Shown one piece after another: positions 1-64,000 of a stretch of DNA of 64,000 nt. A model generated the notes under the pieces. It was not told where the DNA came from. It saw only the letters and a program-made list of their open reading frames with translations, and searched no databases. Origin of the DNA: Thermoflavifilum sp. (GTDB lineage: Bacteria; Bacteroidota; Bacteroidia; Chitinophagales; Chitinophagaceae); the NCBI GenBank assembly GCA_023511875.1, contig JAIMAQ010000002.1:248001-312000 (forward strand). Reading direction: 5' to 3'. Position numbers and translations under genes: made by a program. Positions within the stretch are counted from its first letter, which is position 1. Each line of letters opens with the position of its first letter.

Positions 1-1
1 G

Positions 2-646
2 GTAGGTGCTATTGGTATTGAAGCCATTCGCAGGTTTATGCATCCTCAGCCCATTATGGGTTTAGATGTAGCTGTTGTAGCTGGTGTGGGCATATTGGTG
101 AATGGAGGAACGGCGTGGTTGTTTTATCGATATCAACGTCATGACTTGAATGTACGGGGGGCTTTTCTCCATATGTTTGCCGATGCATTGGTATCTGTAG
201 GGGTGGTGATAGCGGGATTAGTAATGATGAAATGGCCTTGGTATTGGATAGATCCCGTGATGAGCTTGGTGATTGTTGGTGTGATTCTGGCTGGAACCTG
301 GAGCTTGTTACGTGAAAGTGTTCGCCTATCGATCGATGGAGTGCCTTCTGGATTAGATGTGCAAAATATAGCCCGTGTTTTGCGAGCTGTGAAAGGAGTA
401 AAAAGCGTGCATCACGTGCACGTTTGGGCGATGAGTACGTTAGAAAATGCGATTACCGCTCATGTGGTGGTCGATCAAGATCTTTCTTTAGCCGAAGCCG
501 ATGAGATTCGAAAAAATTTAGAAAAAGCCATGCAAGAGATGCATATTCAACACAGTACTTTTGAAATGGAAACACCCGAGCAAGCTTGTAAGCATGGCGA
601 TTGTTTATCGGTTACTACTGCTACTACCCCTGCCACGCATTCTTAA
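2..646 (+). CDS. Cation diffusion facilitator transporter, 3' part
   Basis: This is the C-terminal two thirds of a CDF-family (CzcD-like) inner-membrane metal/proton antiporter, which exports divalent cations such as zinc from the cytoplasm. The frame is open to the left edge, so the true start lies outside the window. The metal-site motif HxxxD is visible in HMFAD within the TM5-like segment. The cytoplasmic ferredoxin-like domain follows, with the segment VKSVHHVHVWAMS typical of the family. The C-terminal tail holds Cys and His residues (ACKHGDC) that may bind metal. The metal cannot be read from the sequence. The next gene is a TonB-dependent receptor, so a shared role in metal handling is possible but unproven. 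Confidence 0.93.
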   Translation, partial: VGAIGIEAIRRFMHPQPIMGLDVAVVAGVGILVNGGTAWLFYRYQRHDLNVRGAFLHMFADALVSVGVVIAGLVMMKWPWYWIDPVMSLVIVGVILAGTWSLLRESVRLSIDGVPSGLDVQNIARVLRAVKGVKSVHHVHVWAMSTLENAITAHVVVDQDLSLAEADEIRKNLEKAMQEMHIQHSTFEMETPEQACKHGDCLSVTTATTPATHS

Positions 647-1137
647 ACTTTACCTGGCCAATTTTGGTGAATGATATTTGGTTGTCGCTTTCCCTGGCAG
701 TGGTCGTGTGGGTGAAGATTAAGCAAAAACCGGCTTCGGGCAAGCATGGGCAATTTATGCTTTAATTTACTGGTAGGTTTTGCTTTGTTTACCTCGACTT
801 ATGTTGCCCATTCATTTCTCATCTTTTGTGAAAACACGCTTAACCGGCTGTAGAAATTGGGTATTTGTTTTTGATGGGTTGTTGGGTATATGTTTTGTCC
901 AATCTCATTACTTTTTCTGCAAAATCGTTTACACATTTTGTATGTTTCCGATTCACATCTCGCGGTGATTTGATTGGTGTGTTTGGATAAAAGTCCAAAG
1001 CTCCATTTACTTATTTTACTTGTTGAATCGTTCTTTGCGTAGATAGTCAGATTTTCATCACTATACCCATGCATCTTTGTCTGTATATTCATCAACGGCA
1101 AATCCATTTTTTCAACATGAATTCATCTTTTTGCAAC
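647..1137. other. Intergenic stretch without a supported gene
   Basis: About 490 bases separate the CDF gene from the TonB-dependent receptor. A short frame at 667-765 (GTG start, 32 codons) would encode a peptide with one hydrophobic run and a basic tail. It resembles no family I recognise and may be chance or a remnant. A longer minus-strand frame (799-1107) has the composition of noise. No TAnnTTTG box with good placement and no clear hairpin terminator was seen. Confidence 0.5.
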
Positions 1138-3345
1138 ATGTCTATTCAAAGACAGCTACACATCATTGGTGGTCTGTGTGTGTGGCTTATGGCGGTACAT
1201 CTCCCTGTTTTAGCACAACAACGGATATGGCATATTGAAGTATTCGATTCAACTACTCGACAACCATTACCTGGAGCAGTGGTAGCCGATACGGTTCATC
1301 GGGAAATGCGCATAACGAATGTAGCTGGTTGGGTGAGCTGGCCGCAGCAGGGCAATCAACCTCTTAGGCTGCGATTATCTTGTATTGGGTATCAAACCCG
1401 CTGGGTAGAAATATCTTCTGGCGTTGTTGATACTCTGCGATTTGCACTCGCTCAGTTGAGCCAGCAATTAGGCGAGGTCATGATCAGTGCAACGCGTATT
1501 CTACAGCCTGTTCAGGATATTCCTGTGCATGTGCAGGTGGTGGGCCCGGAAGACATAGCAGAAGGCACTGCCGCATTGCCCGGGAATCTTCGTGAGTTGC
1601 TCACAGAGCTTTCTGGTACACAAATACAACAAACATCGGCTATTTCAGGATATGCGGGTATTCGTTTGTTGGGTTTGGGCACAGCATATACTCAATTGCT
1701 CAAAGATGGTTTCCCACTTTATGGAGGGCTCTCTGGTTCATTGAGTATGCTGCAAATTCCCCCGCTCGATTTGCAACGGGTGGAAGTAATTAAGGGGGCT
1801 AGCTCGGCGCTGTATGGGGGTGATGCTATCGCAGGAATCATAAATTTGGTTTCACGCACTCCGCAAATTCAACCGGAGTGGACTGCTGTGCTTAACCAGA
1901 CAAATAAATCGGGTACCGATTTTGGAAGTTTTTTCTCACGGAAGGGACGTTATTTGGGAGAACAGATGATGGTGAGCTACAGTCGGCAACAGGCGGTAGA
2001 CGTGAATGGTGACGGCTTTTCAGAATTACCTTATCTCAGGCAAATTACTTTACAGCCCGAACTATTTGTGTATTTGCCCGATAGCAGCCAGCTACGGATC
2101 ACGACACATGTTTTTAATGAACGGCGTATAGGTGGAGATATGGTGGCAATACTCCATCAACCCGATTCAATACACGATATTTTGCAAACGAGCAAAACCA
2201 CTCGTGTAGATCAGGAACTGAGTTATCAAAAGAAACTGGGTTTTACAACGTTCATGGCTAAGACCAGCTGGGTAGCCTACCAGCGGAGGCTGAATAATTT
2301 TTGGGGTAAACAGTTGAGTACCTATTCCGAATTCAGTGATCAATTTGGTTGGCATCACCATCAGACCATTGTGGGGATGAATGTATTGACCGATGCTTAT
2401 CATCCCGTTGATTCCGCTATAGGTCCTGCAGCTTATCAGTATTATACAATAGGCATATTTCTACAAGACGATTGGTCAATCGGGCGGAGATGGACGTTGG
2501 AGTCGGGCATTAGGCAGGATTGGCACAATCGCTATGGTGGATTTTTTCTACCTCGGCTTGCCATACTGTACAAACCGATACCTGCGCTTCATCTTCGCGG
2601 AGCTATCGGATTTGGTTATAAAGTACCTACAGCGTTTAATGCACAGACTGAAGAATTGGGCTATACACATGTGGCTAAATTATCTTCGGGTATAAAACCA
2701 GTGAGGGCTACCAGCCTAAGCGTGGATGCATATTATCATTGGGTGGGAAACAATGGTTGGCAATGGAATATAGATCAAGCGGGTTATTTTACACGCTTGC
2801 AGGATCCACAGATTGCAGAGCAAGATACCAGCATGGGTGAACTCATCAGATTGACCAATGCGCAGGCTCCTATCGTGTCGTGGGTAAGTGAAACCAACTT
2901 GCACGTTCGTTGTCGAGAAATAGAAGCTTATATAGGTTATACCTGGGTAAAGGCTTTGCGAAGATATGATGTGGCACATCCACAACTGCCGCTTACCCCG
3001 CGCGGGCACTTGGTTTCTACTTTGATCTGGCATGGGCCTAAGGATCTCGAAGTAGGATGGGAAGCTTTTTACACGGGAATACAATATCTGGATTCGGGAA
3101 TCCCTACTCATCGTTATTCGCGTTTCGATGCTATGATAGAAAAGCGTTTTGGACGTTTTACTCTATTGCTCAACGCCGAAAACTTTACCAATGTGCAACA
3201 ATCTCATTGGGGGCCTTTATACACGGGGACCATTACCCATCCTCAATTTGTGGAGATATATGCTCCCCTCGATGGTCGGGTGATGAACATATCGGTAAAA
3301 TGGAATTTGCTAGATACTTCCCATCGGCGTGATGCAGATGATTGA
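1138..3345 (+). CDS. TonB-dependent receptor
   Basis: Outer-membrane active transporter of about 735 residues. The start at 1138 is chosen because it gives a clean signal peptide (MSIQRQLHIIGG to VLAQQ); ATGs at 1117 and 1069 are in frame but add a poor leader. Domains in order are a carboxypeptidase-regulatory-like domain (about 25-110), a plug domain with the usual VEVIKGASSALYGGDAIAG motif (about 125-240), and a 22-strand type barrel to the C-terminus. It lacks the SusC signature, so it belongs to the siderophore, cobalamin or metal receptor side of the family. Substrate is unknown. The CDF exporter upstream hints at a metal, but this is inference. Confidence 0.93.
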   Translation: MSIQRQLHIIGGLCVWLMAVHLPVLAQQRIWHIEVFDSTTRQPLPGAVVADTVHREMRITNVAGWVSWPQQGNQPLRLRLSCIGYQTRWVEISSGVVDTLRFALAQLSQQLGEVMISATRILQPVQDIPVHVQVVGPEDIAEGTAALPGNLRELLTELSGTQIQQTSAISGYAGIRLLGLGTAYTQLLKDGFPLYGGLSGSLSMLQIPPLDLQRVEVIKGASSALYGGDAIAGIINLVSRTPQIQPEWTAVLNQTNKSGTDFGSFFSRKGRYLGEQMMVSYSRQQAVDVNGDGFSELPYLRQITLQPELFVYLPDSSQLRITTHVFNERRIGGDMVAILHQPDSIHDILQTSKTTRVDQELSYQKKLGFTTFMAKTSWVAYQRRLNNFWGKQLSTYSEFSDQFGWHHHQTIVGMNVLTDAYHPVDSAIGPAAYQYYTIGIFLQDDWSIGRRWTLESGIRQDWHNRYGGFFLPRLAILYKPIPALHLRGAIGFGYKVPTAFNAQTEELGYTHVAKLSSGIKPVRATSLSVDAYYHWVGNNGWQWNIDQAGYFTRLQDPQIAEQDTSMGELIRLTNAQAPIVSWVSETNLHVRCREIEAYIGYTWVKALRRYDVAHPQLPLTPRGHLVSTLIWHGPKDLEVGWEAFYTGIQYLDSGIPTHRYSRFDAMIEKRFGRFTLLLNAENFTNVQQSHWGPLYTGTITHPQFVEIYAPLDGRVMNISVKWNLLDTSHRRDADD

Positions 3346-3352
3346 TTTTTGA

Positions 3353-3360
3353 TAGATTTG
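3353..3360 (+). promoter_or_regulatory. -7 box TAGATTTG for tRNA-Gly
   Basis: TAGATTTG matches the Bacteroidota -7 consensus TAnnTTTG and ends 25 bases before the tRNA. The predicted transcript would begin about 15-20 bases ahead of the tRNA. A -33 TTTG at normal spacing is not evident. Confidence 0.5.
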
Positions 3361-3385
3361 TGCCGAATTATGTATGTGCAAAAAA

Positions 3386-3458
3386 GCGGAAGTAGCTCAG
3401 TTGGTAGAGCATCAGCTTCCCAAGCTGAGGGCCGCGGGTTCGACTCCCGTCTTCCGCT
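3386..3458 (+). tRNA. tRNA-Gly (anticodon CCC)
   Basis: A 73-base cloverleaf can be folded by eye. The acceptor stem is GCGGAAG with CTTCCGC, the D arm GCTC/GAGC, the anticodon stem TCAGC/GCTGA around the loop TTCCCAA, and the T arm GCGGG/CCCGT around TTCGACT. The anticodon CCC reads GGG, hence glycine. The discriminator base is T and CCA is not encoded. Confidence 0.97.
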
Positions 3459-3534
3459 CTATCTGTGAGTATTTTCGTGTTATCCTGCCATAAGCGTAAA
3501 TAGCTCGCCCATTGAAGGTGAATCTTAAACAACT

Positions 3535-4251
3535 ATGTCGGCTATTTTAATTAGTGGAGGTACTAGAGGCATTGGTAGGGCAATTGCCCGGCAATTTGCC
3601 CGAAACCATTGGGATGTAGCGATTTGTGGACGAAATAGTCGTGCATTAGCAGAGGTAGCTGATCAGCTGCGGGCAATCTATCCCGAAGGAAAATTTCTAG
3701 CACATGCAGTAGACATGCGCGATCCAGCGGCTATTCGTGATTTTGTCAAACAGGTTCAACAGCAATATGCTGCAATTGATGTATTGGTGAATAATGCGGG
3801 TATTTTTGAGCCCGGCGCTGTAAACCAAGAGCCAGAGGGGCAATTATCGCGCATGCTGGAGGTAAATTTGCTAAGTGCTTATCACCTCACACGCGCAATA
3901 CTACCAAACATGATGACCCGCAAGCAGGGGCATATTGTGAATCTATGTTCTACGGCCAGCTACAAAGCCTATCCCAATGGCGGATCGTATAGCATCAGCA
4001 AATTTGCCTTGCTAGGGTTTTCTCGTAATTTACGTGAAGAATTAAAACCGTATCGCATTAAAGTAACGGCTATTTTGCCCGGTCCTACACTTACCGACTC
4101 TTGGGCAGGCTATCCAGCGCCGGCAGAACGTTTTATTCCACCCGACGATATTGCCAGCCTGATCTGGCAGCTTACCCAGCTTGCCCCACAAACAGTGGTT
4201 GAAGAGGTGCTATTGCGGCCTATGGATGGCGATATAGAGTCTAACACATGA
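3535..4251 (+). CDS. Short-chain dehydrogenase/reductase (SDR)
   Basis: Cytoplasmic NAD(P)-dependent oxidoreductase of 238 residues, the normal length for a classical SDR. It shows the Rossmann motif SGGTRGIG near the N-terminus, NNAG near residue 87, a catalytic serine in LCSTAS, and the YSISK active-site motif. An arginine follows the first glycine motif (TRGIG, CGRNSR), which often goes with NADP preference. Substrate is not predictable from sequence. It stands between the tRNA gene and batD on the same strand. The gap to batD contains its own promoter box, so the two are probably separate transcripts. Confidence 0.93.
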   Translation: MSAILISGGTRGIGRAIARQFARNHWDVAICGRNSRALAEVADQLRAIYPEGKFLAHAVDMRDPAAIRDFVKQVQQQYAAIDVLVNNAGIFEPGAVNQEPEGQLSRMLEVNLLSAYHLTRAILPNMMTRKQGHIVNLCSTASYKAYPNGGSYSISKFALLGFSRNLREELKPYRIKVTAILPGPTLTDSWAGYPAPAERFIPPDDIASLIWQLTQLAPQTVVEEVLLRPMDGDIESNT

Positions 4252-4305
4252 TTTTTTTTTACCATTTTTAACTTAGCACTAACAGCCTGTGGCAGCTGCT
4301 TTGGA

Positions 4306-4313
4306 TATATTTG
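4306..4313 (+). promoter_or_regulatory. -7 box TATATTTG for batD
   Basis: TATATTTG fits TAnnTTTG. It lies inside the longer batD reading frame that begins at 4289, so that longer start cannot be used by this transcript. It supports the ATG at 4328, 14 bases downstream of the box. Confidence 0.55.
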
Positions 4314-4327
4314 TGTGGGTGAACAAC

Positions 4328-6334
4328 ATGAAACGCAGTATCCTACAAAGTTTGACGGGTTGCTTCATAGGAATATGTTTGGGAATTGGGAGCTTCTTCC
4401 AAGCCGTAGGGCAATCGACACCCGTACATTTTACTACGCGTGTGCAAAGCCATACGGTGGATCTGCATCAACCTTTTCAGGTGCAATTTGTTCTCGAGAA
4501 TGCCCGAAATATTTCAGCTTTTAGCCCTCCTTCATTCAATGGGTTTCAGGTATTGCAAAATTTTCAATCACAACAAACCAGCATTGTGAACGGCCAGGTT
4601 TCATCGAGCTATGTTGTTACCTATGTCTTACAACCCATGCGTACAGGCAAGTTTACCATAGAGGGAGCTACGGCCACTGTCGATGGTTCCTCTATTCGTT
4701 CTAACCCCATTACAATTGAAGTGGCTGCGGGTGTGGCCGGAAATAACAATTCTTCTTCTAACCCCACAACGCCTCCATCATGGAATTTGCCCACGCCTCC
4801 GGTACCTAGCTTTGCGCAGCCCGATGATGATGAAGCCGACTTAAGCCAGTTTCCTGGCTTGCTTCGCCCAGGGCAAGATCCTATGGAAACCATTCGCAAA
4901 AACTTGTTTGTGAAGGTAGATGTCGATAAAACCGATGTCTATCAAGGTGAGCAAATTGTGGCCACTTACAAGCTTTATACTCGATTGCAAACCACTTCAG
5001 ATGTCGTGAAAGTGCCCGCTTTTAATGGCTTTTCGACACACGATATCGATTTGCCCAATCCGCCGCAGGCCACGATTGAATACGTAAACGGCAAGCGATT
5101 TAAAGTATTTACCATTCGTAAAACCATTTTATTCCCCTTGCAAACCGGCAATTTGCAACTTGATCCGGTAGAAATCGATAACCAGGTACGTCTGTATTTT
5201 TTGCCGAAGACTAGCCAGCGCAAAAAGCATAGTGATCCACTAGAGCAATTTTTTAAAGATCCCTTTGGGTTTAATCCATTTGATGATCCTTTTTTCGATG
5301 ATCCATTTGGAGGTAGTTCGGGTATAACCTACCGAGATATTGATTATCACTTAAAAAGTAATCCCATCACCATTCATGTGAAACCGCTGCCTAAAGCAGC
5401 AAAGTCTGATGGTTTCACGGGTGCTGTAGGCAATTATACGATCACGGCAACGGTGGATAAATCTACGCTCAGCACCGATGATGCGGGGACATTAACCCTT
5501 ACCATAAAAGGGGCAGGTAACTTGCAAATGATTGGTGCTCCCGAAGTGCATTTTCCACAAACTTTTGATGTGTATGATCCGAAGATAGAAGATCATTTCA
5601 GTAAAAACAGCATTCCTTTTTCTGGTACCCGCAGTTTTGAATATGTATTTATGCCCCATTCAGCGGGAGATTATACTATACCGGCAATTCAGTTTGCCTA
5701 TTTTGACCCACAAACCCAAAGCTACCATCAACTGGAAACCCAACCTATTGCCTTACACATTACACAAGGGAAGGCCTCAGCTTCCACACCAGTAGATTTT
5801 AGTCATCAGCTATTGCCCGACCAACTTTCTCCCATTCATCCGGGCCCAACATTGTGGGTGAGCCAGCAATTCACTCTCTGGCATCGATGGTGGTATTGGG
5901 TGTTGCTGGTATTGCCTTTCATTGGAGTCTGGGTGTGGTGGCAACAGCAGCGTAGGCTGGCTTGGGCACAAACCCATGAAGTGCAATGGAAAAGCCAACA
6001 AGCCAATAAAATAGCCCGGAAAAGATTGGAGCGAGCTGAACAATTGCTTCAACAACAACAGGAAAAGGCATTTTATGAAGAAACCTCACAGGCATTGTGG
6101 GGATACCTGAGCCATAAGCTCAACATTCCATTTGCATCCTTGAATAGAGATAACCTCCGGCAAGCCCTTACAGAGAAATCGGTTCAGCCAGAATGGATAG
6201 ATCAACTATTTCATTTGCTCGATCATTGTGAGCAGGCCTTATATGCCCCGGTGAGTTCACCTGGTGAAATGCAACAGGTATATCGACAAGCCATTCAACT
6301 GATTTCTACGCTGGAAGCGCATTTAAAAAAATAA
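4328..6334 (+). CDS. batD: BatD-type oxygen tolerance protein
   Basis: A 668-residue membrane-anchored periplasmic protein of the BatD family, known from Bacteroides aerotolerance loci. The start at 4328 gives a signal peptide (MKRSILQS to AVGQ) and follows a promoter box. Visible parts are repeated immunoglobulin-like beta domains (about 30-145, 195-290, 365-480), a low-complexity acidic/proline stretch between them, an Asp/Phe-rich loop around residues 305-330, one transmembrane helix near 520-540 (WWYWVLLVLPFIGVWVWW), and a Gln-rich cytoplasmic coiled segment at the end. It is followed by batE after 2 bases. The usual batA, batB and batC neighbours are absent here. Confidence 0.9.
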   Translation: MKRSILQSLTGCFIGICLGIGSFFQAVGQSTPVHFTTRVQSHTVDLHQPFQVQFVLENARNISAFSPPSFNGFQVLQNFQSQQTSIVNGQVSSSYVVTYVLQPMRTGKFTIEGATATVDGSSIRSNPITIEVAAGVAGNNNSSSNPTTPPSWNLPTPPVPSFAQPDDDEADLSQFPGLLRPGQDPMETIRKNLFVKVDVDKTDVYQGEQIVATYKLYTRLQTTSDVVKVPAFNGFSTHDIDLPNPPQATIEYVNGKRFKVFTIRKTILFPLQTGNLQLDPVEIDNQVRLYFLPKTSQRKKHSDPLEQFFKDPFGFNPFDDPFFDDPFGGSSGITYRDIDYHLKSNPITIHVKPLPKAAKSDGFTGAVGNYTITATVDKSTLSTDDAGTLTLTIKGAGNLQMIGAPEVHFPQTFDVYDPKIEDHFSKNSIPFSGTRSFEYVFMPHSAGDYTIPAIQFAYFDPQTQSYHQLETQPIALHITQGKASASTPVDFSHQLLPDQLSPIHPGPTLWVSQQFTLWHRWWYWVLLVLPFIGVWVWWQQQRRLAWAQTHEVQWKSQQANKIARKRLERAEQLLQQQQEKAFYEETSQALWGYLSHKLNIPFASLNRDNLRQALTEKSVQPEWIDQLFHLLDHCEQALYAPVSSPGEMQQVYRQAIQLISTLEAHLKK

Positions 6335-6336
6335 GC

Positions 6337-7131
6337 ATGACTGGTCGACAATTAAAAATATTCTGGCCAATAGTAGGAATGACGGTGATGATTTCCCTAT
6401 GCGAACCCAGCTGGGTTTTTGCTAACGATTCCTTTCAAATGCGCTTTCGTCAGGCCAATCAATACTTTCAAGAAAAAAAATACGACAGTGCCCTTCAGCT
6501 CTATGAAAGTTGTATGGAGGGTCAAATGGATGTGCCCGACTTGTATTACAATGCTGGATGTGCGGCATTCGAATCCAGGCATATAGGTAAGGCAGTATAT
6601 TATTTCAAAAAAGCCCTCCTGCTGGCCGAATGGAGAGGATTGCCCACAGGCGATATTTTGCATAATTTACATTTAGCAGAGCAGCAGGTAAAGAATAGAC
6701 CAGAAAGCTTGCCCTCTTTGTTTTTTGTGGATCTCTGGTTGCAATTTGTTCATAGCCTTTCTCTCAACGCTTGGGCGTGGCTGTTACTGGCTAGCATTTG
6801 GTTATTGAGTCTCATCTTCATCCTGCGCCAAAGCCAAAAAGGCCAGCAAAAGCTTTGGGAATATGCTTTCAGGGCCGCAGTAGTATGGTTGATCTTGTTG
6901 GTGGGGATCACCTTTAGCGCATATAGATCTACCCATCCGCGAGGGGAGGCCGTATGCATTGTTCCTGAAACAAACTTATATGCAGCTCCCGATTCACAGA
7001 GTCAAGTGCTCATGCCACTCTCAGGCGGTGTATCGTGCGTGGTGATCGACACAGCAGGTAGCTGGAGCAAAATTCAGCTCTCGAATCAAGTAACGGGTTG
7101 GGTGCCAAGCAGCACTATTCGTCAGCTCTAA
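6337..7131 (+). CDS. batE: BatE-type TPR and SH3 membrane protein
   Basis: 264 residues. It has an N-terminal signal peptide, tetratricopeptide repeats (about 30-125, with DLYYNAGCAAFESRHIGKA as the clearest repeat), two transmembrane helices (about 145-165 and 175-195), and a C-terminal bacterial SH3 domain (about 205-264) ending in GWVPSSTIRQL. This order matches BatE of the Bacteroidota aerotolerance operons. It starts 2 bases after batD ends, so the two are co-transcribed. BatD and BatE are thought to act together in the envelope with the VWA proteins BatA and BatB, which must be encoded elsewhere if present. Confidence 0.88.
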   Translation: MTGRQLKIFWPIVGMTVMISLCEPSWVFANDSFQMRFRQANQYFQEKKYDSALQLYESCMEGQMDVPDLYYNAGCAAFESRHIGKAVYYFKKALLLAEWRGLPTGDILHNLHLAEQQVKNRPESLPSLFFVDLWLQFVHSLSLNAWAWLLLASIWLLSLIFILRQSQKGQQKLWEYAFRAAVVWLILLVGITFSAYRSTHPRGEAVCIVPETNLYAAPDSQSQVLMPLSGGVSCVVIDTAGSWSKIQLSNQVTGWVPSSTIRQL

Positions 7132-7353
7132 GGTTTTTTCTTCTGCTCTTCTCTTCATGTTAGATAACATTCGTGATCTAAATCATTTTCGGCAACGTTA
7201 CCGGGAACGATTGCGTAAAAAAATTCTCGTAAATCCTTGCTGACAAAGGGCAGAGTATGTAGACTTGTCACTGGAAATTAATTTTTTCCAAGTTATCGCT
7301 CTTTTTCACGAGGGAACACCCACTACTTTCTTAACCAAAATAGGTATTGCTGT

Positions 7354-10300
7354 ATGAAAAAATGGATATTGTTATGGGTATGTACGTTAGGTACACTCGT
7401 AGGATGGACGCAAACCATTCACTTGCAGGGGAGCGTCACCGACAAAACCTCTGGGCAGCCATTGGCTGGAGTTACCGTGCGTTTACAACATTCCAGTATA
7501 GGCACGATGACAGACGAACAAGGCAATTTTAGCTTGGAAGTGCCAACAGCTGCTCAGTATTCGCTCAGTTTCAGTTTTGTTGGTTATCAAACACAAACGC
7601 TTACTACCACAGGCAAAGCTCGCTTGCAAGTGCAACTCTCTCCTGCCCAGCAATTGTTAAACCAGGTAGTAGTTGTAGGATATGGCTCTGTGAATCGACG
7701 CGACCTTACGGCATCCGTATCATCGGTCACGGCCGCTCAATTGAAAGATATCCCTATCAATTCGGCTGCAGAAGCGTTGGCTGGCCGCTTAGCAGGCGTT
7801 CAGGTGACAGGCTCGGAAGGCTCGCCAGATGCTCAAGTGATGATACGGGTGAGAGGTGGAGGATCTATCACCCAAGACAATTCCCCACTTTATGTGGTAG
7901 ACGGGGTAATCATGGATAATGCGCTCTCTACTCTTTCTCCGCAAGATATCGAATCGATTGATGTACTGAAAGACGCTTCGGCTACGGCTATATATGGGGC
8001 ACGTGGCGCAAACGGAGTAGTCATTATCACTACAAAGAGTGGTAAAATCGGACGCACAACTGTAAGCTATAATGGCTTGATTGGAGTTCAAAAACTTGAA
8101 AAAGAGCTCAAGGTATTCGATCCTTATGATTATGTGCTCTATCAATATGAATGGGCACAAGGTAGCCAGCAAAACTTAAATAATTTTTATAAAACCTTTG
8201 GTAACTGGAGCGATATCGTCCAATATAAACAAGCCCCATTTGTAGACTGGCAGGATCAAGTATTTGGCCGACCGGCCCTCATGCAAACCCATAATGTAGA
8301 TATCAATGGAGGATCGGAAAAAACTCAGGTAAACCTAAGTTTAACCGACAACGAGACGCAGGCCATCATGGAGGGTTCCGATTTCAATCGCAAATTGATC
8401 AACTTTCGGTTGAATCATCAGGCAACCAATTATTTGAAATTGGGATTTAACGTGCGTTTCGACAACCAAACGATTGATGGTGCGGGCACTTCTAATCCAG
8501 GCAGCAGCGCAACTAATTTTCTTCGTCAAGCCATTCGATATCCGCCTTTTCTCGCCCCCGGCACTTCGCTCGACTATTACGACGCTAGCTTAGCCGATAA
8601 TACCAATGCCAATGGATTGTATTTAGTGAATCCATTGTTGTTGATAAAAGCACAATACAAGCGGCAGTACCGAACTGTGTTAGGCCTAAGTGGATACGCT
8701 GATTTACGTATTACCCGATTTCTTTCTTTTCGAACTACCATTGGATATACCTATGATCTGCAAAATACCAATCAATATGACGACAGCTTGTCGTATAATT
8801 CACGGCTAAATGGCAATGCAATGCCCATAGCTACAATTAACCGGAATAACTACCTCACCTTCGACAATTCTAATGTGCTTACTTTTTCTAACAATGGGTT
8901 TAAAGGGAGCTTTCATCAAAACAATCATATTCAGCTTATTGTAGGACAAGAAACTTTTGAAACCCGAAATAATTCGCTAGGAATTGTCCAAAAGTATTTT
9001 CCCAATGGCACAACTGCACAAAAGGCTTTGGGCAACCTAAGCTTGGCTAGTCCGCCTATCGGATTTCAGGAGCCCTCTCCTACCTCGAGTAAGGACATTC
9101 AGCGCATCCTCTCGTTTTTTTCACGGGTGATGTATAATTATAAAGACAAATACCTGGCCACAGCCAGCATCCGCGCCGATGGTTCCTCGGTTTTTGCTCC
9201 AGGGCGCCAATGGGGCTATTTCCCAGCAGCATCATTGGCTTGGCGGATTTCTCGAGAGCCTTTCATGCAAGGATTGCAACCCATTATTTCCGACATGAAG
9301 CTTCGCCTGAGCTACGGAGAAGCAGGGAATAACCGCATCTCTTCATTTTTGTTTCTCACACAGTTTAGCACGAACAACAATTATTATGGCCTGCAAGACC
9401 AGCTCACTACAGCCTATGGCCCCCTGGCCCTGGCTAACCCTTATTTGAAATGGGAATCTACACTGTCTAGAGATGTAGGATTAGATGTGTCGTTGTTTAA
9501 TAGCCGTGTGCAACTGAGTGCCGACTACTACCGAAACAAAACCAAAGACCTGCTCGTAAATGTGCGCATACCGCAAACCTCGGGCTATACGACCCAAATT
9601 CAAAACGTAGGTTCTACCAGCAATAACGGATTTGAATTACAACTGAATAGTTTTATTCTACAAAGCAAAGATTTTAGCTGGAGTGCTAGCTTCAACATCT
9701 CTTTCAACCAAAACAAAGTATTAAGTCTGGGTAACCAAAGCTTTTTCACCGTAAACTCTGGCTGGGCAGGTAGCAATAACCCCGACGACTATATCGTGGA
9801 AGTGGGTAAGCCCGTGGGAAGCATGTATGGCTTTGTGAATGATGGATATTATACGTTGGATGATTTTAACTACGATAAAACAACCGGTACCTACACCCTT
9901 AAACCCGGAGTGGTAGACAATAGCAGCATTACGGGCACACCACCTCAGCCAGGTACCATTAAGTTTAAAGACCTGAATGGCGATGGAAAAATCACTACAG
10001 TGAGTGATGAAACCATCATTGGAAATGCGAATCCAAAGTTTTTCGGTGGACTTAATCAGCAATTTGTGTATAAGAATTTCGACTTAAGTGTGTTTGTCAA
10101 CTTCCAATATGGAAACAAGATCTTTAATGCAAATAAACTAGAATTCGCTAGCGGATATACTCCCTATGCCAATTTGCTGGCCATCATGAAAGATCGCTGG
10201 CGGATTGTAGACGACCAGGGTAACTTAGTTACCGATCCCGATCAGCTGGCAGCCTTAAATAAAAATGCTAAAATTTGGCAACCCGTAAAAAGTGCTTATG

Positions 10301-10581
10301 CTGCTTTTGCGCCACAGTCATGGGCTGTAGAAGATGGCTCTTTCCTGCGGATCAACAACATTACCTTGGGGTATACCCTGCCCGAGCGACTCACCAAAAA
10401 GATATTGATACAAAAATTGCGGGCTTATGTGACTGTTAACAATATTGCTGTCATTACGCCATATTCTGGTTATGATCCAGAAGTAAACACACGGCGCAGT
10501 ACACCCATGACGCCAGGAGTCGACTTTTCGGCCTATCCGCGAAGCAAAGCTTATATTTTTGGTTTGAACGTAAGTTTTTAA
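7354..10581 (+). CDS. SusC/RagA-family TonB-linked outer membrane transporter
   Basis: 1075 residues, first gene of the pectin locus. It has a signal peptide (MKKWILLWVC to GWTQ), a carboxypeptidase-like beta domain (about 24-95), the SusC signature VVVGYGSVNRRDLTASVSSV, a plug domain holding PLYVVDGV and DASATAIYGARGANGVVIITT, and a long barrel ending in FGLNVSF with a terminal aromatic residue. In this family it imports oligosaccharides across the outer membrane with its SusD partner, which follows after 26 bases. The cargo is inferred to be oligogalacturonides from the downstream enzymes. No clear TAnnTTTG promoter was found in the 222 bases ahead of it. Confidence 0.97.
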   Translation: MKKWILLWVCTLGTLVGWTQTIHLQGSVTDKTSGQPLAGVTVRLQHSSIGTMTDEQGNFSLEVPTAAQYSLSFSFVGYQTQTLTTTGKARLQVQLSPAQQLLNQVVVVGYGSVNRRDLTASVSSVTAAQLKDIPINSAAEALAGRLAGVQVTGSEGSPDAQVMIRVRGGGSITQDNSPLYVVDGVIMDNALSTLSPQDIESIDVLKDASATAIYGARGANGVVIITTKSGKIGRTTVSYNGLIGVQKLEKELKVFDPYDYVLYQYEWAQGSQQNLNNFYKTFGNWSDIVQYKQAPFVDWQDQVFGRPALMQTHNVDINGGSEKTQVNLSLTDNETQAIMEGSDFNRKLINFRLNHQATNYLKLGFNVRFDNQTIDGAGTSNPGSSATNFLRQAIRYPPFLAPGTSLDYYDASLADNTNANGLYLVNPLLLIKAQYKRQYRTVLGLSGYADLRITRFLSFRTTIGYTYDLQNTNQYDDSLSYNSRLNGNAMPIATINRNNYLTFDNSNVLTFSNNGFKGSFHQNNHIQLIVGQETFETRNNSLGIVQKYFPNGTTAQKALGNLSLASPPIGFQEPSPTSSKDIQRILSFFSRVMYNYKDKYLATASIRADGSSVFAPGRQWGYFPAASLAWRISREPFMQGLQPIISDMKLRLSYGEAGNNRISSFLFLTQFSTNNNYYGLQDQLTTAYGPLALANPYLKWESTLSRDVGLDVSLFNSRVQLSADYYRNKTKDLLVNVRIPQTSGYTTQIQNVGSTSNNGFELQLNSFILQSKDFSWSASFNISFNQNKVLSLGNQSFFTVNSGWAGSNNPDDYIVEVGKPVGSMYGFVNDGYYTLDDFNYDKTTGTYTLKPGVVDNSSITGTPPQPGTIKFKDLNGDGKITTVSDETIIGNANPKFFGGLNQQFVYKNFDLSVFVNFQYGNKIFNANKLEFASGYTPYANLLAIMKDRWRIVDDQGNLVTDPDQLAALNKNAKIWQPVKSAYAAFAPQSWAVEDGSFLRINNITLGYTLPERLTKKILIQKLRAYVTVNNIAVITPYSGYDPEVNTRRSTPMTPGVDFSAYPRSKAYIFGLNVSF

Positions 10582-10607
10582 TTCTTGGTTTTAAAAAGCA
10601 TTCGACA

Positions 10608-12383
10608 ATGAAAGCGTATTCACATATATTCCAACTTGCGGGCTTAGTTATCATGGCGTTTTCACTCAATGCCTGCAAACATTATCTGGATCTACAGCCC
10701 GTTTCTTCCTTTGGTCCAGAAACTGTGTTTGGTACGGTTGAAAACGCTCGTATGGCTGTATTAGGCGTATATCAAGAACTTGCGGGTGATCAGGGATACG
10801 GTATACGCATTAGCATGTATTTTCCGTATGACGATGATACATATATGGGTGCTAGTGGTGATGGAGATGGTGATCGAAGAGATATTGCTCGGTATAACCT
10901 TACTCCAGGTAACCTCCAGATCGAACGTCCATTTGAACAATTGTATGCGGGTATCGAAAGAGCAAATCAGTGTATCAAATATATACCGCAAATGAGCTTG
11001 TATACTAATGGCACACCTCAACAACAAGCCGAACTTAGGCGTTTGTATGGTGAAGCACTTACCTTAAGAGCACAGTTTTATTTTCAACTCATCTTAAATT
11101 GGGGAGATGTGCCCGCTCATTGGGTGCCATCTGCAGATGTAAAAGATTTATTTGAAACGAAAACCGATCGCGATAGTATCTACGATCATTTGCTCAACGA
11201 TTTACAGCTAGCCGAAACCTTAGTGCCCTGGAGATCGGGTATCGGCGCTCTTGGAGATCCTAATGATGAGCGAATTACCAAAGGCGCTGTTAAAGGATTA
11301 CGTGCACGTATAGCCCTATTTGCTGGGGGCTATTCGCTTCGCCAAGATGGAAACATGAGGAGAAGAAGCGATTATCTCAAGTATTATGAAATTGCCGATA
11401 CGGAATGCCTGGCCATTATAAATTCTGGCGAACATAGCCTGGATCCGAGTTTTCAAGATCTCTGGCAAAATCAAATAGATGCACATCGAATAGATCCTTA
11501 TGGTGAAGTCATGTTTCAAGTGGCTATGAGTGGAGGCACGGGTGCTACTGATAGCAAATTGGGTTACTATAATGGCCCTAGATTAGGTGGCAAAGGTAAT
11601 TCCAGTGTGTATCCGTTGCCTACTTATTTTTATTCATTTGATTCGCTCGACAGTCGTCGAGATGTTACGATTGCACCTTATTGGCTGAATGCCGACTATA
11701 CGATTCAAGCACAATCGATCAGTACGCTTTGCGATGGTAAGTTTCGGCGCGATTGGATTAGCAATCCCAGCTTTGGTCCATCAAGTAATGCCCAATATTT
11801 TGGCATCAATTGGCCTATACTTCGCTATGCTGATGTTTTGCTCATGTTTGCCGAAGCTGAAAACGAGATTCACAATGGCCCTACGGCAGCAGCCATCAAT
11901 GCTTATTTACAGGTGCGTAGTAGAGCTTTTGCCAATAATCCCCAGGATATAGGAACGCCGCCTACCGATAAGCAAGGTTTTTTCAATGCTATTGTAAACG
12001 AGCGTGCTTGGGAATTTGGTGGGGAAGGTATTCGCAAATATGACTTGATTCGCTGGAATTTGTTGGGCACCATGTTGAACAATACCAAAGCAGCGTTGCA
12101 GGCAATGGCCAATCAGCAACCTCCTTACAACAACCTGCCCAACAAAATGTATTATAAGCTGAATTCTACTACCCTCATCTGGGGCAACTCGTTTTATCAA
12201 CCTGCACCAACCACTACGCCTTCGGGATATGGAAGCGTGAACTGGGTAAGCTCCACCATGCTAACTTCCAACAGCTTAAATAAATATGCAGAAGGATTTA
12301 CACCAGGTAAAACGGAACTATTCCCCTTCCCGCAGGCAGTAATCAGCGCTAATCCCAATCTGGTACAAAATCCGGGCTATTGA
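10608..12383 (+). CDS. SusD/RagB-family glycan-binding lipoprotein
   Basis: 591 residues with a lipoprotein signal peptide (lipobox SLNAC, lipidated Cys23). After it come the SusD N-terminal TPR-like region with LDLQPVSSF and the C-terminal RagB/SusD segment, where ADVLLMFAEAEN and the segment INAYLQVRSR are typical of the family. It caps the SusC barrel at the cell surface and binds the glycan. Its genetic pairing with the preceding susC is the usual hallmark of a polysaccharide utilisation locus. It should bind pectin fragments, judged from the lyase and esterases downstream. Confidence 0.96.
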   Translation: MKAYSHIFQLAGLVIMAFSLNACKHYLDLQPVSSFGPETVFGTVENARMAVLGVYQELAGDQGYGIRISMYFPYDDDTYMGASGDGDGDRRDIARYNLTPGNLQIERPFEQLYAGIERANQCIKYIPQMSLYTNGTPQQQAELRRLYGEALTLRAQFYFQLILNWGDVPAHWVPSADVKDLFETKTDRDSIYDHLLNDLQLAETLVPWRSGIGALGDPNDERITKGAVKGLRARIALFAGGYSLRQDGNMRRRSDYLKYYEIADTECLAIINSGEHSLDPSFQDLWQNQIDAHRIDPYGEVMFQVAMSGGTGATDSKLGYYNGPRLGGKGNSSVYPLPTYFYSFDSLDSRRDVTIAPYWLNADYTIQAQSISTLCDGKFRRDWISNPSFGPSSNAQYFGINWPILRYADVLLMFAEAENEIHNGPTAAAINAYLQVRSRAFANNPQDIGTPPTDKQGFFNAIVNERAWEFGGEGIRKYDLIRWNLLGTMLNNTKAALQAMANQQPPYNNLPNKMYYKLNSTTLIWGNSFYQPAPTTTPSGYGSVNWVSSTMLTSNSLNKYAEGFTPGKTELFPFPQAVISANPNLVQNPGY

Positions 12384-12422
12384 TTTAAATAAACATGATT
12401 ATGAAATTATAAATCATCTGCT

Positions 12423-14000
12423 ATGCGTAAACAGATTTTTTCGATATATGGAATTTATGTAGGGCTCTTATTCGCGGCTTTATGGATGAATGCCTGTGAA
12501 AAAAAGCCGGTCAACTATTTTTATCCAAGCCGCATCTTCTCTCCTACATCTGTCAGCATCTTAGCATATGATACTGTGGTAAACATCTCATGGCCTGCAT
12601 CGTTATACACAAATACCTTCCATGTAAGTTATACGGTGCAGATTGGTAGAGACTCTACTTTTCAGTCGGGTGCCGATTTTACTCTTGTGGCCGACACTAA
12701 TTTTATCGTGGTTACCGATGATACTTTGGCCGATCGAGTTAAATATTTCGTTCGGATTCGTGCCAATGCAGCCGCTGGAGCAGATTCATCTAATTGGGTG
12801 TATGCCACTAGCTCATTCACGTTAAGCGGTGTACAAATATTTGGAACATTGTTGAACTCAGATATTTTAGACAATGCGGTTAGACTTAATTGGAAACCCA
12901 CGCCCGGTGTGAACCTTATTGTGCTTACCGATGCCATTGGTGATACCATGCATGTAAACGTAAGCAGTACTGATAATGCCAATGGCATGATCATCATTAC
13001 TGGTTTGAAACCCGCTACTACCTACACTGCTCAAATTTATGCTGGTACGAAAAGTAAAGGCATAATTAGCTTTACTACCAAAGCTTCATTGAGTGGGAAT
13101 ATCATTGATTTGCGCAGTATTACGGGTAGACCAACCGTATTGTATGATACCTTACCACAAATTCCTTCAGGCAGTATTGTGCTATTAGCTCGCGGACAAA
13201 CCTATACTATTCCATCGAGCTATACATTTGATCGAACAGTAACTATTATGAGTGGTATGGGTTTCAGTACACCTGCAGTTTTGCTGTTGAGCAGTAACTT
13301 TGATGCAACAGGCAATATCGATTCGTTGCGATTTTCCGATTTAACCATTGCTACAAATGGTGCTCAATATTTTATGAATGTGGGCAATAAGGCAACTATT
13401 GCTACGTTGAGTGTAGTCAATTGTACCACACAAGGGGTATTTACCAATTCATTTATCCGTTTGAAAGCCGCTAATGATACGATCCGAAAACTTTATGTAA
13501 ATAATTGCATTCTGGATAGCATTGGTATTCAGTCGAAATATGCCGTATTTTATGCCAATGCCAGCTCGAGTGCCGTAATCAATCAAATTGAAATTCACAA
13601 TAGCACATTTTATAATTTCTATTATTTCATTCGTCAAGACAATGTCAATGCTTCTTCTTGCATGATCGATCATTGTACATTCAATGCATTTGTCAATCAA
13701 GGAGGTTATTTCATCAATTACACGTATTTCCCATCTACCTTTATTTTATCGAATTGCATTTTCGGTAGCACGTTGGATCCCACCAGTTCCAATTGGATTA
13801 AATCTACACCTAATTTAACGGTAACCAATTGTTTCTACACGACCGATTGTGTATTTAGTTCCAATAGTATTTATGGTGCAACGGCATACAATGGATCTTC
13901 TACAGCTTTATTTCGTTCGCCAGCTACGGGTGATTTCACACTTATGGATGCCAGTTTTGCATCAGGCTATAAAGCGGGCGATCCACGTTGGTTACCTTAA
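12423..14000 (+). CDS. Surface lipoprotein with Fn3-like and DUF4957/DUF5123-type domains
   Basis: 525 residues with a lipobox ending at Cys25 (WMNAC). Residues about 40-130 and 145-220 look like two fibronectin type III-like domains. The C-terminal 300 residues form a right-handed beta-helix type segment rich in Asn, Ser and Thr, with repeats such as NCTTQGVF, NNCILDS, HNSTFYNF and HCTFNAF. This arrangement is that of the DUF4957/DUF5123 proteins found beside pectin lyases in Bacteroidota. It most likely binds the polymer at the surface, in the position usually held by SusE-like proteins. No catalytic residues are assigned. It lies 39 bases after susD and 17 bases before the lyase. Confidence 0.82.
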   Translation: MRKQIFSIYGIYVGLLFAALWMNACEKKPVNYFYPSRIFSPTSVSILAYDTVVNISWPASLYTNTFHVSYTVQIGRDSTFQSGADFTLVADTNFIVVTDDTLADRVKYFVRIRANAAAGADSSNWVYATSSFTLSGVQIFGTLLNSDILDNAVRLNWKPTPGVNLIVLTDAIGDTMHVNVSSTDNANGMIIITGLKPATTYTAQIYAGTKSKGIISFTTKASLSGNIIDLRSITGRPTVLYDTLPQIPSGSIVLLARGQTYTIPSSYTFDRTVTIMSGMGFSTPAVLLLSSNFDATGNIDSLRFSDLTIATNGAQYFMNVGNKATIATLSVVNCTTQGVFTNSFIRLKAANDTIRKLYVNNCILDSIGIQSKYAVFYANASSSAVINQIEIHNSTFYNFYYFIRQDNVNASSCMIDHCTFNAFVNQGGYFINYTYFPSTFILSNCIFGSTLDPTSSNWIKSTPNLTVTNCFYTTDCVFSSNSIYGATAYNGSSTALFRSPATGDFTLMDASFASGYKAGDPRWLP

Positions 14001-14017
14001 GAACGAAATGATGGTAT

Positions 14018-15532
14018 ATGTATAAATGGATGCAGGCTACAACTGCACTTTGGGCAAGTATGATGATCTGGATGGTAGGAGGATGTCAAAAAGCAACACC
14101 TTCCCAGACTTCAGCATCGAACCCTCCGCTAATTGGTGAACCTTATTTGGCATTTCCTGGTGCAGAGGGGGGAGGTCGACTGGCTTGGGGAGGGCGTGGG
14201 GGCGATGTGTATGAAGTGACTAATCTCAACGATAGTGGGCCAGGTAGCTTGCGTGATGCCGTGAGTGCTGGACATCGAACGATTGTATTTCGGGTTTCTG
14301 GAATTATTTACCTGAAAAGCCCGCTGAAGATTACACATGATAGTATTACAATAGCTGGGCAAACAGCGCCTGGAGCGGGTATCTGTATTGCAGGTTATAC
14401 CGTTTCCTTGCAAGCCAATCATCTCATTATTCGATACCTGCGCTGTCGATTAGGAGATATCGATAAATATCCCGATGATGCTATGCATGCCAATGGCGGT
14501 GGATATCATGATATCATAGTAGACCATTGTTCATTGAGTTGGTCTATTGATGAAGCCGGAAGTTTTTATGATATCAAAAACTTTACTTTACAATGGTGTA
14601 TTTTAAGTGAAAGTTTATATCATTCTTATCATCCTAAAGGCGATCATGGGTATGGAGGCATTTGGGGTGGGTATATGGCTAGCTTTCATCATAATTTATT
14701 AGCCGATCATACTAGTCGTAACCCTCGTTTTAATGGCAGTCGCTATACGGGTAATCCCGATGCTGAAGTAGTAGATTTTCGTAACAATGTAATTTACAAT
14801 TGGGGCAATATTAATTCTGCTTATGGAGGAGAAGGAGGTCATTACAATATTGTGAATAATTATTACAAACCAGGCCCTGCTACCCCGGGTAATCTTATGA
14901 TGAGCAGCAATAAAAATTTGCGCAACCGTATTTTGCAATACACCAGTTATTATTATGCATCAGATGCAGCAGTTTATCCCGATACGTTGTGGGGCGGAAA
15001 GTTTTATATTAATGGTAATATTGTAGAGGGTTATCCGGATGTAACAGCCGATAATTGGGGTAAAGGTGTACAACCCGATGGATATTATCGTGCAACACAA
15101 CTTATTCAGGAGGCGCGTAGCGACACGCCTTTTGCATATGCACCTGTACGCACCCAATCGGCTGAAGACGCATATCACTCAGTACTCGATAGTGCAGGAG
15201 CTATTTTACCAAAACGCGATGCTATTGATACCCGTATTGTGGAAGAAGCGCGAACGGGTACGGCACACTATGAAGGTGCGGCCTATGCTCAAATTCAAGC
15301 CACAGGCATTAGCCATCCCTCAGGCATTATCGATTCTCAACAAGATGTAGGCGGCTATCCCGATTATCCATCGGGTACTCCGCCAGTAGATAGTGATCAT
15401 GATGGGATGCCTGATGATTGGGAATTACAGCATGGCTTAAATCCGCACGATCCATCTGATCGGAACTGGTATACGCTCGATAAACATTATACCAATCTAG
15501 AAGTATATTTAAATAGCCTCACAGGTATGTAA
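14018..15532 (+). CDS. Pectate lyase, polysaccharide lyase family 1
   Basis: 504 residues, lipoprotein (lipobox VGGC, Cys23). It starts with the family segment AFPGAEGGGRLAWGGRGGDV. The parallel beta-helix holds DHCSLSWSIDE (the DH motif, Asp169-His170) with calcium-ligand-type acids nearby, and RNPRF (Arg234-Arg237), the region of the catalytic arginine. It would cleave de-esterified homogalacturonan by beta-elimination. The end carries a calcium-binding thrombospondin-3-like stretch (DSDHDGMPDDWELQHGLNP). The lipid anchor suggests attachment to the outer membrane. It acts after the two methylesterases encoded downstream. Confidence 0.94.
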   Translation: MYKWMQATTALWASMMIWMVGGCQKATPSQTSASNPPLIGEPYLAFPGAEGGGRLAWGGRGGDVYEVTNLNDSGPGSLRDAVSAGHRTIVFRVSGIIYLKSPLKITHDSITIAGQTAPGAGICIAGYTVSLQANHLIIRYLRCRLGDIDKYPDDAMHANGGGYHDIIVDHCSLSWSIDEAGSFYDIKNFTLQWCILSESLYHSYHPKGDHGYGGIWGGYMASFHHNLLADHTSRNPRFNGSRYTGNPDAEVVDFRNNVIYNWGNINSAYGGEGGHYNIVNNYYKPGPATPGNLMMSSNKNLRNRILQYTSYYYASDAAVYPDTLWGGKFYINGNIVEGYPDVTADNWGKGVQPDGYYRATQLIQEARSDTPFAYAPVRTQSAEDAYHSVLDSAGAILPKRDAIDTRIVEEARTGTAHYEGAAYAQIQATGISHPSGIIDSQQDVGGYPDYPSGTPPVDSDHDGMPDDWELQHGLNPHDPSDRNWYTLDKHYTNLEVYLNSLTGM

Positions 15533-15549
15533 TCATTGCATAAATACAG

Positions 15550-16212
15550 ATGATACTACGCGCAACATATATTGCCTTATTGATATTGATGACGAGTTAT
15601 TTGTCTCAGCAAAGTGTTGTACAGGTCGTGTGTTTTGGGGATTCCATTACTCATGGTGCCGAAGTAGATGGGCATAGCTGGGTGTGGGTGTTACAACAGC
15701 AGTATGGTAATGATCATTTACAGTTTATCAATGCAGGACGTAATGGCCGCAAAACTAGTGATCGAGAAGAATTGTTGCCTGTATTGCATCAGTATCCGAA
15801 AGCCGAATACTATTTGATTTTTTTAGGAGTAAATGATTTGAAAAACGCCACATCTGCACAAATAGATAGCTGTATAGTAAATATGCGTTGGATGGTTATT
15901 CATATTCGTGAAGTAGATCCACAAGCAAAAATTGTTATTATTTCTCCCTGTAACATTAACCTACACACCATGTCGGCACTCAATCGACAAAAACAATATA
16001 ATACGCGTACTCAACAAGCATTAATTGAACTAGAGAAAAAATATCGAAAGCTTTCTCGAGAAATGCATACAGGTTTTATTTCTTTGTTGCATGTAGTATC
16101 TCCTGAAAATTATGCAGATGGCTTACATCCTAATCTGGCCGGCCAGCAACAAATTGCCGATGCCCTATGGAAATATTTAACCAAGCATTTTCCCAAAACC
16201 TTTCATTCATGA
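15550..16212 (+). CDS. SGNH/GDSL-family esterase, likely pectin or rhamnogalacturonan acetylesterase
   Basis: 220 residues with an N-terminal export signal. All four SGNH blocks are present: GDSIT (nucleophile Ser32), Gly63 in INAGRNG, Asn95 in LGVND, and Asp190 with His193 in YADGLHP. The family hydrolyses acyl esters; here the setting within a pectin locus points to removal of acetyl groups from galacturonic acid or rhamnogalacturonan. That specificity is inference. Its stop overlaps the next start as ATGA, showing tight translational coupling with the first pectin methylesterase. Confidence 0.88.
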   Translation: MILRATYIALLILMTSYLSQQSVVQVVCFGDSITHGAEVDGHSWVWVLQQQYGNDHLQFINAGRNGRKTSDREELLPVLHQYPKAEYYLIFLGVNDLKNATSAQIDSCIVNMRWMVIHIREVDPQAKIVIISPCNINLHTMSALNRQKQYNTRTQQALIELEKKYRKLSREMHTGFISLLHVVSPENYADGLHPNLAGQQQIADALWKYLTKHFPKTFHS

Positions 16213-17210
16213 AGCTATGTGTATTTATTTTATGGATAATTTCGTATGTACACATAAGTTGTAACAAAGCTCATCATGCTTCTTCTGATTATGGTATTAT
16301 TCCCAACATTCGCCACACAATCATTGTAGCCAAAGATGGTACAGGCGATTTTACCACCATACAAGATGCCATAAATGCTGTTCCCGATTCTGCACATGAT
16401 ACCACATATGTGTATATCAAGAATGGGGTATATCGAGAAAAAATTGTAATTCCGGCTAGCAAAAGATTTTTAAAATTTATAGGTGAAAATGTTGATAGCG
16501 TGATTTGGGTATATGGCGATTATGCGGGTAAAACAGATAGTGCTGGTAATCCTTTAGGCACTTCTGGTTCGGCCAGTGTATACATTTACGCAAGTGATGT
16601 AGTGGCTGAAAACATTACTTTTCAAAATGATGCCGGGCCGGTAGGGCAGGCCGTAGCAGCCTATGTATCGGGCGATCGGGTATATTTTTATCATTGCAAG
16701 TTTCTGGGTTTTCAAGATACATTGTATACCGGTAATCCAGGATTAAGTTATAGTCGGCAATACTATCGAGATTGTGATATTGAAGGCACTACCGATTTTA
16801 TTTTTGGTTCTGCCACAGCTGTGTTTGATCGTTGTGTGATTTATTGCAAAGATGGAGGGCATTACGTTACGGCTGCTTCTACGCCGCAAAATAGCCCGTA
16901 TGGATATGTTTTCTTGCGTTGTAAAATCATCGGCAACGCAGCCCCTCAATCGTTTTATTTAGGTCGTCCATGGCGCCCCTATGCTCGCGTAGTGTATCTC
17001 TATTGTTGGCTAGGTGATATGATTAAGCCAGAAGGATGGAGCAATTGGCAGGGTACCGACAATGATCAAACAGCTTATTATGCCGAATATCAAAATTCGG
17101 GTCCAGGATATCAGCCTCAGCAAAGGGTTCCCTGGTCGCATCAACTAACAGATGAGGAAGCTGCGCGTTATACTCTTTCTAACATTTTCGGTGATTGGCA
17201 TTCTCAATAA
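16209..17210 (+). CDS. Pectin methylesterase (CE8), lipoprotein copy
   Basis: 333 residues from the ATG at 16209, which overlaps the esterase stop by 4 bases and gives a lipobox (HISC, Cys18); a longer frame from 16167 would hide this. It removes methyl groups from homogalacturonan, releasing methanol. The CE8 active site is complete: GPVGQAVA, Asp170 in GFQDTLY, Asp196 in DFIFGSA, and Arg253 in LGRPW. The fold is a right-handed beta-helix. A paralogue follows 17 bases later. This copy is predicted to be lipid-anchored while the next has a cleavable signal, so the two may act in different places. Confidence 0.95.
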   Translation: MKLCVFILWIISYVHISCNKAHHASSDYGIIPNIRHTIIVAKDGTGDFTTIQDAINAVPDSAHDTTYVYIKNGVYREKIVIPASKRFLKFIGENVDSVIWVYGDYAGKTDSAGNPLGTSGSASVYIYASDVVAENITFQNDAGPVGQAVAAYVSGDRVYFYHCKFLGFQDTLYTGNPGLSYSRQYYRDCDIEGTTDFIFGSATAVFDRCVIYCKDGGHYVTAASTPQNSPYGYVFLRCKIIGNAAPQSFYLGRPWRPYARVVYLYCWLGDMIKPEGWSNWQGTDNDQTAYYAEYQNSGPGYQPQQRVPWSHQLTDEEAARYTLSNIFGDWHSQ

Positions 17211-17227
17211 GATTCAATGATTATGTT

Positions 17228-18214
17228 ATGAAGCCAATAGGTTTCTTGCTCGAAATATTGTTTTGTATCTATGGGATGAAGCTTTATGCAACCGCACAAA
17301 CAGTGTTGAAAAATTATGATTATGTGGTGGCTCCTGATGGCAGCGGAGATTTCACGTCTATACAATCGGCTATAGAAGCTTGCCCGTCATTTCCTGATAA
17401 ACAAATACGCATATTTGTTAAAAAAGGAATTTATCACGAAAAATTGTTGATACCGGCTTGGAATCCTCATATTTCTTTAATCGGTGAAGATGCAGATAGT
17501 ACCATCATTACTTATGATGATTATTTTGGTAAAATCAACAAAGGTCGAAACAGTACTTTTTATACGCCCACTTTATCTGTTCAAGGAAATGATTTTTATG
17601 CAGAAAACATCACGATTAAAAATACTGCAGGCCCTGTAGGCCAGGCTATTGCGTTGGCAGTTGAGGCAGATCGTTGCACTTTTGTGCATGTTAAAATCAT
17701 CGGCCACCAAGATGCATTATATGTAGCTGGTGAACAAGCCAGGCAATATTTTCGTGATTGTACCATTGAGGGCACCACCGATTTTATTTTTGGTTCTGCC
17801 ACGGCTGTATTTGATAATTGCAACCTCATTTGCAAGGCCAATTCTTATATCACGGCTGCTTCTACACCGCAATATGTAGCTTACGGCTTGGTATTTATGC
17901 ATTGTACCATTAAAGCTTTGCCCCAGGTACATCGGGTTTATCTCGGTAGGCCTTGGCGAAAATATGCGAAAACTGTTTTTCTAAACTGTGAAATGGGAAG
18001 TTTTATTGATCCCGCTGGATGGGACAACTGGCGTAATCCGCAGAACGAACAAACGGTTTTTTATGCTGAATATCATTCTACTGGAGCAGGTGCCCGTCTG
18101 GCTGCTCGCGTAGCTTGGGCCAAACAGCTCAATGATCGGCAAGCTCAGCAATATACGTTGGCTCGCATATTTACTACTCAGTCGAGTAGTTGGCTACCAA
18201 TTGAAGCACCATAA
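17228..18214 (+). CDS. Pectin methylesterase (CE8), secreted copy
   Basis: 328 residues from the ATG at 17228; the longer frame from 17195 overlaps the previous gene and breaks the signal peptide. The leader MKPIGFLL to ATAQT looks like a cleavable Sec signal with no lipobox cysteine. Active-site residues are present: GPVGQAIA, Asp162 in GHQDALY, Asp185 in DFIFGSA, and Arg241 in LGRPW. It is clearly a paralogue of the preceding CE8 enzyme (shared GTTDFIFGSATAVFD), but has diverged in the loops, so it probably arose by an old duplication. Likely product location is the periplasm. Confidence 0.95.
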   Translation: MKPIGFLLEILFCIYGMKLYATAQTVLKNYDYVVAPDGSGDFTSIQSAIEACPSFPDKQIRIFVKKGIYHEKLLIPAWNPHISLIGEDADSTIITYDDYFGKINKGRNSTFYTPTLSVQGNDFYAENITIKNTAGPVGQAIALAVEADRCTFVHVKIIGHQDALYVAGEQARQYFRDCTIEGTTDFIFGSATAVFDNCNLICKANSYITAASTPQYVAYGLVFMHCTIKALPQVHRVYLGRPWRKYAKTVFLNCEMGSFIDPAGWDNWRNPQNEQTVFYAEYHSTGAGARLAARVAWAKQLNDRQAQQYTLARIFTTQSSSWLPIEAP

Positions 18215-18229
18215 ACAAGAACATCATCC

Positions 18230-19912
18230 ATGAAATGGAATTGTATTTTATTAGCATGCTTGTCGATTGCTCATTCAGGATATACCCAAAAGCAAATCGT
18301 TGAATCACCGCCATGGCAGCCCGATCTGGGGAATGGTTATTATCGTAATCCAGTAATTTTTGCCGATTATTCCGACCCCGATGTATGCCGTGTAGGTAAA
18401 GATTATTATTTGGTGGCTTCTAGCTTCGACGCTGTGCCAGGCCTCCCTATATTACATTCTCGCGATTTGGTAAACTGGACCATTATTGGGCATGCCCTTC
18501 CAAGGCTAACTCCCGAAGATCGTTATACCCAAACCCAACATGGCAATGGCGTTTGGGCGCCTGCAATTCGTTTTCATCGCGATTCGTTTTACTTGTATTA
18601 CCCCGATCCAGATATAGGAATTTACTTGGTCAAAGCGCGACAACCGCAGGGGCCGTGGACAAAGCCCGTGCTCGTATTAAAAGGCAAAGGATTGATTGAC
18701 CCTTGTCCATTTTGGGACGACGATGGGAAAGCCTATCTCATTCATGCATTTGCTGGTAGTCGTTCCGGGATCAAAAGTATTTTGGTTATCCATCAAATGA
18801 ATCATGAGGGTACACGCGTCTTAGATCATGGAGTGATTGTGTACGATGGTCATGGCATCGATCCCACAATAGAAGGGCCTAAGCTATATAAACGCAATGG
18901 ATATTATTACATTTTCGCCCCAGCGGGGGGTGTGCCTAATGGATATCAACTGGTATTGCGAGCCACACATATCTATGGCCCTTACGAGCGAAAAATTGTT
19001 CTACATCAGGGAAATACGGAGATCAATGGTCCACACCAAGGTGCATGGATCACTACCCCAGATGGTGCACAAGATTGGTTTATTCATTTTCGCGATATGG
19101 GGCCTTATGGAAGAGTCATTTACCTAGAACCTATGCAGTGGCAACACGATTGGCCCGTGATTGGTGTGGATCAAAATGGTGATGATGTAGGAGAACCGGT
19201 AGAAACCTATACTAAACCCGCGGTGGGCACACCTCAGACCATTCAAGTACCACAAACATCAGATGCATTTCTTCAGCATCACTTGGGGTTACAATGGCAA
19301 TGGCAGGCAAATCCAGAGCCCACGTGGTATTACCTCAAAAATACAGGTGGATTACGTCTTTACGCGTTACCTTCTGGCATGCCCATACATAACCTATGGG
19401 ATCTGCCACAAGTATTGATGCAAAAATTTCCTGCGCCTCGCTTTCAGGCTACTATGCGTTGCCATTTTTATCCCTTGAAAAATGGTGATCAAGGCGGACT
19501 GATCGTGATGGGAACAAGCTATGCTCATTTGTCTTTGCAGCAACATGCAGATGGTATTCACCTGATCTATGCTATTTGTACTCATGCCGATCAAGGAAAT
19601 ACTGAGCAGATCCAAGAAGATTATCTGCTGAGAGATAGTACAGTTTGGCTTAGGGTAAGAGTTGATTCACCAGCTATTTGCACATTTAGTTATAGTTTAG
19701 ACGGGAAAAATTTTATATCCATGCAAAAAACTTTTCTCGCACAGCCGGGTAAATGGATAGGTGCTAAACTGGGAGTATATTGCAGGAGCAATATACAAAG
19801 CAATGATGCAGGATATTTGGATATTGATGGATTTCAAATAGATCCTGTAAATGCATCTACAGTTGTGCAAAGAAAGCCTTTAAAAAGGGTTTTGCCGGCA
19901 AAGAAGCGATGA
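18230..19912 (+). CDS. Glycoside hydrolase family 43 enzyme
   Basis: 560 residues with a signal peptide. The N-terminal five-bladed propeller carries the GH43 triad: Asp49 in SDPDV (base), Asp158 in GLIDPCPFWDDDG, and Glu215 in TIEGPKLY (acid). The C-terminal 200 residues form a beta-sandwich of the GH43_C2/DUF1349 type. GH43 members act on arabinofuranosides or xylosides, so arabinan side chains or xylogalacturonan are likely substrates here; the choice cannot be made by eye. It is the last gene of the pectin operon. Its final 56 bases overlap the end of crtY on the other strand. Confidence 0.92.
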   Translation: MKWNCILLACLSIAHSGYTQKQIVESPPWQPDLGNGYYRNPVIFADYSDPDVCRVGKDYYLVASSFDAVPGLPILHSRDLVNWTIIGHALPRLTPEDRYTQTQHGNGVWAPAIRFHRDSFYLYYPDPDIGIYLVKARQPQGPWTKPVLVLKGKGLIDPCPFWDDDGKAYLIHAFAGSRSGIKSILVIHQMNHEGTRVLDHGVIVYDGHGIDPTIEGPKLYKRNGYYYIFAPAGGVPNGYQLVLRATHIYGPYERKIVLHQGNTEINGPHQGAWITTPDGAQDWFIHFRDMGPYGRVIYLEPMQWQHDWPVIGVDQNGDDVGEPVETYTKPAVGTPQTIQVPQTSDAFLQHHLGLQWQWQANPEPTWYYLKNTGGLRLYALPSGMPIHNLWDLPQVLMQKFPAPRFQATMRCHFYPLKNGDQGGLIVMGTSYAHLSLQQHADGIHLIYAICTHADQGNTEQIQEDYLLRDSTVWLRVRVDSPAICTFSYSLDGKNFISMQKTFLAQPGKWIGAKLGVYCRSNIQSNDAGYLDIDGFQIDPVNASTVVQRKPLKRVLPAKKR

Positions 19913-21023
19913 TGTGTAAATCTTCTACCCAACTCGATTGGTTGTTGAGAAAACGAAGTACCGAAGCTGGAGCATTTTTTTCAAATAAAATTTTGAACAA
20001 TTGATCACCTGGATATAATTGATGTTGAAGTACATGTAACAGCAATTGATCATACCATCTGTATATGCGTTGATGTAAAGTGGGTGAAAGCTGAGGCTTG
20101 CCAGTTTTTTCCCAGGCTCTTATTAATGCATCGCTATGCTGTTGAATAAAAGAAAATGTATATCCAGTTGACGCTTTTGTTTGTCCTCCTGCAGTACCCA
20201 AATAAATGATAGGCCCATGCTGAGAAGGAAAGTTAAAATCTGTCATGGGTATTTTACCCTGTTCTTCCTCAATAATATCGTAAGTAATGTTAGGATAATG
20301 TTGTTGCATATAGTTATAAATGCAGGTATTATAGGCTTCTGCAACAAGTAAATGTGTAGAAAATACAGTGTATTCTAGCAAGGCATCTTGAGAAGAAGTG
20401 GGCAACACATACATGAAAGCTGTAGCATTTTGCTGTGGCACTCTGAAATCCATTAAGATGATGCTTTTGGGATCAAATGTGGGTTTATGCATGTGTACAA
20501 ACCATCCACGGAAATGTTGCCAGAGAAAATGTTTGTAACTGTTTGCTGGAAAGGCTGGAGGTAAGGAATTAAATACGTATGAAGCCTGGATATGATGAGA
20601 GGTGGTATGTACAATAGCGTGCGTTTGTTGATGTTCGATATTTAATACTGGTTCATACAGCCAACCTATTTTGCGGTGAGGATGCTGGCTTTGGGCATGT
20701 TGCAACCGATCATGAGCAAATCGATAGAAATCAACGCTGCGAATCATCTTATAGGCAAATGGATGGAAAGATAAATTTAACTGATGATGATGGGTATAAA
20801 TCTTTGCTTTTTCCCAACGATGATATACGATCGATTCAAAAAAGCCAGGTTGTGTTTCCCAGAAACACCAGGTATGATCATTTTCTTGTTTAGATTGCTG
20901 ATCGATCAATAAAATATTTAGCGAGGCAAGAGCAGGCGATTGCAGTATTCGCAAGGCCAGGCTAAGACCCGCGCAGCCAGCACCGGCAAACACTACATCA
21001 TAATGCAACAGCTTTTTGGGCAC
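19857..21023 (-). CDS. crtY: Lycopene beta-cyclase, CrtY type
   Basis: 388 residues, flavoprotein of the CrtY/lycopene cyclase family that converts lycopene to beta-carotene. It shows the dinucleotide-binding motif GAGCAGLSLAL at the N-terminus, HTWCFWE, a central MDFRVPQ segment and YLGTAGGQTKASTGYTF, all typical of the family. It is the last gene of the carotenoid operon, 7 bases after crtZ. The C-terminus FLKAFFAQL is encoded inside the end of the convergent GH43 gene. Confidence 0.95.
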   Translation of the reverse strand: MPKKLLHYDVVFAGAGCAGLSLALRILQSPALASLNILLIDQQSKQENDHTWCFWETQPGFFESIVYHRWEKAKIYTHHHQLNLSFHPFAYKMIRSVDFYRFAHDRLQHAQSQHPHRKIGWLYEPVLNIEHQQTHAIVHTTSHHIQASYVFNSLPPAFPANSYKHFLWQHFRGWFVHMHKPTFDPKSIILMDFRVPQQNATAFMYVLPTSSQDALLEYTVFSTHLLVAEAYNTCIYNYMQQHYPNITYDIIEEEQGKIPMTDFNFPSQHGPIIYLGTAGGQTKASTGYTFSFIQQHSDALIRAWEKTGKPQLSPTLHQRIYRWYDQLLLHVLQHQLYPGDQLFKILFEKNAPASVLRFLNNQSSWVEDLHIIASLPAKPFLKAFFAQL

Positions 21024-21030
21024 AGATCAA

Positions 21031-21531
21031 TCAATTCACACGATTAGAACTATTGGCAGAAGCAATCTCTTCATCGCGTGCCACTTTATCCCAGTATTTT
21101 TTAGCCACAATGAGCATCCCAAACGACTCACCATCTTCTTTACTTAAATGCTTATGATGCATCTTATGTGCCCAACGAAGTACCCGAATATATTTGTTTT
21201 GAGAATGAGTAAACCATTTAAAGCGTTGATGGATGATCACATCGTGAACTAAGAAATAAGCAATTCCATATATTAAAATACCCGTGCCAATTGCTGCTAA
21301 CCAACCAATGTGTTGGGTAGCGCCGAAATATAAACATAGAAAACTTGGGATAGCGAAGATCAAGAAAAAAGCATCGTTTTTTTCAAAAAATCCAGGTTGC
21401 TTTTGATGATGATCTTTATGCAACACCCATAAAAATCCGTGCATGACGTATTTATGAGTAAACCAGGCAACGCCTTCCATGAAAAAGAAGGTAACCACAA
21501 CGATCAAAATATACAATAGTACTTGTAGCAT
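21031..21531 (-). CDS. crtZ: Beta-carotene hydroxylase, CrtZ type
   Basis: 166-residue non-haem di-iron membrane hydroxylase of the fatty acid hydroxylase superfamily. The histidine clusters are complete: HKYVMH, HKDHH, HDVIIH and HKMHH, set between four hydrophobic helices. It hydroxylates both rings of beta-carotene to give zeaxanthin. Length matches CrtZ. It lies 12 bases after idi and just before crtY. The pathway in this operon therefore ends at zeaxanthin unless other genes elsewhere modify it. Confidence 0.96.
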   Translation of the reverse strand: MLQVLLYILIVVVTFFFMEGVAWFTHKYVMHGFLWVLHKDHHQKQPGFFEKNDAFFLIFAIPSFLCLYFGATQHIGWLAAIGTGILIYGIAYFLVHDVIIHQRFKWFTHSQNKYIRVLRWAHKMHHKHLSKEDGESFGMLIVAKKYWDKVARDEEIASANSSNRVN

Positions 21532-21543
21532 AGCGTACAGATT

Positions 21544-22086
21544 TTAAGGTGAAACCATCGTTTTGATTTCTAACCATTTATTTTTTACTTGTGGAAAAGC
21601 AAGTTTAAACCAAGCAGTAAATAGATCTGGATGAATCATCACTTGTTGCTCGATATGCTGTATGGGATAGTAAGCTATTGAAAGCACTTCAGATTGGTTG
21701 GGATCAAATCTACCTTCGTAGACACCGATGTACACATGATCCCATTCAAATTCAATGAGTCTATTGGGTAATTTTACGCGGTACATAAAAGAAAAAGCAG
21801 GATGAAGCGGGCAGTCGATGCCCAATTCTTCTTTTAGTCGACGATGTGCGGCAGCTTCGGTATCTTCACCAGGATGAGGATGGCTACAGCAGGCATTAGT
21901 CCACAACCCAGCAGAATGGTATTTATTATGTGCACGTTGTTGTAAAAGCATTTCACCTTGTGTATTGAACAGAAAAACAGAAAATGCACGATGCAATAAG
22001 CCCAACTGATGCACCCGCATTTTTTCCATGGTACCTACCATGTTATCGTGTTCATCTACTAAAATTAACATTTGTTCTTGTATCAT
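21544..22086 (-). CDS. idi: Isopentenyl-diphosphate delta-isomerase, type 1
   Basis: 180 residues, Nudix-fold enzyme that interconverts isopentenyl and dimethylallyl diphosphate. The active-site cysteine lies in TNACCSHP (Cys67 by alignment with type 1 enzymes), and the Nudix-like helix is AAAHRRLKEELGI. A Glu-rich metal/active site is seen at FEWDHVY. It overlaps crtB by 4 bases (ATGA type), so the two are translationally coupled. Its position in the crt operon suggests it raises precursor supply when pigment is made. Confidence 0.96.
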   Translation of the reverse strand: MIQEQMLILVDEHDNMVGTMEKMRVHQLGLLHRAFSVFLFNTQGEMLLQQRAHNKYHSAGLWTNACCSHPHPGEDTEAAAHRRLKEELGIDCPLHPAFSFMYRVKLPNRLIEFEWDHVYIGVYEGRFDPNQSEVLSIAYYPIQHIEQQVMIHPDLFTAWFKLAFPQVKNKWLEIKTMVSP

Positions 22087-22934
22087 ATTCTATTGAGTTG
22101 ATGTGAAATACCTGCCCGCAACATAATCATGAGCTTATGGTGATTAGGAATTCGAATGCGTTGTTGCATGATTTTTTCAGGTGATGTGCGCTGAATTTTT
22201 CTGAATAAAGCATAAAAATACCGATAAGCCACATACACGCCAAATCTAGACTTAATGGGTAGGCGTTTAATACCTTGAAGGCCAACGGCAAATTCCTGTT
22301 CGATATCGGATTCTATTTGTCGCTTCGCTGTTTCATCCAAAGAGCTTTTGTGTACAAATTCTGGAAAATAACTGCGCTTGAGTATTTGGTAATCGGTTTG
22401 TATGTCGCGTAAAAAATTCACTTTTTGAAAAGCTGATCCTAATGCACGTGCCGGTTGTTTTAAAGATTCATACAATTGCCTATTACCTTCACAAAATACA
22501 CACAAACACATTAACCCTACTACTTCTGCTGAGCCATAGACATAAGTTTGTAATTCAGCCCGTTGATAATAAGTATGTTTTTCTAAATCAAGATACATAC
22601 TTTTAAAAAAGGCATCCACTAGCTCTAGGGGAATGTGGTATCGATGAATAGTTTCCTGAAAAGATTGCAATACTGGATTGGTACTGATTTTCTGTTCAAT
22701 AGCGTCATAGGTATCTTGTTCAAATTTTTTCAAGAGAGTAGTTTTATCATAATCGTGAAAACTATCTACAATCTCATCGGCAAGGCGTACAAAACCATAT
22801 ATTGCACATATTGGATAGCGTAGGTCTCGATGAAGCATACGAATAGACGTAGAGAAAGAAGTGCTATAATGATGCGTAATTTCCCAGCTGCAATGTTGGC
22901 TAACGTGTTGGTATAATTGAATTCGATTGTTCAT
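22083..22934 (-). CDS. crtB: Phytoene synthase
   Basis: 283 residues, squalene/phytoene synthase family. It joins two geranylgeranyl diphosphates to phytoene. The first Asp-rich motif is visible as LADEIVD and the second as LRDIQTD within NFLRDIQTDYQILKRSYFP. Start and end overlap crtI and idi by 4 bases each. The gene for geranylgeranyl diphosphate synthase (crtE) is not in this window. Confidence 0.96.
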   Translation of the reverse strand: MNNRIQLYQHVSQHCSWEITHHYSTSFSTSIRMLHRDLRYPICAIYGFVRLADEIVDSFHDYDKTTLLKKFEQDTYDAIEQKISTNPVLQSFQETIHRYHIPLELVDAFFKSMYLDLEKHTYYQRAELQTYVYGSAEVVGLMCLCVFCEGNRQLYESLKQPARALGSAFQKVNFLRDIQTDYQILKRSYFPEFVHKSSLDETAKRQIESDIEQEFAVGLQGIKRLPIKSRFGVYVAYRYFYALFRKIQRTSPEKIMQQRIRIPNHHKLMIMLRAGISHQLNRI

Positions 22935-24424
22935 ATTTTTATTAACAATTGATGTAGGTATTTTGTTATCAGTCGAGCAGCTATTTCCCCGGAGATGATA
23001 GTGGAGGGCATGCCAGGGCCCGGCACAGTGAGCTGCCCCGCAAAAAATAGGTTTTCGAGTTTAGAGCTACGCATACGAGGTTTCCACACGGCTGTTTGTC
23101 GCAGTGTATTGGCCAATCCATAGGCATTTCCTTGAAAGGCATGATATCTATTTACGAAATCACTTGGGCCAAAAGTTTTCAAATACACGATATCATCTGC
23201 GGTAATCGATTGGCCTGTATATCGTTGTATGCGTTTAAGGATTTCCTGCAAATATTTTTCCCGCATTTTTTCGTCATCACCCTTTAAGCCGGCTGCTACG
23301 GGGATCAATGCAAAAAGATTTTCATGGTGAGGAGGAGCTACCTGGGAATCAGTGATTGAGGGTGCAGATAGGTAAAACAATGGATCATTGGGCCATTGAG
23401 GGTGGGTATAAATCTGTCGAGCATGCTGGTCGAAATCGGTATCGAAAAACAAGTTATGGTGGCGCAATCCAGGAATATTTTTATTTATACCGACATAATA
23501 TAACATACAGGATGGGGAAAGCTGCCGGGATTGCCAATAACTTGAGCTGTATTGCCGGTATTTTTCAGGTATTAGTTTTTGTTCTACATGATGATAATCG
23601 GCCGTAGCCAGCACGGCATCGGCTGAGTAGACTTCGCCAGCGACTGATACACCTTTTGCCCGATCATTTTTTACCCATATTTGCTCTACGGGTGTTTGGA
23701 AATGAAATTGCACTCCCAACGACAAGGCTAGTGAATACATGGCTTTGACTACCTCATAGATTCCTCCTTTGGGATACCAGGTTCCTTTTACAATGTCGGC
23801 ATAGTTCATGAGACTATACAGAGCGGGCGTGTGTTTGGGCAGTGCACCGAGAAACAAGACGGGGAATTGCATGATTTGGCGAATTCGCCAATCTTTAAAA
23901 TGCTGTGCAATATGTTTTTGAATAGAGCTAAGTAGGTGGAGTTTTCCAATAGCTTTCCAGATATCGCGATCCCAGAATTCCCACCAGGATAATCCGGGTT
24001 TAAACACAAATTTTTGCATAGCCACAGTATACTTATGAGTGGCTTCCTGAAGATAGTGCTGTAGGGAGTGCCCGCTGCCAGGCTCCCATTTTTCAAATAA
24101 TTCGGTTAATGCCGCTGAGCCAGCCGGAATATCGATAGGCCCATCATTCCAGAAGATGCGATAAGAAGGATCGAGGCGTATGAGTTGGTAATAATCACTA
24201 GGTTGATGGCCAAATTGTTGAAAAAAACGTTCAAATACGTCGGGCATCCAATACCAGCTTGGGCCCAAGTCAAATCGAAATCCTTTCTCCTCCAATAGTC
24301 CAGCACGCCCACCAGGCTGGTCGAGCGCTTCAAAAACATGCACCTCTACGCCTTGTTGGGCTAAAAAACAAGAAGCCGATAATCCTGCAAAACCGCTTCC
24401 AATAATGATTACACGATTGTGCAT
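22931..24424 (-). CDS. crtI: Phytoene desaturase
   Basis: 497 residues, FAD-dependent CrtI-type desaturase that takes phytoene to lycopene. The FAD motif is at the N-terminus (IIIGSGFAGLSAS, with HVFEALDQPGGRAG), and the C-terminal family signature reads FFAGQLTVPGPGMPS followed by SGEIAARLI. Length is normal. It begins 7 bases after the ECF sigma gene, which marks the first enzyme gene of the operon. Confidence 0.96.
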   Translation of the reverse strand: MHNRVIIIGSGFAGLSASCFLAQQGVEVHVFEALDQPGGRAGLLEEKGFRFDLGPSWYWMPDVFERFFQQFGHQPSDYYQLIRLDPSYRIFWNDGPIDIPAGSAALTELFEKWEPGSGHSLQHYLQEATHKYTVAMQKFVFKPGLSWWEFWDRDIWKAIGKLHLLSSIQKHIAQHFKDWRIRQIMQFPVLFLGALPKHTPALYSLMNYADIVKGTWYPKGGIYEVVKAMYSLALSLGVQFHFQTPVEQIWVKNDRAKGVSVAGEVYSADAVLATADYHHVEQKLIPEKYRQYSSSYWQSRQLSPSCMLYYVGINKNIPGLRHHNLFFDTDFDQHARQIYTHPQWPNDPLFYLSAPSITDSQVAPPHHENLFALIPVAAGLKGDDEKMREKYLQEILKRIQRYTGQSITADDIVYLKTFGPSDFVNRYHAFQGNAYGLANTLRQTAVWKPRMRSSKLENLFFAGQLTVPGPGMPSTIISGEIAARLITKYLHQLLIKI

Positions 24425-24431
24425 GTGCTAT

Positions 24432-24932
24432 TTATTTACGAGAAATCCTGGCTTTTAGTATTTTCCGAGCAAAATGTATTCGGCTCTTGATAGTGCCCAA
24501 TGGCTCCTTTAGCATATCGGCAATTTCTTCGTATTTATACCCCTCAAAATACATGAGAAATGGCCTTTTGAAAATATCTGGAAGCTTATGTATAGCCTCA
24601 CGGATCTCTCGATAACGCAAAGTAGACTCAGCAGTGTTGTGGGTTGAAAATCCAAAGCGATGCGAAAGTGCGGCTGTAGCTGTAGAATCGAAAAGCACCC
24701 GATGTTTGCTTTTTCGACGGTATTCGTTGATGAAAATATTTTTCATGATGGTATAAAGCCAGGCTTTGATGTTGGTACCAGGGTGATATTTTTCTCGGTT
24801 TACCAATGCTCGGCAAACTGTTTCCTGAAACAGATCTTCAGCGAGCACAGGATCGCGAGTCAGGTGAACGGCATAGGGCATCAGGAAGGCCGATTCTGTG
24901 GTCAGCAATTCCTGGAATTCAGAAGCAGACAT
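24432..24932 (-). CDS. ECF sigma factor in the carotenoid operon
   Basis: 166 residues. Region 2 spans about residues 15-80 (DPVLAEDLFQETVCRAL, then KAWLYTIMKNIFINEYR), and region 4 about 110-160 (LPDIFKRPFLMYFEGYKYEEIADML and GTIKSRIHFARKIL). This is the layout of extracytoplasmic function sigma factors, which direct RNA polymerase to a small regulon. It lies 26 bases after the MerR-type gene and 7 bases before crtI, so it is part of the same transcript. No anti-sigma gene is next to it. The expected target is the crt operon promoter, by analogy with CarQ of Myxococcus; this is inference. Confidence 0.93.
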   Translation of the reverse strand: MSASEFQELLTTESAFLMPYAVHLTRDPVLAEDLFQETVCRALVNREKYHPGTNIKAWLYTIMKNIFINEYRRKSKHRVLFDSTATAALSHRFGFSTHNTAESTLRYREIREAIHKLPDIFKRPFLMYFEGYKYEEIADMLKEPLGTIKSRIHFARKILKARISRK

Positions 24933-24958
24933 ATTGTTTAACTTTTATCATCACAAAG

Positions 24959-25885
24959 TTAAACAATTCTTTTAGATAACTGGCTGGCGTTTAGAAAAAT
25001 TTTTTCGATTTCTTGGAGTAGTTCTTGTTGGGAATATAGGAGATGTATGTTGGGGAAAGATTTTTTAGGAATTTGCTCCACTACTGGACCAGATATGTAT
25101 ATATCAGCGTTTTTTAAGTGAATGCTGAGCTGGTGCACATAAAATTGGAGATTAAATCCAGGAGGTATAGAGGTGAGGTGTGTGAATAAAAGGGAGATAT
25201 TTTTTTGTTTAACTATATATTCTATATTATTCAACGGAACACTCCCCCCCAGGTAGTAAATTTTTAATCCTCTTTGCTTGAGTAGATAATACAGATAAAG
25301 CAGACCTAGCTCGTGGTATTCGTCTTCAGGCAGGAAGAGTAAGGCTTCTTGATCAATGAGTTGGCGATTCACTAAGCTTTCAATACCTACAATAAGCTTT
25401 TGCCTAATCAGGCAACTCACCAAATGTTCGTGTACTGGATGGATACGATTGGTGCTCCACATTATACCAATGCGTTCTAAGAAAGGGAACAAAATAGCAT
25501 TCATGGTTTTCTGGATCCCTTTGTTGAGGATAAAATGGTCCAGAATTTCCTCCATGCCTACCACGTCTAGCTCGATCATACGGGTAATGAGCTCGTTGAC
25601 GAGTCGGTCGTTGAGGGCCTGATTTTGATGTAGTTCCAATACTTTTTCTTCTAGCTGCTCATCGTTCATCTTACTGATATGGGAAATCTTAAAACCATAT
25701 CGGATAAGCAGGGCAGCGTTGAGCAGTTTTTTTAATTCGTCGTTGGTATAATATCGAATATTGGTATCGGAGCGGCGAGGCTTCAAGAATCCATATCGTT
25801 GTTCCCAGATGCGGATGGTATGCGCCTTCACACCAGATAGGTTCTCTAAGTCTTTAATCGAAAAACGTTGTTCATCAATTTCCAT
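24959..25885 (-). CDS. MerR-type regulator with cobalamin-binding domain, CarH-like
   Basis: 308 residues from the ATG at 25885; a TTG two codons upstream is also in frame. Residues 7-75 form a MerR winged helix ([20 protein letters not shown], then [11 protein letters not shown]). Residues about 85-160 are a B12-binding helical cap, and 180-300 a Rossmann-like B12-binding domain. The motif Wx9EH that marks CarH-type photoreceptors is exact (Trp143, Glu153-His154), and ExHxxG is present as EYHELG with His191 as the probable cobalt ligand. Known CarH proteins repress carotenoid genes in the dark with adenosylcobalamin and release DNA in light. Being the first gene of the crt operon, it probably also controls itself. 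Confidence 0.9.
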
Positions 25886-25888
25886 AAG

Positions 25889-25896
25889 CAAAAATA
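25889..25896 (-). promoter_or_regulatory. Possible -7 box TATTTTTG ahead of the carotenoid operon
   Basis: Read on the minus strand the sequence is TATTTTTG, fitting TAnnTTTG. It ends only 3 bases before the ATG at 25885, so the transcript would be leaderless or nearly so. No -33 TTTG sits at normal spacing. It may be the operon promoter, or chance in an AT-rich gap. Confidence 0.3.
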
Positions 25897-25956
25897 TATA
25901 TGCATTTCCACAATAACATTTTTCTCATCAATAAGTTTACACACGGGCGAAATGTT

Positions 25957-25964
25957 TAGCTTTG
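25957..25964 (+). promoter_or_regulatory. -7 box TAGCTTTG for gmd
   Basis: TAGCTTTG matches TAnnTTTG. It places the transcript start near 25970 and supports the GTG at 25988 as gmd start. In-frame ATG codons at 25868 and 25952 lie upstream of the box. Confidence 0.55.
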
Positions 25965-25987
25965 CTGAGAGGCAAAATATCAACTTA

Positions 25988-27097
25988 GTGAAAACAGCAT
26001 TGATTACTGGCATAACGGGGCAAGATGGGGCTTACTTAGCCGAGTTTTTGCTCAAAAAAGGTTATCGGGTACACGGCATTAAGCGGCGTAGCTCGCTGAT
26101 TAATACCGAACGGATCGATCATTTGTACCAAGATCCGCATGAGCCCGATCCACAGCTGATTTTGCATTATGGAGATTTAACGGATGCCACTAATCTTATT
26201 CGCATCATCCAAGAAACCCAACCCGATGAAATTTACAATTTGGCTGCTCAAAGCCATGTGAAGGTGAGTTTTGAAACTCCAGAATATACTGCCAATGCCG
26301 ATGCACTGGGCACTTTGAGGATCTTGGAAGCCATTCGCCTGCTGGGCTTAACGCAGAAAACACGTTTCTATCAAGCTTCTACTTCTGAGTTGTATGGATT
26401 GGCTCAAGAAATTCCCCAAAAAGAGACCACACCTTTTTATCCACGATCGCCTTATGCGGTGGCAAAGCTTTATGCCTACTGGATCACGGTCAACTATCGC
26501 GAAGCCTATGGCATGTTTGCCGTAAACGGTATTTTGTTTAACCACGAAAGCCCGATTCGTGGTGAGACCTTTGTAACGCGCAAGATTACGCGGGGAGTGG
26601 CACAAATTGTATTAGGGCAAGCCGATCAGATTTATCTGGGTAATCTGGATGCCCAGCGCGACTGGGGCCATGCAAAGGATTATGTAGAAGCCATGTGGTT
26701 GATGTTGCAGCAAGATAAGCCCGAAGATTACGTGATTGCTACGGGCCAAGCTACTTCTGTGCGGGAGTTTACGCGTATGGCTTTTGCACAGGTAGGAATA
26801 GATATTCGTTTTGAAGGAAAAGGTATAGCAGAAAAGGGGATTGTGGTGGCTTGTCGGGATGCCCGCTATCAGCTTCCCATTGGCAAAGTAGTGGTGAGCG
26901 TAGATCCTAATTATTTCAGGCCAACAGAGGTTGATTTGTTGATAGGCGATGCTTCTAAGGCTCGTCGACAACTGGGTTGGAAGCCACGTTATTCCTTGGA
27001 AGAGATGATTCGGGAAATGGTGGAAAGTGATATCCAATATTTTTCAACCCTGCATCCTTCATTGATTCAACAAAAATCACATGCGTCATACCGATAA
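25988..27097 (+). CDS. gmd: GDP-mannose 4,6-dehydratase
   Basis: 369 residues from the GTG at 25988, close to the usual 370. The longer frame from 25868 adds a leader unlike the family and lies upstream of the promoter box. It is an extended SDR enzyme: [19 protein letters not shown] is the NADP motif, and [15 protein letters not shown] holds the catalytic Tyr and Lys. Family segments ASTSELYG and [18 protein letters not shown] are intact. It makes GDP-4-keto-6-deoxymannose, the substrate of fcl, whose start lies inside the end of this gene (17-base overlap). The product feeds fucosylated surface polysaccharides. Confidence 0.96.
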
Positions 27098-28040
27098 GAT
27101 TTATGTGGCCGGTCATCGCGGAATGGTGGGCAGTGCCATCGTACAGCGGTTAAAGGAATTGGGTTATCACCACCTATTACTTCGTAGCTCGGCAGAGTTG
27201 GATCTCCGAAATCAGGCTGCCGTATTCGAATTTTTTAAAAAAGAACGCCCCGATTATGTGTTTCTCGCCGCAGCCCGAGTGGGTGGGATATTGGCCAACA
27301 ACACTTATCGGGCCGAATTTATTTATGATAACCTGCAAATCGAAGCCAATGTCATCCATGCGGCCTACTTAAATGGGGTGAAAAAACTGCTCTTTTTAGG
27401 TTCATCATGCATTTATCCCAAGTTTGCCCCACAACCTATTCCAGAGTCGGCCCTGCTCACGGGTCCACTCGAGCCTACCAATGAGCCTTATGCTATTGCT
27501 AAAATTGCCGGAGTTAAAATGTGTGAGGCTTATCGGGCTCAATATGGGTGTCATTTTATTTCGGTGATGCCAACCAACTTGTATGGCATTAACGACAATT
27601 TCGATTTAGAAACCTCACACGTGTTACCCGCCCTGTTGAGAAAGTTTCACGAAGCACGCATCAGTGGGGCTCCCGAGGTGGTGGTTTGGGGTACTGGCAC
27701 TCCTCGGCGAGAATTTTTATATGTAGATGACCTGGCCGATGCCTGCGTTTTTTTGATGAATCATCCAGAAGAGCCTAGCCTGATCAACATTGGCACTGGC
27801 GAAGATATCAGTATTGCTGAATTAGCTGAATTGATTCAACAGGTTGTGGGTTACACGGGGAAGATTGTGTTCGACACGACAAAGCCCGATGGCACTCCAA
27901 GAAAGCTATTAGATGTAAGTAGGTTACACGAAATGGGTTGGCATCATAAAACTTCGCTCAAGGAGGGCATTCGTAAAGTATATGAAGCTGTTTTTTTGCA
28001 AGGGCAGCCGGGTATTTTTCAAAGAAAACGTGCCGTATAG
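27081..28040 (+). CDS. fcl: GDP-L-fucose synthase
   Basis: 319 residues, extended SDR epimerase/reductase that turns GDP-4-keto-6-deoxymannose into GDP-L-fucose. The N-terminal motif is [13 protein letters not shown]. The family segments [22 protein letters not shown] and [19 protein letters not shown] (catalytic Tyr and Lys) are intact, as is [11 protein letters not shown]. It overlaps gmd by 17 bases, which fixes the order of the two steps in one transcript. The last 22 bases overlap the end of uvrA on the other strand. Confidence 0.96.
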
Positions 28041-30844
28041 CTATTTGTCGCTTGCTTGAGTTGGTCGGGAGTACCTGTAAAGATCAATTCTCCACCCCGC
28101 TCGCCTCCCTCGGGCCCCAGCTCAATGACCCAGTCGGCCTGGCGAATGATGTCTAGATTGTGTTCAATCACAATGATAGAATGCCCTTGCTCAATAAGCG
28201 CATCAAACGAGCCAAGCAGGTGAGCAATATCGTGGAAATGCAAGCCTGTTGTAGGTTCGTCGAAGATAAAGAGGATGTGATCGCTAGCCCGGCTATGTCC
28301 TAAGAAAGAGGCTAATTTTACTCGTTGCGCTTCGCCTCCGCTCAGGGTACTGGCGGGTTGCCCAAGCTGAATATAGCCTAATCCTACTCGTTGAAGAGGT
28401 TCTAACTGCCGCACAATTTCTGGTTGGTCGGCAAAAAAATCAATTGCCTCATCTACGCTTAGGCTGAGTACGTCGTAAATATTTTTCCCATGGTAAGTGA
28501 CTTCTAAGATTTCTTCTTTAAAGCGTTTGCCATGGCATACTTCACAGGTTAAATGCACATCGGCGAGGAATTGCATTTCAATGGTGATTTCTCCTTCTCC
28601 TTTGCAACGATCACAGCGCCCACCGTCTACATTAAAAGAAAAGTGTTTGGCCTGATACCCGCGGATTTTGCTAAGTGGTTGTGAGGCAAAAAGGGCACGG
28701 ATGCTATCGTAGGCCTTGATATAGGTAACAGGATTAGATCGAGACGATTTTCCAATGGGCTGTTGGTCAACCATTTCTACTTGAGTAATGGCATTCAAGT
28801 CGCCTTTAAGAGCCTTGTGCCAACCAGGTTTGCCCGTAGGGTCGCCTTTTAGCTTTTTTAGTGCAGGGTAAAGGATTTGGTTCACGAGTGTGCTTTTGCC
28901 GCTTCCACTCACTCCGCTCACTACACACAATACTTGCAAAGGGAATACGACATCGATGTTTTTCAGGTTGTGTTCTCGACAACCTTCCAGCCGAATCGAT
29001 TGCGTCCATTTTCGGAAACGTCCCGTGCTTTTTTTCGGAATTTGCATGCGGCCGCTTAAGTAAGCCCCAGTTAGACTATGCGGGTCTCGCAAGGTTTCCT
29101 TGTAAGTTCCAGCAAATACCACCTCACCACCTTGGTGGCTAGCTAAAGGCCCCATATCGATGATATAGTCGGCTTCTTGCATCATTTGTTCGTCGTGCTC
29201 AACCACGATTACCGTATTGTGGAGATCACGTAATTCTTTCAGCACTTCAATCAGCTGATGGGTATCTCGGGGATGCAAGCCTATGCTAGGTTCGTCGAGG
29301 ATGTAGATAGAGTCGGTAAGATTACTGCTCAGTGAGCGGGTGAGTTGAATGCGCTGACTTTCGCCACCACTCAGGGTGTTGGCCGAGCGGTCGAGTGTTA
29401 AATAGCCTAGACCCACCTTGAGTAAGGTGCGTAGCCGATAGCGAATTTCTGCGAGCAAGCGGGCCGCAATTTGTTGTTCGTGTGCCGATAAGCTAAGCAC
29501 ATCAAACCAGTGAAGCAGCTTTTCTACCGGCATCGCCATGAGCTCGGCAATATGGCATCCCCCGATTTTTACGTATAAAGCTTCTTTTCGCAATCGTGTG
29601 CCTTTACAAGCGGGGCAGGTAGTACGTCCACGATAGCGGGAAAGCAATACGCGGTATTGCACCTTGTAAAGATTTTCTTCTACCATTTTGAAAAAATCTT
29701 CAATACCTGCGAAGTATTTATTGCCTTTCCACAAAAGTTCATATTGCTCAGGGGTGAGCTCTGCAATAGGTTTATGAATCGGGAAGTGAAACTTGTGAGC
29801 ATGGCGAATCAAGGCTTCGTTCCATTCCTTCATCTTTTCGCCTCGCCAGCAGGCAATGGCGCCTTCATATACACTTAACTGTTTGTCGGGAATGACCAGA
29901 TCAGGATCGATACCCAACACCATTCCAAACCCTTCGCACACGGGGCAGGCCCCCAGAGGGCTGTTGTAAGAAAAAAGCTGAGGCGTGGGCTCTTCAAACT
30001 GAATGCCATCTAACTCAAAACGATTCGAAAAATGTTGCCAACCTTGTTGATTACATTCCAGCCAGCATTCCCCTTCTCCTTCATAAAACGCTGTTTGAAC
30101 ACTGTCGGCCAGCCGATGACGAGCATCTTCATCTTGAAGCTCTTCGCTTACCACTATTCGATCGATGAGCACAAAACAATCGCTTGCAGGCAAAGATTGT
30201 TCGAGATAATCCTCTATTCTTACCACTTTATGCTGTTGCTCATGAGGAAAATATAAACGAGAAAACCCTTTTTGTAAGAGAACATGCAATTCTTGTGTAG
30301 GCGTATAACCTCGACGAACTCGAAAGGGAATAGCAATGACTACGCGAGTTCCTTGTGGAAGTTGGAGAATAAAATCGACCACATCGCTCACTTGATATCT
30401 TTTCACTTCTTTACCCGAAATAGGCGAATACGTCTTTCCGATGCGAGCAAAGAGCAAGCGAAGGAAATCGTACACTTCTGTGAGTGAGCCTACAGTAGAC
30501 CTGGGCGTGCGGGTAATCACCTTTTGCTGGATAGCTATGGCTGGGCATATGCCTTTGATGACATCTACATCGGGCTTGTCCATTCGCACAAGAAACTGCC
30601 GAGCATAGGCACTTAAGCTCTCTGCATAACGCCTTTGTCCTTCGGCATATAAGGTGTCGATGGTTAATGAAGATTTACCCGATCCTGAAACCCCCGTCAC
30701 CACAATAAATTGGTTTCTCGGAAAGGCAACAGTAATATTTTTCAAGTTGTGTACTCGTGCACCCTTGACAACGATATATTTTTGAATATCCCATCGATCA
30801 TCCATCGTTCCGTTGGAAGTGATAGGCTGAACTTGAGCTGACAT
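28019..30844 (-). CDS. uvrA: Excinuclease ABC subunit A
   Basis: 941 residues, the DNA damage sensor of nucleotide excision repair. Two ABC ATPase halves are visible: Walker A motifs [10 protein letters not shown] near residue 53 and [10 protein letters not shown] near 645, and two LSGGE signatures. Zinc-binding modules are present ([25 protein letters not shown] with CEVCHGKRF). Length is normal for the family. It is transcribed towards fcl, which it meets tail to tail. The 311 bases upstream separate it from a divergent ECF sigma gene. Confidence 0.97.
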
Positions 30845-30998
30845 AGTTGTGTAAAGCTACAGATCATTGCCAAATAGGAGCCGAAATTGACGAATTTTTG
30901 ACGTCGATAGGTGGCTTTTTAGGGCTTTAGCAGACCCGTAACGGCCTTACTTCGAAATTTTTCAAAAAAAAATTTGGTTTTGTTTTTAACAATTCTTT

Positions 30999-31006
30999 TA
31001 TTTTTG
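30999..31006 (+). promoter_or_regulatory. -7 box TATTTTTG for the ECF sigma gene
   Basis: TATTTTTG matches TAnnTTTG, with a TTTG at 30973-30976, 22 bases upstream, as a possible -33 element. It would give a leader of about 140 bases ahead of the start at 31156, long enough to hold regulatory structure. Confidence 0.45.
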
Positions 31007-31076
31007 CTATGAAACCAATTGTTAAACCTTTTTAACCCCCTCTAATATTCAGAAAGCTTTACGTGTGGTGAGTCTG

Positions 31077-31092
31077 TCATGAAATTTCATGA
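31077..31092. promoter_or_regulatory. Perfect 16-base palindrome in the sigma gene leader
   Basis: TCATGAAATTTCATGA reads the same on both strands. It is followed by an eight-base T run and lies 63 bases before the sigma start codon. It could be an operator for a dimeric regulator or a weak attenuator hairpin. Its AT-rich stem makes a strong terminator unlikely. Confidence 0.4.
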
Positions 31093-31155
31093 ATTTTTTT
31101 TACGCTTTAGCCAATGCCTGCTGTAAGTGGGCAATAACCTAAAACCATATCTCAT

Positions 31156-31740
31156 ATGACTCATTCATTTCGGAATTTGTCAGATCAGGAGTTGATCGCT
31201 TCTTATCAGAGGGGGGAAGAAGCGGCACTCAACGAGCTTATTCAGCGGCACAAAGATCGGTTGTATACCGCTATTTATCTGCTGGTGAGAGATGTACATG
31301 TTGCTGAAGACATTTTTCAAGACACGTTCATCAAGATTATCGATACCCTGAAGGCCGATCGCTATCTGGAAAAAGGCAAGTTTTTACCCTGGGCTATGCG
31401 TATTGCTCACAACCTTTGTGTAGACTATTTTCGCAAGATTAGGCGAAACCCTCTCATGCGCAGTACCGAAGAGTATGATGTGTTTAACCTGAGCAAACTC
31501 TCTAGCACCAATGCCGAAGAAGAGCTCATGATGCGTCAAAGCCATCATTATGTTCGAGAAATGCTAGATCGGCTACCAGCCGAACAACGTGAGGTAATCA
31601 TTTTGCGCCATTACGCTGAGCTCAGTTTTAAAGAAATTGCTGCTTTAACAAATGTGAGTATCAATACAGCACTTGGTCGCATGCGGTATGGCCTCATCAA
31701 TCTGCGCAAAATGATGCTGGAAAAGCAAATTTGTCTGTGA
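31156..31740 (+). CDS. Sigma-70 family (ECF-type) sigma factor
   Basis: 194 residues. Region 2 lies at about 20-95 (LYTAIYLLVRDVHVAEDIFQDTFIKI, then FLPWAMRIAHNLCVDYFRK), and region 4 at about 130-185 (LPAEQREVIILRHYAELSFKEI and SINTALGRMRYGLINLRK). It is a common Bacteroidota-type RNA polymerase sigma factor. No anti-sigma partner is adjacent. The long leader with a palindrome suggests controlled expression. The next gene, rlmN, has its own promoter box. Confidence 0.93.
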   Translation: MTHSFRNLSDQELIASYQRGEEAALNELIQRHKDRLYTAIYLLVRDVHVAEDIFQDTFIKIIDTLKADRYLEKGKFLPWAMRIAHNLCVDYFRKIRRNPLMRSTEEYDVFNLSKLSSTNAEEELMMRQSHHYVREMLDRLPAEQREVIILRHYAELSFKEIAALTNVSINTALGRMRYGLINLRKMMLEKQICL

Positions 31741-31813
31741 ATCTGCGACTGTTTACTAAGCTATGCTGTTGTAAGGGTGACGACAGTATCTATCGCGTGC
31801 TGCTCAGAATACG

Positions 31814-31821
31814 TAACTTTG
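31814..31821 (+). promoter_or_regulatory. -7 box TAACTTTG for rlmN
   Basis: TAACTTTG matches TAnnTTTG and ends 4 bases before the GTG at 31826. The TAA of the box is itself an in-frame stop for rlmN, so no start can lie further upstream. The mRNA would be leaderless if GTG is used. Confidence 0.5.
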
Positions 31822-31825
31822 CTAT

Positions 31826-32911
31826 GTGAACAAATCCACTTCATTGCCCAATATCCGGCATCTTTCATTTGCAGATATTCAAGAATATGTGAATCGCTCA
31901 GGCGAGCCAGCATATCGGGCCCGACAGCTCTATGCTTGGCTCTGGCAAAAGCATGCCGTTAGTTTTGCGCAAATGAGCGATCTGCCTCAGTCTTTCAGAG
32001 AGCGTTTAGCCAGCGATTTTGCTTTTCCCGTTTTACAAATAGAGATTATCCAGCAAAGCCTAGATGGCACTGTAAAATGCCTATTTCGCCTTAACGATGG
32101 CAAAACAGTAGAAGGGGTACTTATACCCGCTGGAGATAGGCTCACGGCTTGTGTGTCGTCGCAAGCGGGCTGTAGCCTGGGGTGTACTTTTTGTGCCACA
32201 GGGTATTTGGGCCTTCAACGCAACTTGATGGCGGAAGAAATCTTTGATCAAGTAGCTTATTTAAACGAAATAGCTCTTCAACAAGCAGGCCGCCGCCTCA
32301 CCAATATTGTGTTTATGGGCATGGGTGAACCCTTGCTCAACTACAAACAAGTGATGCTAGCCATAGAAAAGATTACGAGTTCTGAAGGCCTGGCTTTTTC
32401 TTCACGCCGAATCACCGTATCTACTGCGGGCATCACCAAAATGATTTATCGATTGGCCGACGACCAGGTAAAGTTTAATCTGGCCGTTTCTCTTCATGCC
32501 GCTACTGATGATAAACGGAGCCAGATCATGCCTATTAACCAAAGCAATTCAACAGCCAGGCTTATCGAAGCCCTGCAATATTTTTACCAACTTACCCACA
32601 ACGAAATCACCATAGAATACATATTGCTCAAGGATTTTAACGATAGCCTTGAAGATGCTCGAGCCTTAGTGAAGCTCTATCGTAAGCTACCTTTCAAGGT
32701 GGTTAACTTGATCGAGTACAATCCTGTGCCCGCTTCGCCCTTTCAACGAGCTGAAGCCTCTACCACCAACCAGTTTATAACCTATCTGCAAAAACAGCAT
32801 GTAAACGTGCGACTACGCAGAAGTCGCGGTGCCGATATCGATGCAGCCTGTGGGCAACTGGCCAATGTGGTACATCCCGATGCAACCTTGCTTCATGCTG
32901 GGCGTCAATAA
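31826..32911 (+). CDS. rlmN: Dual-specificity 23S rRNA/tRNA adenine C2-methyltransferase
   Basis: 361 residues, radical SAM enzyme that methylates A2503 of 23S rRNA and A37 of some tRNAs. The cluster-binding CxxxCxxC is Cys116, Cys120 and Cys123 in AGCSLGCTFCATG. The N-terminal domain (GEPAYRARQLYAWLW) and the C-terminal RSRGADIDAACGQL, with the resolving cysteine, are intact. The start is a GTG, as an in-frame stop lies 10 bases upstream. A TTG at 31844 is an alternative that would leave a short leader after the promoter box. Confidence 0.96.
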   Translation: MNKSTSLPNIRHLSFADIQEYVNRSGEPAYRARQLYAWLWQKHAVSFAQMSDLPQSFRERLASDFAFPVLQIEIIQQSLDGTVKCLFRLNDGKTVEGVLIPAGDRLTACVSSQAGCSLGCTFCATGYLGLQRNLMAEEIFDQVAYLNEIALQQAGRRLTNIVFMGMGEPLLNYKQVMLAIEKITSSEGLAFSSRRITVSTAGITKMIYRLADDQVKFNLAVSLHAATDDKRSQIMPINQSNSTARLIEALQYFYQLTHNEITIEYILLKDFNDSLEDARALVKLYRKLPFKVVNLIEYNPVPASPFQRAEASTTNQFITYLQKQHVNVRLRRSRGADIDAACGQLANVVHPDATLLHAGRQ

Positions 32912-32938
32912 ATCTTTTCACCCCAAATCAGGTATAAT

Positions 32939-33727
32939 ATGCTGCGTAAAAAACAACATCGGGCTGTGAACCAGAAAAAAGATACCCTTCAAACTCCTAC
33001 ACCTAAGGGTGAGTTAATGCCCCTCAACAAATACGTGGCACACTGTGGCATATGCTCTCGCCGTCAAGCAGCAGCACTCATTAAGCAGGGACTCGTGCAG
33101 GTAAACGGGGCAATCATCACCGAACCGGGTTTTAAGGTGTCGGAAAAAGAACGGATTAGCTATCGCGGTAAATTCATTACCCCTCAACAACAAAAAGTCT
33201 ACATCCTACTCAACAAGCCTAAAGGCTATCTAACTACCACGCGTGATCCCAAAAACCGAAAAACCGTGATGGAGCTCGTGAAAGATGCTTATCCAGGCCG
33301 ACTCTTCCCAGTAGGCCGTTTAGACAGAAATACCTCGGGCCTGTTGTTGTTGACCAACGATGGCGAGCTCGCCCAAAAGCTTGCCCACCCTTCATATGAA
33401 GTGAAAAAAGTGTATGAAGTGCATCTCAACAAACCTTTAACCGAAGCCCATTTCCAGCAGCTCGTTGAAGGTATTGAGCTGGAAGATGGTATAGCTCGGG
33501 TAGATGAACTGGCTTATCTGGATTCAAACCGAAAATCGGTGGGGCTAGAAATTCATAGTGGTAAAAATCGCATTGTGCGTCGCATGTTTGCCGCATTGGG
33601 TTATGAGGTAGAAAAGCTCGATCGGGTGATGTATGCCGGGCTCACGAAAAAAAATCTGCCACGTGGAAAATGGCGTTTTCTCACCGAAAAGGAAGTGATT
33701 TGGTTAAAGCATTTTCGTTCATCCTAA
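32939..33727 (+). CDS. rluB: Ribosomal pseudouridine synthase, RsuA/RluB family
   Basis: 262 residues. An S4 RNA-binding domain (about 28-75, LNKYVAHCGICSRRQAAALI) is followed by the catalytic domain with Asp129 in VGRLDRNTSG and ILLNKPKGYLTT. This is the layout of RluB, which modifies U2605 of 23S rRNA. The symbol is chosen by best family fit; RluF or RsuA cannot be ruled out by eye. The first 25 residues are a basic tail. It lies 27 bases after rlmN, and another pseudouridine synthase follows, so the three RNA-modification genes probably share a transcript. Confidence 0.88.
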   Translation: MLRKKQHRAVNQKKDTLQTPTPKGELMPLNKYVAHCGICSRRQAAALIKQGLVQVNGAIITEPGFKVSEKERISYRGKFITPQQQKVYILLNKPKGYLTTTRDPKNRKTVMELVKDAYPGRLFPVGRLDRNTSGLLLLTNDGELAQKLAHPSYEVKKVYEVHLNKPLTEAHFQQLVEGIELEDGIARVDELAYLDSNRKSVGLEIHSGKNRIVRRMFAALGYEVEKLDRVMYAGLTKKNLPRGKWRFLTEKEVIWLKHFRSS

Positions 33728-33742
33728 ATCAGATTAACGCCT

Positions 33743-34471
33743 ATGTCGGCCCATGGTCCTGAAATCATTTGGATGTCAGACGAATGGTTGGCGATAAACA
33801 AACCTGCTGGATGGCTAAGCGTACCCGACCGGTTTAATAGCCAGCTGCCGAATTTGTTGAGTTGGCTGCGTGAGCGTTACTCAGCAGTGTGGATTGTGCA
33901 TCGGCTCGATAAAGATACCAGCGGAGTCATTCTTTTTGCACTATCGGCGCAGGCACATCGTGACTTATGCCAGCAATTTGCAGCCAGACAAGTGTACAAA
34001 GAATATTGGGGCATTGTGGAAGGCAGGGTGAATTTTCAAGAAAAAACAGTTGATTTACCCATAGCACCCGAAGGTCGGGCTACCGGAAAAATGCGCATCG
34101 ACCAATCAGGGTTTCCTACGATTACCCATTTGCAATTGGTGGAACAATATACCCGGCATGCCTGGTTGAAAATTATTCCCGCAACAGGCCGTACTCACCA
34201 AATACGCGTACACCTACAACATGTGGGGCTCCCGCTCGTAGCTGATCCCCTTTATGGCAACGGCAAGCCCCTCATGGCTTCTTCGCTATATCGCCGATTT
34301 CGACAAAAGCCCGATGAGCGACCTTTGCTTGCTCGTACTGCTCTTCATGCGGCTATTTTGGAAATAGAATATCCTCAAGGTCAAAAACATCACTTTGAAG
34401 CCCCATTGCCTAAAGACATGAAAGCCGCTATTCATCAGCTTCGCAGGTCTTCTCTTCAGGTTAACACATAA
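33743..34471 (+). CDS. Pseudouridine synthase, RluA family
   Basis: 242 residues with the catalytic aspartate in HRLDKDTSG (Asp56) and the family segments GRTHQIRVHLQHVGLP and DPLYG. No S4 domain is present, so it resembles the short RluA-type enzymes that act on 23S rRNA or tRNA; the exact site is unknown. It starts 15 bases after rluB. The stop codon lies in the T tract of a terminator that serves the convergent peroxiredoxin gene. Confidence 0.93.
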   Translation: MSAHGPEIIWMSDEWLAINKPAGWLSVPDRFNSQLPNLLSWLRERYSAVWIVHRLDKDTSGVILFALSAQAHRDLCQQFAARQVYKEYWGIVEGRVNFQEKTVDLPIAPEGRATGKMRIDQSGFPTITHLQLVEQYTRHAWLKIIPATGRTHQIRVHLQHVGLPLVADPLYGNGKPLMASSLYRRFRQKPDERPLLARTALHAAILEIEYPQGQKHHFEAPLPKDMKAAIHQLRRSSLQVNT

Positions 34472-34504
34472 AAAACCGTTGGGCACTGAGTGGTACCCAA
34501 CGGT
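34469..34504 (-). terminator. Intrinsic terminator of the peroxiredoxin gene
   Basis: A 9-bp stem (ACCGTTGGG with CCCAACGGT) encloses a 12-base loop. On the minus strand it is followed by six Ts, at 34475-34470. This fits Rho-independent termination of the peroxiredoxin transcript. The plus-strand side has no T run, so it is mainly one-way. Confidence 0.8.
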
Positions 34505-34527
34505 ATGCACGTATATGAGATCACAAC

Positions 34528-35163
34528 TTATTTATTGGGCTGAGGCGTAAAGCGCAAGTATGGCTTCACTACTCTAAAACCCTTAGGGAATCGTTTACGA
34601 GCTTCTTCGTCCGACAAAGAGGGAGATATCACGACTTCTTCTCCTTCTTTCCAGTCGACCGGTGTGGATACGGGATACTGGGTTGTAAGCTGTAGGGCAT
34701 CTAGCGCTCTTAGGATTTCATAGAAGTTTCGACCAATGGAAGGAGGATAAACCAAAATCAAGCGAATCTTTTTGTCGGGATCAATGATGAACACATTACG
34801 CACCGTATGTGTTTCCGATGCATTGGGGTGAATCATGTCGTACAGGGTAGCAATCTTTCTGTCGGGATCGGCAATAATGGGATATTGCACCTGGGTATGG
34901 CCCACTTCGTTGATGTCTTGCACCCATTTTTGGTGAGAATCGAGTGGATCTACGCTAATAGCAATGATTTTAGCATTGCGTTTGGCAAATTCCTCAGCTA
35001 ATTGAGCCGTTCTTCCTAATTCGGTTGTGCAGATGGGGGTAAAATCGGCTGGATGTGAAAAAAATACTCCCCAGCTATTGCCCAAGAATTCATAAAAATC
35101 TATTTCGCCTTGTGTGGTTTGGGCTTTAAAATTTGGAGCAATGTCGCCAAGTCTGAGACTCAT
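34528..35163 (-). CDS. 1-Cys peroxiredoxin, Prx6 type
   Basis: 211 residues, cytoplasmic thiol peroxidase that reduces hydrogen peroxide and organic peroxides. The peroxidatic cysteine is Cys45 in PADFTPICTTE, matching PxxxTxxC. No second cysteine is seen in the protein, so it is a 1-Cys enzyme that needs an external reductant. The long C-terminal arm (VDWKEGEEVVISPSLSDEEA) is typical of the Prx6 group. It has its own promoter box and terminator, so it is monocistronic. Confidence 0.94.
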   Translation of the reverse strand: MSLRLGDIAPNFKAQTTQGEIDFYEFLGNSWGVFFSHPADFTPICTTELGRTAQLAEEFAKRNAKIIAISVDPLDSHQKWVQDINEVGHTQVQYPIIADPDRKIATLYDMIHPNASETHTVRNVFIIDPDKKIRLILVYPPSIGRNFYEILRALDALQLTTQYPVSTPVDWKEGEEVVISPSLSDEEARKRFPKGFRVVKPYLRFTPQPNK

Positions 35164-35205
35164 AGTATTCGTTTTTTAGGTGAAAAAATCGGGTTTAGCT
35201 ATTCA

Positions 35206-35213
35206 CAAAACTA
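35206..35213 (-). promoter_or_regulatory. -7 box TAGTTTTG for the peroxiredoxin gene
   Basis: Minus-strand TAGTTTTG matches TAnnTTTG, 43 bases ahead of the start. No peroxide-regulator site was recognised next to it. Confidence 0.5.
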
Positions 35214-35279
35214 TGTAATCTCTATTAAAATAGTAGAATACCTTAAGTCAAGTGAATGTTAAATTTACGTAGGTTTTTT

Positions 35280-35516
35280 TCAACTTTGAGCCATATAATG
35301 ACACAGTTTCCAAGCATGATAAGCGGTTTTGAATTTTAAGTTATCCAGCAATTCAGCTTTTTGTCGGGCATTTTCTTCATCGAAACCCAATTCCACATAA
35401 CCCATGTATTCGGCATAGGCTCTTGCTAGCATTTCCACGCAATTTTTTAAATCGGGCTCGAGCAAAAAGGGCGAAACATGTAAGGCCTTGATTCGAGCAG
35501 ATATGCCATTTACCAT
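35280..35516 (-). CDS. Small protein of unknown function
   Basis: 78 residues, soluble and without a signal peptide. It looks helical throughout, with a conserved-looking centre (CVEMLARAYAEYMGYVELGFDEENARQKAELLDNL) that mixes acidic and hydrophobic residues as real proteins do. I do not recognise a family. It is divergent from the WYL regulator, with 72 bases between them containing a TACAAA/TTTGTA inverted repeat, so it may be controlled together with that gene. Codon choice looks like that of its neighbours. Confidence 0.6.
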   Translation of the reverse strand: MVNGISARIKALHVSPFLLEPDLKNCVEMLARAYAEYMGYVELGFDEENARQKAELLDNLKFKTAYHAWKLCHYMAQS

Positions 35517-35534
35517 ATTGTGTGATTTTGAGGG

Positions 35535-35548
35535 TACAAAAATTTGTA
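35535..35548. promoter_or_regulatory. Inverted repeat between divergent genes
   Basis: TACAAA and TTTGTA flank an AA centre. It lies in the 72-base gap between the small unknown gene and the WYL regulator and could be the binding site of that regulator. The motif is short and AT-rich, so chance is possible. Confidence 0.3.
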
Positions 35549-35588
35549 TTAACTACGCATTTAATTTGCGCAGCATAAAAATTTTTTT

Positions 35589-36608
35589 ATGCCGATTAAT
35601 AAAGACGCCTATGCACGCTATCGGCTTATTGATGAACGATTAAATCGGCGTTTGCAGCCTCCTACATTATCAGAGTTGATCGATTATGTTTCCGAGAAAT
35701 TGGGCAAGCGGGTATCCAAGCGCACGATTCAGCAGGATATTTACGACATGCGGTACAGCGAAGAGTTGGGTTATAAAGCACCTATTGTATACGATCATCA
35801 AATCAAAGGATATCGATACGAGGAGGCCGATTATTCTATCCATCATTTGCCGGTGAGCGAATATGATTTAGAAGGTTTGGAGATTGCAATCAACATTTTG
35901 CAGCATTATATAGAATTGCCTTTCATCAAGCAGTTTGAAGAGACTTTGTTAAGGATTGCCGATCATGTACGCATCAGTAAGCAATTGCGGCAATCTAAAC
36001 CCTTTTTGCATATCGATCAACCTTCAGATGGTTCTTATAAAGGCATTAATTGGCTAAATGATCTCACAGAAGCCATTAAAACATGTCGCTTGGTAAGGCT
36101 TTCTTATCAATCATTTCGTCGAGAAGTTCCCAAAGAATATTTATTTGCCCCCTATCATATTCGAGAATATCAGCATCGATTTTATGTAGTAGGCAAGAGT
36201 GTTCGGGAAGAAAATGCCAAGATTCGAACCTTTGCATTGGATCGAATTCGAGATTTATGGCCAACATATCAAACTTTTGAATATCCTGAAGAGTTTGACG
36301 ATCGGTCGTTTTTCGGAAATATCATTGGTATTTCGGATCCAGAGAAAGATCCGGAAGATATTGAATTATGGTTTGAAGCCGAGCAAAGCAAATACATCTT
36401 ATCGCAGCCCATTCATGCGTCGCAGCGCTTGATTGAACAAACCCCTGAGGGATGCCGCATTGGGCTAAAGCTGGTGATCAATCATGAATTGTTGATGCTG
36501 TTGCTGAGTTATGGTGCACGGGTAAAGGTGTTAAGTCCTGCACACTTGCAGGAAAAGATCCGCACTGAGATTCAGCAGATGGCTAATCTATATGCTTCAC
36601 AGGAATGA
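35589..36608 (+). CDS. WYL-domain transcriptional regulator
   Basis: 339 residues. An N-terminal helix-turn-helix (about 10-60; LSELIDYVSEKLGKRVSKRT then DIYDMR) is followed by a linker helix region, and a WYL domain from about 155 to 240 (TCRLVRLSYQSFR then YLFAPYHIREYQHRFYVVG). The C-terminal WCX-like part runs to the end. WYL proteins sense ligands, often nucleic acid, and regulate transcription. No defence genes are next to it, so its target is unknown. It is divergent from a 78-residue gene. Confidence 0.9.
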   Translation: MPINKDAYARYRLIDERLNRRLQPPTLSELIDYVSEKLGKRVSKRTIQQDIYDMRYSEELGYKAPIVYDHQIKGYRYEEADYSIHHLPVSEYDLEGLEIAINILQHYIELPFIKQFEETLLRIADHVRISKQLRQSKPFLHIDQPSDGSYKGINWLNDLTEAIKTCRLVRLSYQSFRREVPKEYLFAPYHIREYQHRFYVVGKSVREENAKIRTFALDRIRDLWPTYQTFEYPEEFDDRSFFGNIIGISDPEKDPEDIELWFEAEQSKYILSQPIHASQRLIEQTPEGCRIGLKLVINHELLMLLLSYGARVKVLSPAHLQEKIRTEIQQMANLYASQE

Positions 36609-36629
36609 AAAATTCTTCTGGCGAGAACC

Positions 36630-39446
36630 TCATTTGCTAAGCAGCATGCTTCTTTCTTTGTAAAGCTTTCGGAAATACGGATCGCGCAGGTCTTTGATGA
36701 AGCGGATGGCTTCGCCAGTAGATTTCATTTCTGGTCCTAGCTCTCGATTGACTCCAGGAAATTTATTGAAGGAAAACACGGGTTCTTTGATCGCATAGCC
36801 ATTGAGTTTTTTTTCGATCTGGAAGTCTTTGAGTTTATGGGTACCCAAAATGATCTTGGTAGCGATATTGAGGTAAGGCACCTGATAAGCCTTAGCGATA
36901 AAAGGTGTGGTACGCGAAGCTCGTGGATTGGCTTCAATGACATACACCACTCCATCTTTGATGGCAAATTGCACATTGATCAACCCTTGAATATGGAGGG
37001 CTCTGGCAATTTTTTCGGCATAGTATTCCATGGTAGTCACTTCCATGGGCGAAAGGTTAAACGGGGGGAGCACCGCATTGCTGTCGCCGCTATGGATGCC
37101 TGCGGGTTCAATATGCTCCATTACGCCCATCACATGAAATTGTTCGCCGTCGAAGATCGCGTCGATTTCTGCTTCCTGGCAGCGATCCAGGAAATGGTCG
37201 ATCAAGATTTTATTGCCGGGCAAATGTTTCAGTAGGCTCACTACGGCTTTTTCCAATTCTTCTTCGTTGATCACGATGCGCATGCGTTGACCACCCAACA
37301 CATAGGAAGGTCTTACCAATACAGGATAACCCACTTCTTTGGCTACAGCCATAGCTTCATCGGCCGTGTATGCAGTACCATATTTGGGGTAAGGAATACC
37401 CAGCTCTTTTAGCATATCGGAGAAGCGACCACGATCTTCGGCGATATCCATGTTGTCAAACGAAGTACCGAAAATATGAATACCATTTTCGTGCAGGTTT
37501 TTCGCCAATTTCAAGGCTGTTTGTCCACCTAGTTGAACGATTACGCCTTCTGGTCGTTCCATGTCAATGATTTCGCGAAGATGTTCCCAGAAAACGGGTT
37601 CGAAATACAATTTATCGGCCATATCGAAATCGGTCGATACCGTTTCTGGGTTGCAATTGATCATGATGGCTTCGTAGCCGCATTCTTTGATGGCCAATAG
37701 GCCATGTGTACAACAATAGTCGAATTCTATACCCTGCCCGATACGATTGGGCCCTGAGCCCAGCACCAATACTTTTTTACGTGGTGAAGGGGTGCTCTCA
37801 TTGACCTGCTCGAAAGTTGAATAGTAGTAGGGCGTGCGAGCCTCAAATTCGGCAGAGCAGGTATCGACCATTTTGTAGGTGCGGGTAATGCCCAGACGTT
37901 TTCTTTTTTCGTATACTTCATCTTCGGTATCACAGCGTAGCAGAATAGCCAATTGGCGATCGGAAAAGCCCAATTGTTTGGCTTCTCGGAGTAGATCATC
38001 GGGCACATCATGGAGATGATAGGTGCTAAGTTTTTTCTCCATATCCACTATAAGCTGGATTTGATGGAGAAACCAAGGATCGATATGGGTGAGCTGGTGG
38101 ATGGTTTTGATAGAAACGCCTAGCATCAAGGCATCTTTGATTCGAAAGACCCGATCCCAGGTGGGGCGTTTTAGTTTTTCCAGGAGCTGGTCGGTCTTCA
38201 ACAAGGATTTGCCGTAATATCCGAGGCCGATTGCTTCATTTTCTAGACCCTGACAAGCTTTTTGCAAGGCTTCGGGGAAGGTACGTCCAATGGCCATGAC
38301 TTCGCCCACCGATTTCATCTGTAATCCCAGTGTATCATCGGCTCCCTTGAATTTGTCGAAATTCCAGCGAGGCATTTTCACGATGACGTAGTCTAATGCT
38401 GGTTCAAAATAAGCTGAGGTATTGCCGGTAATCTGGTTTTTCAATTCATCGAGGCGATAGCCTATGGCGAGCTTAGCTGCAATCTTAGCGATGGGGTAGC
38501 CTGTGGCTTTAGAAGCAAGGGCCGATGAGCGGCTAACGCGTGGATTGATTTCGACGGCAATAATTTCTTCTGTTTGTGGGTTTAGGGCAAATTGTACGTT
38601 ACAGCCGCCGGCAAAATTGCCCATACTGCGCATCATTTTGATGGCCGTATTGCGCATGTGTTGGTAAGCTGTATCGCTTAAGGTCATGGCGGGCGCTACG
38701 GTGATGGAGTCGCCCGTATGGATGCCCATGGGATCCATGTTTTCCACGGTACAGATGATCACTACGTTATCGGCAGCATCGCGCAAAAGCTCAAGTTCAA
38801 ATTCTTTCCAGCCCAGCACGGCTTTTTCGACCAGTACTTCATGAATAGGCGACGCTTCTAGTCCGCGTTGTAAAGCTTCATCGAGTTGCTCTTTGTTATG
38901 CACGAAGCTTCCGCCGGTGCCTCCCAAGGTGTATGAAGGGCGAATAACCAATGGGAAGCCAATTTCTTGAGCAAATTCTTTTCCTTCCAAAAAGGAGTTA
39001 GCAATGCGAGAAGGTGCTACTGGCACGCCTATTTCTTGCATGAAACGGCGAAATTCTTCGCGGTCTTCGGCTTTGTTGATGGCTTTGATATCTACCCCAA
39101 TGAGGCGCACGCCATATTTTTCCCACAAGCCCAGCTCATCGGCTTCCTTGGCCAGGTTAAGCGCAGTTTGCCCACCCATGGTGGGCAATACGGCATCGAT
39201 TTCATTTTCTTCCAGGATCTGTTCTAGGCTTTCTACGGTGAGGGGAAGTAAATAAACCCGATCGGCCATCATGGGATCGGTCATGATAGTGGCCGGATTG
39301 GAGTTGATTAAAACTACTCTGATGCCTTCTTCGCGGAGCGAGCGGGCGGCTTGTGAGCCACTGTAGTCGAATTCGCAAGCTTGACCAATGATAATAGGAC
39401 CAGAACCAATGATGAGTACGGAACGAATGGAGGTGTCTTTGGGCAT
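36630..39446 (-). CDS. carB: Carbamoyl-phosphate synthase large subunit, short form
   Basis: 938 residues against about 1070 in E. coli. Two ATP-grasp halves are complete: the first with GQTALNLA and the segment [10 protein letters not shown], the second with [14 protein letters not shown] and [10 protein letters not shown]. The protein ends just after [13 protein letters not shown], so the C-terminal MGS-like domain that binds UMP, IMP and ornithine in E. coli is missing. Short CarB proteins are, to my knowledge, known in Bacteroidota. The carA gene is not adjacent. It makes carbamoyl phosphate for pyrimidine and arginine synthesis. Confidence 0.96.
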
Positions 39447-39535
39447 TGTTTTCAGACCAGTATTGAAAATTTCAAAAAATATCTAAAAAAACACCGATTG
39501 ATTGGAGAGTTTCAATTTTTTCCCAAAAAATCGTG

Positions 39536-39543
39536 CAAAGATA
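39536..39543 (-). promoter_or_regulatory. -7 box TATCTTTG for carB
   Basis: Minus-strand TATCTTTG matches TAnnTTTG and lies 90 bases ahead of the carB start, leaving a leader of about 80 bases. A -33 element is not clear. Confidence 0.45.
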
Positions 39544-39638
39544 TGCACTCACCAGGTTTTTGAAAAGCTTTGGCCTATATTTTTATTTCGAAAATGCTAA
39601 TACTTGTTCATGTACTAGAGTGAAAAGCAGACGAATAT

Positions 39639-39646
39639 TACCTTTG
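39639..39646 (+). promoter_or_regulatory. -7 box TACCTTTG for lspA
   Basis: TACCTTTG matches TAnnTTTG and puts the transcript start near 39653, a few bases before the TTG codons at 39655 and 39661. Confidence 0.5.
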
Positions 39647-39660
39647 CAAAAAGCTTGGTT

Positions 39661-40341
39661 TTGAAAAAGATATATGCTTATCTGCTGATCTTATTGATTT
39701 TGGTCGCCGATCAGTCATTAAAGATTTGGGTGAAAACGCATATGGCATTGGGCGATGAGTTTCCCGTGATTGACCATTGGTTTCGCATTCATTTTATTGA
39801 AAATGCAGGAATGGCGTATGGTTTACAATTTGGTGGGCCATCGGGCAAACTTATCTTGAGTTTATTTCGGCTGGCGGCAGTGATTTTTGGTTTTTATGTT
39901 TTAAACCGCATCATTCGTGAAGGTTATCCAGATGGATTGATTATTTCTGGTGCCTTGATTTTGGCTGGAGCCATAGGCAATCTCATCGATAGCATGTTTT
40001 ATGGGTTAATTTTTTCTTCCAGCGATTATGGAGGCGTGGCGCAACTGTTCCCTAAAGGAGGGGGTTATGCAGGATTCTTGCACGGGAAGGTGGTAGATAT
40101 GTTGTATTTTCCGATTTACGAAGGGTTTTTACCTCGTTGGATGCCTTTCAAAGGTGGTGAATATTTTATTTTTTTTCAACCCGTATTCAATATTTCTGAT
40201 GCTGCTATTTCTGTAGGGGTTATTGCCATATTGTTGTTTCAAAAACGCTGGTTACATAAGCCTATAGTGCACACCCACAAGGGTTCTGAGCCTGCCAAGC
40301 ATTCGATGTCTTCTTCGGAAAGCCGCTCGCTTGAGCATTGA
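39661..40341 (+). CDS. lspA: Lipoprotein signal peptidase
   Basis: 226 residues from the TTG at 39661; a TTG at 39655 is the alternative. No ATG occurs before residue 28, and starting there would remove the first helix with its conserved VADQSLKIWV, so a TTG start is required. LspA cleaves prolipoproteins at the lipobox in the inner membrane. The catalytic pair is Asp110 in GNLIDS and Asp180 in FNISDAAIS. A Bacteroidota-type insertion before the last helix explains the length. It serves the many lipoproteins in this genome, including those of the pectin locus. Confidence 0.94.
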   Translation: MKKIYAYLLILLILVADQSLKIWVKTHMALGDEFPVIDHWFRIHFIENAGMAYGLQFGGPSGKLILSLFRLAAVIFGFYVLNRIIREGYPDGLIISGALILAGAIGNLIDSMFYGLIFSSSDYGGVAQLFPKGGGYAGFLHGKVVDMLYFPIYEGFLPRWMPFKGGEYFIFFQPVFNISDAAISVGVIAILLFQKRWLHKPIVHTHKGSEPAKHSMSSSESRSLEH

Positions 40342-40342
40342 A

Positions 40343-40681
40343 TTACCCAATAGGCAATCCATTAGGCACCTGTCGGTCGGGTTGTAGCAAAATCACCTGT
40401 TGATCTTCTCCCATCACGCCCAAAACCAAACATTCACTCAGGAAGCCAGCAATATTTTTTGGAGGAAAATTAATCACAGCGACGACTTGCTTGCCCGGGA
40501 GTTCAGACAGGGAGTAAAGTGTAGTGATTTGAGCGGACGACGATTTTATGCCAGCGGGTCCGAAATCGATCCAGAGTTGATAAGCGGGTTTGCGCGCTTT
40601 GGGAAAGGGCTGGGCGCGAACGATGGTACCTACTCGAATATCAAGTCGGGCAAAATCGTCCCACGAAGCGATGTTATCCAT
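40343..40681 (-). CDS. csaA: CsaA-type tRNA-binding chaperone
   Basis: 112 residues from the ATG at 40681; the longer frame begins with a TTG. It is a single tRNA-binding OB-fold domain of the CsaA/YgjH type, with LDIRVGTIV, KPAYQLWIDFG, KSSSAQI and FLSECLVLG as family segments. CsaA is described as a dimeric tRNA-binding protein with export-linked chaperone activity in Bacillus. It ends one base from the convergent lspA stop. It lies 24 bases after sucD on the same strand and may be transcribed with it. Confidence 0.88.
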   Translation of the reverse strand: MDNIASWDDFARLDIRVGTIVRAQPFPKARKPAYQLWIDFGPAGIKSSSAQITTLYSLSELPGKQVVAVINFPPKNIAGFLSECLVLGVMGEDQQVILLQPDRQVPNGLPIG

Positions 40682-40705
40682 GGTTGGATTCAAGTGAGTA
40701 TTGTA

Positions 40706-41590
40706 TCAAGAAGCATGAATATGGGTAAGCACTTGAGCTACTGTTTTGCCAATATTGGCTGGGCTTTCCACCACATGGATGCCACATTCACGCATGATAG
40801 CCATTTTAGCGGCGGCGGTATCTTCGCTGCCTCCTACGATGGCTCCCGCATGCCCCATGCGACGGCCAGGAGGAGCCGTTTGTCCGGCGATGAATCCAAT
40901 GATGGGTTTAGTAGCATGATCTTTAGCCCAGCGAGCGGCTTCGGCTTCCATGCTGCCTCCAATTTCTCCAATCATCACAATGGCTTCGGTAGCCTCATCG
41001 TCCATAAACAGCTGAATAGCTTCAAGAGTGGAAGTGCCAATGATGGGATCGCCTCCAATGCCAATGGCTGTGCTGATGCCCAGTCCGGCTTTCACTACTT
41101 GATCGGCGGCTTCGTAGGTGAGGGTGCCCGAGCGAGAGACGATACCTACGGAGCCCTTTTTGAACACAAATCCTGGCATGATGCCTACCTTGGCTTCATC
41201 AGATGAAATAACGCCTGGGCAGTTGGGCCCTATCAGCCGGGTAGAGGTGCTTTTGAGCATGTGCTTCACCTTCACCATGTCTTGCACGGGAATGCCTTCA
41301 GTGATGCAAATCACAAGAGGGATGCCTGCAAATGCAGCTTCTAAAATGGCATCGGCGGCAAAAGCAGGCGGCACAAAGATGATGGATACGTTGGCTCCTG
41401 TAGCTTGCACGGCTTCTTCTACCGTGTTGAATACGGGCCGATCGAGATGCGTTTTACCACCTTTGCCCGGTGTAACGCCTCCTACAATCTGGGTACCATA
41501 TTCAATCATTTGGGTGGCGTGGAAAGTGCCTTCAGTACCTGTAAATCCTTGAACGATTACCTTGCTGTTTTTGTTAACCAAAACACTCAT
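40706..41590 (-). CDS. sucD: Succinyl-CoA synthetase subunit alpha
   Basis: 294 residues from the ATG at 41590, matching the family start [18 protein letters not shown]. The longer frame begins at a TTG inside the promoter box. The CoA-binding Rossmann domain comes first, then the ligase domain with the phosphohistidine in [13 protein letters not shown]. It joins succinate and CoA in the TCA cycle together with SucC, which is not encoded next to it. Separation of sucC and sucD is common in Bacteroidota. Confidence 0.96.
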
Positions 41591-41623
41591 GATGCAGAAT
41601 TGATTAGGTGAAAATGGGTTGTA

Positions 41624-41631
41624 CAAAAGTA
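41624..41631 (-). promoter_or_regulatory. -7 box TACTTTTG for sucD
   Basis: Minus-strand TACTTTTG matches TAnnTTTG. It leaves a leader of about 27 bases before the ATG at 41590 and excludes the TTG at 41626 as a start. Confidence 0.55.
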
Positions 41632-41767
41632 AGGGATAAATCGCTTATCTGCGATGGTATTATGCGAAAACTCCATCGGGTTCACTAAACCCTGCAAGCA
41701 AGATGCCTTCAATGGCTGTATCAAGTTTTTAAGGTGGCTATTATATTTAACTTGCGCACTAATTTCA

Positions 41768-41881
41768 ATGAATAACAGATACAGGTTCTATTGTTATTCA
41801 AATCCAGAAATAACAAAAGAGGCTAAATTCATTGACTACATTATTCGCAAAATATATGATGAATTAAGAATAAAACAATAA
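41768..41881 (+). pseudogene. Possible 3' remnant of a cassette gene
   Basis: A 37-codon frame (MNNRYRFYCYSNPEI to RIKQ) ends 6 bases before the first complex repeat. Its charged, helical end (FIDYIIRKIYDELRIKQ) reads like the C-terminus of a real protein, and the position directly before a repeat is that of a gene in an integron cassette. The frame upstream of the Met is unlike protein, so the 5' part is probably lost. No family is recognised. Confidence 0.3.
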
Positions 41882-41887
41882 CTAAGG

Positions 41888-42014
41888 CACAACAAAGGCT
41901 ACAATTCATTGCTTGTTGGAAATTCATCACAATTTTTTATTTTTAAGCTTGATCATTGACGGGAAAATCCATAGGATTTTTCTACTACAAATTATAGCCG
42001 TAATCGTTGTGTGT
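41888..42014 (+). repeat. Complex repeat, copy 1 (attC-like)
   Basis: Outer arms CACAAC and GTTGTG pair perfectly. After an unpaired spacer (AAA against GTAATC) come inner arms GGCTA and TAGCC, extended by AATT on both sides. The centre holds a smaller hairpin, AAAATCC-ATA-GGATTTT. Paired outer boxes, an asymmetric unpaired spacer and paired inner boxes are the layout of integron attC sites. Copy 2 lies 527 bases on. The 3' end GTTGTGTGT contains the expected G/TT point. Confidence 0.6.
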
Positions 42015-42026
42015 AATTAAAAGGAC

Positions 42027-42326
42027 ATGAGAGCAATATTATTAATATGTACAGGGCTTCTTTTATTAGCCTTGGTAGATTTACCAATAGGATACTATAC
42101 TTTTCTAAGGATTGTCGTAACAATTGGAGCAGGAGCTGTTTTAATAACAGAATTTAAGAATGGAATTAACTTTTGGATTATAGTCTTTGGATTAATTGCA
42201 ATTTTGTTTAATCCGCTAATACCGATTTACTTAGGCTACAAAGAAGCATGGATACCAATTGACCTAATAGCAGCAATACTTTTTGGAGTAAAATCATTCA
42301 CTACTCAATCAAATAAAAATAAGTAA
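42027..42326 (+). CDS. Small four-helix membrane protein, DUF6804-like
   Basis: 99 residues, almost entirely four hydrophobic helices (about 3-20, 26-43, 49-70, 74-90) with a short basic tail. The segments LPIGYYTFLRIVV and LIAILFNPLIPIYL resemble the DUF6804 family of small membrane proteins, from memory; function is unknown. It starts 12 bases after repeat copy 1, the usual position of a cassette gene. No promoter box is found in the gap, so expression would depend on read-through or on the repeat. The AT content is higher than in the flanking core genes. Confidence 0.7.
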   Translation: MRAILLICTGLLLLALVDLPIGYYTFLRIVVTIGAGAVLITEFKNGINFWIIVFGLIAILFNPLIPIYLGYKEAWIPIDLIAAILFGVKSFTTQSNKNK

Positions 42327-42334
42327 TTCAAACA

Positions 42335-42530
42335 ATGAAGGGTGTTTTGTCGCACTGTTATAGATTATTACAGTCGGAATTTCAATCAGCTCAGGTATTG
42401 TGGCTTGGAATTGGATGAACCAGATAGTTTTCTAGGAGCAATTGGATTTTTAATTCTCTGGGGCATTTTAAGTAAGGTGGAACATTTCTTAGTAATACGA
42501 CTAGTGATACTTTTAGATGAAATGGACTAA
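42335..42530 (+). pseudogene. Frameshifted remnant of a small membrane protein
   Basis: Protein-like segments occur in different frames of this stretch. One frame reads TVGISISSGIVAWNW, and the adjoining frame continues as EPDSFLGAIGFLILWGILSKVEHFL up to a stop at 42530, just before repeat copy 2. Joined, they look like a two-helix membrane protein broken by a single-base shift near 42418. A start could be the ATG at 42335. The single open frame from 42342 is less protein-like in its first half. Family unknown. Confidence 0.3.
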
Positions 42531-42540
42531 AAAAAAACTA

Positions 42541-42676
42541 CACACAACAAAGGCTATCATTCAATGCTTAGGAATTTTCGGTGAAAAAATCCTCATAAAT
42601 TTTTATCTTTGAACACTGGCGGGAAGCATCCTGCGGATTTTTACACAACAAATTATAGCAGCAATCTTTATAGTGT
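42541..42676 (+). repeat. Complex repeat, copy 2 (attC-like)
   Basis: It matches copy 1 at both ends of the element: CACAACAAAGGCTA at the 5' side and AAATTATAGC with GCAATC at the 3' side. The inner part has hairpins GGAATTTTC/GAAAAAATCC and ATCC/GGAT. The outer 3' arm is changed to TTTATAGTGT and no longer pairs with its own 5' arm ACACACAAC. That 5' arm instead pairs perfectly with the end of copy 1. Confidence 0.6.
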
Positions 42677-43056
42677 ATTAAAATGATGATTTGTTAATAA
42701 GGCATCTGTTTTGAGTGAGCGTAAAACTGTTTGTTGAAGTGTTGAGCAACATTGACGACGAAGACGACTTTCTTAAACCTGATTTATATTAATTGACAAG
42801 TTCTACATTTTTGACACGAAAGATTTAAATCCAGGGGAATTTTGCTTTACGAAACATTGTTTAGATACGAGTTTAGATACGATATGAAAACTGCACGTTA
42901 ACGTGAAAACGAATAGGTATGGAAGATAAAAGATAAAAACATACTACAACAATGTGTAAATGAAATGTGGATTGGTGAATTGAAACTCATTTCATTAAAA
43001 ACGGAAGGCTGAAAAAATTTACATTTCTTGCATAACAATAAAAAAAATTAATAAAC
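42677..43056. other. AT-rich non-coding stretch ahead of the DUF2231 gene
   Basis: About 380 bases with no supported gene. It holds a 12-base tandem duplication (GTTTAGATACGA twice, 42859-42882) and a perfect 12-base palindrome, CACGTTAACGTG, at 42894-42905. Short fragments of frames are all broken. It reads as decayed accessory DNA, possibly the rest of a lost cassette, plus the upstream region of the next gene. Confidence 0.5.
42894..42905. promoter_or_regulatory. Perfect 12-base palindrome CACGTTAACGTG
   Basis: It lies about 150 bases upstream of the DUF2231 gene, just after a 12-base tandem duplication. It could be an operator. There is no second copy in the window that I noticed. Confidence 0.25.
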
Positions 43057-43710
43057 ATGAAAGAAAGTAGAATAATGCCCAATCGGTCACAAGCAATATG
43101 GTACAGAGTTTTTCTTTTTTTGGGTTTATTATTAGGTATTTTCATTGTCTATGTCGCTCACGGTCATGAAAGTCATAGAACAGTTGACTCAATATCGAAT
43201 ACCATTTCCACCACATATCCAAGTGCACATAATAGTGGATCCCTTTCCGACTTCCCGACCTTGCATCCTCTTGTGGTGCATGTTCCTATTATGTTCCTTA
43301 TACTTGCCTTTATAGTACAAGTTATCTCATTCTTTGCATTTAGGCAGGCGCTAAGCTGGGTAGTTCTTTTTTTAGTTGTTTTTGGGTTTATTGGGGCTTA
43401 TTTCGCATCGGGTATCTTTCATGGTGGTGATCCAAACCTGGTGTTACTGGATTCAGTTACAAGAGCGACTTTTGAAAAACATAAACAATATGCCAACTAT
43501 ACTGTATGGATCAGTGGGTTTGCGGCTGTGGCAAAGATTATCAGCCATTTTTTTCTTAAAAGAAAAATGATAGCCGAAGTAATAGTTGCTGGACTGCTAC
43601 TGGCAGCTTCTTATACAGTAGCCGTAGCTGGTGATATGGGGGCCCGGCTGGTGCATATTGATGGCATTGGTGTTCAAGGCCGGGGCATACCTGCGGAAGA
43701 TGATATGTAA
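43057..43710 (+). CDS. DUF2231-family membrane protein
   Basis: 217 residues. An N-terminal helix (about 15-35) is followed by a Ser/Thr-rich external stretch, then a four-helix DUF2231 core. The family signature LHPLVVHVPIMFLIL is at about 69-83, and the end carries GDMGARLVHIDGIGVQGRG. Several conserved histidines (HPLVVH, HGHESH) suggest haem or metal binding, which is unproven for this family. It sits alone between the cassette island and fabG, with no partner genes. A second Met at 43075 is an alternative start. Confidence 0.8.
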   Translation: MKESRIMPNRSQAIWYRVFLFLGLLLGIFIVYVAHGHESHRTVDSISNTISTTYPSAHNSGSLSDFPTLHPLVVHVPIMFLILAFIVQVISFFAFRQALSWVVLFLVVFGFIGAYFASGIFHGGDPNLVLLDSVTRATFEKHKQYANYTVWISGFAAVAKIISHFFLKRKMIAEVIVAGLLLAASYTVAVAGDMGARLVHIDGIGVQGRGIPAEDDM

Positions 43711-43984
43711 ATATTTCACTGGTCTACAATTTTTATTTTTCTCATGAATATAAGAAATGAAAGGGAATTATTTTTTGGATATGCGGTTCTAAGTAATTGT
43801 GGAAAATTTTACAAGTTGTTTTTAGCTTGAGTAGAAATGCGTAATTCCGTTTTGCGTAGTTTATTGTTATTTGATGATTTTGTACAGTGGAATTACAAAT
43901 AAAATATTTTGAGATATCATATTTGTTTATAACTTACATCAACGCTCACTATTCTATAGAAAATTGTTCTATTCATGATTTCCC

Positions 43985-44740
43985 TTACATCATTAATCCT
44001 CCACACACGCTAATTACCTGGCCGGTGACATAGCTGCTCAATGGTGAGGCAAGAAACAACACTACATTGGCTACATCTTCTGCTTTTCCAAATCGGCCAA
44101 GGGGAATATTTTTCAGGTATTGTTCGCCTTGTTTGCCTTCATGCAAGTAAGCCGTCATATCGGTTTCGATAAAGCCTGGAGCAACGGCATTACAGCGAAT
44201 CTGTCGGCTACCCAATTCTTGTGCAACTGATTTGGTAAATCCAATAATACCTGCTTTTGATGCTGCATAACTGCTTTGCCCCGCATTACCTTTGATGCCT
44301 ACTACAGAGCTCATGTTGATGATGCTTCCCGAGCGGGCTTTCATCATAGGTTTAATCACTTGTCGAGTAATATTGTATACACTTTTTAAGTTGGTATTCA
44401 GTACTTCATCCCATTGTTCGGGTGTAAGGCGAAGCAGCAGATTGTCTTTTGAGATGCCAGCATTGTTTACGCAGATATCGATTTTACCAAACTGTTGTAA
44501 TACTTCATTTACCAATTGTTCGGCTTGGGTATAATCGGCCGCATTCGATTGCCAGGCTTTAGCTTGCACGCCGAATTGTTGGATTTGGTGTACCAGTGCT
44601 TGGGCTTTTTCTGCCGAGCGTTCGCTAACGTAGGTAAATGCAATATGTGCGCCTTCAGAAGCCAGCTTAAGTGCAATAGCTTCGCCGATACCGCGACTAG
44701 CTCCCGTGATGAGTGCCACTTGATTGGTGAGTAATGCCAT
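43985..44740 (-). CDS. fabG: 3-oxoacyl-ACP reductase
   Basis: 251 residues, classical SDR of fatty acid synthesis that reduces 3-oxoacyl-ACP with NADPH. It shows TGASRGIG, CVNNAG, the catalytic Ser in MSSVVGIKG, YAASKAG, and the family-specific VAPGFIETDMT and GQVISVCGG. The family usually has V(D)GG near the end; here it reads VCGG, a small change. No other fab genes are adjacent. It lies 22 bases after the GH3 gene and is probably co-transcribed with it. Confidence 0.94.
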   Translation of the reverse strand: MALLTNQVALITGASRGIGEAIALKLASEGAHIAFTYVSERSAEKAQALVHQIQQFGVQAKAWQSNAADYTQAEQLVNEVLQQFGKIDICVNNAGISKDNLLLRLTPEQWDEVLNTNLKSVYNITRQVIKPMMKARSGSIINMSSVVGIKGNAGQSSYAASKAGIIGFTKSVAQELGSRQIRCNAVAPGFIETDMTAYLHEGKQGEQYLKNIPLGRFGKAEDVANVVLFLASPLSSYVTGQVISVCGGLMM

Positions 44741-44762
44741 GTGCTATATAGTTTTAGAATAA

Positions 44763-46331
44763 TTAAAAATGCGAATCGTCTGTTGGTGTAGCCAGTAAAG
44801 TTTTGATTTCTTCAATCATCATCCGATGGTTGTTGAGCCTGGGTACTTTATGTTGGCCTCCTAGCTTACGTTTGCTTTTAAGCCAGCGGTGGAAGGTACC
44901 TCGTGGAATAGCCACCACCACAGGAGGATGCAGAGCCATATTTTTATATCGCTTGGCTTCATAGTCGGAATTGATAGATTGTAAAGTTCGGTCGAGAATT
45001 TCTGTAAAGCGCGATAAGGAGTCGGGGGGTATTTCAAACTCGATGAGCCATTCATGGGCGCCAACTGATTCTTGATCGAAGAATAGTGGAGCAGCCGTAT
45101 AATCGCTTACTTGTGCACCTGTTTGGCGACAAGCTTCTGCAATGGCTTTATCGGCATTTTCTACCACCACCTCCTCGCCAAATGCATTGATAAACGATTT
45201 GGTGCGACCTGTGACACGAATGCGAAAAGGCCGGAGCGACACGAATTCAACGGTATCGCCAATCAGGTAACGCCACAATCCGCCGTTGGTGCTAATGACC
45301 AGTGCATAAGGTTGATGAGTTTCTATCTCGTTTAAGCTCAATGTTTCTGGCTCGGCTTTACCCAATTCTTCTACCGGCATGAATTCATAAAAAATTCCAT
45401 GGTTTAAAAACAACAACAAGCCGGGCTCGCTATCTTCTTGTGTTTCAGGTGATGAAGAACATATCTGATCTTGTGCAGCAAAAAATCCTTCCGATGCATT
45501 GTAGGTTTCTAGATAATGCATCTGTGGCGAGGGGATTAAGTTTTTGAATTGATCGCGATATGGGGTAAAACTTACCCCTCCATGTATGTACAATTCTAGG
45601 TTGGGCCATACTTCTAGCAAGTGGCTCGCACCTGTAATTTCAAAAATCTTTTTGATCAGCACCAAAGTCCATGTAGGCACACCCGCAATAGAGGTAACAT
45701 TTTCATGGATAGTGGTATGTGCCATCCGATTGATTTTTTCTTCCCATTCATCCATGAGGGCAATCGATAAATCGGGTGTACGGATGAGCTGACCATAAAA
45801 CGGCATGTTTTGCAACATTACGGCGCTTAAGTCGCCATAGTAAGAAGCCTCATTGAGTTTGTTGACTTGATGGCTACCACCAATTACCAAACCCTTGCCT
45901 GTAAGTAGATCGGAGTCGGGGAAGTTTTTATAATAAATAGAGATCACGTCGCGCCCTGCTCGATAATGGCATTCGTTGAGGCTTTCAGTGCTCACCGGGA
46001 TAAATTTACTTTTATCGCTAGTAGTGCCACTCGATTTTGCAAACCATCGAATGGGGGTATTCCACAGTACGTTTTGCTCGCCCTCCATGATGCGAAAAAT
46101 ATAGGGTTTGAGCATCTCGTAATCGTGGATGGGCACGCTTTTTTTGTAGGTTTGCAAGTTGTGGATGTTTGAAAAATGATACTGCTTGCCAAAAACCGTG
46201 TTGCGTGCGGCAGAGAGCAGTTGATGAAACCAAGCTTGCTGCGCTTCAAGCGGGCGATGCATAAAATATTCGACACGCCCCCATCGCAGGCGAGCCAGTT
46301 GAGATAAAGCAGGACTTAATATTTTTCTCAT
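44763..46331 (-). CDS. GH3-family acyl-adenylate-forming protein
   Basis: 522 residues of the GH3 family, named for plant auxin-responsive enzymes that join amino acids to acyl hormones through acyl-adenylates. The ATP-binding motif SSGTTSDKSKFIPVS (about 100-114) is intact, as are YNASEGFFA and GGLWRYLIGDTVEF. The C-terminal segment with KLGGQHKVPRL is typical of the bacterial branch. The bacterial substrate is unknown. It precedes fabG by 22 bases, which may hint at an acyl substrate. Bacteroidota genomes commonly carry one copy. Confidence 0.9.
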   Translation of the reverse strand: MRKILSPALSQLARLRWGRVEYFMHRPLEAQQAWFHQLLSAARNTVFGKQYHFSNIHNLQTYKKSVPIHDYEMLKPYIFRIMEGEQNVLWNTPIRWFAKSSGTTSDKSKFIPVSTESLNECHYRAGRDVISIYYKNFPDSDLLTGKGLVIGGSHQVNKLNEASYYGDLSAVMLQNMPFYGQLIRTPDLSIALMDEWEEKINRMAHTTIHENVTSIAGVPTWTLVLIKKIFEITGASHLLEVWPNLELYIHGGVSFTPYRDQFKNLIPSPQMHYLETYNASEGFFAAQDQICSSSPETQEDSEPGLLLFLNHGIFYEFMPVEELGKAEPETLSLNEIETHQPYALVISTNGGLWRYLIGDTVEFVSLRPFRIRVTGRTKSFINAFGEEVVVENADKAIAEACRQTGAQVSDYTAAPLFFDQESVGAHEWLIEFEIPPDSLSRFTEILDRTLQSINSDYEAKRYKNMALHPPVVVAIPRGTFHRWLKSKRKLGGQHKVPRLNNHRMMIEEIKTLLATPTDDSHF

Positions 46332-46433
46332 ACGTTATTAATCGTTGGAGCTGCTTTCCGCATGGCAGCGGACCCACTCACCACTGTTTTCGCCCAACAT
46401 GCTGTTTTACATTTGATATTCACTATAATTGGT

Positions 46434-47201
46434 TTAATGGATTTGTTGACCCATTCCCACCAGATGATCTTTACGTCGCAAAACGAAATTTTGGCCTAAA
46501 TACACTTTTCGCACTTGCTCATCGGCAGCCAATTCCTCGGCAGTCCCCGATTTTAAAATTTTTCCTTCAAACAACAAATAGGCCCTATCGGTAATAGAAA
46601 GTGTTTCTTGTACATTGTGATCGGTGATGAGGATACCTATGTTTTTGTATTTCAATCGGGCAACAATCGATTGAATATCTTCTACGGCAATGGGGTCGAT
46701 GCCGGCAAATGGCTCATCGAGCAAAATAAATTTTGGATCAACAGCCAACGAACGTGCAATCTCCGTTCTTCTCCGTTCACCTCCACTCAACACGTTGCCA
46801 TGGCTTTTGCGGACATGCTGCAGATGAAATTCATCGAGCAGTGATTCTAGTTTTTCTCTTTGAGCCTTTTTGCTCAGGCCAGTCATTTCCAATACCGCTA
46901 AGATATTGTCTTCAACGCTTAAGTTACGAAATACAGAAGCTTCCTGTGGGAGGTATCCAATACCCATTTTTGCCCTTTTATACATAGGCAGTCGGGTAAT
47001 TTCTTGATCATTCAGAAATACCTGTCCTTCATCGGGCTTAATCAAGCCCACCACCATATAAAAGGTAGTTGTTTTTCCAGCTCCATTGGGCCCGAGCAAG
47101 CCCACGATTTCTCCTTGTGTAACCTCAATAGATACGGCATTCACCACAGTTCTATTGCCGTAATGCTTCACCAAATTGCGTGTGAAAATCTTCTGCTGCA
47201 T
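46434..47201 (-). CDS. lptB: LPS export ABC transporter ATP-binding protein
   Basis: 255 residues, the cytoplasmic ATPase that powers LptFG-driven extraction of lipopolysaccharide. Walker A is [13 protein letters not shown], the signature [13 protein letters not shown], Walker [13 protein letters not shown], and the switch histidine lies in LITDHNV. These match LptB rather than other ABC ATPases. It is divergent from metF with a 68-base gap that holds one box for each gene. Confidence 0.95.
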
Positions 47202-47215
47202 AAGTTCAACCCAAG

Positions 47216-47223
47216 CAAAAATA
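47216..47223 (-). promoter_or_regulatory. -7 box TATTTTTG for lptB
   Basis: Minus-strand TATTTTTG fits TAnnTTTG, 14 bases ahead of the lptB start. It lies back to back with the metF box, 16 bases apart. Confidence 0.5.
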
Positions 47224-47239
47224 AGAATTTCGAACTTGC

Positions 47240-47247
47240 TACCTTTG
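47240..47247 (+). promoter_or_regulatory. -7 box TACCTTTG for metF
   Basis: TACCTTTG matches TAnnTTTG and gives a leader of about 15 bases before the ATG at 47270. It is the same box sequence as that of lspA. Confidence 0.55.
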
Positions 47248-47269
47248 CAAAAATTTTAACCAATAGGGC

Positions 47270-48223
47270 ATGCATGTTACTGAACATATTCGTCGAGCGC
47301 AGAAAACTTTGATTTCATTTGAAATACTGCCTCCATTGAAAGGTAAAAGTATTGAGTCGATTTACCAGCATTTAGATCCATTAATGGAGTTTCAGCCTGC
47401 TTTTATTAATGTTACTTATCACCGCAGTGAATTCATGTTTAAGAAGAAGCCCGATGGCTCTTTTGAAAAGGTAGAGATTCGTAAGCGGCCGGGTACCGTG
47501 GGCATTTGTGCGGCTATTATGAATCACTATAAAGTAGATGCTGTGCCTCATCTCATTTGTGGGGGATTTACCAAAGAAGAGACCGAGAATGCATTGATCG
47601 ACTTAAATTTTTTAGGTATAGATAATGTATTGCTGTTACGAGGAGATCCACCTAAAAATGAAGCGTATTTTGTGCCAGAGCCTGGTGGCCATCGTTATGC
47701 AGTGGAACTGATTGAGCAGGTTGTCAACATGAATAATGGTATTTATTTGGAAGAAGACTTGATTGATGGAGTGAAAACAAATTTTTGTATTGGTGTAGCC
47801 GGTTATCCCGAGAAGCATTATGAAGCGCCCAATCTGGAAACTGATTTGTATTACTTAAAACAAAAAATTGATAAGGGTGCACATTATATCGTAACCCAAA
47901 TGTTTTTCGATAATCAAAAATATTATGATTTCGTGAAACGATGTAGAGATAAGGGAATTGATGTGCCTATTATTCCCGGACTTAAGCCCATAACTTCTCG
48001 GAAACAACTATCTATGCTTCCGCGGGTGTTTCATGTAGACATTCCTACCGAGCTGTGTACTGCAATCATGAAGTGTAAAACCGATAAAGAAGTTGAAGAA
48101 GTGGGTCGTGAATGGCTGGTATATCAATCTAGAGAATTAATTAAGTTTGGCGTGCCAGTGTTGCATTATTATACGTTAGGCAAGCCTGAGGTGATTAAAA
48201 AGGCTTTACAAGAAATTGTATAA
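47270..48223 (+). CDS. metF: 5,10-methylenetetrahydrofolate reductase
   Basis: 317 residues, FAD-dependent TIM-barrel enzyme that makes 5-methyltetrahydrofolate for methionine synthesis. It shows SFEILPPLKG with the conserved Glu, the NVTYHRSEF segment, LRGDPP, and TQMFFDNQKYYDF. Length is normal for the bacterial enzyme. It is monocistronic by position: its own promoter box upstream and a hairpin directly after the stop. No SAM riboswitch was recognised in the short leader. Confidence 0.96.
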   Translation: MHVTEHIRRAQKTLISFEILPPLKGKSIESIYQHLDPLMEFQPAFINVTYHRSEFMFKKKPDGSFEKVEIRKRPGTVGICAAIMNHYKVDAVPHLICGGFTKEETENALIDLNFLGIDNVLLLRGDPPKNEAYFVPEPGGHRYAVELIEQVVNMNNGIYLEEDLIDGVKTNFCIGVAGYPEKHYEAPNLETDLYYLKQKIDKGAHYIVTQMFFDNQKYYDFVKRCRDKGIDVPIIPGLKPITSRKQLSMLPRVFHVDIPTELCTAIMKCKTDKEVEEVGREWLVYQSRELIKFGVPVLHYYTLGKPEVIKKALQEIV

Positions 48224-48230
48224 TAAGGTA

Positions 48231-48261
48231 AAGAGCCACAGAACAATTTTGTGTGGCTCTT
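48231..48261. terminator. Hairpin between convergent metF and the barrel gene
   Basis: A 10-bp stem (AAGAGCCACA with TGTGGCTCTT) with an 11-base loop sits between two genes that run towards each other. The T runs on both sides are weak, so it is probably a two-way terminator of moderate strength. Confidence 0.65.
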
Positions 48262-48271
48262 CTTGATTTAC

Positions 48272-48970
48272 TTATTTGAAAGTATATCCAATAGTTGCTT
48301 GAAAGGAAGTATTTCTAAAGCTATTATTGCTATCGCCTTGTTTGAGCAGGTTCACTAATCCCAATTCAGTTTGCACACCCAGATAAATACCACTGGCCAT
48401 TTGATATCCTATCATCACATCTAGGCCTGCATCAAAACGCTTTAATCCGTTATTTCCTGTAAATGGATCTTGTGAGAAAGTGATTAAAGAATCTGCAAAG
48501 CTTCCTGAATGGGTACCCGAGATGCCGTATCCGAGATAAGGCCCAAACCCTACGAGCCATTGACCCGTACCCACGGTAGGCGCAAAGGTGAAATTAATAG
48601 GAAGGGTGAAATAATTTAATCGAAACTGTTCGTTGGAATGGCTACCATAAACCTTTTTTCCACCTTTTTGTTCGAATAGCAATGCGGGTTGCAAATAAAA
48701 TTCTGGTGCAAGTGGCAAGTTTACATAAATGCCTCCACTCACACTGGTGAGCAAATTGCTGGTTTCTTTTGATCCAGAAAGCTTAGTGGTTACGCTAGAA
48801 AAATTTGGCCCCACCTTGATGCCAAAGCTTGCCTTGGGAGTCGTTTGATTAGGTGAAAGGGCTTGTTGTCCATAAGCTTGTTGCCCTTGGATAAGGGCGA
48901 AAAAACATACTGCATACAATGCCATTGCAGAGAGCAAAGATTGACGCCGAATGAAAGATACTCGTTTCAT
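48272..48970 (-). CDS. Outer membrane beta-barrel protein (porin-like)
   Basis: 232 residues from the ATG at 48970, with another ATG three codons earlier. It has a signal peptide (MKRVSFIRRQ to AYGQQ) and a PorT/OmpW-like eight-strand barrel with alternating hydrophobic strands and the family opening FGIKVGPNFSSV. The last residues, TIGYTFK, form a final strand. The barrel type is common in Bacteroidota and has no single known role. It ends near the metF terminator. Confidence 0.85.
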   Translation of the reverse strand: MKRVSFIRRQSLLSAMALYAVCFFALIQGQQAYGQQALSPNQTTPKASFGIKVGPNFSSVTTKLSGSKETSNLLTSVSGGIYVNLPLAPEFYLQPALLFEQKGGKKVYGSHSNEQFRLNYFTLPINFTFAPTVGTGQWLVGFGPYLGYGISGTHSGSFADSLITFSQDPFTGNNGLKRFDAGLDVMIGYQMASGIYLGVQTELGLVNLLKQGDSNNSFRNTSFQATIGYTFK

Positions 48971-49059
48971 AGTAAACATAATTTTTGCGATAACAGGAAA
49001 TCACCCGATATAGAAATCGTGGTGGTTGCTGGATAATATTAACGAATTGTGTGCCAAAC

Positions 49060-50472
49060 TCAAGGGGTAGATGCTGCCGTATTTTCTTCAAGATGATGCA
49101 AGAATGCCGATATGCCTTCTACATCGAGGCGTTTGGCAATAATTTTTTTATGGGCATCGAGCAAATAAGTAACAGGTGTTTCATACACATCATACAATTG
49201 ACGAAAATGGCTGCTATTGTCGGGGTCGTATAGGTGCAACCAGCCGTTTAATCGATGTTGAGCAATAAAATCTTTCCATTGTGCAGGCGTTCCATCGGCG
49301 AGAATACCCACCATTCTCACACCCATCCGTTGCCAGTCGGCACGCCAGGCCGAGTCGATTCGAGGTACCTGACGAATGCAATGCCCACAGGTAGGATCCC
49401 AGAATACCAGAAGCAAATAAGGAGCATGCAAGGTATCGAGGGCATAGCCATGCTGTAGCGTATCACGTAAAATGAGGTTGGGAGCAGTTTCTCCGATTAA
49501 ATTGGGGGATAGTTGATAAGCCCGTTGAATAAGTTTTTGACGTAAGGATTCATTCAACCAATCTACCTTGGCTGGCGGCATGTAATATTTTTCGACCAAA
49601 TGCACAAATACGGCATCCATGCCCATATAGGGTGAGCTTTCATAGGTATAGGTGAGCCACCACAGAATGAATTTATACATAGATGGGTTTACACGAGCTT
49701 TGGCCAATAAAGCATCGGCTGCAGCATTGATAGAATCGGGCTGTGGAGGAATGAGTTGCCCAAAATAACGCTGCAATTTACCTTCCAAAATGGGCGTGCG
49801 CAACCACATACTATCGGCAAACGAAATTTGATCCCAATAATGATTGCGCAAATAATGGTATGCAAATAATGAATCGCTTGCTTCTTGTTGTCTTTTTAGT
49901 GCAGCATCTGGTTCAGGGTCCATCATGCCTTTAAACAAAGTAGCCAGCATGCTTTGGGGATGATCTTTGATGAATTGAAGGCGGTAATTTTTGATTTGAT
50001 CCAATGCATGCTGTTGCAGCTGCGCTAGCTTGAGGCTATCCGACACTCCTTGCTTAGCAGCATTCAACTCTTGCTGAATATGGGCAATAAATTGGTTATA
50101 CGCTACGAAAGCTTCGTTGTCGGTGGAGTGGAAAAATTGAATTTGATTCAAATGCGCTGTATCGGCCACTACTTCAAAATGTTGTGCTTTCTCAGGGATC
50201 AGCATTTCAAAAAAATGTCTTTTATCGGGCATTAAGACGAAATAAATCCCTGGGGGTAACAACTCTGGCCCTTGAAACACCGCTATACCTTGCAGATTGA
50301 GACGTGCAGAATCGATCAAGTAGGTTTTACTGCCATAATAATTGCCGAGATAAAGCAGCGTATCTTTCCAATTTTTAATGGTAATCCGAATATCATGTGA
50401 TTGTGAGAAGGCTACAGTATTCGGTAGACTCAAGCAACTCAAAAGCAGGCAGAGCAAACGGATTGGTTTCAT
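49060..50472 (-). CDS. Thioredoxin-like protein with DUF4369/DUF5106-type N-terminus
   Basis: 470 residues with a signal peptide. Residues about 25-125 look like a DUF4369-type beta domain (YYGSKTYLIDSARL), and 170-310 like a helical DUF5106 domain. The C-terminal third is a thioredoxin fold of the TlpA/ResA type, with the redox motif CGHC in FWDPTCGHC. It should act in the periplasm as a disulfide reductase, a common group in Bacteroidota. The substrate is unknown. It is divergent from rlmD across 125 bases. Confidence 0.88.
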   Translation of the reverse strand: MKPIRLLCLLLSCLSLPNTVAFSQSHDIRITIKNWKDTLLYLGNYYGSKTYLIDSARLNLQGIAVFQGPELLPPGIYFVLMPDKRHFFEMLIPEKAQHFEVVADTAHLNQIQFFHSTDNEAFVAYNQFIAHIQQELNAAKQGVSDSLKLAQLQQHALDQIKNYRLQFIKDHPQSMLATLFKGMMDPEPDAALKRQQEASDSLFAYHYLRNHYWDQISFADSMWLRTPILEGKLQRYFGQLIPPQPDSINAAADALLAKARVNPSMYKFILWWLTYTYESSPYMGMDAVFVHLVEKYYMPPAKVDWLNESLRQKLIQRAYQLSPNLIGETAPNLILRDTLQHGYALDTLHAPYLLLVFWDPTCGHCIRQVPRIDSAWRADWQRMGVRMVGILADGTPAQWKDFIAQHRLNGWLHLYDPDNSSHFRQLYDVYETPVTYLLDAHKKIIAKRLDVEGISAFLHHLEENTAASTP

Positions 50473-50493
50473 ATGAACTCGTTTTTCACAGGG

Positions 50494-50508
50494 AGTTAAA
50501 ATTTAACT
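50494..50508. promoter_or_regulatory. Inverted repeat AGTTAAA-A-TTTAACT
   Basis: Seven-base arms around one central A lie 21 bases before the thioredoxin-like gene and 90 before rlmD. It may be an operator for the divergent pair; AT-rich composition makes chance possible. Confidence 0.3.
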
Positions 50509-50577
50509 GTTCAACAATCAATTTAGCTAAGTTAAGCTTTCTCTTGGCTTTATAAAGTTGTATGCCAGTCATTTGCT

Positions 50578-50585
50578 TACTTTTG
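50578..50585 (+). promoter_or_regulatory. -7 box TACTTTTG for rlmD, with -33 TTG
   Basis: TACTTTTG matches TAnnTTTG, and a TTG at 50558-50560 lies 17 bases upstream, within the range known for the phylum. The ATG follows 12 bases after the box. Confidence 0.6.
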
Positions 50586-50597
50586 TGACAAACCCTT

Positions 50598-52025
50598 ATG
50601 CGAGTGAGCAGATCGTTTCAGCGAATCGAGCAAGTGCCTGTATTGGATTATGCAGCCGAAGGCAGGGCTTTAGCCAGGATAGATGGGAAGGTCGTTTTTA
50701 TTGAAGGAGGGGCAATGCCAGGAGATGAGGTAGATGTGCACATCGTGAAAAACCGTAAAGACTGGGCAATAGCTCGGGTGGTGAGGTTTCGAAAATATGC
50801 GCAGCAGCGAGTACAGCCTTTTTGTCAACACTTTGGTGTATGTGGTGGTTGTGCCTGGCAAATGCTGCCTTACGAGCAGCAGTTGGCCTACAAACGCAGG
50901 CAAGTTGAAGAAGTGTTTAGCCATATCGGCCAGCTTCAATTTCCAGGTGTAGAGCCCGTGCTCCCAGCCGATCCAGTGGTAAAATATCGTAACAAAGCCG
51001 AGTTTACGGCATCAGATCGTGCATTTATTCCTCGTGATGATGAGCATCATGCCGAGCATCTACCGGGGCCAGCTTTGGGATATCATATAGCAGGCCGTTT
51101 TGATCGGGTGCTGAATATTTATACTTGTGATTTATTGCCTGAAGCCGTCAATGAAGTGCGCAATCGGGTACGCGATTTTTTAGTGGAACAACAAAAGCAA
51201 CGATCTGAGCTGCTTTTTTATCATATCCGAAATCATACGGGATGGTTTCGTGGAATATCCATTCGGGTCAACAAGCAGCAAGAGCTGATGGTGAATCTGG
51301 TGATGACTTATGAAGATCCTTTACTTTGCCGAGCTTTATGCGATATGCTGCAGCAGGAAATTCCCCAACTGGATACGCTTTATTACACGATAAATTTTAA
51401 GAAAAACGATTCTTTGCACGATTTAGAGCCTGTATTGGTGAGTGGGAAAGGCTATTTGTTGGAACGGTTAGGCAAATATGTATTTAAAATTGGGCCTAAA
51501 TCATTTTTTCAAACGAATAGCTATCAAGCCGAAAAGCTATATGAACAAGTCAAGCATATGGCCAATTTGTCGGGTCGAGAAATCGTATATGATTTGTATT
51601 GTGGCACGGGATCGATTGGGATTTATTTGGCCAATGGTGCAGCTCAAGTGGTTGGCATTGAACAAGTCAAAGAAGCGGTTGCCGATGCTCGGGAAAATGC
51701 ACGGCTTAATGGATGTACACAAGTACATGTGTATGCCGGGGATGTGACTGAGCTATATCATGAGGCTTTGGTGGCTCGGCATGGCCCACCCGATGTGGTG
51801 ATCGTCGATCCTCCCCGTGCGGGTATGCATCCACAGCTGATTGCGCAATTGTTGCAGATGCAGCCGCCCGTAGTGATTTATGTGAGCTGCAACCCTGCTA
51901 CTCAAGCCAGAGACTTGCAGTGGCTGCAGCAGTTGTACCGCATTGATCGGGTGCAGCCTGTAGATATGTTTCCGCATACCCATCATATTGAAAACATTGT
52001 CAAACTCAGCAAAATTTACTCCTGA
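50598..52025 (+). CDS. rlmD: 23S rRNA (uracil-C5)-methyltransferase RlmD/TrmA family
   Basis: 475 residues. A TRAM RNA-binding domain (about 5-65) is followed by an iron-sulfur motif with Cys76, Cys82 and Cys85 in CQHFGVCGGC, and a SAM-dependent methyltransferase domain from about 300 (DLYCGTGSIGIYLA). The catalytic region has VDPPRAGM and the nucleophile Cys in YVSCNPATQARDL. RlmD methylates U1939 of 23S rRNA; the related RlmC target U747 cannot be excluded. It is followed after 17 bases by a rhomboid gene. Confidence 0.93.
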   Translation: MRVSRSFQRIEQVPVLDYAAEGRALARIDGKVVFIEGGAMPGDEVDVHIVKNRKDWAIARVVRFRKYAQQRVQPFCQHFGVCGGCAWQMLPYEQQLAYKRRQVEEVFSHIGQLQFPGVEPVLPADPVVKYRNKAEFTASDRAFIPRDDEHHAEHLPGPALGYHIAGRFDRVLNIYTCDLLPEAVNEVRNRVRDFLVEQQKQRSELLFYHIRNHTGWFRGISIRVNKQQELMVNLVMTYEDPLLCRALCDMLQQEIPQLDTLYYTINFKKNDSLHDLEPVLVSGKGYLLERLGKYVFKIGPKSFFQTNSYQAEKLYEQVKHMANLSGREIVYDLYCGTGSIGIYLANGAAQVVGIEQVKEAVADARENARLNGCTQVHVYAGDVTELYHEALVARHGPPDVVIVDPPRAGMHPQLIAQLLQMQPPVVIYVSCNPATQARDLQWLQQLYRIDRVQPVDMFPHTHHIENIVKLSKIYS

Positions 52026-52042
52026 CTCGCAAAACGATATGT

Positions 52043-52795
52043 ATGAATGATTTCCGACCTACACGATTTCAAATCTTACCTCCAGTTATCAAAAACTTGA
52101 TCATCATTAATGCACTCGTTTTTCTAGCACAGATTACTTTGCCGCGGGTATTGCATGTGGATATCGATCAAATGTTTGCCTTACATTATTGGGGGTCGCC
52201 TTTATTCCATTGGTATCAGATTATTACCCACATGTTCATGCATGGTAGTTTTGAACATATCTTTTTTAACATGTTTGCCCTGTGGATGTTTGGTAGTATT
52301 CTCGAAAATGTATGGGGGCCAAAGAGGTTTTTGAGTTTTTATATGATATGTGGAGTAGGGGCTGCTTTTTTTTACATGCTCACGCTCACCTGGCGTTTTC
52401 ACGCATTGCTGACTGAGGCCGGCATTAGCGAAGAGCAAGTGCAAAACTGGTGGTATTTATATGTGCATCATATAAGTGGCACCTTTGCCATGTTGCCAGA
52501 TAAAATTCAAGAAATCTGGCTAGTGCCCACTTTAGGAGCTTCGGGTGCTATCTTTGGAGTACTGGTAGCCTTTGGATACATGTTTCCCAACAGCATGATC
52601 TATATTTATTTTTTCTTTCCCATGAAAGCCAAATATTTTGTAGCGATTTATATTTTGATTGAATTGTTTTTGGGTATTCAAAATTCGGCTGGAGATAATG
52701 TGGCGCATTTTGCACATTTAGGAGGGGCTTTGGTAGGCTTTATATTGATGAAGATTTGGGATCGTCGCCCCCATCGGCCTTACGACTACTATTGA
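52043..52795 (+). CDS. Rhomboid-family intramembrane serine protease
   Basis: 250 residues, six-helix rhomboid. The catalytic dyad is Ser167 in GASGAIFG and His225 in HFAHLGGALVG. The family HMFMHGSFEHIFFNMFALW is at about 63-81. A long loop (about 115-160) between helices 2 and 4 is an extra compared with GlpG. It would cut membrane proteins within the bilayer. A second rhomboid follows after 82 bases with its own promoter box. Confidence 0.94.
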   Translation: MNDFRPTRFQILPPVIKNLIIINALVFLAQITLPRVLHVDIDQMFALHYWGSPLFHWYQIITHMFMHGSFEHIFFNMFALWMFGSILENVWGPKRFLSFYMICGVGAAFFYMLTLTWRFHALLTEAGISEEQVQNWWYLYVHHISGTFAMLPDKIQEIWLVPTLGASGAIFGVLVAFGYMFPNSMIYIYFFFPMKAKYFVAIYILIELFLGIQNSAGDNVAHFAHLGGALVGFILMKIWDRRPHRPYDYY

Positions 52796-52853
52796 GCCGG
52801 ATAAAACTGGCAAAAATTTCCCTTGTGGGTTAGCAGAACACGGTGAGAAATCT

Positions 52854-52861
52854 TAAATTTG
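52854..52861 (+). promoter_or_regulatory. -7 box TAAATTTG for the second rhomboid
   Basis: TAAATTTG matches TAnnTTTG and ends 1 base before an in-frame ATG at 52863. The transcript would start after that codon, so the ATG at 52878 or 52890 is the likely start. Confidence 0.5.
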
Positions 52862-52877
52862 TATGAAACCGTGCAGG

Positions 52878-53807
52878 ATGAAAACGACGATGCAATATCA
52901 ACGTCATCCTATTTTTCTGGGCGAGGGAAACAATGTGGTTTTCAAGCTGGTTTGTATTAACCTGGTGGTATACCTGGTGCTCAATTTCATTCGTGTGGTG
53001 TATTACCTGTATGGTTTTTCCTATGCCGATTTCTATCAACAAATAATGCCCTGGGTAGTACTTCCAGCTTCCTGGCATGGCCTGCTTACCCACCCTTGGA
53101 CGCTGCTCACTTTTATGTTTGTACACCTCAGTTTCTGGCATATTCTAAGCAATATGTTGTGGTTTTGGGTGTTTGGCAGGTTGTTGCAAGATTTTGCAGG
53201 ATATCAAAAGATTGCACCCGTTTATTTGTATGGTGGACTAGCCGGTGCGGCTTTATTTGTGATCAGCTATCATGTGTTTCCCATTTTTCATCCGATAGTG
53301 CAAGATGCTACTGCTTTTGGAGCTTCTGCTAGTGTGATGGCTATTGCTCTGGCTGTTACATGGCTTATCCCAAGGTATCGGTTTTTCCCTATGATTGCTG
53401 GAGGCATACCGCTATGGGTGGTAACGGTGATTTTTATATTGGTCGATTTGGCGAGCATTCCACATGGAAATGCGGGTGGCCATATTGCCCATTTAGGGGG
53501 AGCTATTTTTGGTGCTTTGTTCATGTGGCAATTGCAGCAGGGCCGCGATTGGTCGGTAGGTATGCAACGGCTTTTTGTATGGGTAAATGGTTGGTTTGAT
53601 CCCGAACGTCCCAGAGCCGGTAGTCGCTCTGCAGCGAAGGGGAAAAAGTTTTATCGCTCGGAAGTGCCGCCGTTCAAAAAAGTTTCGCGAATCAGCGAGA
53701 AAAAAATTGATGAGATTTTGGATAAAATCAACGAACATGGTTTTCATTCACTCACTCGTGAAGAACGGGAAATCCTGAAAAGAGCCAGCCAGGAAGACAT
53801 CCAGTAG
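52878..53807 (+). CDS. Rhomboid-family protease with C-terminal extension
   Basis: 309 residues from the ATG at 52878, chosen because a promoter box ends at 52861. The dyad is Ser150 in FGASASVMA and His205 in HIAHLGGAIFG. The usual G-x-S-G is G-A-S-A here, so the residue after the serine is alanine. After the last helix a basic linker leads to a soluble C-terminal tail of about 50 residues (EKKIDEILDKINEHGFHSLT then EEREILKRAS), as in the DUF6576 tail of other Bacteroidota rhomboids. The tail looks like a helical docking element. Confidence 0.92.
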   Translation: MKTTMQYQRHPIFLGEGNNVVFKLVCINLVVYLVLNFIRVVYYLYGFSYADFYQQIMPWVVLPASWHGLLTHPWTLLTFMFVHLSFWHILSNMLWFWVFGRLLQDFAGYQKIAPVYLYGGLAGAALFVISYHVFPIFHPIVQDATAFGASASVMAIALAVTWLIPRYRFFPMIAGGIPLWVVTVIFILVDLASIPHGNAGGHIAHLGGAIFGALFMWQLQQGRDWSVGMQRLFVWVNGWFDPERPRAGSRSAAKGKKFYRSEVPPFKKVSRISEKKIDEILDKINEHGFHSLTREEREILKRASQEDIQ

Positions 53808-53814
53808 CCCGCTC

Positions 53815-54963
53815 ATGCTTGTTTCAATGCGTAAGCTGATTCGTTTTTTCTATCATTTTTTCTTACTTGCCAGTGGCGGGCTGTTGTTCCTTGCAGCCTG
53901 GTCGCCCACTATTGATCCCGCTCGGTTTTGGCCCGCAGCTTTTCTTGGGCTTACTTTCCCCATATGGTGGATATTGGTGTTTGTGCTCTGGCTAACTGCG
54001 TTGCTATTTCGAACATGGTGGATAGTGGTACCCACCCTCGCGATGGCGGGTAGCTGGAAAGCTATGCGCGTAAGCTTTGCTCTTCCATTTGGCAACAAGC
54101 CTGTGCTCGATACCACTCGGCCTGTGATCAAGTTGATGAGTTATAATGTACGCGATTTCCGACCCTATGATGATCGCTCTGATCCTCATGCTCAGTTTAG
54201 CCGGGCTATGTTGCAAATCATTGCCAATCAGCAAGCCGATGTATTGTGTTTACAAGAATTTTACACCAGTGAAAATCCACGACTACCTCATAAAAATTTT
54301 AAGCGCTATATATCAGATAGCTTAGGATATCCATATCGCTATTTTAGCAGCGATTACAATGCACTGGGTAGTACGAGCCATTCGGGAGTGATTATTTTTT
54401 CACGATGGCCCATATGTCGTGCAGGCAAGATACCGATCATTTATCAGCCTCGTGAGGAAAGTCTTATCTATGCCGATTTGGTGATTCATACCGATACTGT
54501 GCGGGTATTTACCGTGCACTTGCAATCTATTTACTTGAATCGAGTTGATCTTATGCAGATTGAAGAAATGAAACATGGGAAAGATACGGCTTGGATAACA
54601 TCTAAGCCCATATGGGGAAAGCTAAAGCGGGCATTTATTCGGAGGAGCAGTGAGAGTAAACTGGTTAAACAAGTAATAGATCAATCGCCTTACCCGGTGA
54701 TTCTCTGTGGTGATTTCAACGATACTCCCGTATCTTTTACGTATTTTACGCTTGCCAAAGGTATGCAAGATGGATTCTTGAATCGAGATTTTGGATTCGG
54801 ATCAACTTATTACAGCATTTTTCCCACTTTGCGTATCGATTATATTTTAGCGAGCCAGCAATGGCAATTTTTACAATTTAAGCGTATTCCCGTGCATTTG
54901 TCCGACCATTATCCGATTGTAGCCGAGTTACAGCTTCGTTCAATATCATCTGTTAAACCCTAA
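53815..54963 (+). CDS. Membrane-anchored endonuclease/exonuclease/phosphatase-family protein, copy 1
   Basis: 382 residues. Three N-terminal helices (about 10-30, 38-60, 62-80) anchor a C-terminal EEP domain. EEP motifs are present: LMSYNVRDF, DVLCLQEFY with the catalytic Glu, ILCGDFNDTPVS, TLRIDYIL and LSDHYPI with the final His. Members include DNase I-like nucleases and phosphatases; the substrate here is unknown. It starts 8 bases after the second rhomboid; a Met at 53827 is an alternative start. A close relative follows after 4 bases. Confidence 0.9.
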   Translation: MLVSMRKLIRFFYHFFLLASGGLLFLAAWSPTIDPARFWPAAFLGLTFPIWWILVFVLWLTALLFRTWWIVVPTLAMAGSWKAMRVSFALPFGNKPVLDTTRPVIKLMSYNVRDFRPYDDRSDPHAQFSRAMLQIIANQQADVLCLQEFYTSENPRLPHKNFKRYISDSLGYPYRYFSSDYNALGSTSHSGVIIFSRWPICRAGKIPIIYQPREESLIYADLVIHTDTVRVFTVHLQSIYLNRVDLMQIEEMKHGKDTAWITSKPIWGKLKRAFIRRSSESKLVKQVIDQSPYPVILCGDFNDTPVSFTYFTLAKGMQDGFLNRDFGFGSTYYSIFPTLRIDYILASQQWQFLQFKRIPVHLSDHYPIVAELQLRSISSVKP

Positions 54964-54967
54964 TCAG

Positions 54968-56071
54968 TTGTCGAAACGTCTATCTCATATTTTGCTTTTG
55001 GGTTTTACCCTGCTCGTGTGGATAGGATATGGATTGGGTGCGTTGGTGAGCTATTTGCCCTCACCTGTATTTTGGTGGTTAGATGTGGCGGGCTTGCTTT
55101 TTCCTTATTTTTTCTTTCTCATGTTGCTGTGTATCGTGATTTGGTTTGCCATGCGCTGGCAACTGGCGCTCATCAGTGTATTGATAGGATTAACGGGCTG
55201 GAAAGGTATTGTGCATAGTTGGGGCTGGCATAGGCAGAATAAGCCAGTAAATGCAGTTGAAGGGTTTACACTCATGAGCTTTAACGTAAACGATTTTAAA
55301 TCGCTAACCAGCTCATGGCCCCAATGGCGAGAAGATTTTGATCGCATCCTGTACTTTCACAATGCCGATATCATTTGTTTGCAAGAATTTGCAACTATTG
55401 ATTTATATGAACGCAATGAAAAAAACAATGTATTGCACTATCGCACTTTATTACAAAAACCTTATGCATATTTCACCAACGATTTTCAATGGCCCACGCC
55501 GTATGGGTATACCTGGTATTTTGGAAACATGATCTTGTCGAGATTCCCCTTTGTAGATTCGGGAAAACTGTGGCTCGACGATCGCCATCACATCAGTTTA
55601 GCCTATGCGGATGTATTGATTGGGCAAGATACGGTACGCATCATGACTACCCATCTGCAATCGTTTGGATTAGAAGAAGCGGAGGTACAAGGGTTGAAAG
55701 ATCCGGATGCAGAGGCCTCTAAACGATTATTTTATAAGTTGCGCCGCGGTTATCAGCTAAGGGAGAGTCAGGCCGTAATGGTAGCCAAGTGGGTGAAAGC
55801 GAGTCCGCATCCCGTGATAGTATGTGGAGATTTAAATACTACTCCGGTTTCGGCCACTTATGGTACCGTTCGCGGGCATTTGCAAGATGCTTTTTTGGAG
55901 AAAGGTGCTGGAATCGGCCGTACTTATTGGCGGTATGCGCCCACCCTTCGTATCGATTATATCTTTGTAGATCCGCGGTTGCAGGTCAAAGGCTTCGAAG
56001 TGTTACATATTCGGGCATCAGATCATTATCCTATTTTGGCAAGCATTGATCGCCGCCCCGATGGATCGTAG
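54968..56071 (+). CDS. Membrane-anchored endonuclease/exonuclease/phosphatase-family protein, copy 2
   Basis: 367 residues from a TTG at 54968; no ATG comes early enough to keep the N-terminal helices, so a TTG start is needed. Three helices (about 7-28, 36-60, 62-76) are followed by an EEP domain with LMSFNVNDF, DIICLQEFA, VVCGDLNTTPVS-like VICGDLNTTPVS-type residues (VIVCGDLN), TLRIDYIF and ASDHYPIL. It shares all motifs and layout with the preceding gene, so the two arose by tandem duplication. Function is unknown. It begins 4 bases after copy 1 ends and is surely co-transcribed. Confidence 0.88.
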   Translation: MSKRLSHILLLGFTLLVWIGYGLGALVSYLPSPVFWWLDVAGLLFPYFFFLMLLCIVIWFAMRWQLALISVLIGLTGWKGIVHSWGWHRQNKPVNAVEGFTLMSFNVNDFKSLTSSWPQWREDFDRILYFHNADIICLQEFATIDLYERNEKNNVLHYRTLLQKPYAYFTNDFQWPTPYGYTWYFGNMILSRFPFVDSGKLWLDDRHHISLAYADVLIGQDTVRIMTTHLQSFGLEEAEVQGLKDPDAEASKRLFYKLRRGYQLRESQAVMVAKWVKASPHPVIVCGDLNTTPVSATYGTVRGHLQDAFLEKGAGIGRTYWRYAPTLRIDYIFVDPRLQVKGFEVLHIRASDHYPILASIDRRPDGS

Positions 56072-56106
56072 GAAATTCCGATTTTTGCGCATTAGCATTC
56101 TGTTGT

Positions 56107-57624
56107 ATGTCAGCTTTAACGATTTATAATTCTTTAACCCGTCAGAAAGAAGTTTTTCAACCCTTGCATCCTCCATATGTGGGGCTTTATGTATGTGGTC
56201 CAACGGTTTCTGGGGAATCGCATTTGGGGCATGCTCGGCCTTATATCACCTTCGATGTGGTTTATCGTTACCTGCGCCATCTAGGTTATCAGGTGCGCTA
56301 TGTGCGCAACATTACCGATGCAGGGCATTTTGAAGAAGAAGGGAGAGAGGCCGAAGATAAGATAGCTCGTGGTGCCGTGCTGGAAAAGCTCGAGCCCATG
56401 GAGCTGGTACAAAAGTATACCCGATTGTTTCACTGGGGCATGCAACAATTTAATTGCTTAGATCCAAATATTGAACCCACTGCTACCGGGCATATCATTG
56501 AGCAAATTAGCATGATTGAAGATATCTTGGCTAAAGGATATGCTTATGTGGTGAATGGGTCGGTTTATTTTGATGTGGTCAAATATGCTGCACAGTATCC
56601 TTATGGGCAGCTAAGTGGGCGAGTGCTCGACGAGTTGTTGGCCACCACACGAGAGTTAGAAGGGCAGGAAGAGAAACGACATAAAGCAGATTTTGCTTTG
56701 TGGAAGAAAGCTCCTCCTCAGCATATTATGCGCTGGAAAAGTCCGTGGGGAGAAGGTTTTCCTGGCTGGCATATTGAATGCTCGGCTATGAGCACCAAAT
56801 ATTTGGGCCATCCTTTCGATATCCATGGGGGAGGTATGGATTTACTGTTTCCGCATCATGAATGTGAGATTGCTCAATCGACCATTGCATATGGTGAGCC
56901 CCCCGTGCGCTATTGGATGCACAACAATATGATTACCATTAATGGGCGAAAGATGGGGAAAAGTTACAACAACGTCATTAAGCTCACAGAGCTGTTTAGT
57001 GGCCAACATCCTCTATTAGAACAACCTTATCACCCCATGGTGGTGCGATTTTATATTTTACAAACCCATTATCGCAGCACACTCGATTTTTCCAACGAAG
57101 CCCTGCAAGCTGCTGAGAGAGGATTACAGCGCCTATGGGAAGCACACGATTTGTTGGAAAAGCTGTATCGCTCTATGCCCGATGGACAAGCATCGGCTAT
57201 GGTATCTGGCGGGGATGGGCAATTGGAGCTCAACGAGCGTATTCAACAGTTGTGCACAGATTTTGAAGATGCGATGAATGATGATTTCAATACGGCTCGA
57301 GTACTGGCCAATATGTTTGAACTCGTGCCTATTATCAATGCGGCAGGCCATCAGCAGTTGGGAGAATCGCTCCGGCCCGCAGTGGTGCAGCTGTTGTACA
57401 ACCATTTTTCGCTTTACCTGAAAGATATTTTGGGGTTGCAGCCCGTGAAGAAGCCCGATAATCAGTTGGTAGAAGCATTGCTCGACCTACTCATTGAAAT
57501 CCGTAAGGAGGCGCGTTTGCGAAAAGATTATGCTACATCCGATCGTATCAGGCAGCAACTCCTTCAAATAGGTATTCAGCTTAAAGATGAAAAAGATGGC
57601 TCGGTGAGTTATACGTTTCAATGA
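56107..57624 (+). CDS. cysS: Cysteinyl-tRNA synthetase
   Basis: 505 residues, class I aminoacyl-tRNA synthetase. The HIGH motif reads HLGHARPY and the KMSKS motif KMGKSYNN. The zinc site includes the Cys in YVCGPTV and the Cys/His residues in GWHIECSAM and HHECEIAQS. The C-terminal anticodon-binding helical domain is complete ([14 protein letters not shown]). It lies 35 bases after the EEP pair. Confidence 0.97.
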
Positions 57625-57653
57625 CAGCTCTTTAAACCATAATCATTATTTTC

Positions 57654-58685
57654 ATGAACCAGATCTCACGTAAATCAATCTGGCATGCTCTTTCGACGTG
57701 TTGGATATGGGTATGCATAGGGTTAATCGCTTTGTTGTTGAATGCTTGTCATCCCCATCAAACTGCCTCAACTTCGGTATCGCAAGCTCCATTAATCAAT
57801 CCTGCTATAGCAGTGCCTGATTTTCAAGCCGATTCGGCCTATAATTATGTGGCTCGGCAGGTTGCTTTTGGGCCTCGCATTCCTGGAACATCAGCTCACA
57901 AGGCTTGTGGGGATTGGTTGGTGGGATTATTAAAAGGCTGGGCCGATACGGTGTATGTACAGCGTACTATGGTTACCGCCTGGAATCACCAACAACTACC
58001 TTGCGAAAATATCATTGCCAGTTTTCAACCCGCTGCCAAAGAAAGATTGTTGCTATTGGCCCATTGGGATACACGTCCCTGGGCCGATCAAGATCCCAAC
58101 CCAGCTAATCGAAAGAAACCTTTTGAAGGTGCCGATGACGGTGCTAGCGGGGTGGCTGTATTGCTCGAAACAGCTCGTCAACTCTCACTTCGCAAGCCCG
58201 ATATTGGCATTGATCTGTTGTTTACCGATGTAGAAGACTATGGGAATGATAGTGTGCCACACAGCTTTTGCTTGGGCACACAATATTGGGCTCGGCATCC
58301 GCATGTGCCTGGATATACCGCCGATTACGGAATATTACTCGATATGGTGGGTGGGAGAAATGCACAATTTTATCGAGAAGGCCAATCACAACAGTTTGCC
58401 GGGCCTCAGCAAGATTTATTCTGGAATTTGGCGAATGCACTCGGGTATTCCGACTATTTTCGGTACGACCAAATTCAGGTGACCATTGAAGACGATCATC
58501 AGTATGTAAGCCAGCTGGCACATATCCCTTGTTTCGATGTCATTCACTTGCGCAATAATCCTAAAAACCCCTTCCCACCCTATTGGCATACCCTGCAAGA
58601 CAACTTGCAAAACATTGACCCCCACACCCTTAAAGCCGTTGGGCAAACGCTTTTACAGCTGGTATATACCCATCCAGCTTATTAG
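57654..58685 (+). CDS. M28-family zinc peptidase or glutaminyl cyclase-like lipoprotein
   Basis: 343 residues, lipoprotein with lipobox LLNAC (Cys32). The zinc ligands are visible: His in LLAHWDTRPW, Asp in GADDGASGVAVLLE, the acidic pair in FTDVEDYGN, and His in VIHLRNN. The fold is shared by M28 aminopeptidases and glutaminyl-peptide cyclotransferases. The sequence HWDTRPWADQD with a partly changed acidic centre (VED) leans towards the cyclase-like group, but this is not decisive. It would act in the periplasm or at the surface. Its TAG overlaps the stop of mgsA on the other strand. Confidence 0.85.
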   Translation: MNQISRKSIWHALSTCWIWVCIGLIALLLNACHPHQTASTSVSQAPLINPAIAVPDFQADSAYNYVARQVAFGPRIPGTSAHKACGDWLVGLLKGWADTVYVQRTMVTAWNHQQLPCENIIASFQPAAKERLLLLAHWDTRPWADQDPNPANRKKPFEGADDGASGVAVLLETARQLSLRKPDIGIDLLFTDVEDYGNDSVPHSFCLGTQYWARHPHVPGYTADYGILLDMVGGRNAQFYREGQSQQFAGPQQDLFWNLANALGYSDYFRYDQIQVTIEDDHQYVSQLAHIPCFDVIHLRNNPKNPFPPYWHTLQDNLQNIDPHTLKAVGQTLLQLVYTHPAY

Positions 58686-59146
58686 AGTGGCCTGCGGAGA
58701 TACACGTTGTAATCGGGTAGAATAGCCTGGTATTCCTGGTTCATGAGGGGAGAAGTCATCAAAAAATCAGCTGTAGCACGGTCACAGGCAATAGGGATAT
58801 TCCACACTACAGCCAGGCGTAGAAGTGCCTTAATATCGGGGTCGTGAGGTTGAGCTTCCATGGGGTCCCAGAAAAAGATCATAATATCTACCTTACCTTC
58901 GGCGATACGAGCACCGATTTGCTGATCACCGCCTAAAGGCCCGCTGAGCATTTTTTGAATGGGTACGTCCAGGGCGTCTTCTAGCAACTTGCCCGTAGTA
59001 CCCGTAGCCAAGAGTTCATGTCGGGAAAGCGTGGCTTTGTTGTATACTGCCCACTCGATCAGCTCGGCTTTTTTGTGGTCGTGCGCAATGAGGGCAATAC
59101 GTTTACGGGCCTGTAAGAGCCTATGTTGCACATGTTCGGTAGTCAT
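58682..59146 (-). CDS. mgsA: Methylglyoxal synthase
   Basis: 154 residues. It converts dihydroxyacetone phosphate to methylglyoxal and phosphate, a bypass of lower glycolysis used when phosphate is short. The phosphate-binding GTTGKLLE, SGPLGGDQQIGA and the catalytic Asp in IFFWDPMEAQPHDPD are present. Length matches the family. Its stop shares bases with the stop of the M28 gene (tail-to-tail overlap of 4 bases). Confidence 0.96.
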   Translation of the reverse strand: MTTEHVQHRLLQARKRIALIAHDHKKAELIEWAVYNKATLSRHELLATGTTGKLLEDALDVPIQKMLSGPLGGDQQIGARIAEGKVDIMIFFWDPMEAQPHDPDIKALLRLAVVWNIPIACDRATADFLMTSPLMNQEYQAILPDYNVYLRRPL

Positions 59147-59258
59147 ATGTTATTTTTTAGCATACTGTTAAAGAAATTTTTAAGAGGCAGTGGGCAGAAA
59201 GGAGCAAAATATGACAAAAGAAGCAGTGGAGATTCTCCCATAAGCCAGCCAAATTAGC

Positions 59259-59266
59259 TAATTTTG
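59259..59266 (+). promoter_or_regulatory. -7 box TAATTTTG for nfuA
   Basis: TAATTTTG matches TAnnTTTG, 21 bases ahead of the ATG at 59288. The -33 element is unclear. Confidence 0.5.
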
Positions 59267-59287
59267 TAGGAATAAACATATTTAGCC

Positions 59288-59872
59288 ATGATTCAAACGG
59301 GCAATCCCACCATCAGCATATACACCGAAATCACGCCCAACCCGGAGACCATGAAGTTTGTGGTAAATAAGCTCCTTTATCCGGGCAAAAGCATTGAGTT
59401 TACCGATGAGGCCTCGGCACGCCCCTCCCCGTTGGCCGTTGAGCTCTTTAGCTTTCCGTTTATTAAAGGTGTGTTTATCATGAGCAATTTTGTGACGCTC
59501 ACCAAAGTACCTGATGTAGAATGGGACGATATAGTACCCACTTTGAAGGCTTTTTTGAAATCTTATCTGGAAGAGGGCCGTCCTGTGGTACTGGACGACG
59601 AATTGCAACAAACAGTGGATGCTGCAGATGTAGATGATTCTGAAGTGGTAAAAAAAATTAAGGAATTACTGGAAAATTATGTGAAACCCGCTGTAGAAAT
59701 GGATGGTGGTGCCATTCAGTTCAAGCATTATGAAAAAGGTAAGCTCACATTAACGCTACAAGGAGCCTGCTCGGGTTGTCCTTCCTCCATGATTACCCTA
59801 AAAGCTGGAATTGAAGGCATGATGAAGCGGCTGGTCCCCGAGGTGAAAGAAGTAGTAGCTGAACCCCGCTGA
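59288..59872 (+). CDS. nfuA: NifU/Nfu-type iron-sulfur carrier
   Basis: 194 residues. An N-terminal Nfu scaffold domain (about 8-95, TEITPNPETMKFVVN) precedes a C-terminal NifU domain (about 118-190) with the cluster-binding pair Cys161 and Cys164 in GACSGCPSS. This is the two-domain form known from Bacteroidota and mitochondria. It carries 4Fe-4S clusters to target enzymes. No other iron-sulfur assembly genes are adjacent. Confidence 0.92.
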   Translation: MIQTGNPTISIYTEITPNPETMKFVVNKLLYPGKSIEFTDEASARPSPLAVELFSFPFIKGVFIMSNFVTLTKVPDVEWDDIVPTLKAFLKSYLEEGRPVVLDDELQQTVDAADVDDSEVVKKIKELLENYVKPAVEMDGGAIQFKHYEKGKLTLTLQGACSGCPSSMITLKAGIEGMMKRLVPEVKEVVAEPR

Positions 59873-59948
59873 GCGATATTCATCTATTTTCTGTGATACG
59901 AATAAGTATGGATGGTAGATTTCTGCCATTCATGTATAGACTTGGTAT

Positions 59949-60617
59949 ATGGAAATACATGCCTTGCAGATAGAGCGTTTTTTGGTCGATATCTGGCATC
60001 AGCTTTCTTGGCAAGAATGGGTAGCCGTATTGTTTTCGGTGATCAGTGTGTTGTATGCTCGTGCAAACAGCATCTGGGTATATCCCACGGGTATCATAGG
60101 TATTTTGTTTAGTATCTCTCTGTTTGTGCAGGCCCAAAATAAGCTTTACCCTGATGCTGCATTAAACATTTATTACCTCATCATGAGTGTGTATGGCTGG
60201 TATATGTGGTCGAAAAAAGATGTTGATCATCGCCCCGAAACGCCTATTAGCTGGGCTAGCAAGCGAGAATATGTTTGGGCAATATTGTTGTTTTTAGGAT
60301 TATGGATAGGATTATATGTTTGGCTAAAACATTATCGCATCAATAATGTGCCGGGTATGGATTCATTCTCTTCGGCCATGGCGGCTACTGGCATGTGGTT
60401 ATTGGCTAGAAGAAAGATCGAAAACTGGTTGGCATTATTGATTGCCGATGCAGTAGATATTCCCATGTTTTTCATCAAAAAGCTATACTTATTTTGTGGA
60501 TTGAATATTTTTTATGTAATCATTGCTTGGATGGGATTTTTGGCTTGGAAGGAAAAATATTATCGGCAAAAAATGAAGGTTTCAGAATCTCTTCAGCATG
60601 CTGGCTCAAGTTTGTAA
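59949..60617 (+). CDS. pnuC: Nicotinamide mononucleotide/riboside transporter PnuC
   Basis: 222 residues with about seven hydrophobic helices. It carries family segments LYARANSIWVYPTGIIG, YYLIMSVYGWYMW and IENWLALLIADAVDIPMFF. PnuC moves nicotinamide riboside across the inner membrane by facilitated diffusion. Thiamine and riboflavin members exist, but no matching riboswitch was seen in the 76 bases upstream, so the vitamin is not fixed by context. It precedes a two-component system by 27 bases. Confidence 0.9.
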   Translation: MEIHALQIERFLVDIWHQLSWQEWVAVLFSVISVLYARANSIWVYPTGIIGILFSISLFVQAQNKLYPDAALNIYYLIMSVYGWYMWSKKDVDHRPETPISWASKREYVWAILLFLGLWIGLYVWLKHYRINNVPGMDSFSSAMAATGMWLLARRKIENWLALLIADAVDIPMFFIKKLYLFCGLNIFYVIIAWMGFLAWKEKYYRQKMKVSESLQHAGSSL

Positions 60618-60644
60618 TCTGTTCATGAGGCCAACAGTGATCAG

Positions 60645-61319
60645 ATGAAAATACTCATTGTAGAAGACGAAATAGCCTTGCAGCAGAGCATGCTACAATA
60701 TTTATCAGCCGCAGGTTTTCACTGCGATCATGCTACGCATTTTCGAGAAGCATTGCAAAAACTCGATGAAAAAGATTATGATGCCGTAGTACTCGATATC
60801 ATGTTGCCCGATGGTGACGGTTTGTTGTTATTAAAAATCTTGAAAGAAGATAAGAAACAAGAAGGCGTACTGGTGGTTTCAGCACGAGGTGAAGTTGATG
60901 ATCGCATCAGGGGGCTGAAGGCTGGTGCTGATGATTATTTAGCCAAACCTTTTCATATGGCCGAGCTCGCTGCACGTTTGCAAGCTATTATTCGTCGTCG
61001 ACAATTTGGTGGTATGCAAGTGTTGGAGGCAGGCGACATCAAAGTAGATCTCGACAGCAGAGAAGTGTGGGTGCATGGTCGAATAGTGAACCTTACCCGT
61101 AAAGAGTATGATTTATTATTGTTCTTTCTAGCCAATAAAAATCGGGTGATCTCCAGAGAAGCATTGGCTGAACATTTGTGTGAGGCTCATCAAGACTGGT
61201 TTGATGATTATGATTTGTTGTATGCACATATCAAAAACTTAAAGAAAAAATTAGCCGAACAAGGTTGCATGGATTGTATTAAATCGGTTTACGGGATTGG
61301 ATATAAATTTATTTGTTGA
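60645..61319 (+). CDS. OmpR-family response regulator
   Basis: 224 residues. The receiver domain has the acidic pocket Glu7/Asp8, phospho-acceptor Asp51 in AVVLDIMLPDGDG, Ser80, and Lys102 in YLAKPFHM. The C-terminal winged helix (about 130-224) ends with KSVYGIGYKFIC, as in OmpR/PhoB regulators. It is paired with the histidine kinase that follows after 15 bases. Target genes are unknown. Confidence 0.95.
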   Translation: MKILIVEDEIALQQSMLQYLSAAGFHCDHATHFREALQKLDEKDYDAVVLDIMLPDGDGLLLLKILKEDKKQEGVLVVSARGEVDDRIRGLKAGADDYLAKPFHMAELAARLQAIIRRRQFGGMQVLEAGDIKVDLDSREVWVHGRIVNLTRKEYDLLLFFLANKNRVISREALAEHLCEAHQDWFDDYDLLYAHIKNLKKKLAEQGCMDCIKSVYGIGYKFIC

Positions 61320-61334
61320 TTTATCCTCGCTGGC

Positions 61335-62666
61335 ATGCGCTTACTTACTCGTTCTACACGTATTTATATCATTTATGCCAGCATAATGATGCTGATTGCT
61401 ATACCCATCTTTTATGTGCTCATTCACGAAATGTTTATACAAGATGTTGATGAGCTACTCATGCACAACAAAAGTTTGTTGCTGAAGCAAATCCAGCAAC
61501 ATCATTTTGATGAGTTAAGATCTATTTCTAAGGCTAATTGGCAAACCAATTTGGTTGTACAACCTATTCCCAAACCGCTGGAGATTCCTAAAGATCGATG
61601 GCTCACTGTATACGATTCTAATCCAATCAATCAAGAGCAAGTGCCTTATCGGGTGTTATCGACTATCCTGGCCGATGGTGATCGGTATTATCGAGTACAG
61701 ATTCGGATGTCGCTCATCGATAGTGAAGATCTGATTCGTAGTATTGTGCTTACCATTGGCATGCTTTGGGCCCTATTGCTTTTGGGATGGATAGGGTTGA
61801 GTCGTTTCCAATCTAAAAAGCTCTGGCAGCCTTTTTACGACGCCTTACACCAGCTGAAACAATTTCAACTTAACCAACACACAGCTCCTCAGTTTGCTAC
61901 GCAATTAAATATTTTAGAATTTCAAGAACTTAATCAGGTATTAAATTTACTTACGCATCATATTGTAAGCACTTATCAGCGTGAAAAAGAGTTTACGGAA
62001 AACATGGCGCATGAAATGCAAACGCCGTTAACTGTAATGCAATCGCAAATAGAGCTTTTACTACAAGATACTTATCTCAACCAGACACATGCTCAGCATC
62101 TTCAATTTCTCCATCAAGCTGTACGTAGGCTTTCGCGCATCAGCAGAAGTCTACTTTTACTCACACGCATTGAACATCATCAATTTGAGGAACTCTCGGA
62201 TGTGGACTTACATGAAGAGATCAGGAAAAACCTATTGCTCATGGAACCCCTTATCGAAGCGCGGGGTTTAACCTTATTGTACCAAGTAAATGCTTATCCC
62301 AGAGTACGCATGCATCCTTTTTTGGCAGAGGTATTGATCAGTAATTTGATGTCGAATGCAGTGAGGCACAATATAGATGGTGGGCAAATAAGCTTAGAAC
62401 TAACTGCTGATAGGCTTTGCGTGGCAAATACGGGTGTAAGTCAACCGCTCGATGATCGGGTGTTTGATCGCTATCGTGCTGGCACGGGGCAGGGTAATGG
62501 GTTGGGACTGGCGATTGTACGAGAAATATGTAGAACAGCAAATTTGCACCTTCATTATCAATTTCAAGATCCCTGGCATAAGTTTCAGATACATTTTCAA
62601 CCCGTAGAAGCAGTGACTCAGGACGTGATGCAGGCTTCTATTCCCAATGCGCAGCCGAAGGTTTAG
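61335..62666 (+). CDS. Sensor histidine kinase
   Basis: 443 residues. Two helices (about 11-30 and 134-154) enclose a periplasmic sensor of about 100 residues with no recognised fold. The HisKA domain follows with His226 in ENMAHEMQTPL, then an ATPase domain with LMSNAVRHN (N box) and GNGLGLAIVREI (G box). It partners the response regulator upstream. The signal is unknown. Its stop is 1 base from the convergent scpB stop. Confidence 0.95.
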   Translation: MRLLTRSTRIYIIYASIMMLIAIPIFYVLIHEMFIQDVDELLMHNKSLLLKQIQQHHFDELRSISKANWQTNLVVQPIPKPLEIPKDRWLTVYDSNPINQEQVPYRVLSTILADGDRYYRVQIRMSLIDSEDLIRSIVLTIGMLWALLLLGWIGLSRFQSKKLWQPFYDALHQLKQFQLNQHTAPQFATQLNILEFQELNQVLNLLTHHIVSTYQREKEFTENMAHEMQTPLTVMQSQIELLLQDTYLNQTHAQHLQFLHQAVRRLSRISRSLLLLTRIEHHQFEELSDVDLHEEIRKNLLLMEPLIEARGLTLLYQVNAYPRVRMHPFLAEVLISNLMSNAVRHNIDGGQISLELTADRLCVANTGVSQPLDDRVFDRYRAGTGQGNGLGLAIVREICRTANLHLHYQFQDPWHKFQIHFQPVEAVTQDVMQASIPNAQPKV

Positions 62667-62667
62667 T

Positions 62668-63360
62668 TTATTGTTCTACTTCTTCTTCTGATGTATTCGA
62701 GGAAAGGTTTGTCCCTGGCATAGTTTGTAAAGAACCATTGTGATTCACCATCCAACCCGTGTTGGGCTCGGAAGATGCATTGGTAATTTCTTCGGTACTG
62801 GGCATGAAAGCAGTTTCTTGAAATTCATGCAGGGGAGGAAGATCTTCTGGACTATTCAACCCAAAATAATCCATAAACAACCGGGAAGTAGCATACAACA
62901 AGGGCTTGCCAGGCTGATCTTCGCTACGACCTGAAATCACAATCAATTCTTTTTCCAGCAGTTTTTGAATCGCATAATCGGCATTTACTCCGCGGATATA
63001 TTCGATCTCGGCTTTGGAAACGGGTTGGCGATAAGCGATAATGGCCAGGGTTTCGAGTGCAGCTGGGGAAAGACGTTTCAAAAATTTATCGCCATTGAGC
63101 TGAGCAACGGTTTTGAAAAATGGTTTTTTGGTGAGAAACTGATAACCACCCCCTCGGAATTTCACTTCAAAAGGGAAATGAGGATCGGAGTATTTATCGA
63201 CAATAGCTTCTATGGCTACTTTAACCTGGTCTTCAGGGATCAGTTGATCCATAAACCCAAAAGCCTTGTTGACCAGGTTAGTTATTTCGCTCACAGAAAG
63301 CGGGTGATCGGCTGCAAAGATTAAAGCTTCTATATGAGGGATTAATTCAGCTAATTCCAT
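62668..63360 (-). CDS. scpB: Segregation and condensation protein B
   Basis: 230 residues. Two winged-helix domains make up the first 180 residues, with family segments LIPHIEALIFAADHPLS, RLSPAALETLAIIAYRQPVSKAEIEYIRG and LLYATSRLFMDYFGL. The last 45 residues are a low-complexity Ser/Thr/Glu tail. ScpB binds the SMC-kleisin complex that organises the chromosome. scpA is not adjacent. It has its own promoter box upstream. Confidence 0.94.
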   Translation of the reverse strand: MELAELIPHIEALIFAADHPLSVSEITNLVNKAFGFMDQLIPEDQVKVAIEAIVDKYSDPHFPFEVKFRGGGYQFLTKKPFFKTVAQLNGDKFLKRLSPAALETLAIIAYRQPVSKAEIEYIRGVNADYAIQKLLEKELIVISGRSEDQPGKPLLYATSRLFMDYFGLNSPEDLPPLHEFQETAFMPSTEEITNASSEPNTGWMVNHNGSLQTMPGTNLSSNTSEEEVEQ

Positions 63361-63397
63361 GCGATATGTTCCTGTTTAGAAAGGTTAAACGCAATGT

Positions 63398-63405
63398 CAA
63401 ACCTA
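63398..63405 (-). promoter_or_regulatory. -7 box TAGGTTTG for scpB, with -33 TTTG
   Basis: On the minus strand TAGGTTTG fits TAnnTTTG, and TTTG (63429-63426) lies 20 bases upstream. This is the most complete promoter of this type in the window. The leader would be about 30 bases. Confidence 0.65.
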
Positions 63406-63483
63406 TATGGCTTCATCAAGTATTTCAAATGTAGGAGCTTTTCCGTAAATCGGAAGCAGAAGAAATGCACGTAGGTGGATAAA

Positions 63484-63999
63484 TCATCCATTGAGGGCAG
63501 CGGCGCCGCTCACGATTTCGGAAAGCTCGGTGGTAATAGCCGCTTGCCGGGCTCGGTTGTAACTGATGCGCAAGGTCCTCAGGATTTCAGTAGCATTTTC
63601 TGTAGCCTTGTCCATAGCTGTCATGCGGGCACCATGTTCTGAAGCATGTGCATCGAGTACGGCCTTAAAAAATTGCGTATTCAGGATCCGGGGAATGAGC
63701 TCTTCAATGAGTTGATCTTCGTTGGGTTCAAACAAAAAGTAGGTATGCGATTGCTTGCCTTGAGCTTCAGCGGGCTTAACGGGTAAAAAGCGTTCGACCA
63801 CAAAACGCTGAGTAGCCGCATTTTTAAATTCACTATACACCAGCTCCACCACATCCCAGCGATGTTCCAAGAATCCTTGCGTGGCCTTTTGTGCGGCCTG
63901 GCGAACCGATTCAAAACTGAGCTGGCTAAATAATTGCCAGTGATCGGGAACAACTTGAAATTTATATTTCACAAAATGTTCATATCCTTTTTTCCCGAT
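63484..63999 (-). CDS. atpG: ATP synthase subunit gamma, 3' part
   Basis: The C-terminal 171 residues of the F1 gamma subunit, the rotor shaft of ATP synthase. The frame is open to the right edge, reading GKKGYEHF just before the GTG codon that could be mistaken for a start at 63972. The family C-terminus is clear: ARMTAMDKATENATEIL followed by ISYNRARQAAITTELSEIVSGAAAL. The N-terminal part and probably the other atp genes lie outside the window. Confidence 0.95.
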   Translation of the reverse strand: MGKKGYEHFVKYKFQVVPDHWQLFSQLSFESVRQAAQKATQGFLEHRWDVVELVYSEFKNAATQRFVVERFLPVKPAEAQGKQSHTYFLFEPNEDQLIEELIPRILNTQFFKAVLDAHASEHGARMTAMDKATENATEILRTLRISYNRARQAAITTELSEIVSGAAALNG

Positions 64000-64000
64000 A

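Follow-up and report, generated by a model that had tools for sequence, protein, structure and literature searches.

A predicted operator between a CarH-like regulator and an ECF sigma gene suggests a light-responsive relay in a Thermoflavifilum carotenoid operon

The closest described systems are the CarH/LitR photoreceptors (Thermus, Bacillus megaterium and Myxococcales), which join a MerR DNA-binding domain to a cobalamin domain bearing the Wx9EH and ExHxxG motifs and which act on carotenoid targets. Known CarH operators are described as tandem 11-bp direct repeats with a TnnACA core (PMC9304148). The B12 photoreceptor LitR of Streptomyces acts on litS, and the ECF sigma factor encoded by litS transcribes from the crtE promoter (PMC12705666); a B12-photoreceptor-to-ECF relay is thus not new in principle. 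In illuminated Myxococcus xanthus, the ECF sigma factor CarQ increases expression of its own operon and of a carotenoid gene (PMC8156234). Within Bacteroidota, crt clusters have been reported with merR and rpoE in Echinicola (PMC8683446, so that this combination is already published for the phylum) and with merR in Dyadobacter and Nonlabens, the available portions of these reports making no tie to CarH, B12, light or an operator (PMC8683446, PMC11573002, PMC11855829). For a light-pigmented Chryseobacterium, the available part of the report describes finding no car or lit genes and gives the regulator as unknown (PMC7064467). The candidate regulator, 33-bp predicted operator and predicted sigma-type promoter described here would render this Bacteroidota light–carotenoid question directly testable in many members.

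The locus lies at positions 19857–25885 of a 64,000-nucleotide stretch of a Thermoflavifilum genome (referred to hereafter as the window) and runs along the minus strand. A CarH-like MerR/B12-binding regulator (24959–25885, ATG at 25885, 308 aa) is followed by an ECF sigma factor (24432–24932, 166 aa), a CrtI-type phytoene desaturase (22931–24424), the phytoene synthase CrtB (22083–22934), the isopentenyl-diphosphate isomerase Idi (21544–22086), a CrtZ-like carotene hydroxylase (21031–21531) and a CrtY-type lycopene cyclase (19857–21023), the successive intergenic gaps being 26, 7, −4, −4, 12 and 7 nt. ORFs, Pfam and NCBIfam agree with the earlier note, which had read the regulator, the ECF factor and five pigment genes as one operon with gaps of 26 nt or less. 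The sigma protein contains regions 2 and 4 only (Sigma70_r2 and Sigma70_r4_2, both above the Pfam cut-off); SQS_PSY (CrtB), NUDIX (Idi) and Lycopene_cycl (CrtY) likewise exceed theirs, and NCBIfam cut-offs are exceeded by Idi and by CrtI, the latter as a CrtID equivalog (bifunctional phytoene/3,4-desaturase). The 21031–21531 product has zero matches in Pfam or NCBIfam, and we take it to be CrtZ-like from gene context. No anti-sigma gene is seen in the operon by ORFs, Pfam or NCBIfam. In Myxococcus, the membrane anti-sigma factor CarR sequesters CarQ until singlet oxygen brings about its release; unlike CarQ–CarR, control of the ECF factor here appears to be transcriptional, the likeness to CarQ–CarR–CarS being the proposal, made by comparison, of an ECF factor that raises its own operon together with carotenoid genes.

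The regulator combines an N-terminal MerR domain (MerR_1, 53 bits) and a cobalamin-binding domain (B12-binding_2, 27 bits against a cut-off of 23) in one protein, as in CarH/LitR, while PF02310 (B12-binding) scores 14.7 bits, under its cut-off of 32.1, and the NCBIfam CarH equivalog scores 84, under its cut-off of 400. The light-sensing residues named previously are all present: Wx9EH as Trp143 (codon 25457–25459, minus strand, as are those that follow) and Glu153-His154 (25424–25429), and ExHxxG as Glu189-x-His191-xx-Gly194, with the axial His191 at 25313–25315. Conservation of Wx9EH in 52 of 54 ECF-linked loci (window included), and of Glu189/His191 in all 54 (49 also keeping the Gly of ExHxxG), argues that the presence of these motifs is not due to chance. 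The classic B12 motif (ExHx2Gx41SxV/Tx22-27GG) is altered in its second half relative to CarH/LitR: the spacings fit (41 and 26) but the letters differ, with His236-x-Thr238 (His236 codon 25178–25180) replacing SxV/T and Ser265-Gly266 replacing Gly-Gly, and we therefore name the protein CarH-like, as opposed to a strict CarH/LitR member. His236 is invariant (54/54) and the SG pair nearly so (53/54) among ECF-linked loci; from this pattern, His236 may be a sign that the pocket for the nucleotide tail of the cobamide has changed. The closest solved sequences are those of Thermus CarH (E 2e-16). The pairwise alignment with Thermus CarH, of the kind the earlier note had proposed, is gapped across the Rossmann part, such that positions 236 and 265 were assigned from motif spacing. 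An AlphaFold model of the regulator (pLDDT 86.2) retrieves full-length Thermus CarH chains at Foldseek ranks 1–12 (E 3e-16 to 4e-13); its cobalamin domain matches that of Thermus CarH with TMt about 0.79 and 3.6 Å, and the poor full-length superposition (rmsd 7–20 Å) we ascribe to domain orientation.

At the merR–ECF junction lies a perfect palindrome, TTGTTTAA-N17-TTAAACAA (24934–24966), conserved across relatives and predicted by comparison to be the likely operator of the CarH-like regulator. The palindrome shares bases with the merR stop codon, and its end lies 1 nt before the ECF ATG; inside its left arm starts TAACTTTG (24954–24961, minus strand), which fits TAnnTTTG, the Bacteroidota housekeeping −7 box consensus (PMC9723704). 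Neither the palindrome nor the altered second half of the B12 motif was part of the earlier note. The relatives used for comparison were 80 of the listed places, best-scoring preferred, and are a selection as opposed to a total; one locus (L003, the same record as L043) was left out of counts, except in the run of 50 shuffles. Requiring at least 14 of 16 letters, the palindrome stands ahead of 53 of 56 related ECF genes, compared with a mean of 4.8 and a maximum of 8 of 56 in 20 shuffles, which preserve dinucleotides but not relatedness (50 shuffles in the first run, 20 in each later one); at a looser threshold of 13 of 16, the shuffles reach a mean of 20.8 of 56. The spacer is 16 or 17 in 53 of 53, though the gap was free to range from 8 to 30 in the search, and it stays constant while the merR–ECF distance varies among loci. 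In 52 of the 53, a TAnnTT −7 box begins in the left arm. ECF genes lying apart from or divergent to merR carry the palindrome in 9/9 cases (score 15–16; two of the nine are also counted among the 56), and where a merR–crt locus lacks an ECF gene, the palindrome precedes merR itself in 5/7.

Both arms contain TnnACA, the half-site core shared with CarH repeats, but in the predicted operator they form an inverted repeat separated by a 16/17-bp spacer instead of the tandem 11-bp direct repeats of CarH/LitR; the palindrome is often doubled (37 of 39 multiple palindromes are spaced 53–57 bp). Presence of the exact palindrome tracks that of the regulator. Among Chitinophagaceae genomes, 51 of the 94 that match MerR have it and 43 do not, against 0 of the 53 that have no such match; in a sample of the phylum, it occurs in 51/84 genomes with MerR as against 2/311 without. 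A reversed-pattern control is also commoner in genomes with MerR (6/84 vs 4/311), from which AT content would explain a small part of the association. Three Thermoflavifilum genomes have one exact palindrome each, that of the window genome lying in the window. Additional operator targets in the window genome were considered and rejected, since allowing up to 3 mismatches gives 94 sites against 89 for the control.

Ahead of merR is a second, bipartite element. In the window this is a putative ECF-type promoter of merR, TAAAC-N16-TGTTA (25914–25939, minus strand), with the same spacing in both sister species, and it falls within the 25890–25990 region that had already been singled out as the promoter region. 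Among linked loci, AAC-Nk-TTGT occurs before merR with k=15 in 23/54 and k=16 in 12/54, the remaining values of k between 5 and 30 each giving 0–5 of 54. Allowing any base before TGT, the element is present in 50/54 ECF-linked loci and in 6 of 33 non-linked ones, all six having an ECF gene apart or divergent (6/9) and none being ECF-less merR–crt loci (0/7) or other loci (0/17). AAC-N15/16-TTGT before merR looks like an ECF promoter; its TTGT resembles the SM5 motif (TAnnTTGY) of F. psychrophilum (PMC9723704). The palindrome also occurs before merR in 14 of the 54 linked loci (20 shuffles: mean 0.75, maximum 3), and in 13 of these 14 the element's AAC is supplied by the right arm of the palindrome, an arrangement not seen in the window. 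That the element is merely a repressor operator was rejected on two grounds: several loci bear the forms AACCTTTT or AACTTTTT, which have no palindrome arm sequence, and the seven ECF-less merR–crt loci lack the element although five of them have the palindrome.

The comparative basis for a circuit that we regard as probable consists of gene order, the palindrome with its constant spacing and position, the joint occurrence of palindrome and MerR, and the promoter-like element ahead of merR; for this circuit we infer the pairing of proteins with elements, the role of adenosylcobalamin and light, and the direction of control. The first operon gene would encode a CarH-type, adenosylcobalamin-dependent light-sensing repressor which, in the dark, would sit on TTGTTTAA-N17-TTAAACAA and mask a housekeeping −7 box whose promoter would serve ECF-crtI-crtB-idi-crtZ-crtY. 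Light would break the cobalt–carbon bond and release the repressor, allowing the sigma factor and the enzymes to be made; the ECF factor would then read AAC-N15/16-TTGT ahead of merR and raise the entire merR–ECF–crt transcript, which would amplify the output of sigma factor and enzymes and also build up repressor for a reset when the dark returns. Since the predicted operator is at the merR–ECF junction, the first gene under the regulator's control is most likely that of the sigma factor, which differs from CarH/LitR as described. The proposal retains two ideas of the earlier note in altered form: comparative evidence favors both repressor and sigma control in one operon, with the likely operator placed inside it (24934–24966), and the sigma factor is still suggested to amplify its own operon, now via a candidate promoter that would drive merR itself (the reset) as well as the pathway. 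LitR–LitS of Streptomyces coelicolor shares the arrangement of a B12 photoreceptor over an ECF gene whose product directs crt, proposed here from sequence comparison; the present locus belongs to a different phylum, has regulator, sigma factor and enzymes co-directional in one operon, has its predicted operator at the junction of merR with the sigma gene, and would add a negative loop through the predicted sigma-type promoter before merR. If true, this natural circuit would amount to a compact light relay equipped with an amplifier and a reset. To our knowledge, few light-control tools exist for the phylum Bacteroidota.

Three other readings have to be weighed against this relay. The palindrome might indeed belong to the CarH-like regulator but the AAC-N15/16-TTGT element be read by another sigma factor, leaving plain CarH repression and a passenger sigma gene whose product serves other genes. 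Such a reading would sit well with the scarcity of the element outside the family (before merR in 5/19 loci, L241, L242, L245, L249 and L251, as against 8/19 with a palindrome after merR), with the F. psychrophilum TAnnTTGY promoter class, to which the available text assigns no sigma factor (PMC9723704), and with a search of 147 genomes for a wider sigma regulon that found none, a loose ECF pattern giving 163 sites against 223 in the control (the pattern requires TTT and TTGT and so cannot detect the window's own element). We nevertheless think it unlikely, given the fixed spacing of the element before merR in 50/54 ECF-linked loci, its retention in 6/9 loci where the ECF gene is apart or divergent, and its lack in 7/7 ECF-less merR–crt loci.

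Loss of B12 and light sensing, as in Myxococcus CarA (which is without Wx9EH; PMC8156234), would have the regulator answer to another signal, e.g., redox state or a protein partner. The replacement of classic residues by His236 and Ser265 and the sub-threshold PF02310 score point this way, as does a paralogue (L114) in which Trp, EH and the axial His are all gone, demonstrating that such loss occurs; retention of Wx9EH and of the axial His in the ECF-linked loci speaks against it, as do the light-tied kinds of palindrome target elsewhere (rhodopsins, a photolyase operon, crt) and the cobalamin functions of the window genome, which has a Cob_adeno_trans (adenosyltransferase) gene and two cobalamin riboswitches (preceding, by reading of ORFs, one MetE-like and one BtuB-like gene), and we consider this loss quite improbable. 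Least probable by our estimate, and very much so, is that a different regulator encoded elsewhere binds the palindrome and that the MerR association is indirect. A palindrome by itself does not identify its binding protein, and the exact site does occur in two genomes without a MerR match; set against this are the co-occurrence in two genome samples, the adjacency of palindrome and merR in ECF-linked, ECF-less and merR–crtI loci alike, and the TnnACA core in both arms.

Returning to the relay with a CarH-like repressor at the palindrome, its reach may extend beyond the family. Among the matches listed (L170–L234, which are not every site), the palindrome stands ahead of crtI, rhodopsin, photolyase-operon and fasciclin genes, and relatives, which seem to have the two-step switch in common, may use it for rhodopsin and DNA-repair genes too. 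It seems fairly probable that a CarH-like repressor sensing light through B12 operates throughout the class Bacteroidia on TTGTTTAA-N16/17-TTAAACAA, an operator undescribed among open-licence PMC papers and placed on a −7 box, that it governs, as a light regulon, carotenoid genes along with those for rhodopsins, photolyase, flavin reductase, fasciclin and SRPBCC-like proteins, and that in several families an ECF gene slotted between operator and crtI turns simple derepression into a relay with amplification and reset. Such an operator would allow light regulons, rhodopsins included, to be read from genomes. The Thermus carH neighborhood comprises photolyase, phytoene synthase, NDUFA9-type and flavin reductase genes, and the same kinds carry the palindrome in Bacteroidia among the matches listed.

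The 2.7 Mb window genome (family Chitinophagaceae) carries seven head-to-tail genes on the minus strand, encoding in order a MerR/B12 protein, an ECF sigma factor, CrtI, CrtB, Idi, a CrtZ-like protein and CrtY; the earlier note's reading of these as one operon with short gaps is borne out, no intergenic gap exceeding 26 nt. A MerR match (E ≤ 0.001) occurs in 94 of 147 Chitinophagaceae genomes, and among 88 loci examined, the window included (8 from one search and 80 from a second selection), an ECF gene lies directly 3' of merR in 55, with CrtI, CrtB, Idi, CrtZ and CrtY coming next in most; crtI is nearby in nine further loci, and 24 have neither. A tree of 87 MerR proteins and Thermus CarH, in which the outgroup branch is very long and the bootstrap had not settled, places all 54 ECF-linked MerR proteins within a supported clade of 62 (95/98), and the merR–ECF linkage accordingly looks old; the MerR of L102, a locus with an adjoining divergent ECF gene, falls outside this clade. 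The operon is conserved in the family and is no peculiarity of this locus. The window CrtI (22931–24424) scores above the NCBIfam CrtID cut-off (692 versus 640 bits), and a bifunctional phytoene/3,4-desaturase of this kind would fit a more desaturated pigment.

The Trp143, Glu153-His154 and His191 residues that the earlier note had singled out in the regulator were found at those positions, and the protein is 81% identical to its counterpart in the same-genus genome G014. A sequence search of solved structures matched Thermus CarH (E 2e-16). Full-length Thermus CarH chains also take ranks 1–12 of the structure matches to an AlphaFold model built from 9 sequences (pLDDT 86.2, pTM 0.68), at rmsd values of 7–20 Å that we ascribe to domain orientation in the model; the modeled cobalamin domain compares with that of CarH at a target TM of ~0.79 and 3.6 Å. 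The CarH definition in the accessible text of PMC8156234 comprises Wx9EH plus ExHx2Gx41SxV/Tx22-27GG; the regulator has Wx9EH and the ExHxxG part, with the remainder altered (Ser to His236, Gly-Gly to Ser265-Gly266), and these alterations are conserved across the ECF-linked loci (His236 in 54/54, SG in 53/54). As the motif is partial and the NCBIfam CarH model scores only 84 against a cut-off of 400, we call the protein CarH-like. A further difference concerns the His beside Trp, which the same text describes as turning into a ligand in light-exposed Thermus CarH, whereas the window regulator has Ser144 at this position, variable among relatives. The genome holds a Cob_adeno_trans gene and two cobalamin riboswitches (preceding a MetE-like and a BtuB-like gene, by our reading of the neighboring ORFs), hence AdoCbl should be available to the cell.

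A spaced inverted repeat with arms TTGTTTAA ... TTAAACAA was first spotted upstream of ECF genes located away from merR; all nine such genes carry it (15 or 16 of 16 letters, spacer 16 or 17). In a scan of the 110 bp upstream of 56 ECF genes in merR regions (two of the nine being counted here also), 53 genes had the palindrome at 14 or more of 16 letters and three (L068, L097, L099) did not; 20 dinucleotide-shuffled controls averaged 4.8 such genes, with at most 8 in any one. The spacer is 17 in 41 cases and 16 in 12, though 8–30 was permitted. Two copies precede 38 genes, three precede 1 and a single copy 14, with the starts of neighboring copies 53–57 bp apart in 37/39 pairs and the last arm 0–18 nt from the ECF ATG. 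The left arm also contains the start of a housekeeping −7 box (TAnnTT in 52/53, TAnnTTTG or TAnnTTTA in 43), TAnnTTTG being given as the sigma-A −7 box in the accessible part of PMC9723704. The window has a single, perfect palindrome (24934–24966) that overlaps the merR stop codon.

The palindrome stands directly before merR in 5/7 ECF-less merR–crtI loci, and between merR and crtI in four loci of family f5 (L224, L225, L228, L233), and therefore, judged from its distribution, goes with MerR and not with the ECF factor. The exact palindrome is present in 51 of 147 family genomes, comprising 51/94 with MerR and 0/53 without (a reversed control pattern occurs in 4 of the 147), and in 53 of 395 phylum genomes, comprising 51/84 with MerR (E ≤ 1e-15) and 2/311 without (reversed control, 6 and 4, respectively); Fisher p values, uncorrected for relatedness, are 2e-13 and 5e-39. 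Each arm contains TnnACA, the core of CarH repeats in the accessible part of PMC9304148, but there the repeats are direct and here they are inverted.

Upstream of merR lies a second element. AAC in the −35 region is typical of ECF promoters, and in the 54 ECF-linked merR upstream regions the distance from AAC to TTGT is 15 bp in 23 and 16 bp in 12, with every other distance from 5 to 30 found in 0–5 loci. Allowing any base before TGT, the element occurs in 50/54 ECF-linked loci and 6/9 loci with an apart or divergent ECF gene (L058, L060, L080, L087, L101, L102), and in 0/7 ECF-less merR–crt loci and 0/17 remaining loci. TGT ends 9–13 nt before the merR ATG in 35/50 anchored sites, which may leave the corresponding merR mRNAs with almost no leader. 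The window copy (25914–25939) reads TAAAC-N16-TGTTA, and the two sister species share its spacing exactly. Outside the family, only 5 of the 19 regions upstream of merR have the element, despite the frequent presence of ECF genes there, and a loose genome-wide ECF pattern falls below its control (163 versus 223 sites); the model is weaker in its ECF-promoter step. Two sequences fit the −7 box consensus nearby: TATTTTTG (25889–25896), with three bases between it and the merR ATG, and TAGCTTTG (25957–25964, plus strand), upstream of the GDP-mannose dehydratase gene that runs divergently.

In the model that we propose, AdoCbl-bound CarH-like protein would sit on the palindrome in the dark and block the ECF–crt promoter; light would release it, allowing sigma factor and enzymes to be made, and the ECF factor could then initiate transcripts before merR, yielding more sigma factor, enzymes and repressor. 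That a B12 photoreceptor can act via an ECF factor is already known from LitR–LitS (PMC12705666, accessible text), and CarQ represents a separate route to carotenoid control (PMC8156234, likewise). The accessible parts of PMC8683446, PMC11573002 and PMC11855829 describe one Bacteroidota crt cluster with merR and rpoE and two more with merR; our searches of the open-licence literature turned up no account of the operator, of a Bacteroidota relay or of rhodopsin genes controlled from a site of this kind. Comparison of the loci surveyed here suggests that an older merR–operator–crtI unit acquired its ECF gene by insertion between the operator and crtI. Palindrome–ECF pairs also occur in families f2 (L210, L211), f8 (L214, L215), f9 (L255, L259) and f10 (L217, L218, at a distance of 220–233 bp). 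In two f5 genomes (L253, L256), the ECF gene standing with merR and crtI is only 28% identical to that of the window; a different sigma factor may have come to occupy this position.

Among the matches listed, MerR, ECF or CrtI adjoins the palindrome in 25/33 loci L170–L202, the window's own included, and in 10/26 loci of the wider phylum sample (L209–L234). The remaining linked genes were named by Pfam, except for an SRPBCC label that is our reading for genes of L176 and L232, which have no Pfam match. Rhodopsin genes (PF01036) lie 34–74 bp 3' of the palindrome at L197:1501–1533, L212:1501–1532 and L216:1501–1532, a position that suggests control by the same light repressor; a CrtY-like gene stands behind the rhodopsin in L197 and L212. 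Fasciclin-domain genes follow it in six genomes (L188, L213, L219, L220, L221, L231), and others include short-chain dehydrogenases (L198, L222), a DUF2867/NAD-binding protein (L227), a flavin reductase (L230) and a photolyase behind the SRPBCC-like gene (L176). The Thermus carH neighborhood holds a similar set (photolyase, phytoene synthase, NDUFA9-type and flavin reductase genes). Several sites may be chance: those of L184 and L223 fall inside ORFs, and those of L170, L189, L196, L209, L226, L229 and L234 show no obvious connection with light. The L170 palindrome (1501–1532) lies ~160 bp upstream of a primary-sigma-like gene with sigma-70 regions 1.2 to 4, a pairing that may likewise be fortuitous.

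Several of L103–L120 represent a second Chitinophagaceae MerR/B12 paralogue group, away from crt and often with ExHxxP, not ExHxxG. The L114 paralogue (G132, whose other copy is L096) has lost the Trp, Glu-His and axial His, and is possibly a B12-independent, CarA-like form. The open frame that holds the MerR of L100 (G106) spans 561 aa, almost double the normal size, and may represent a fusion.
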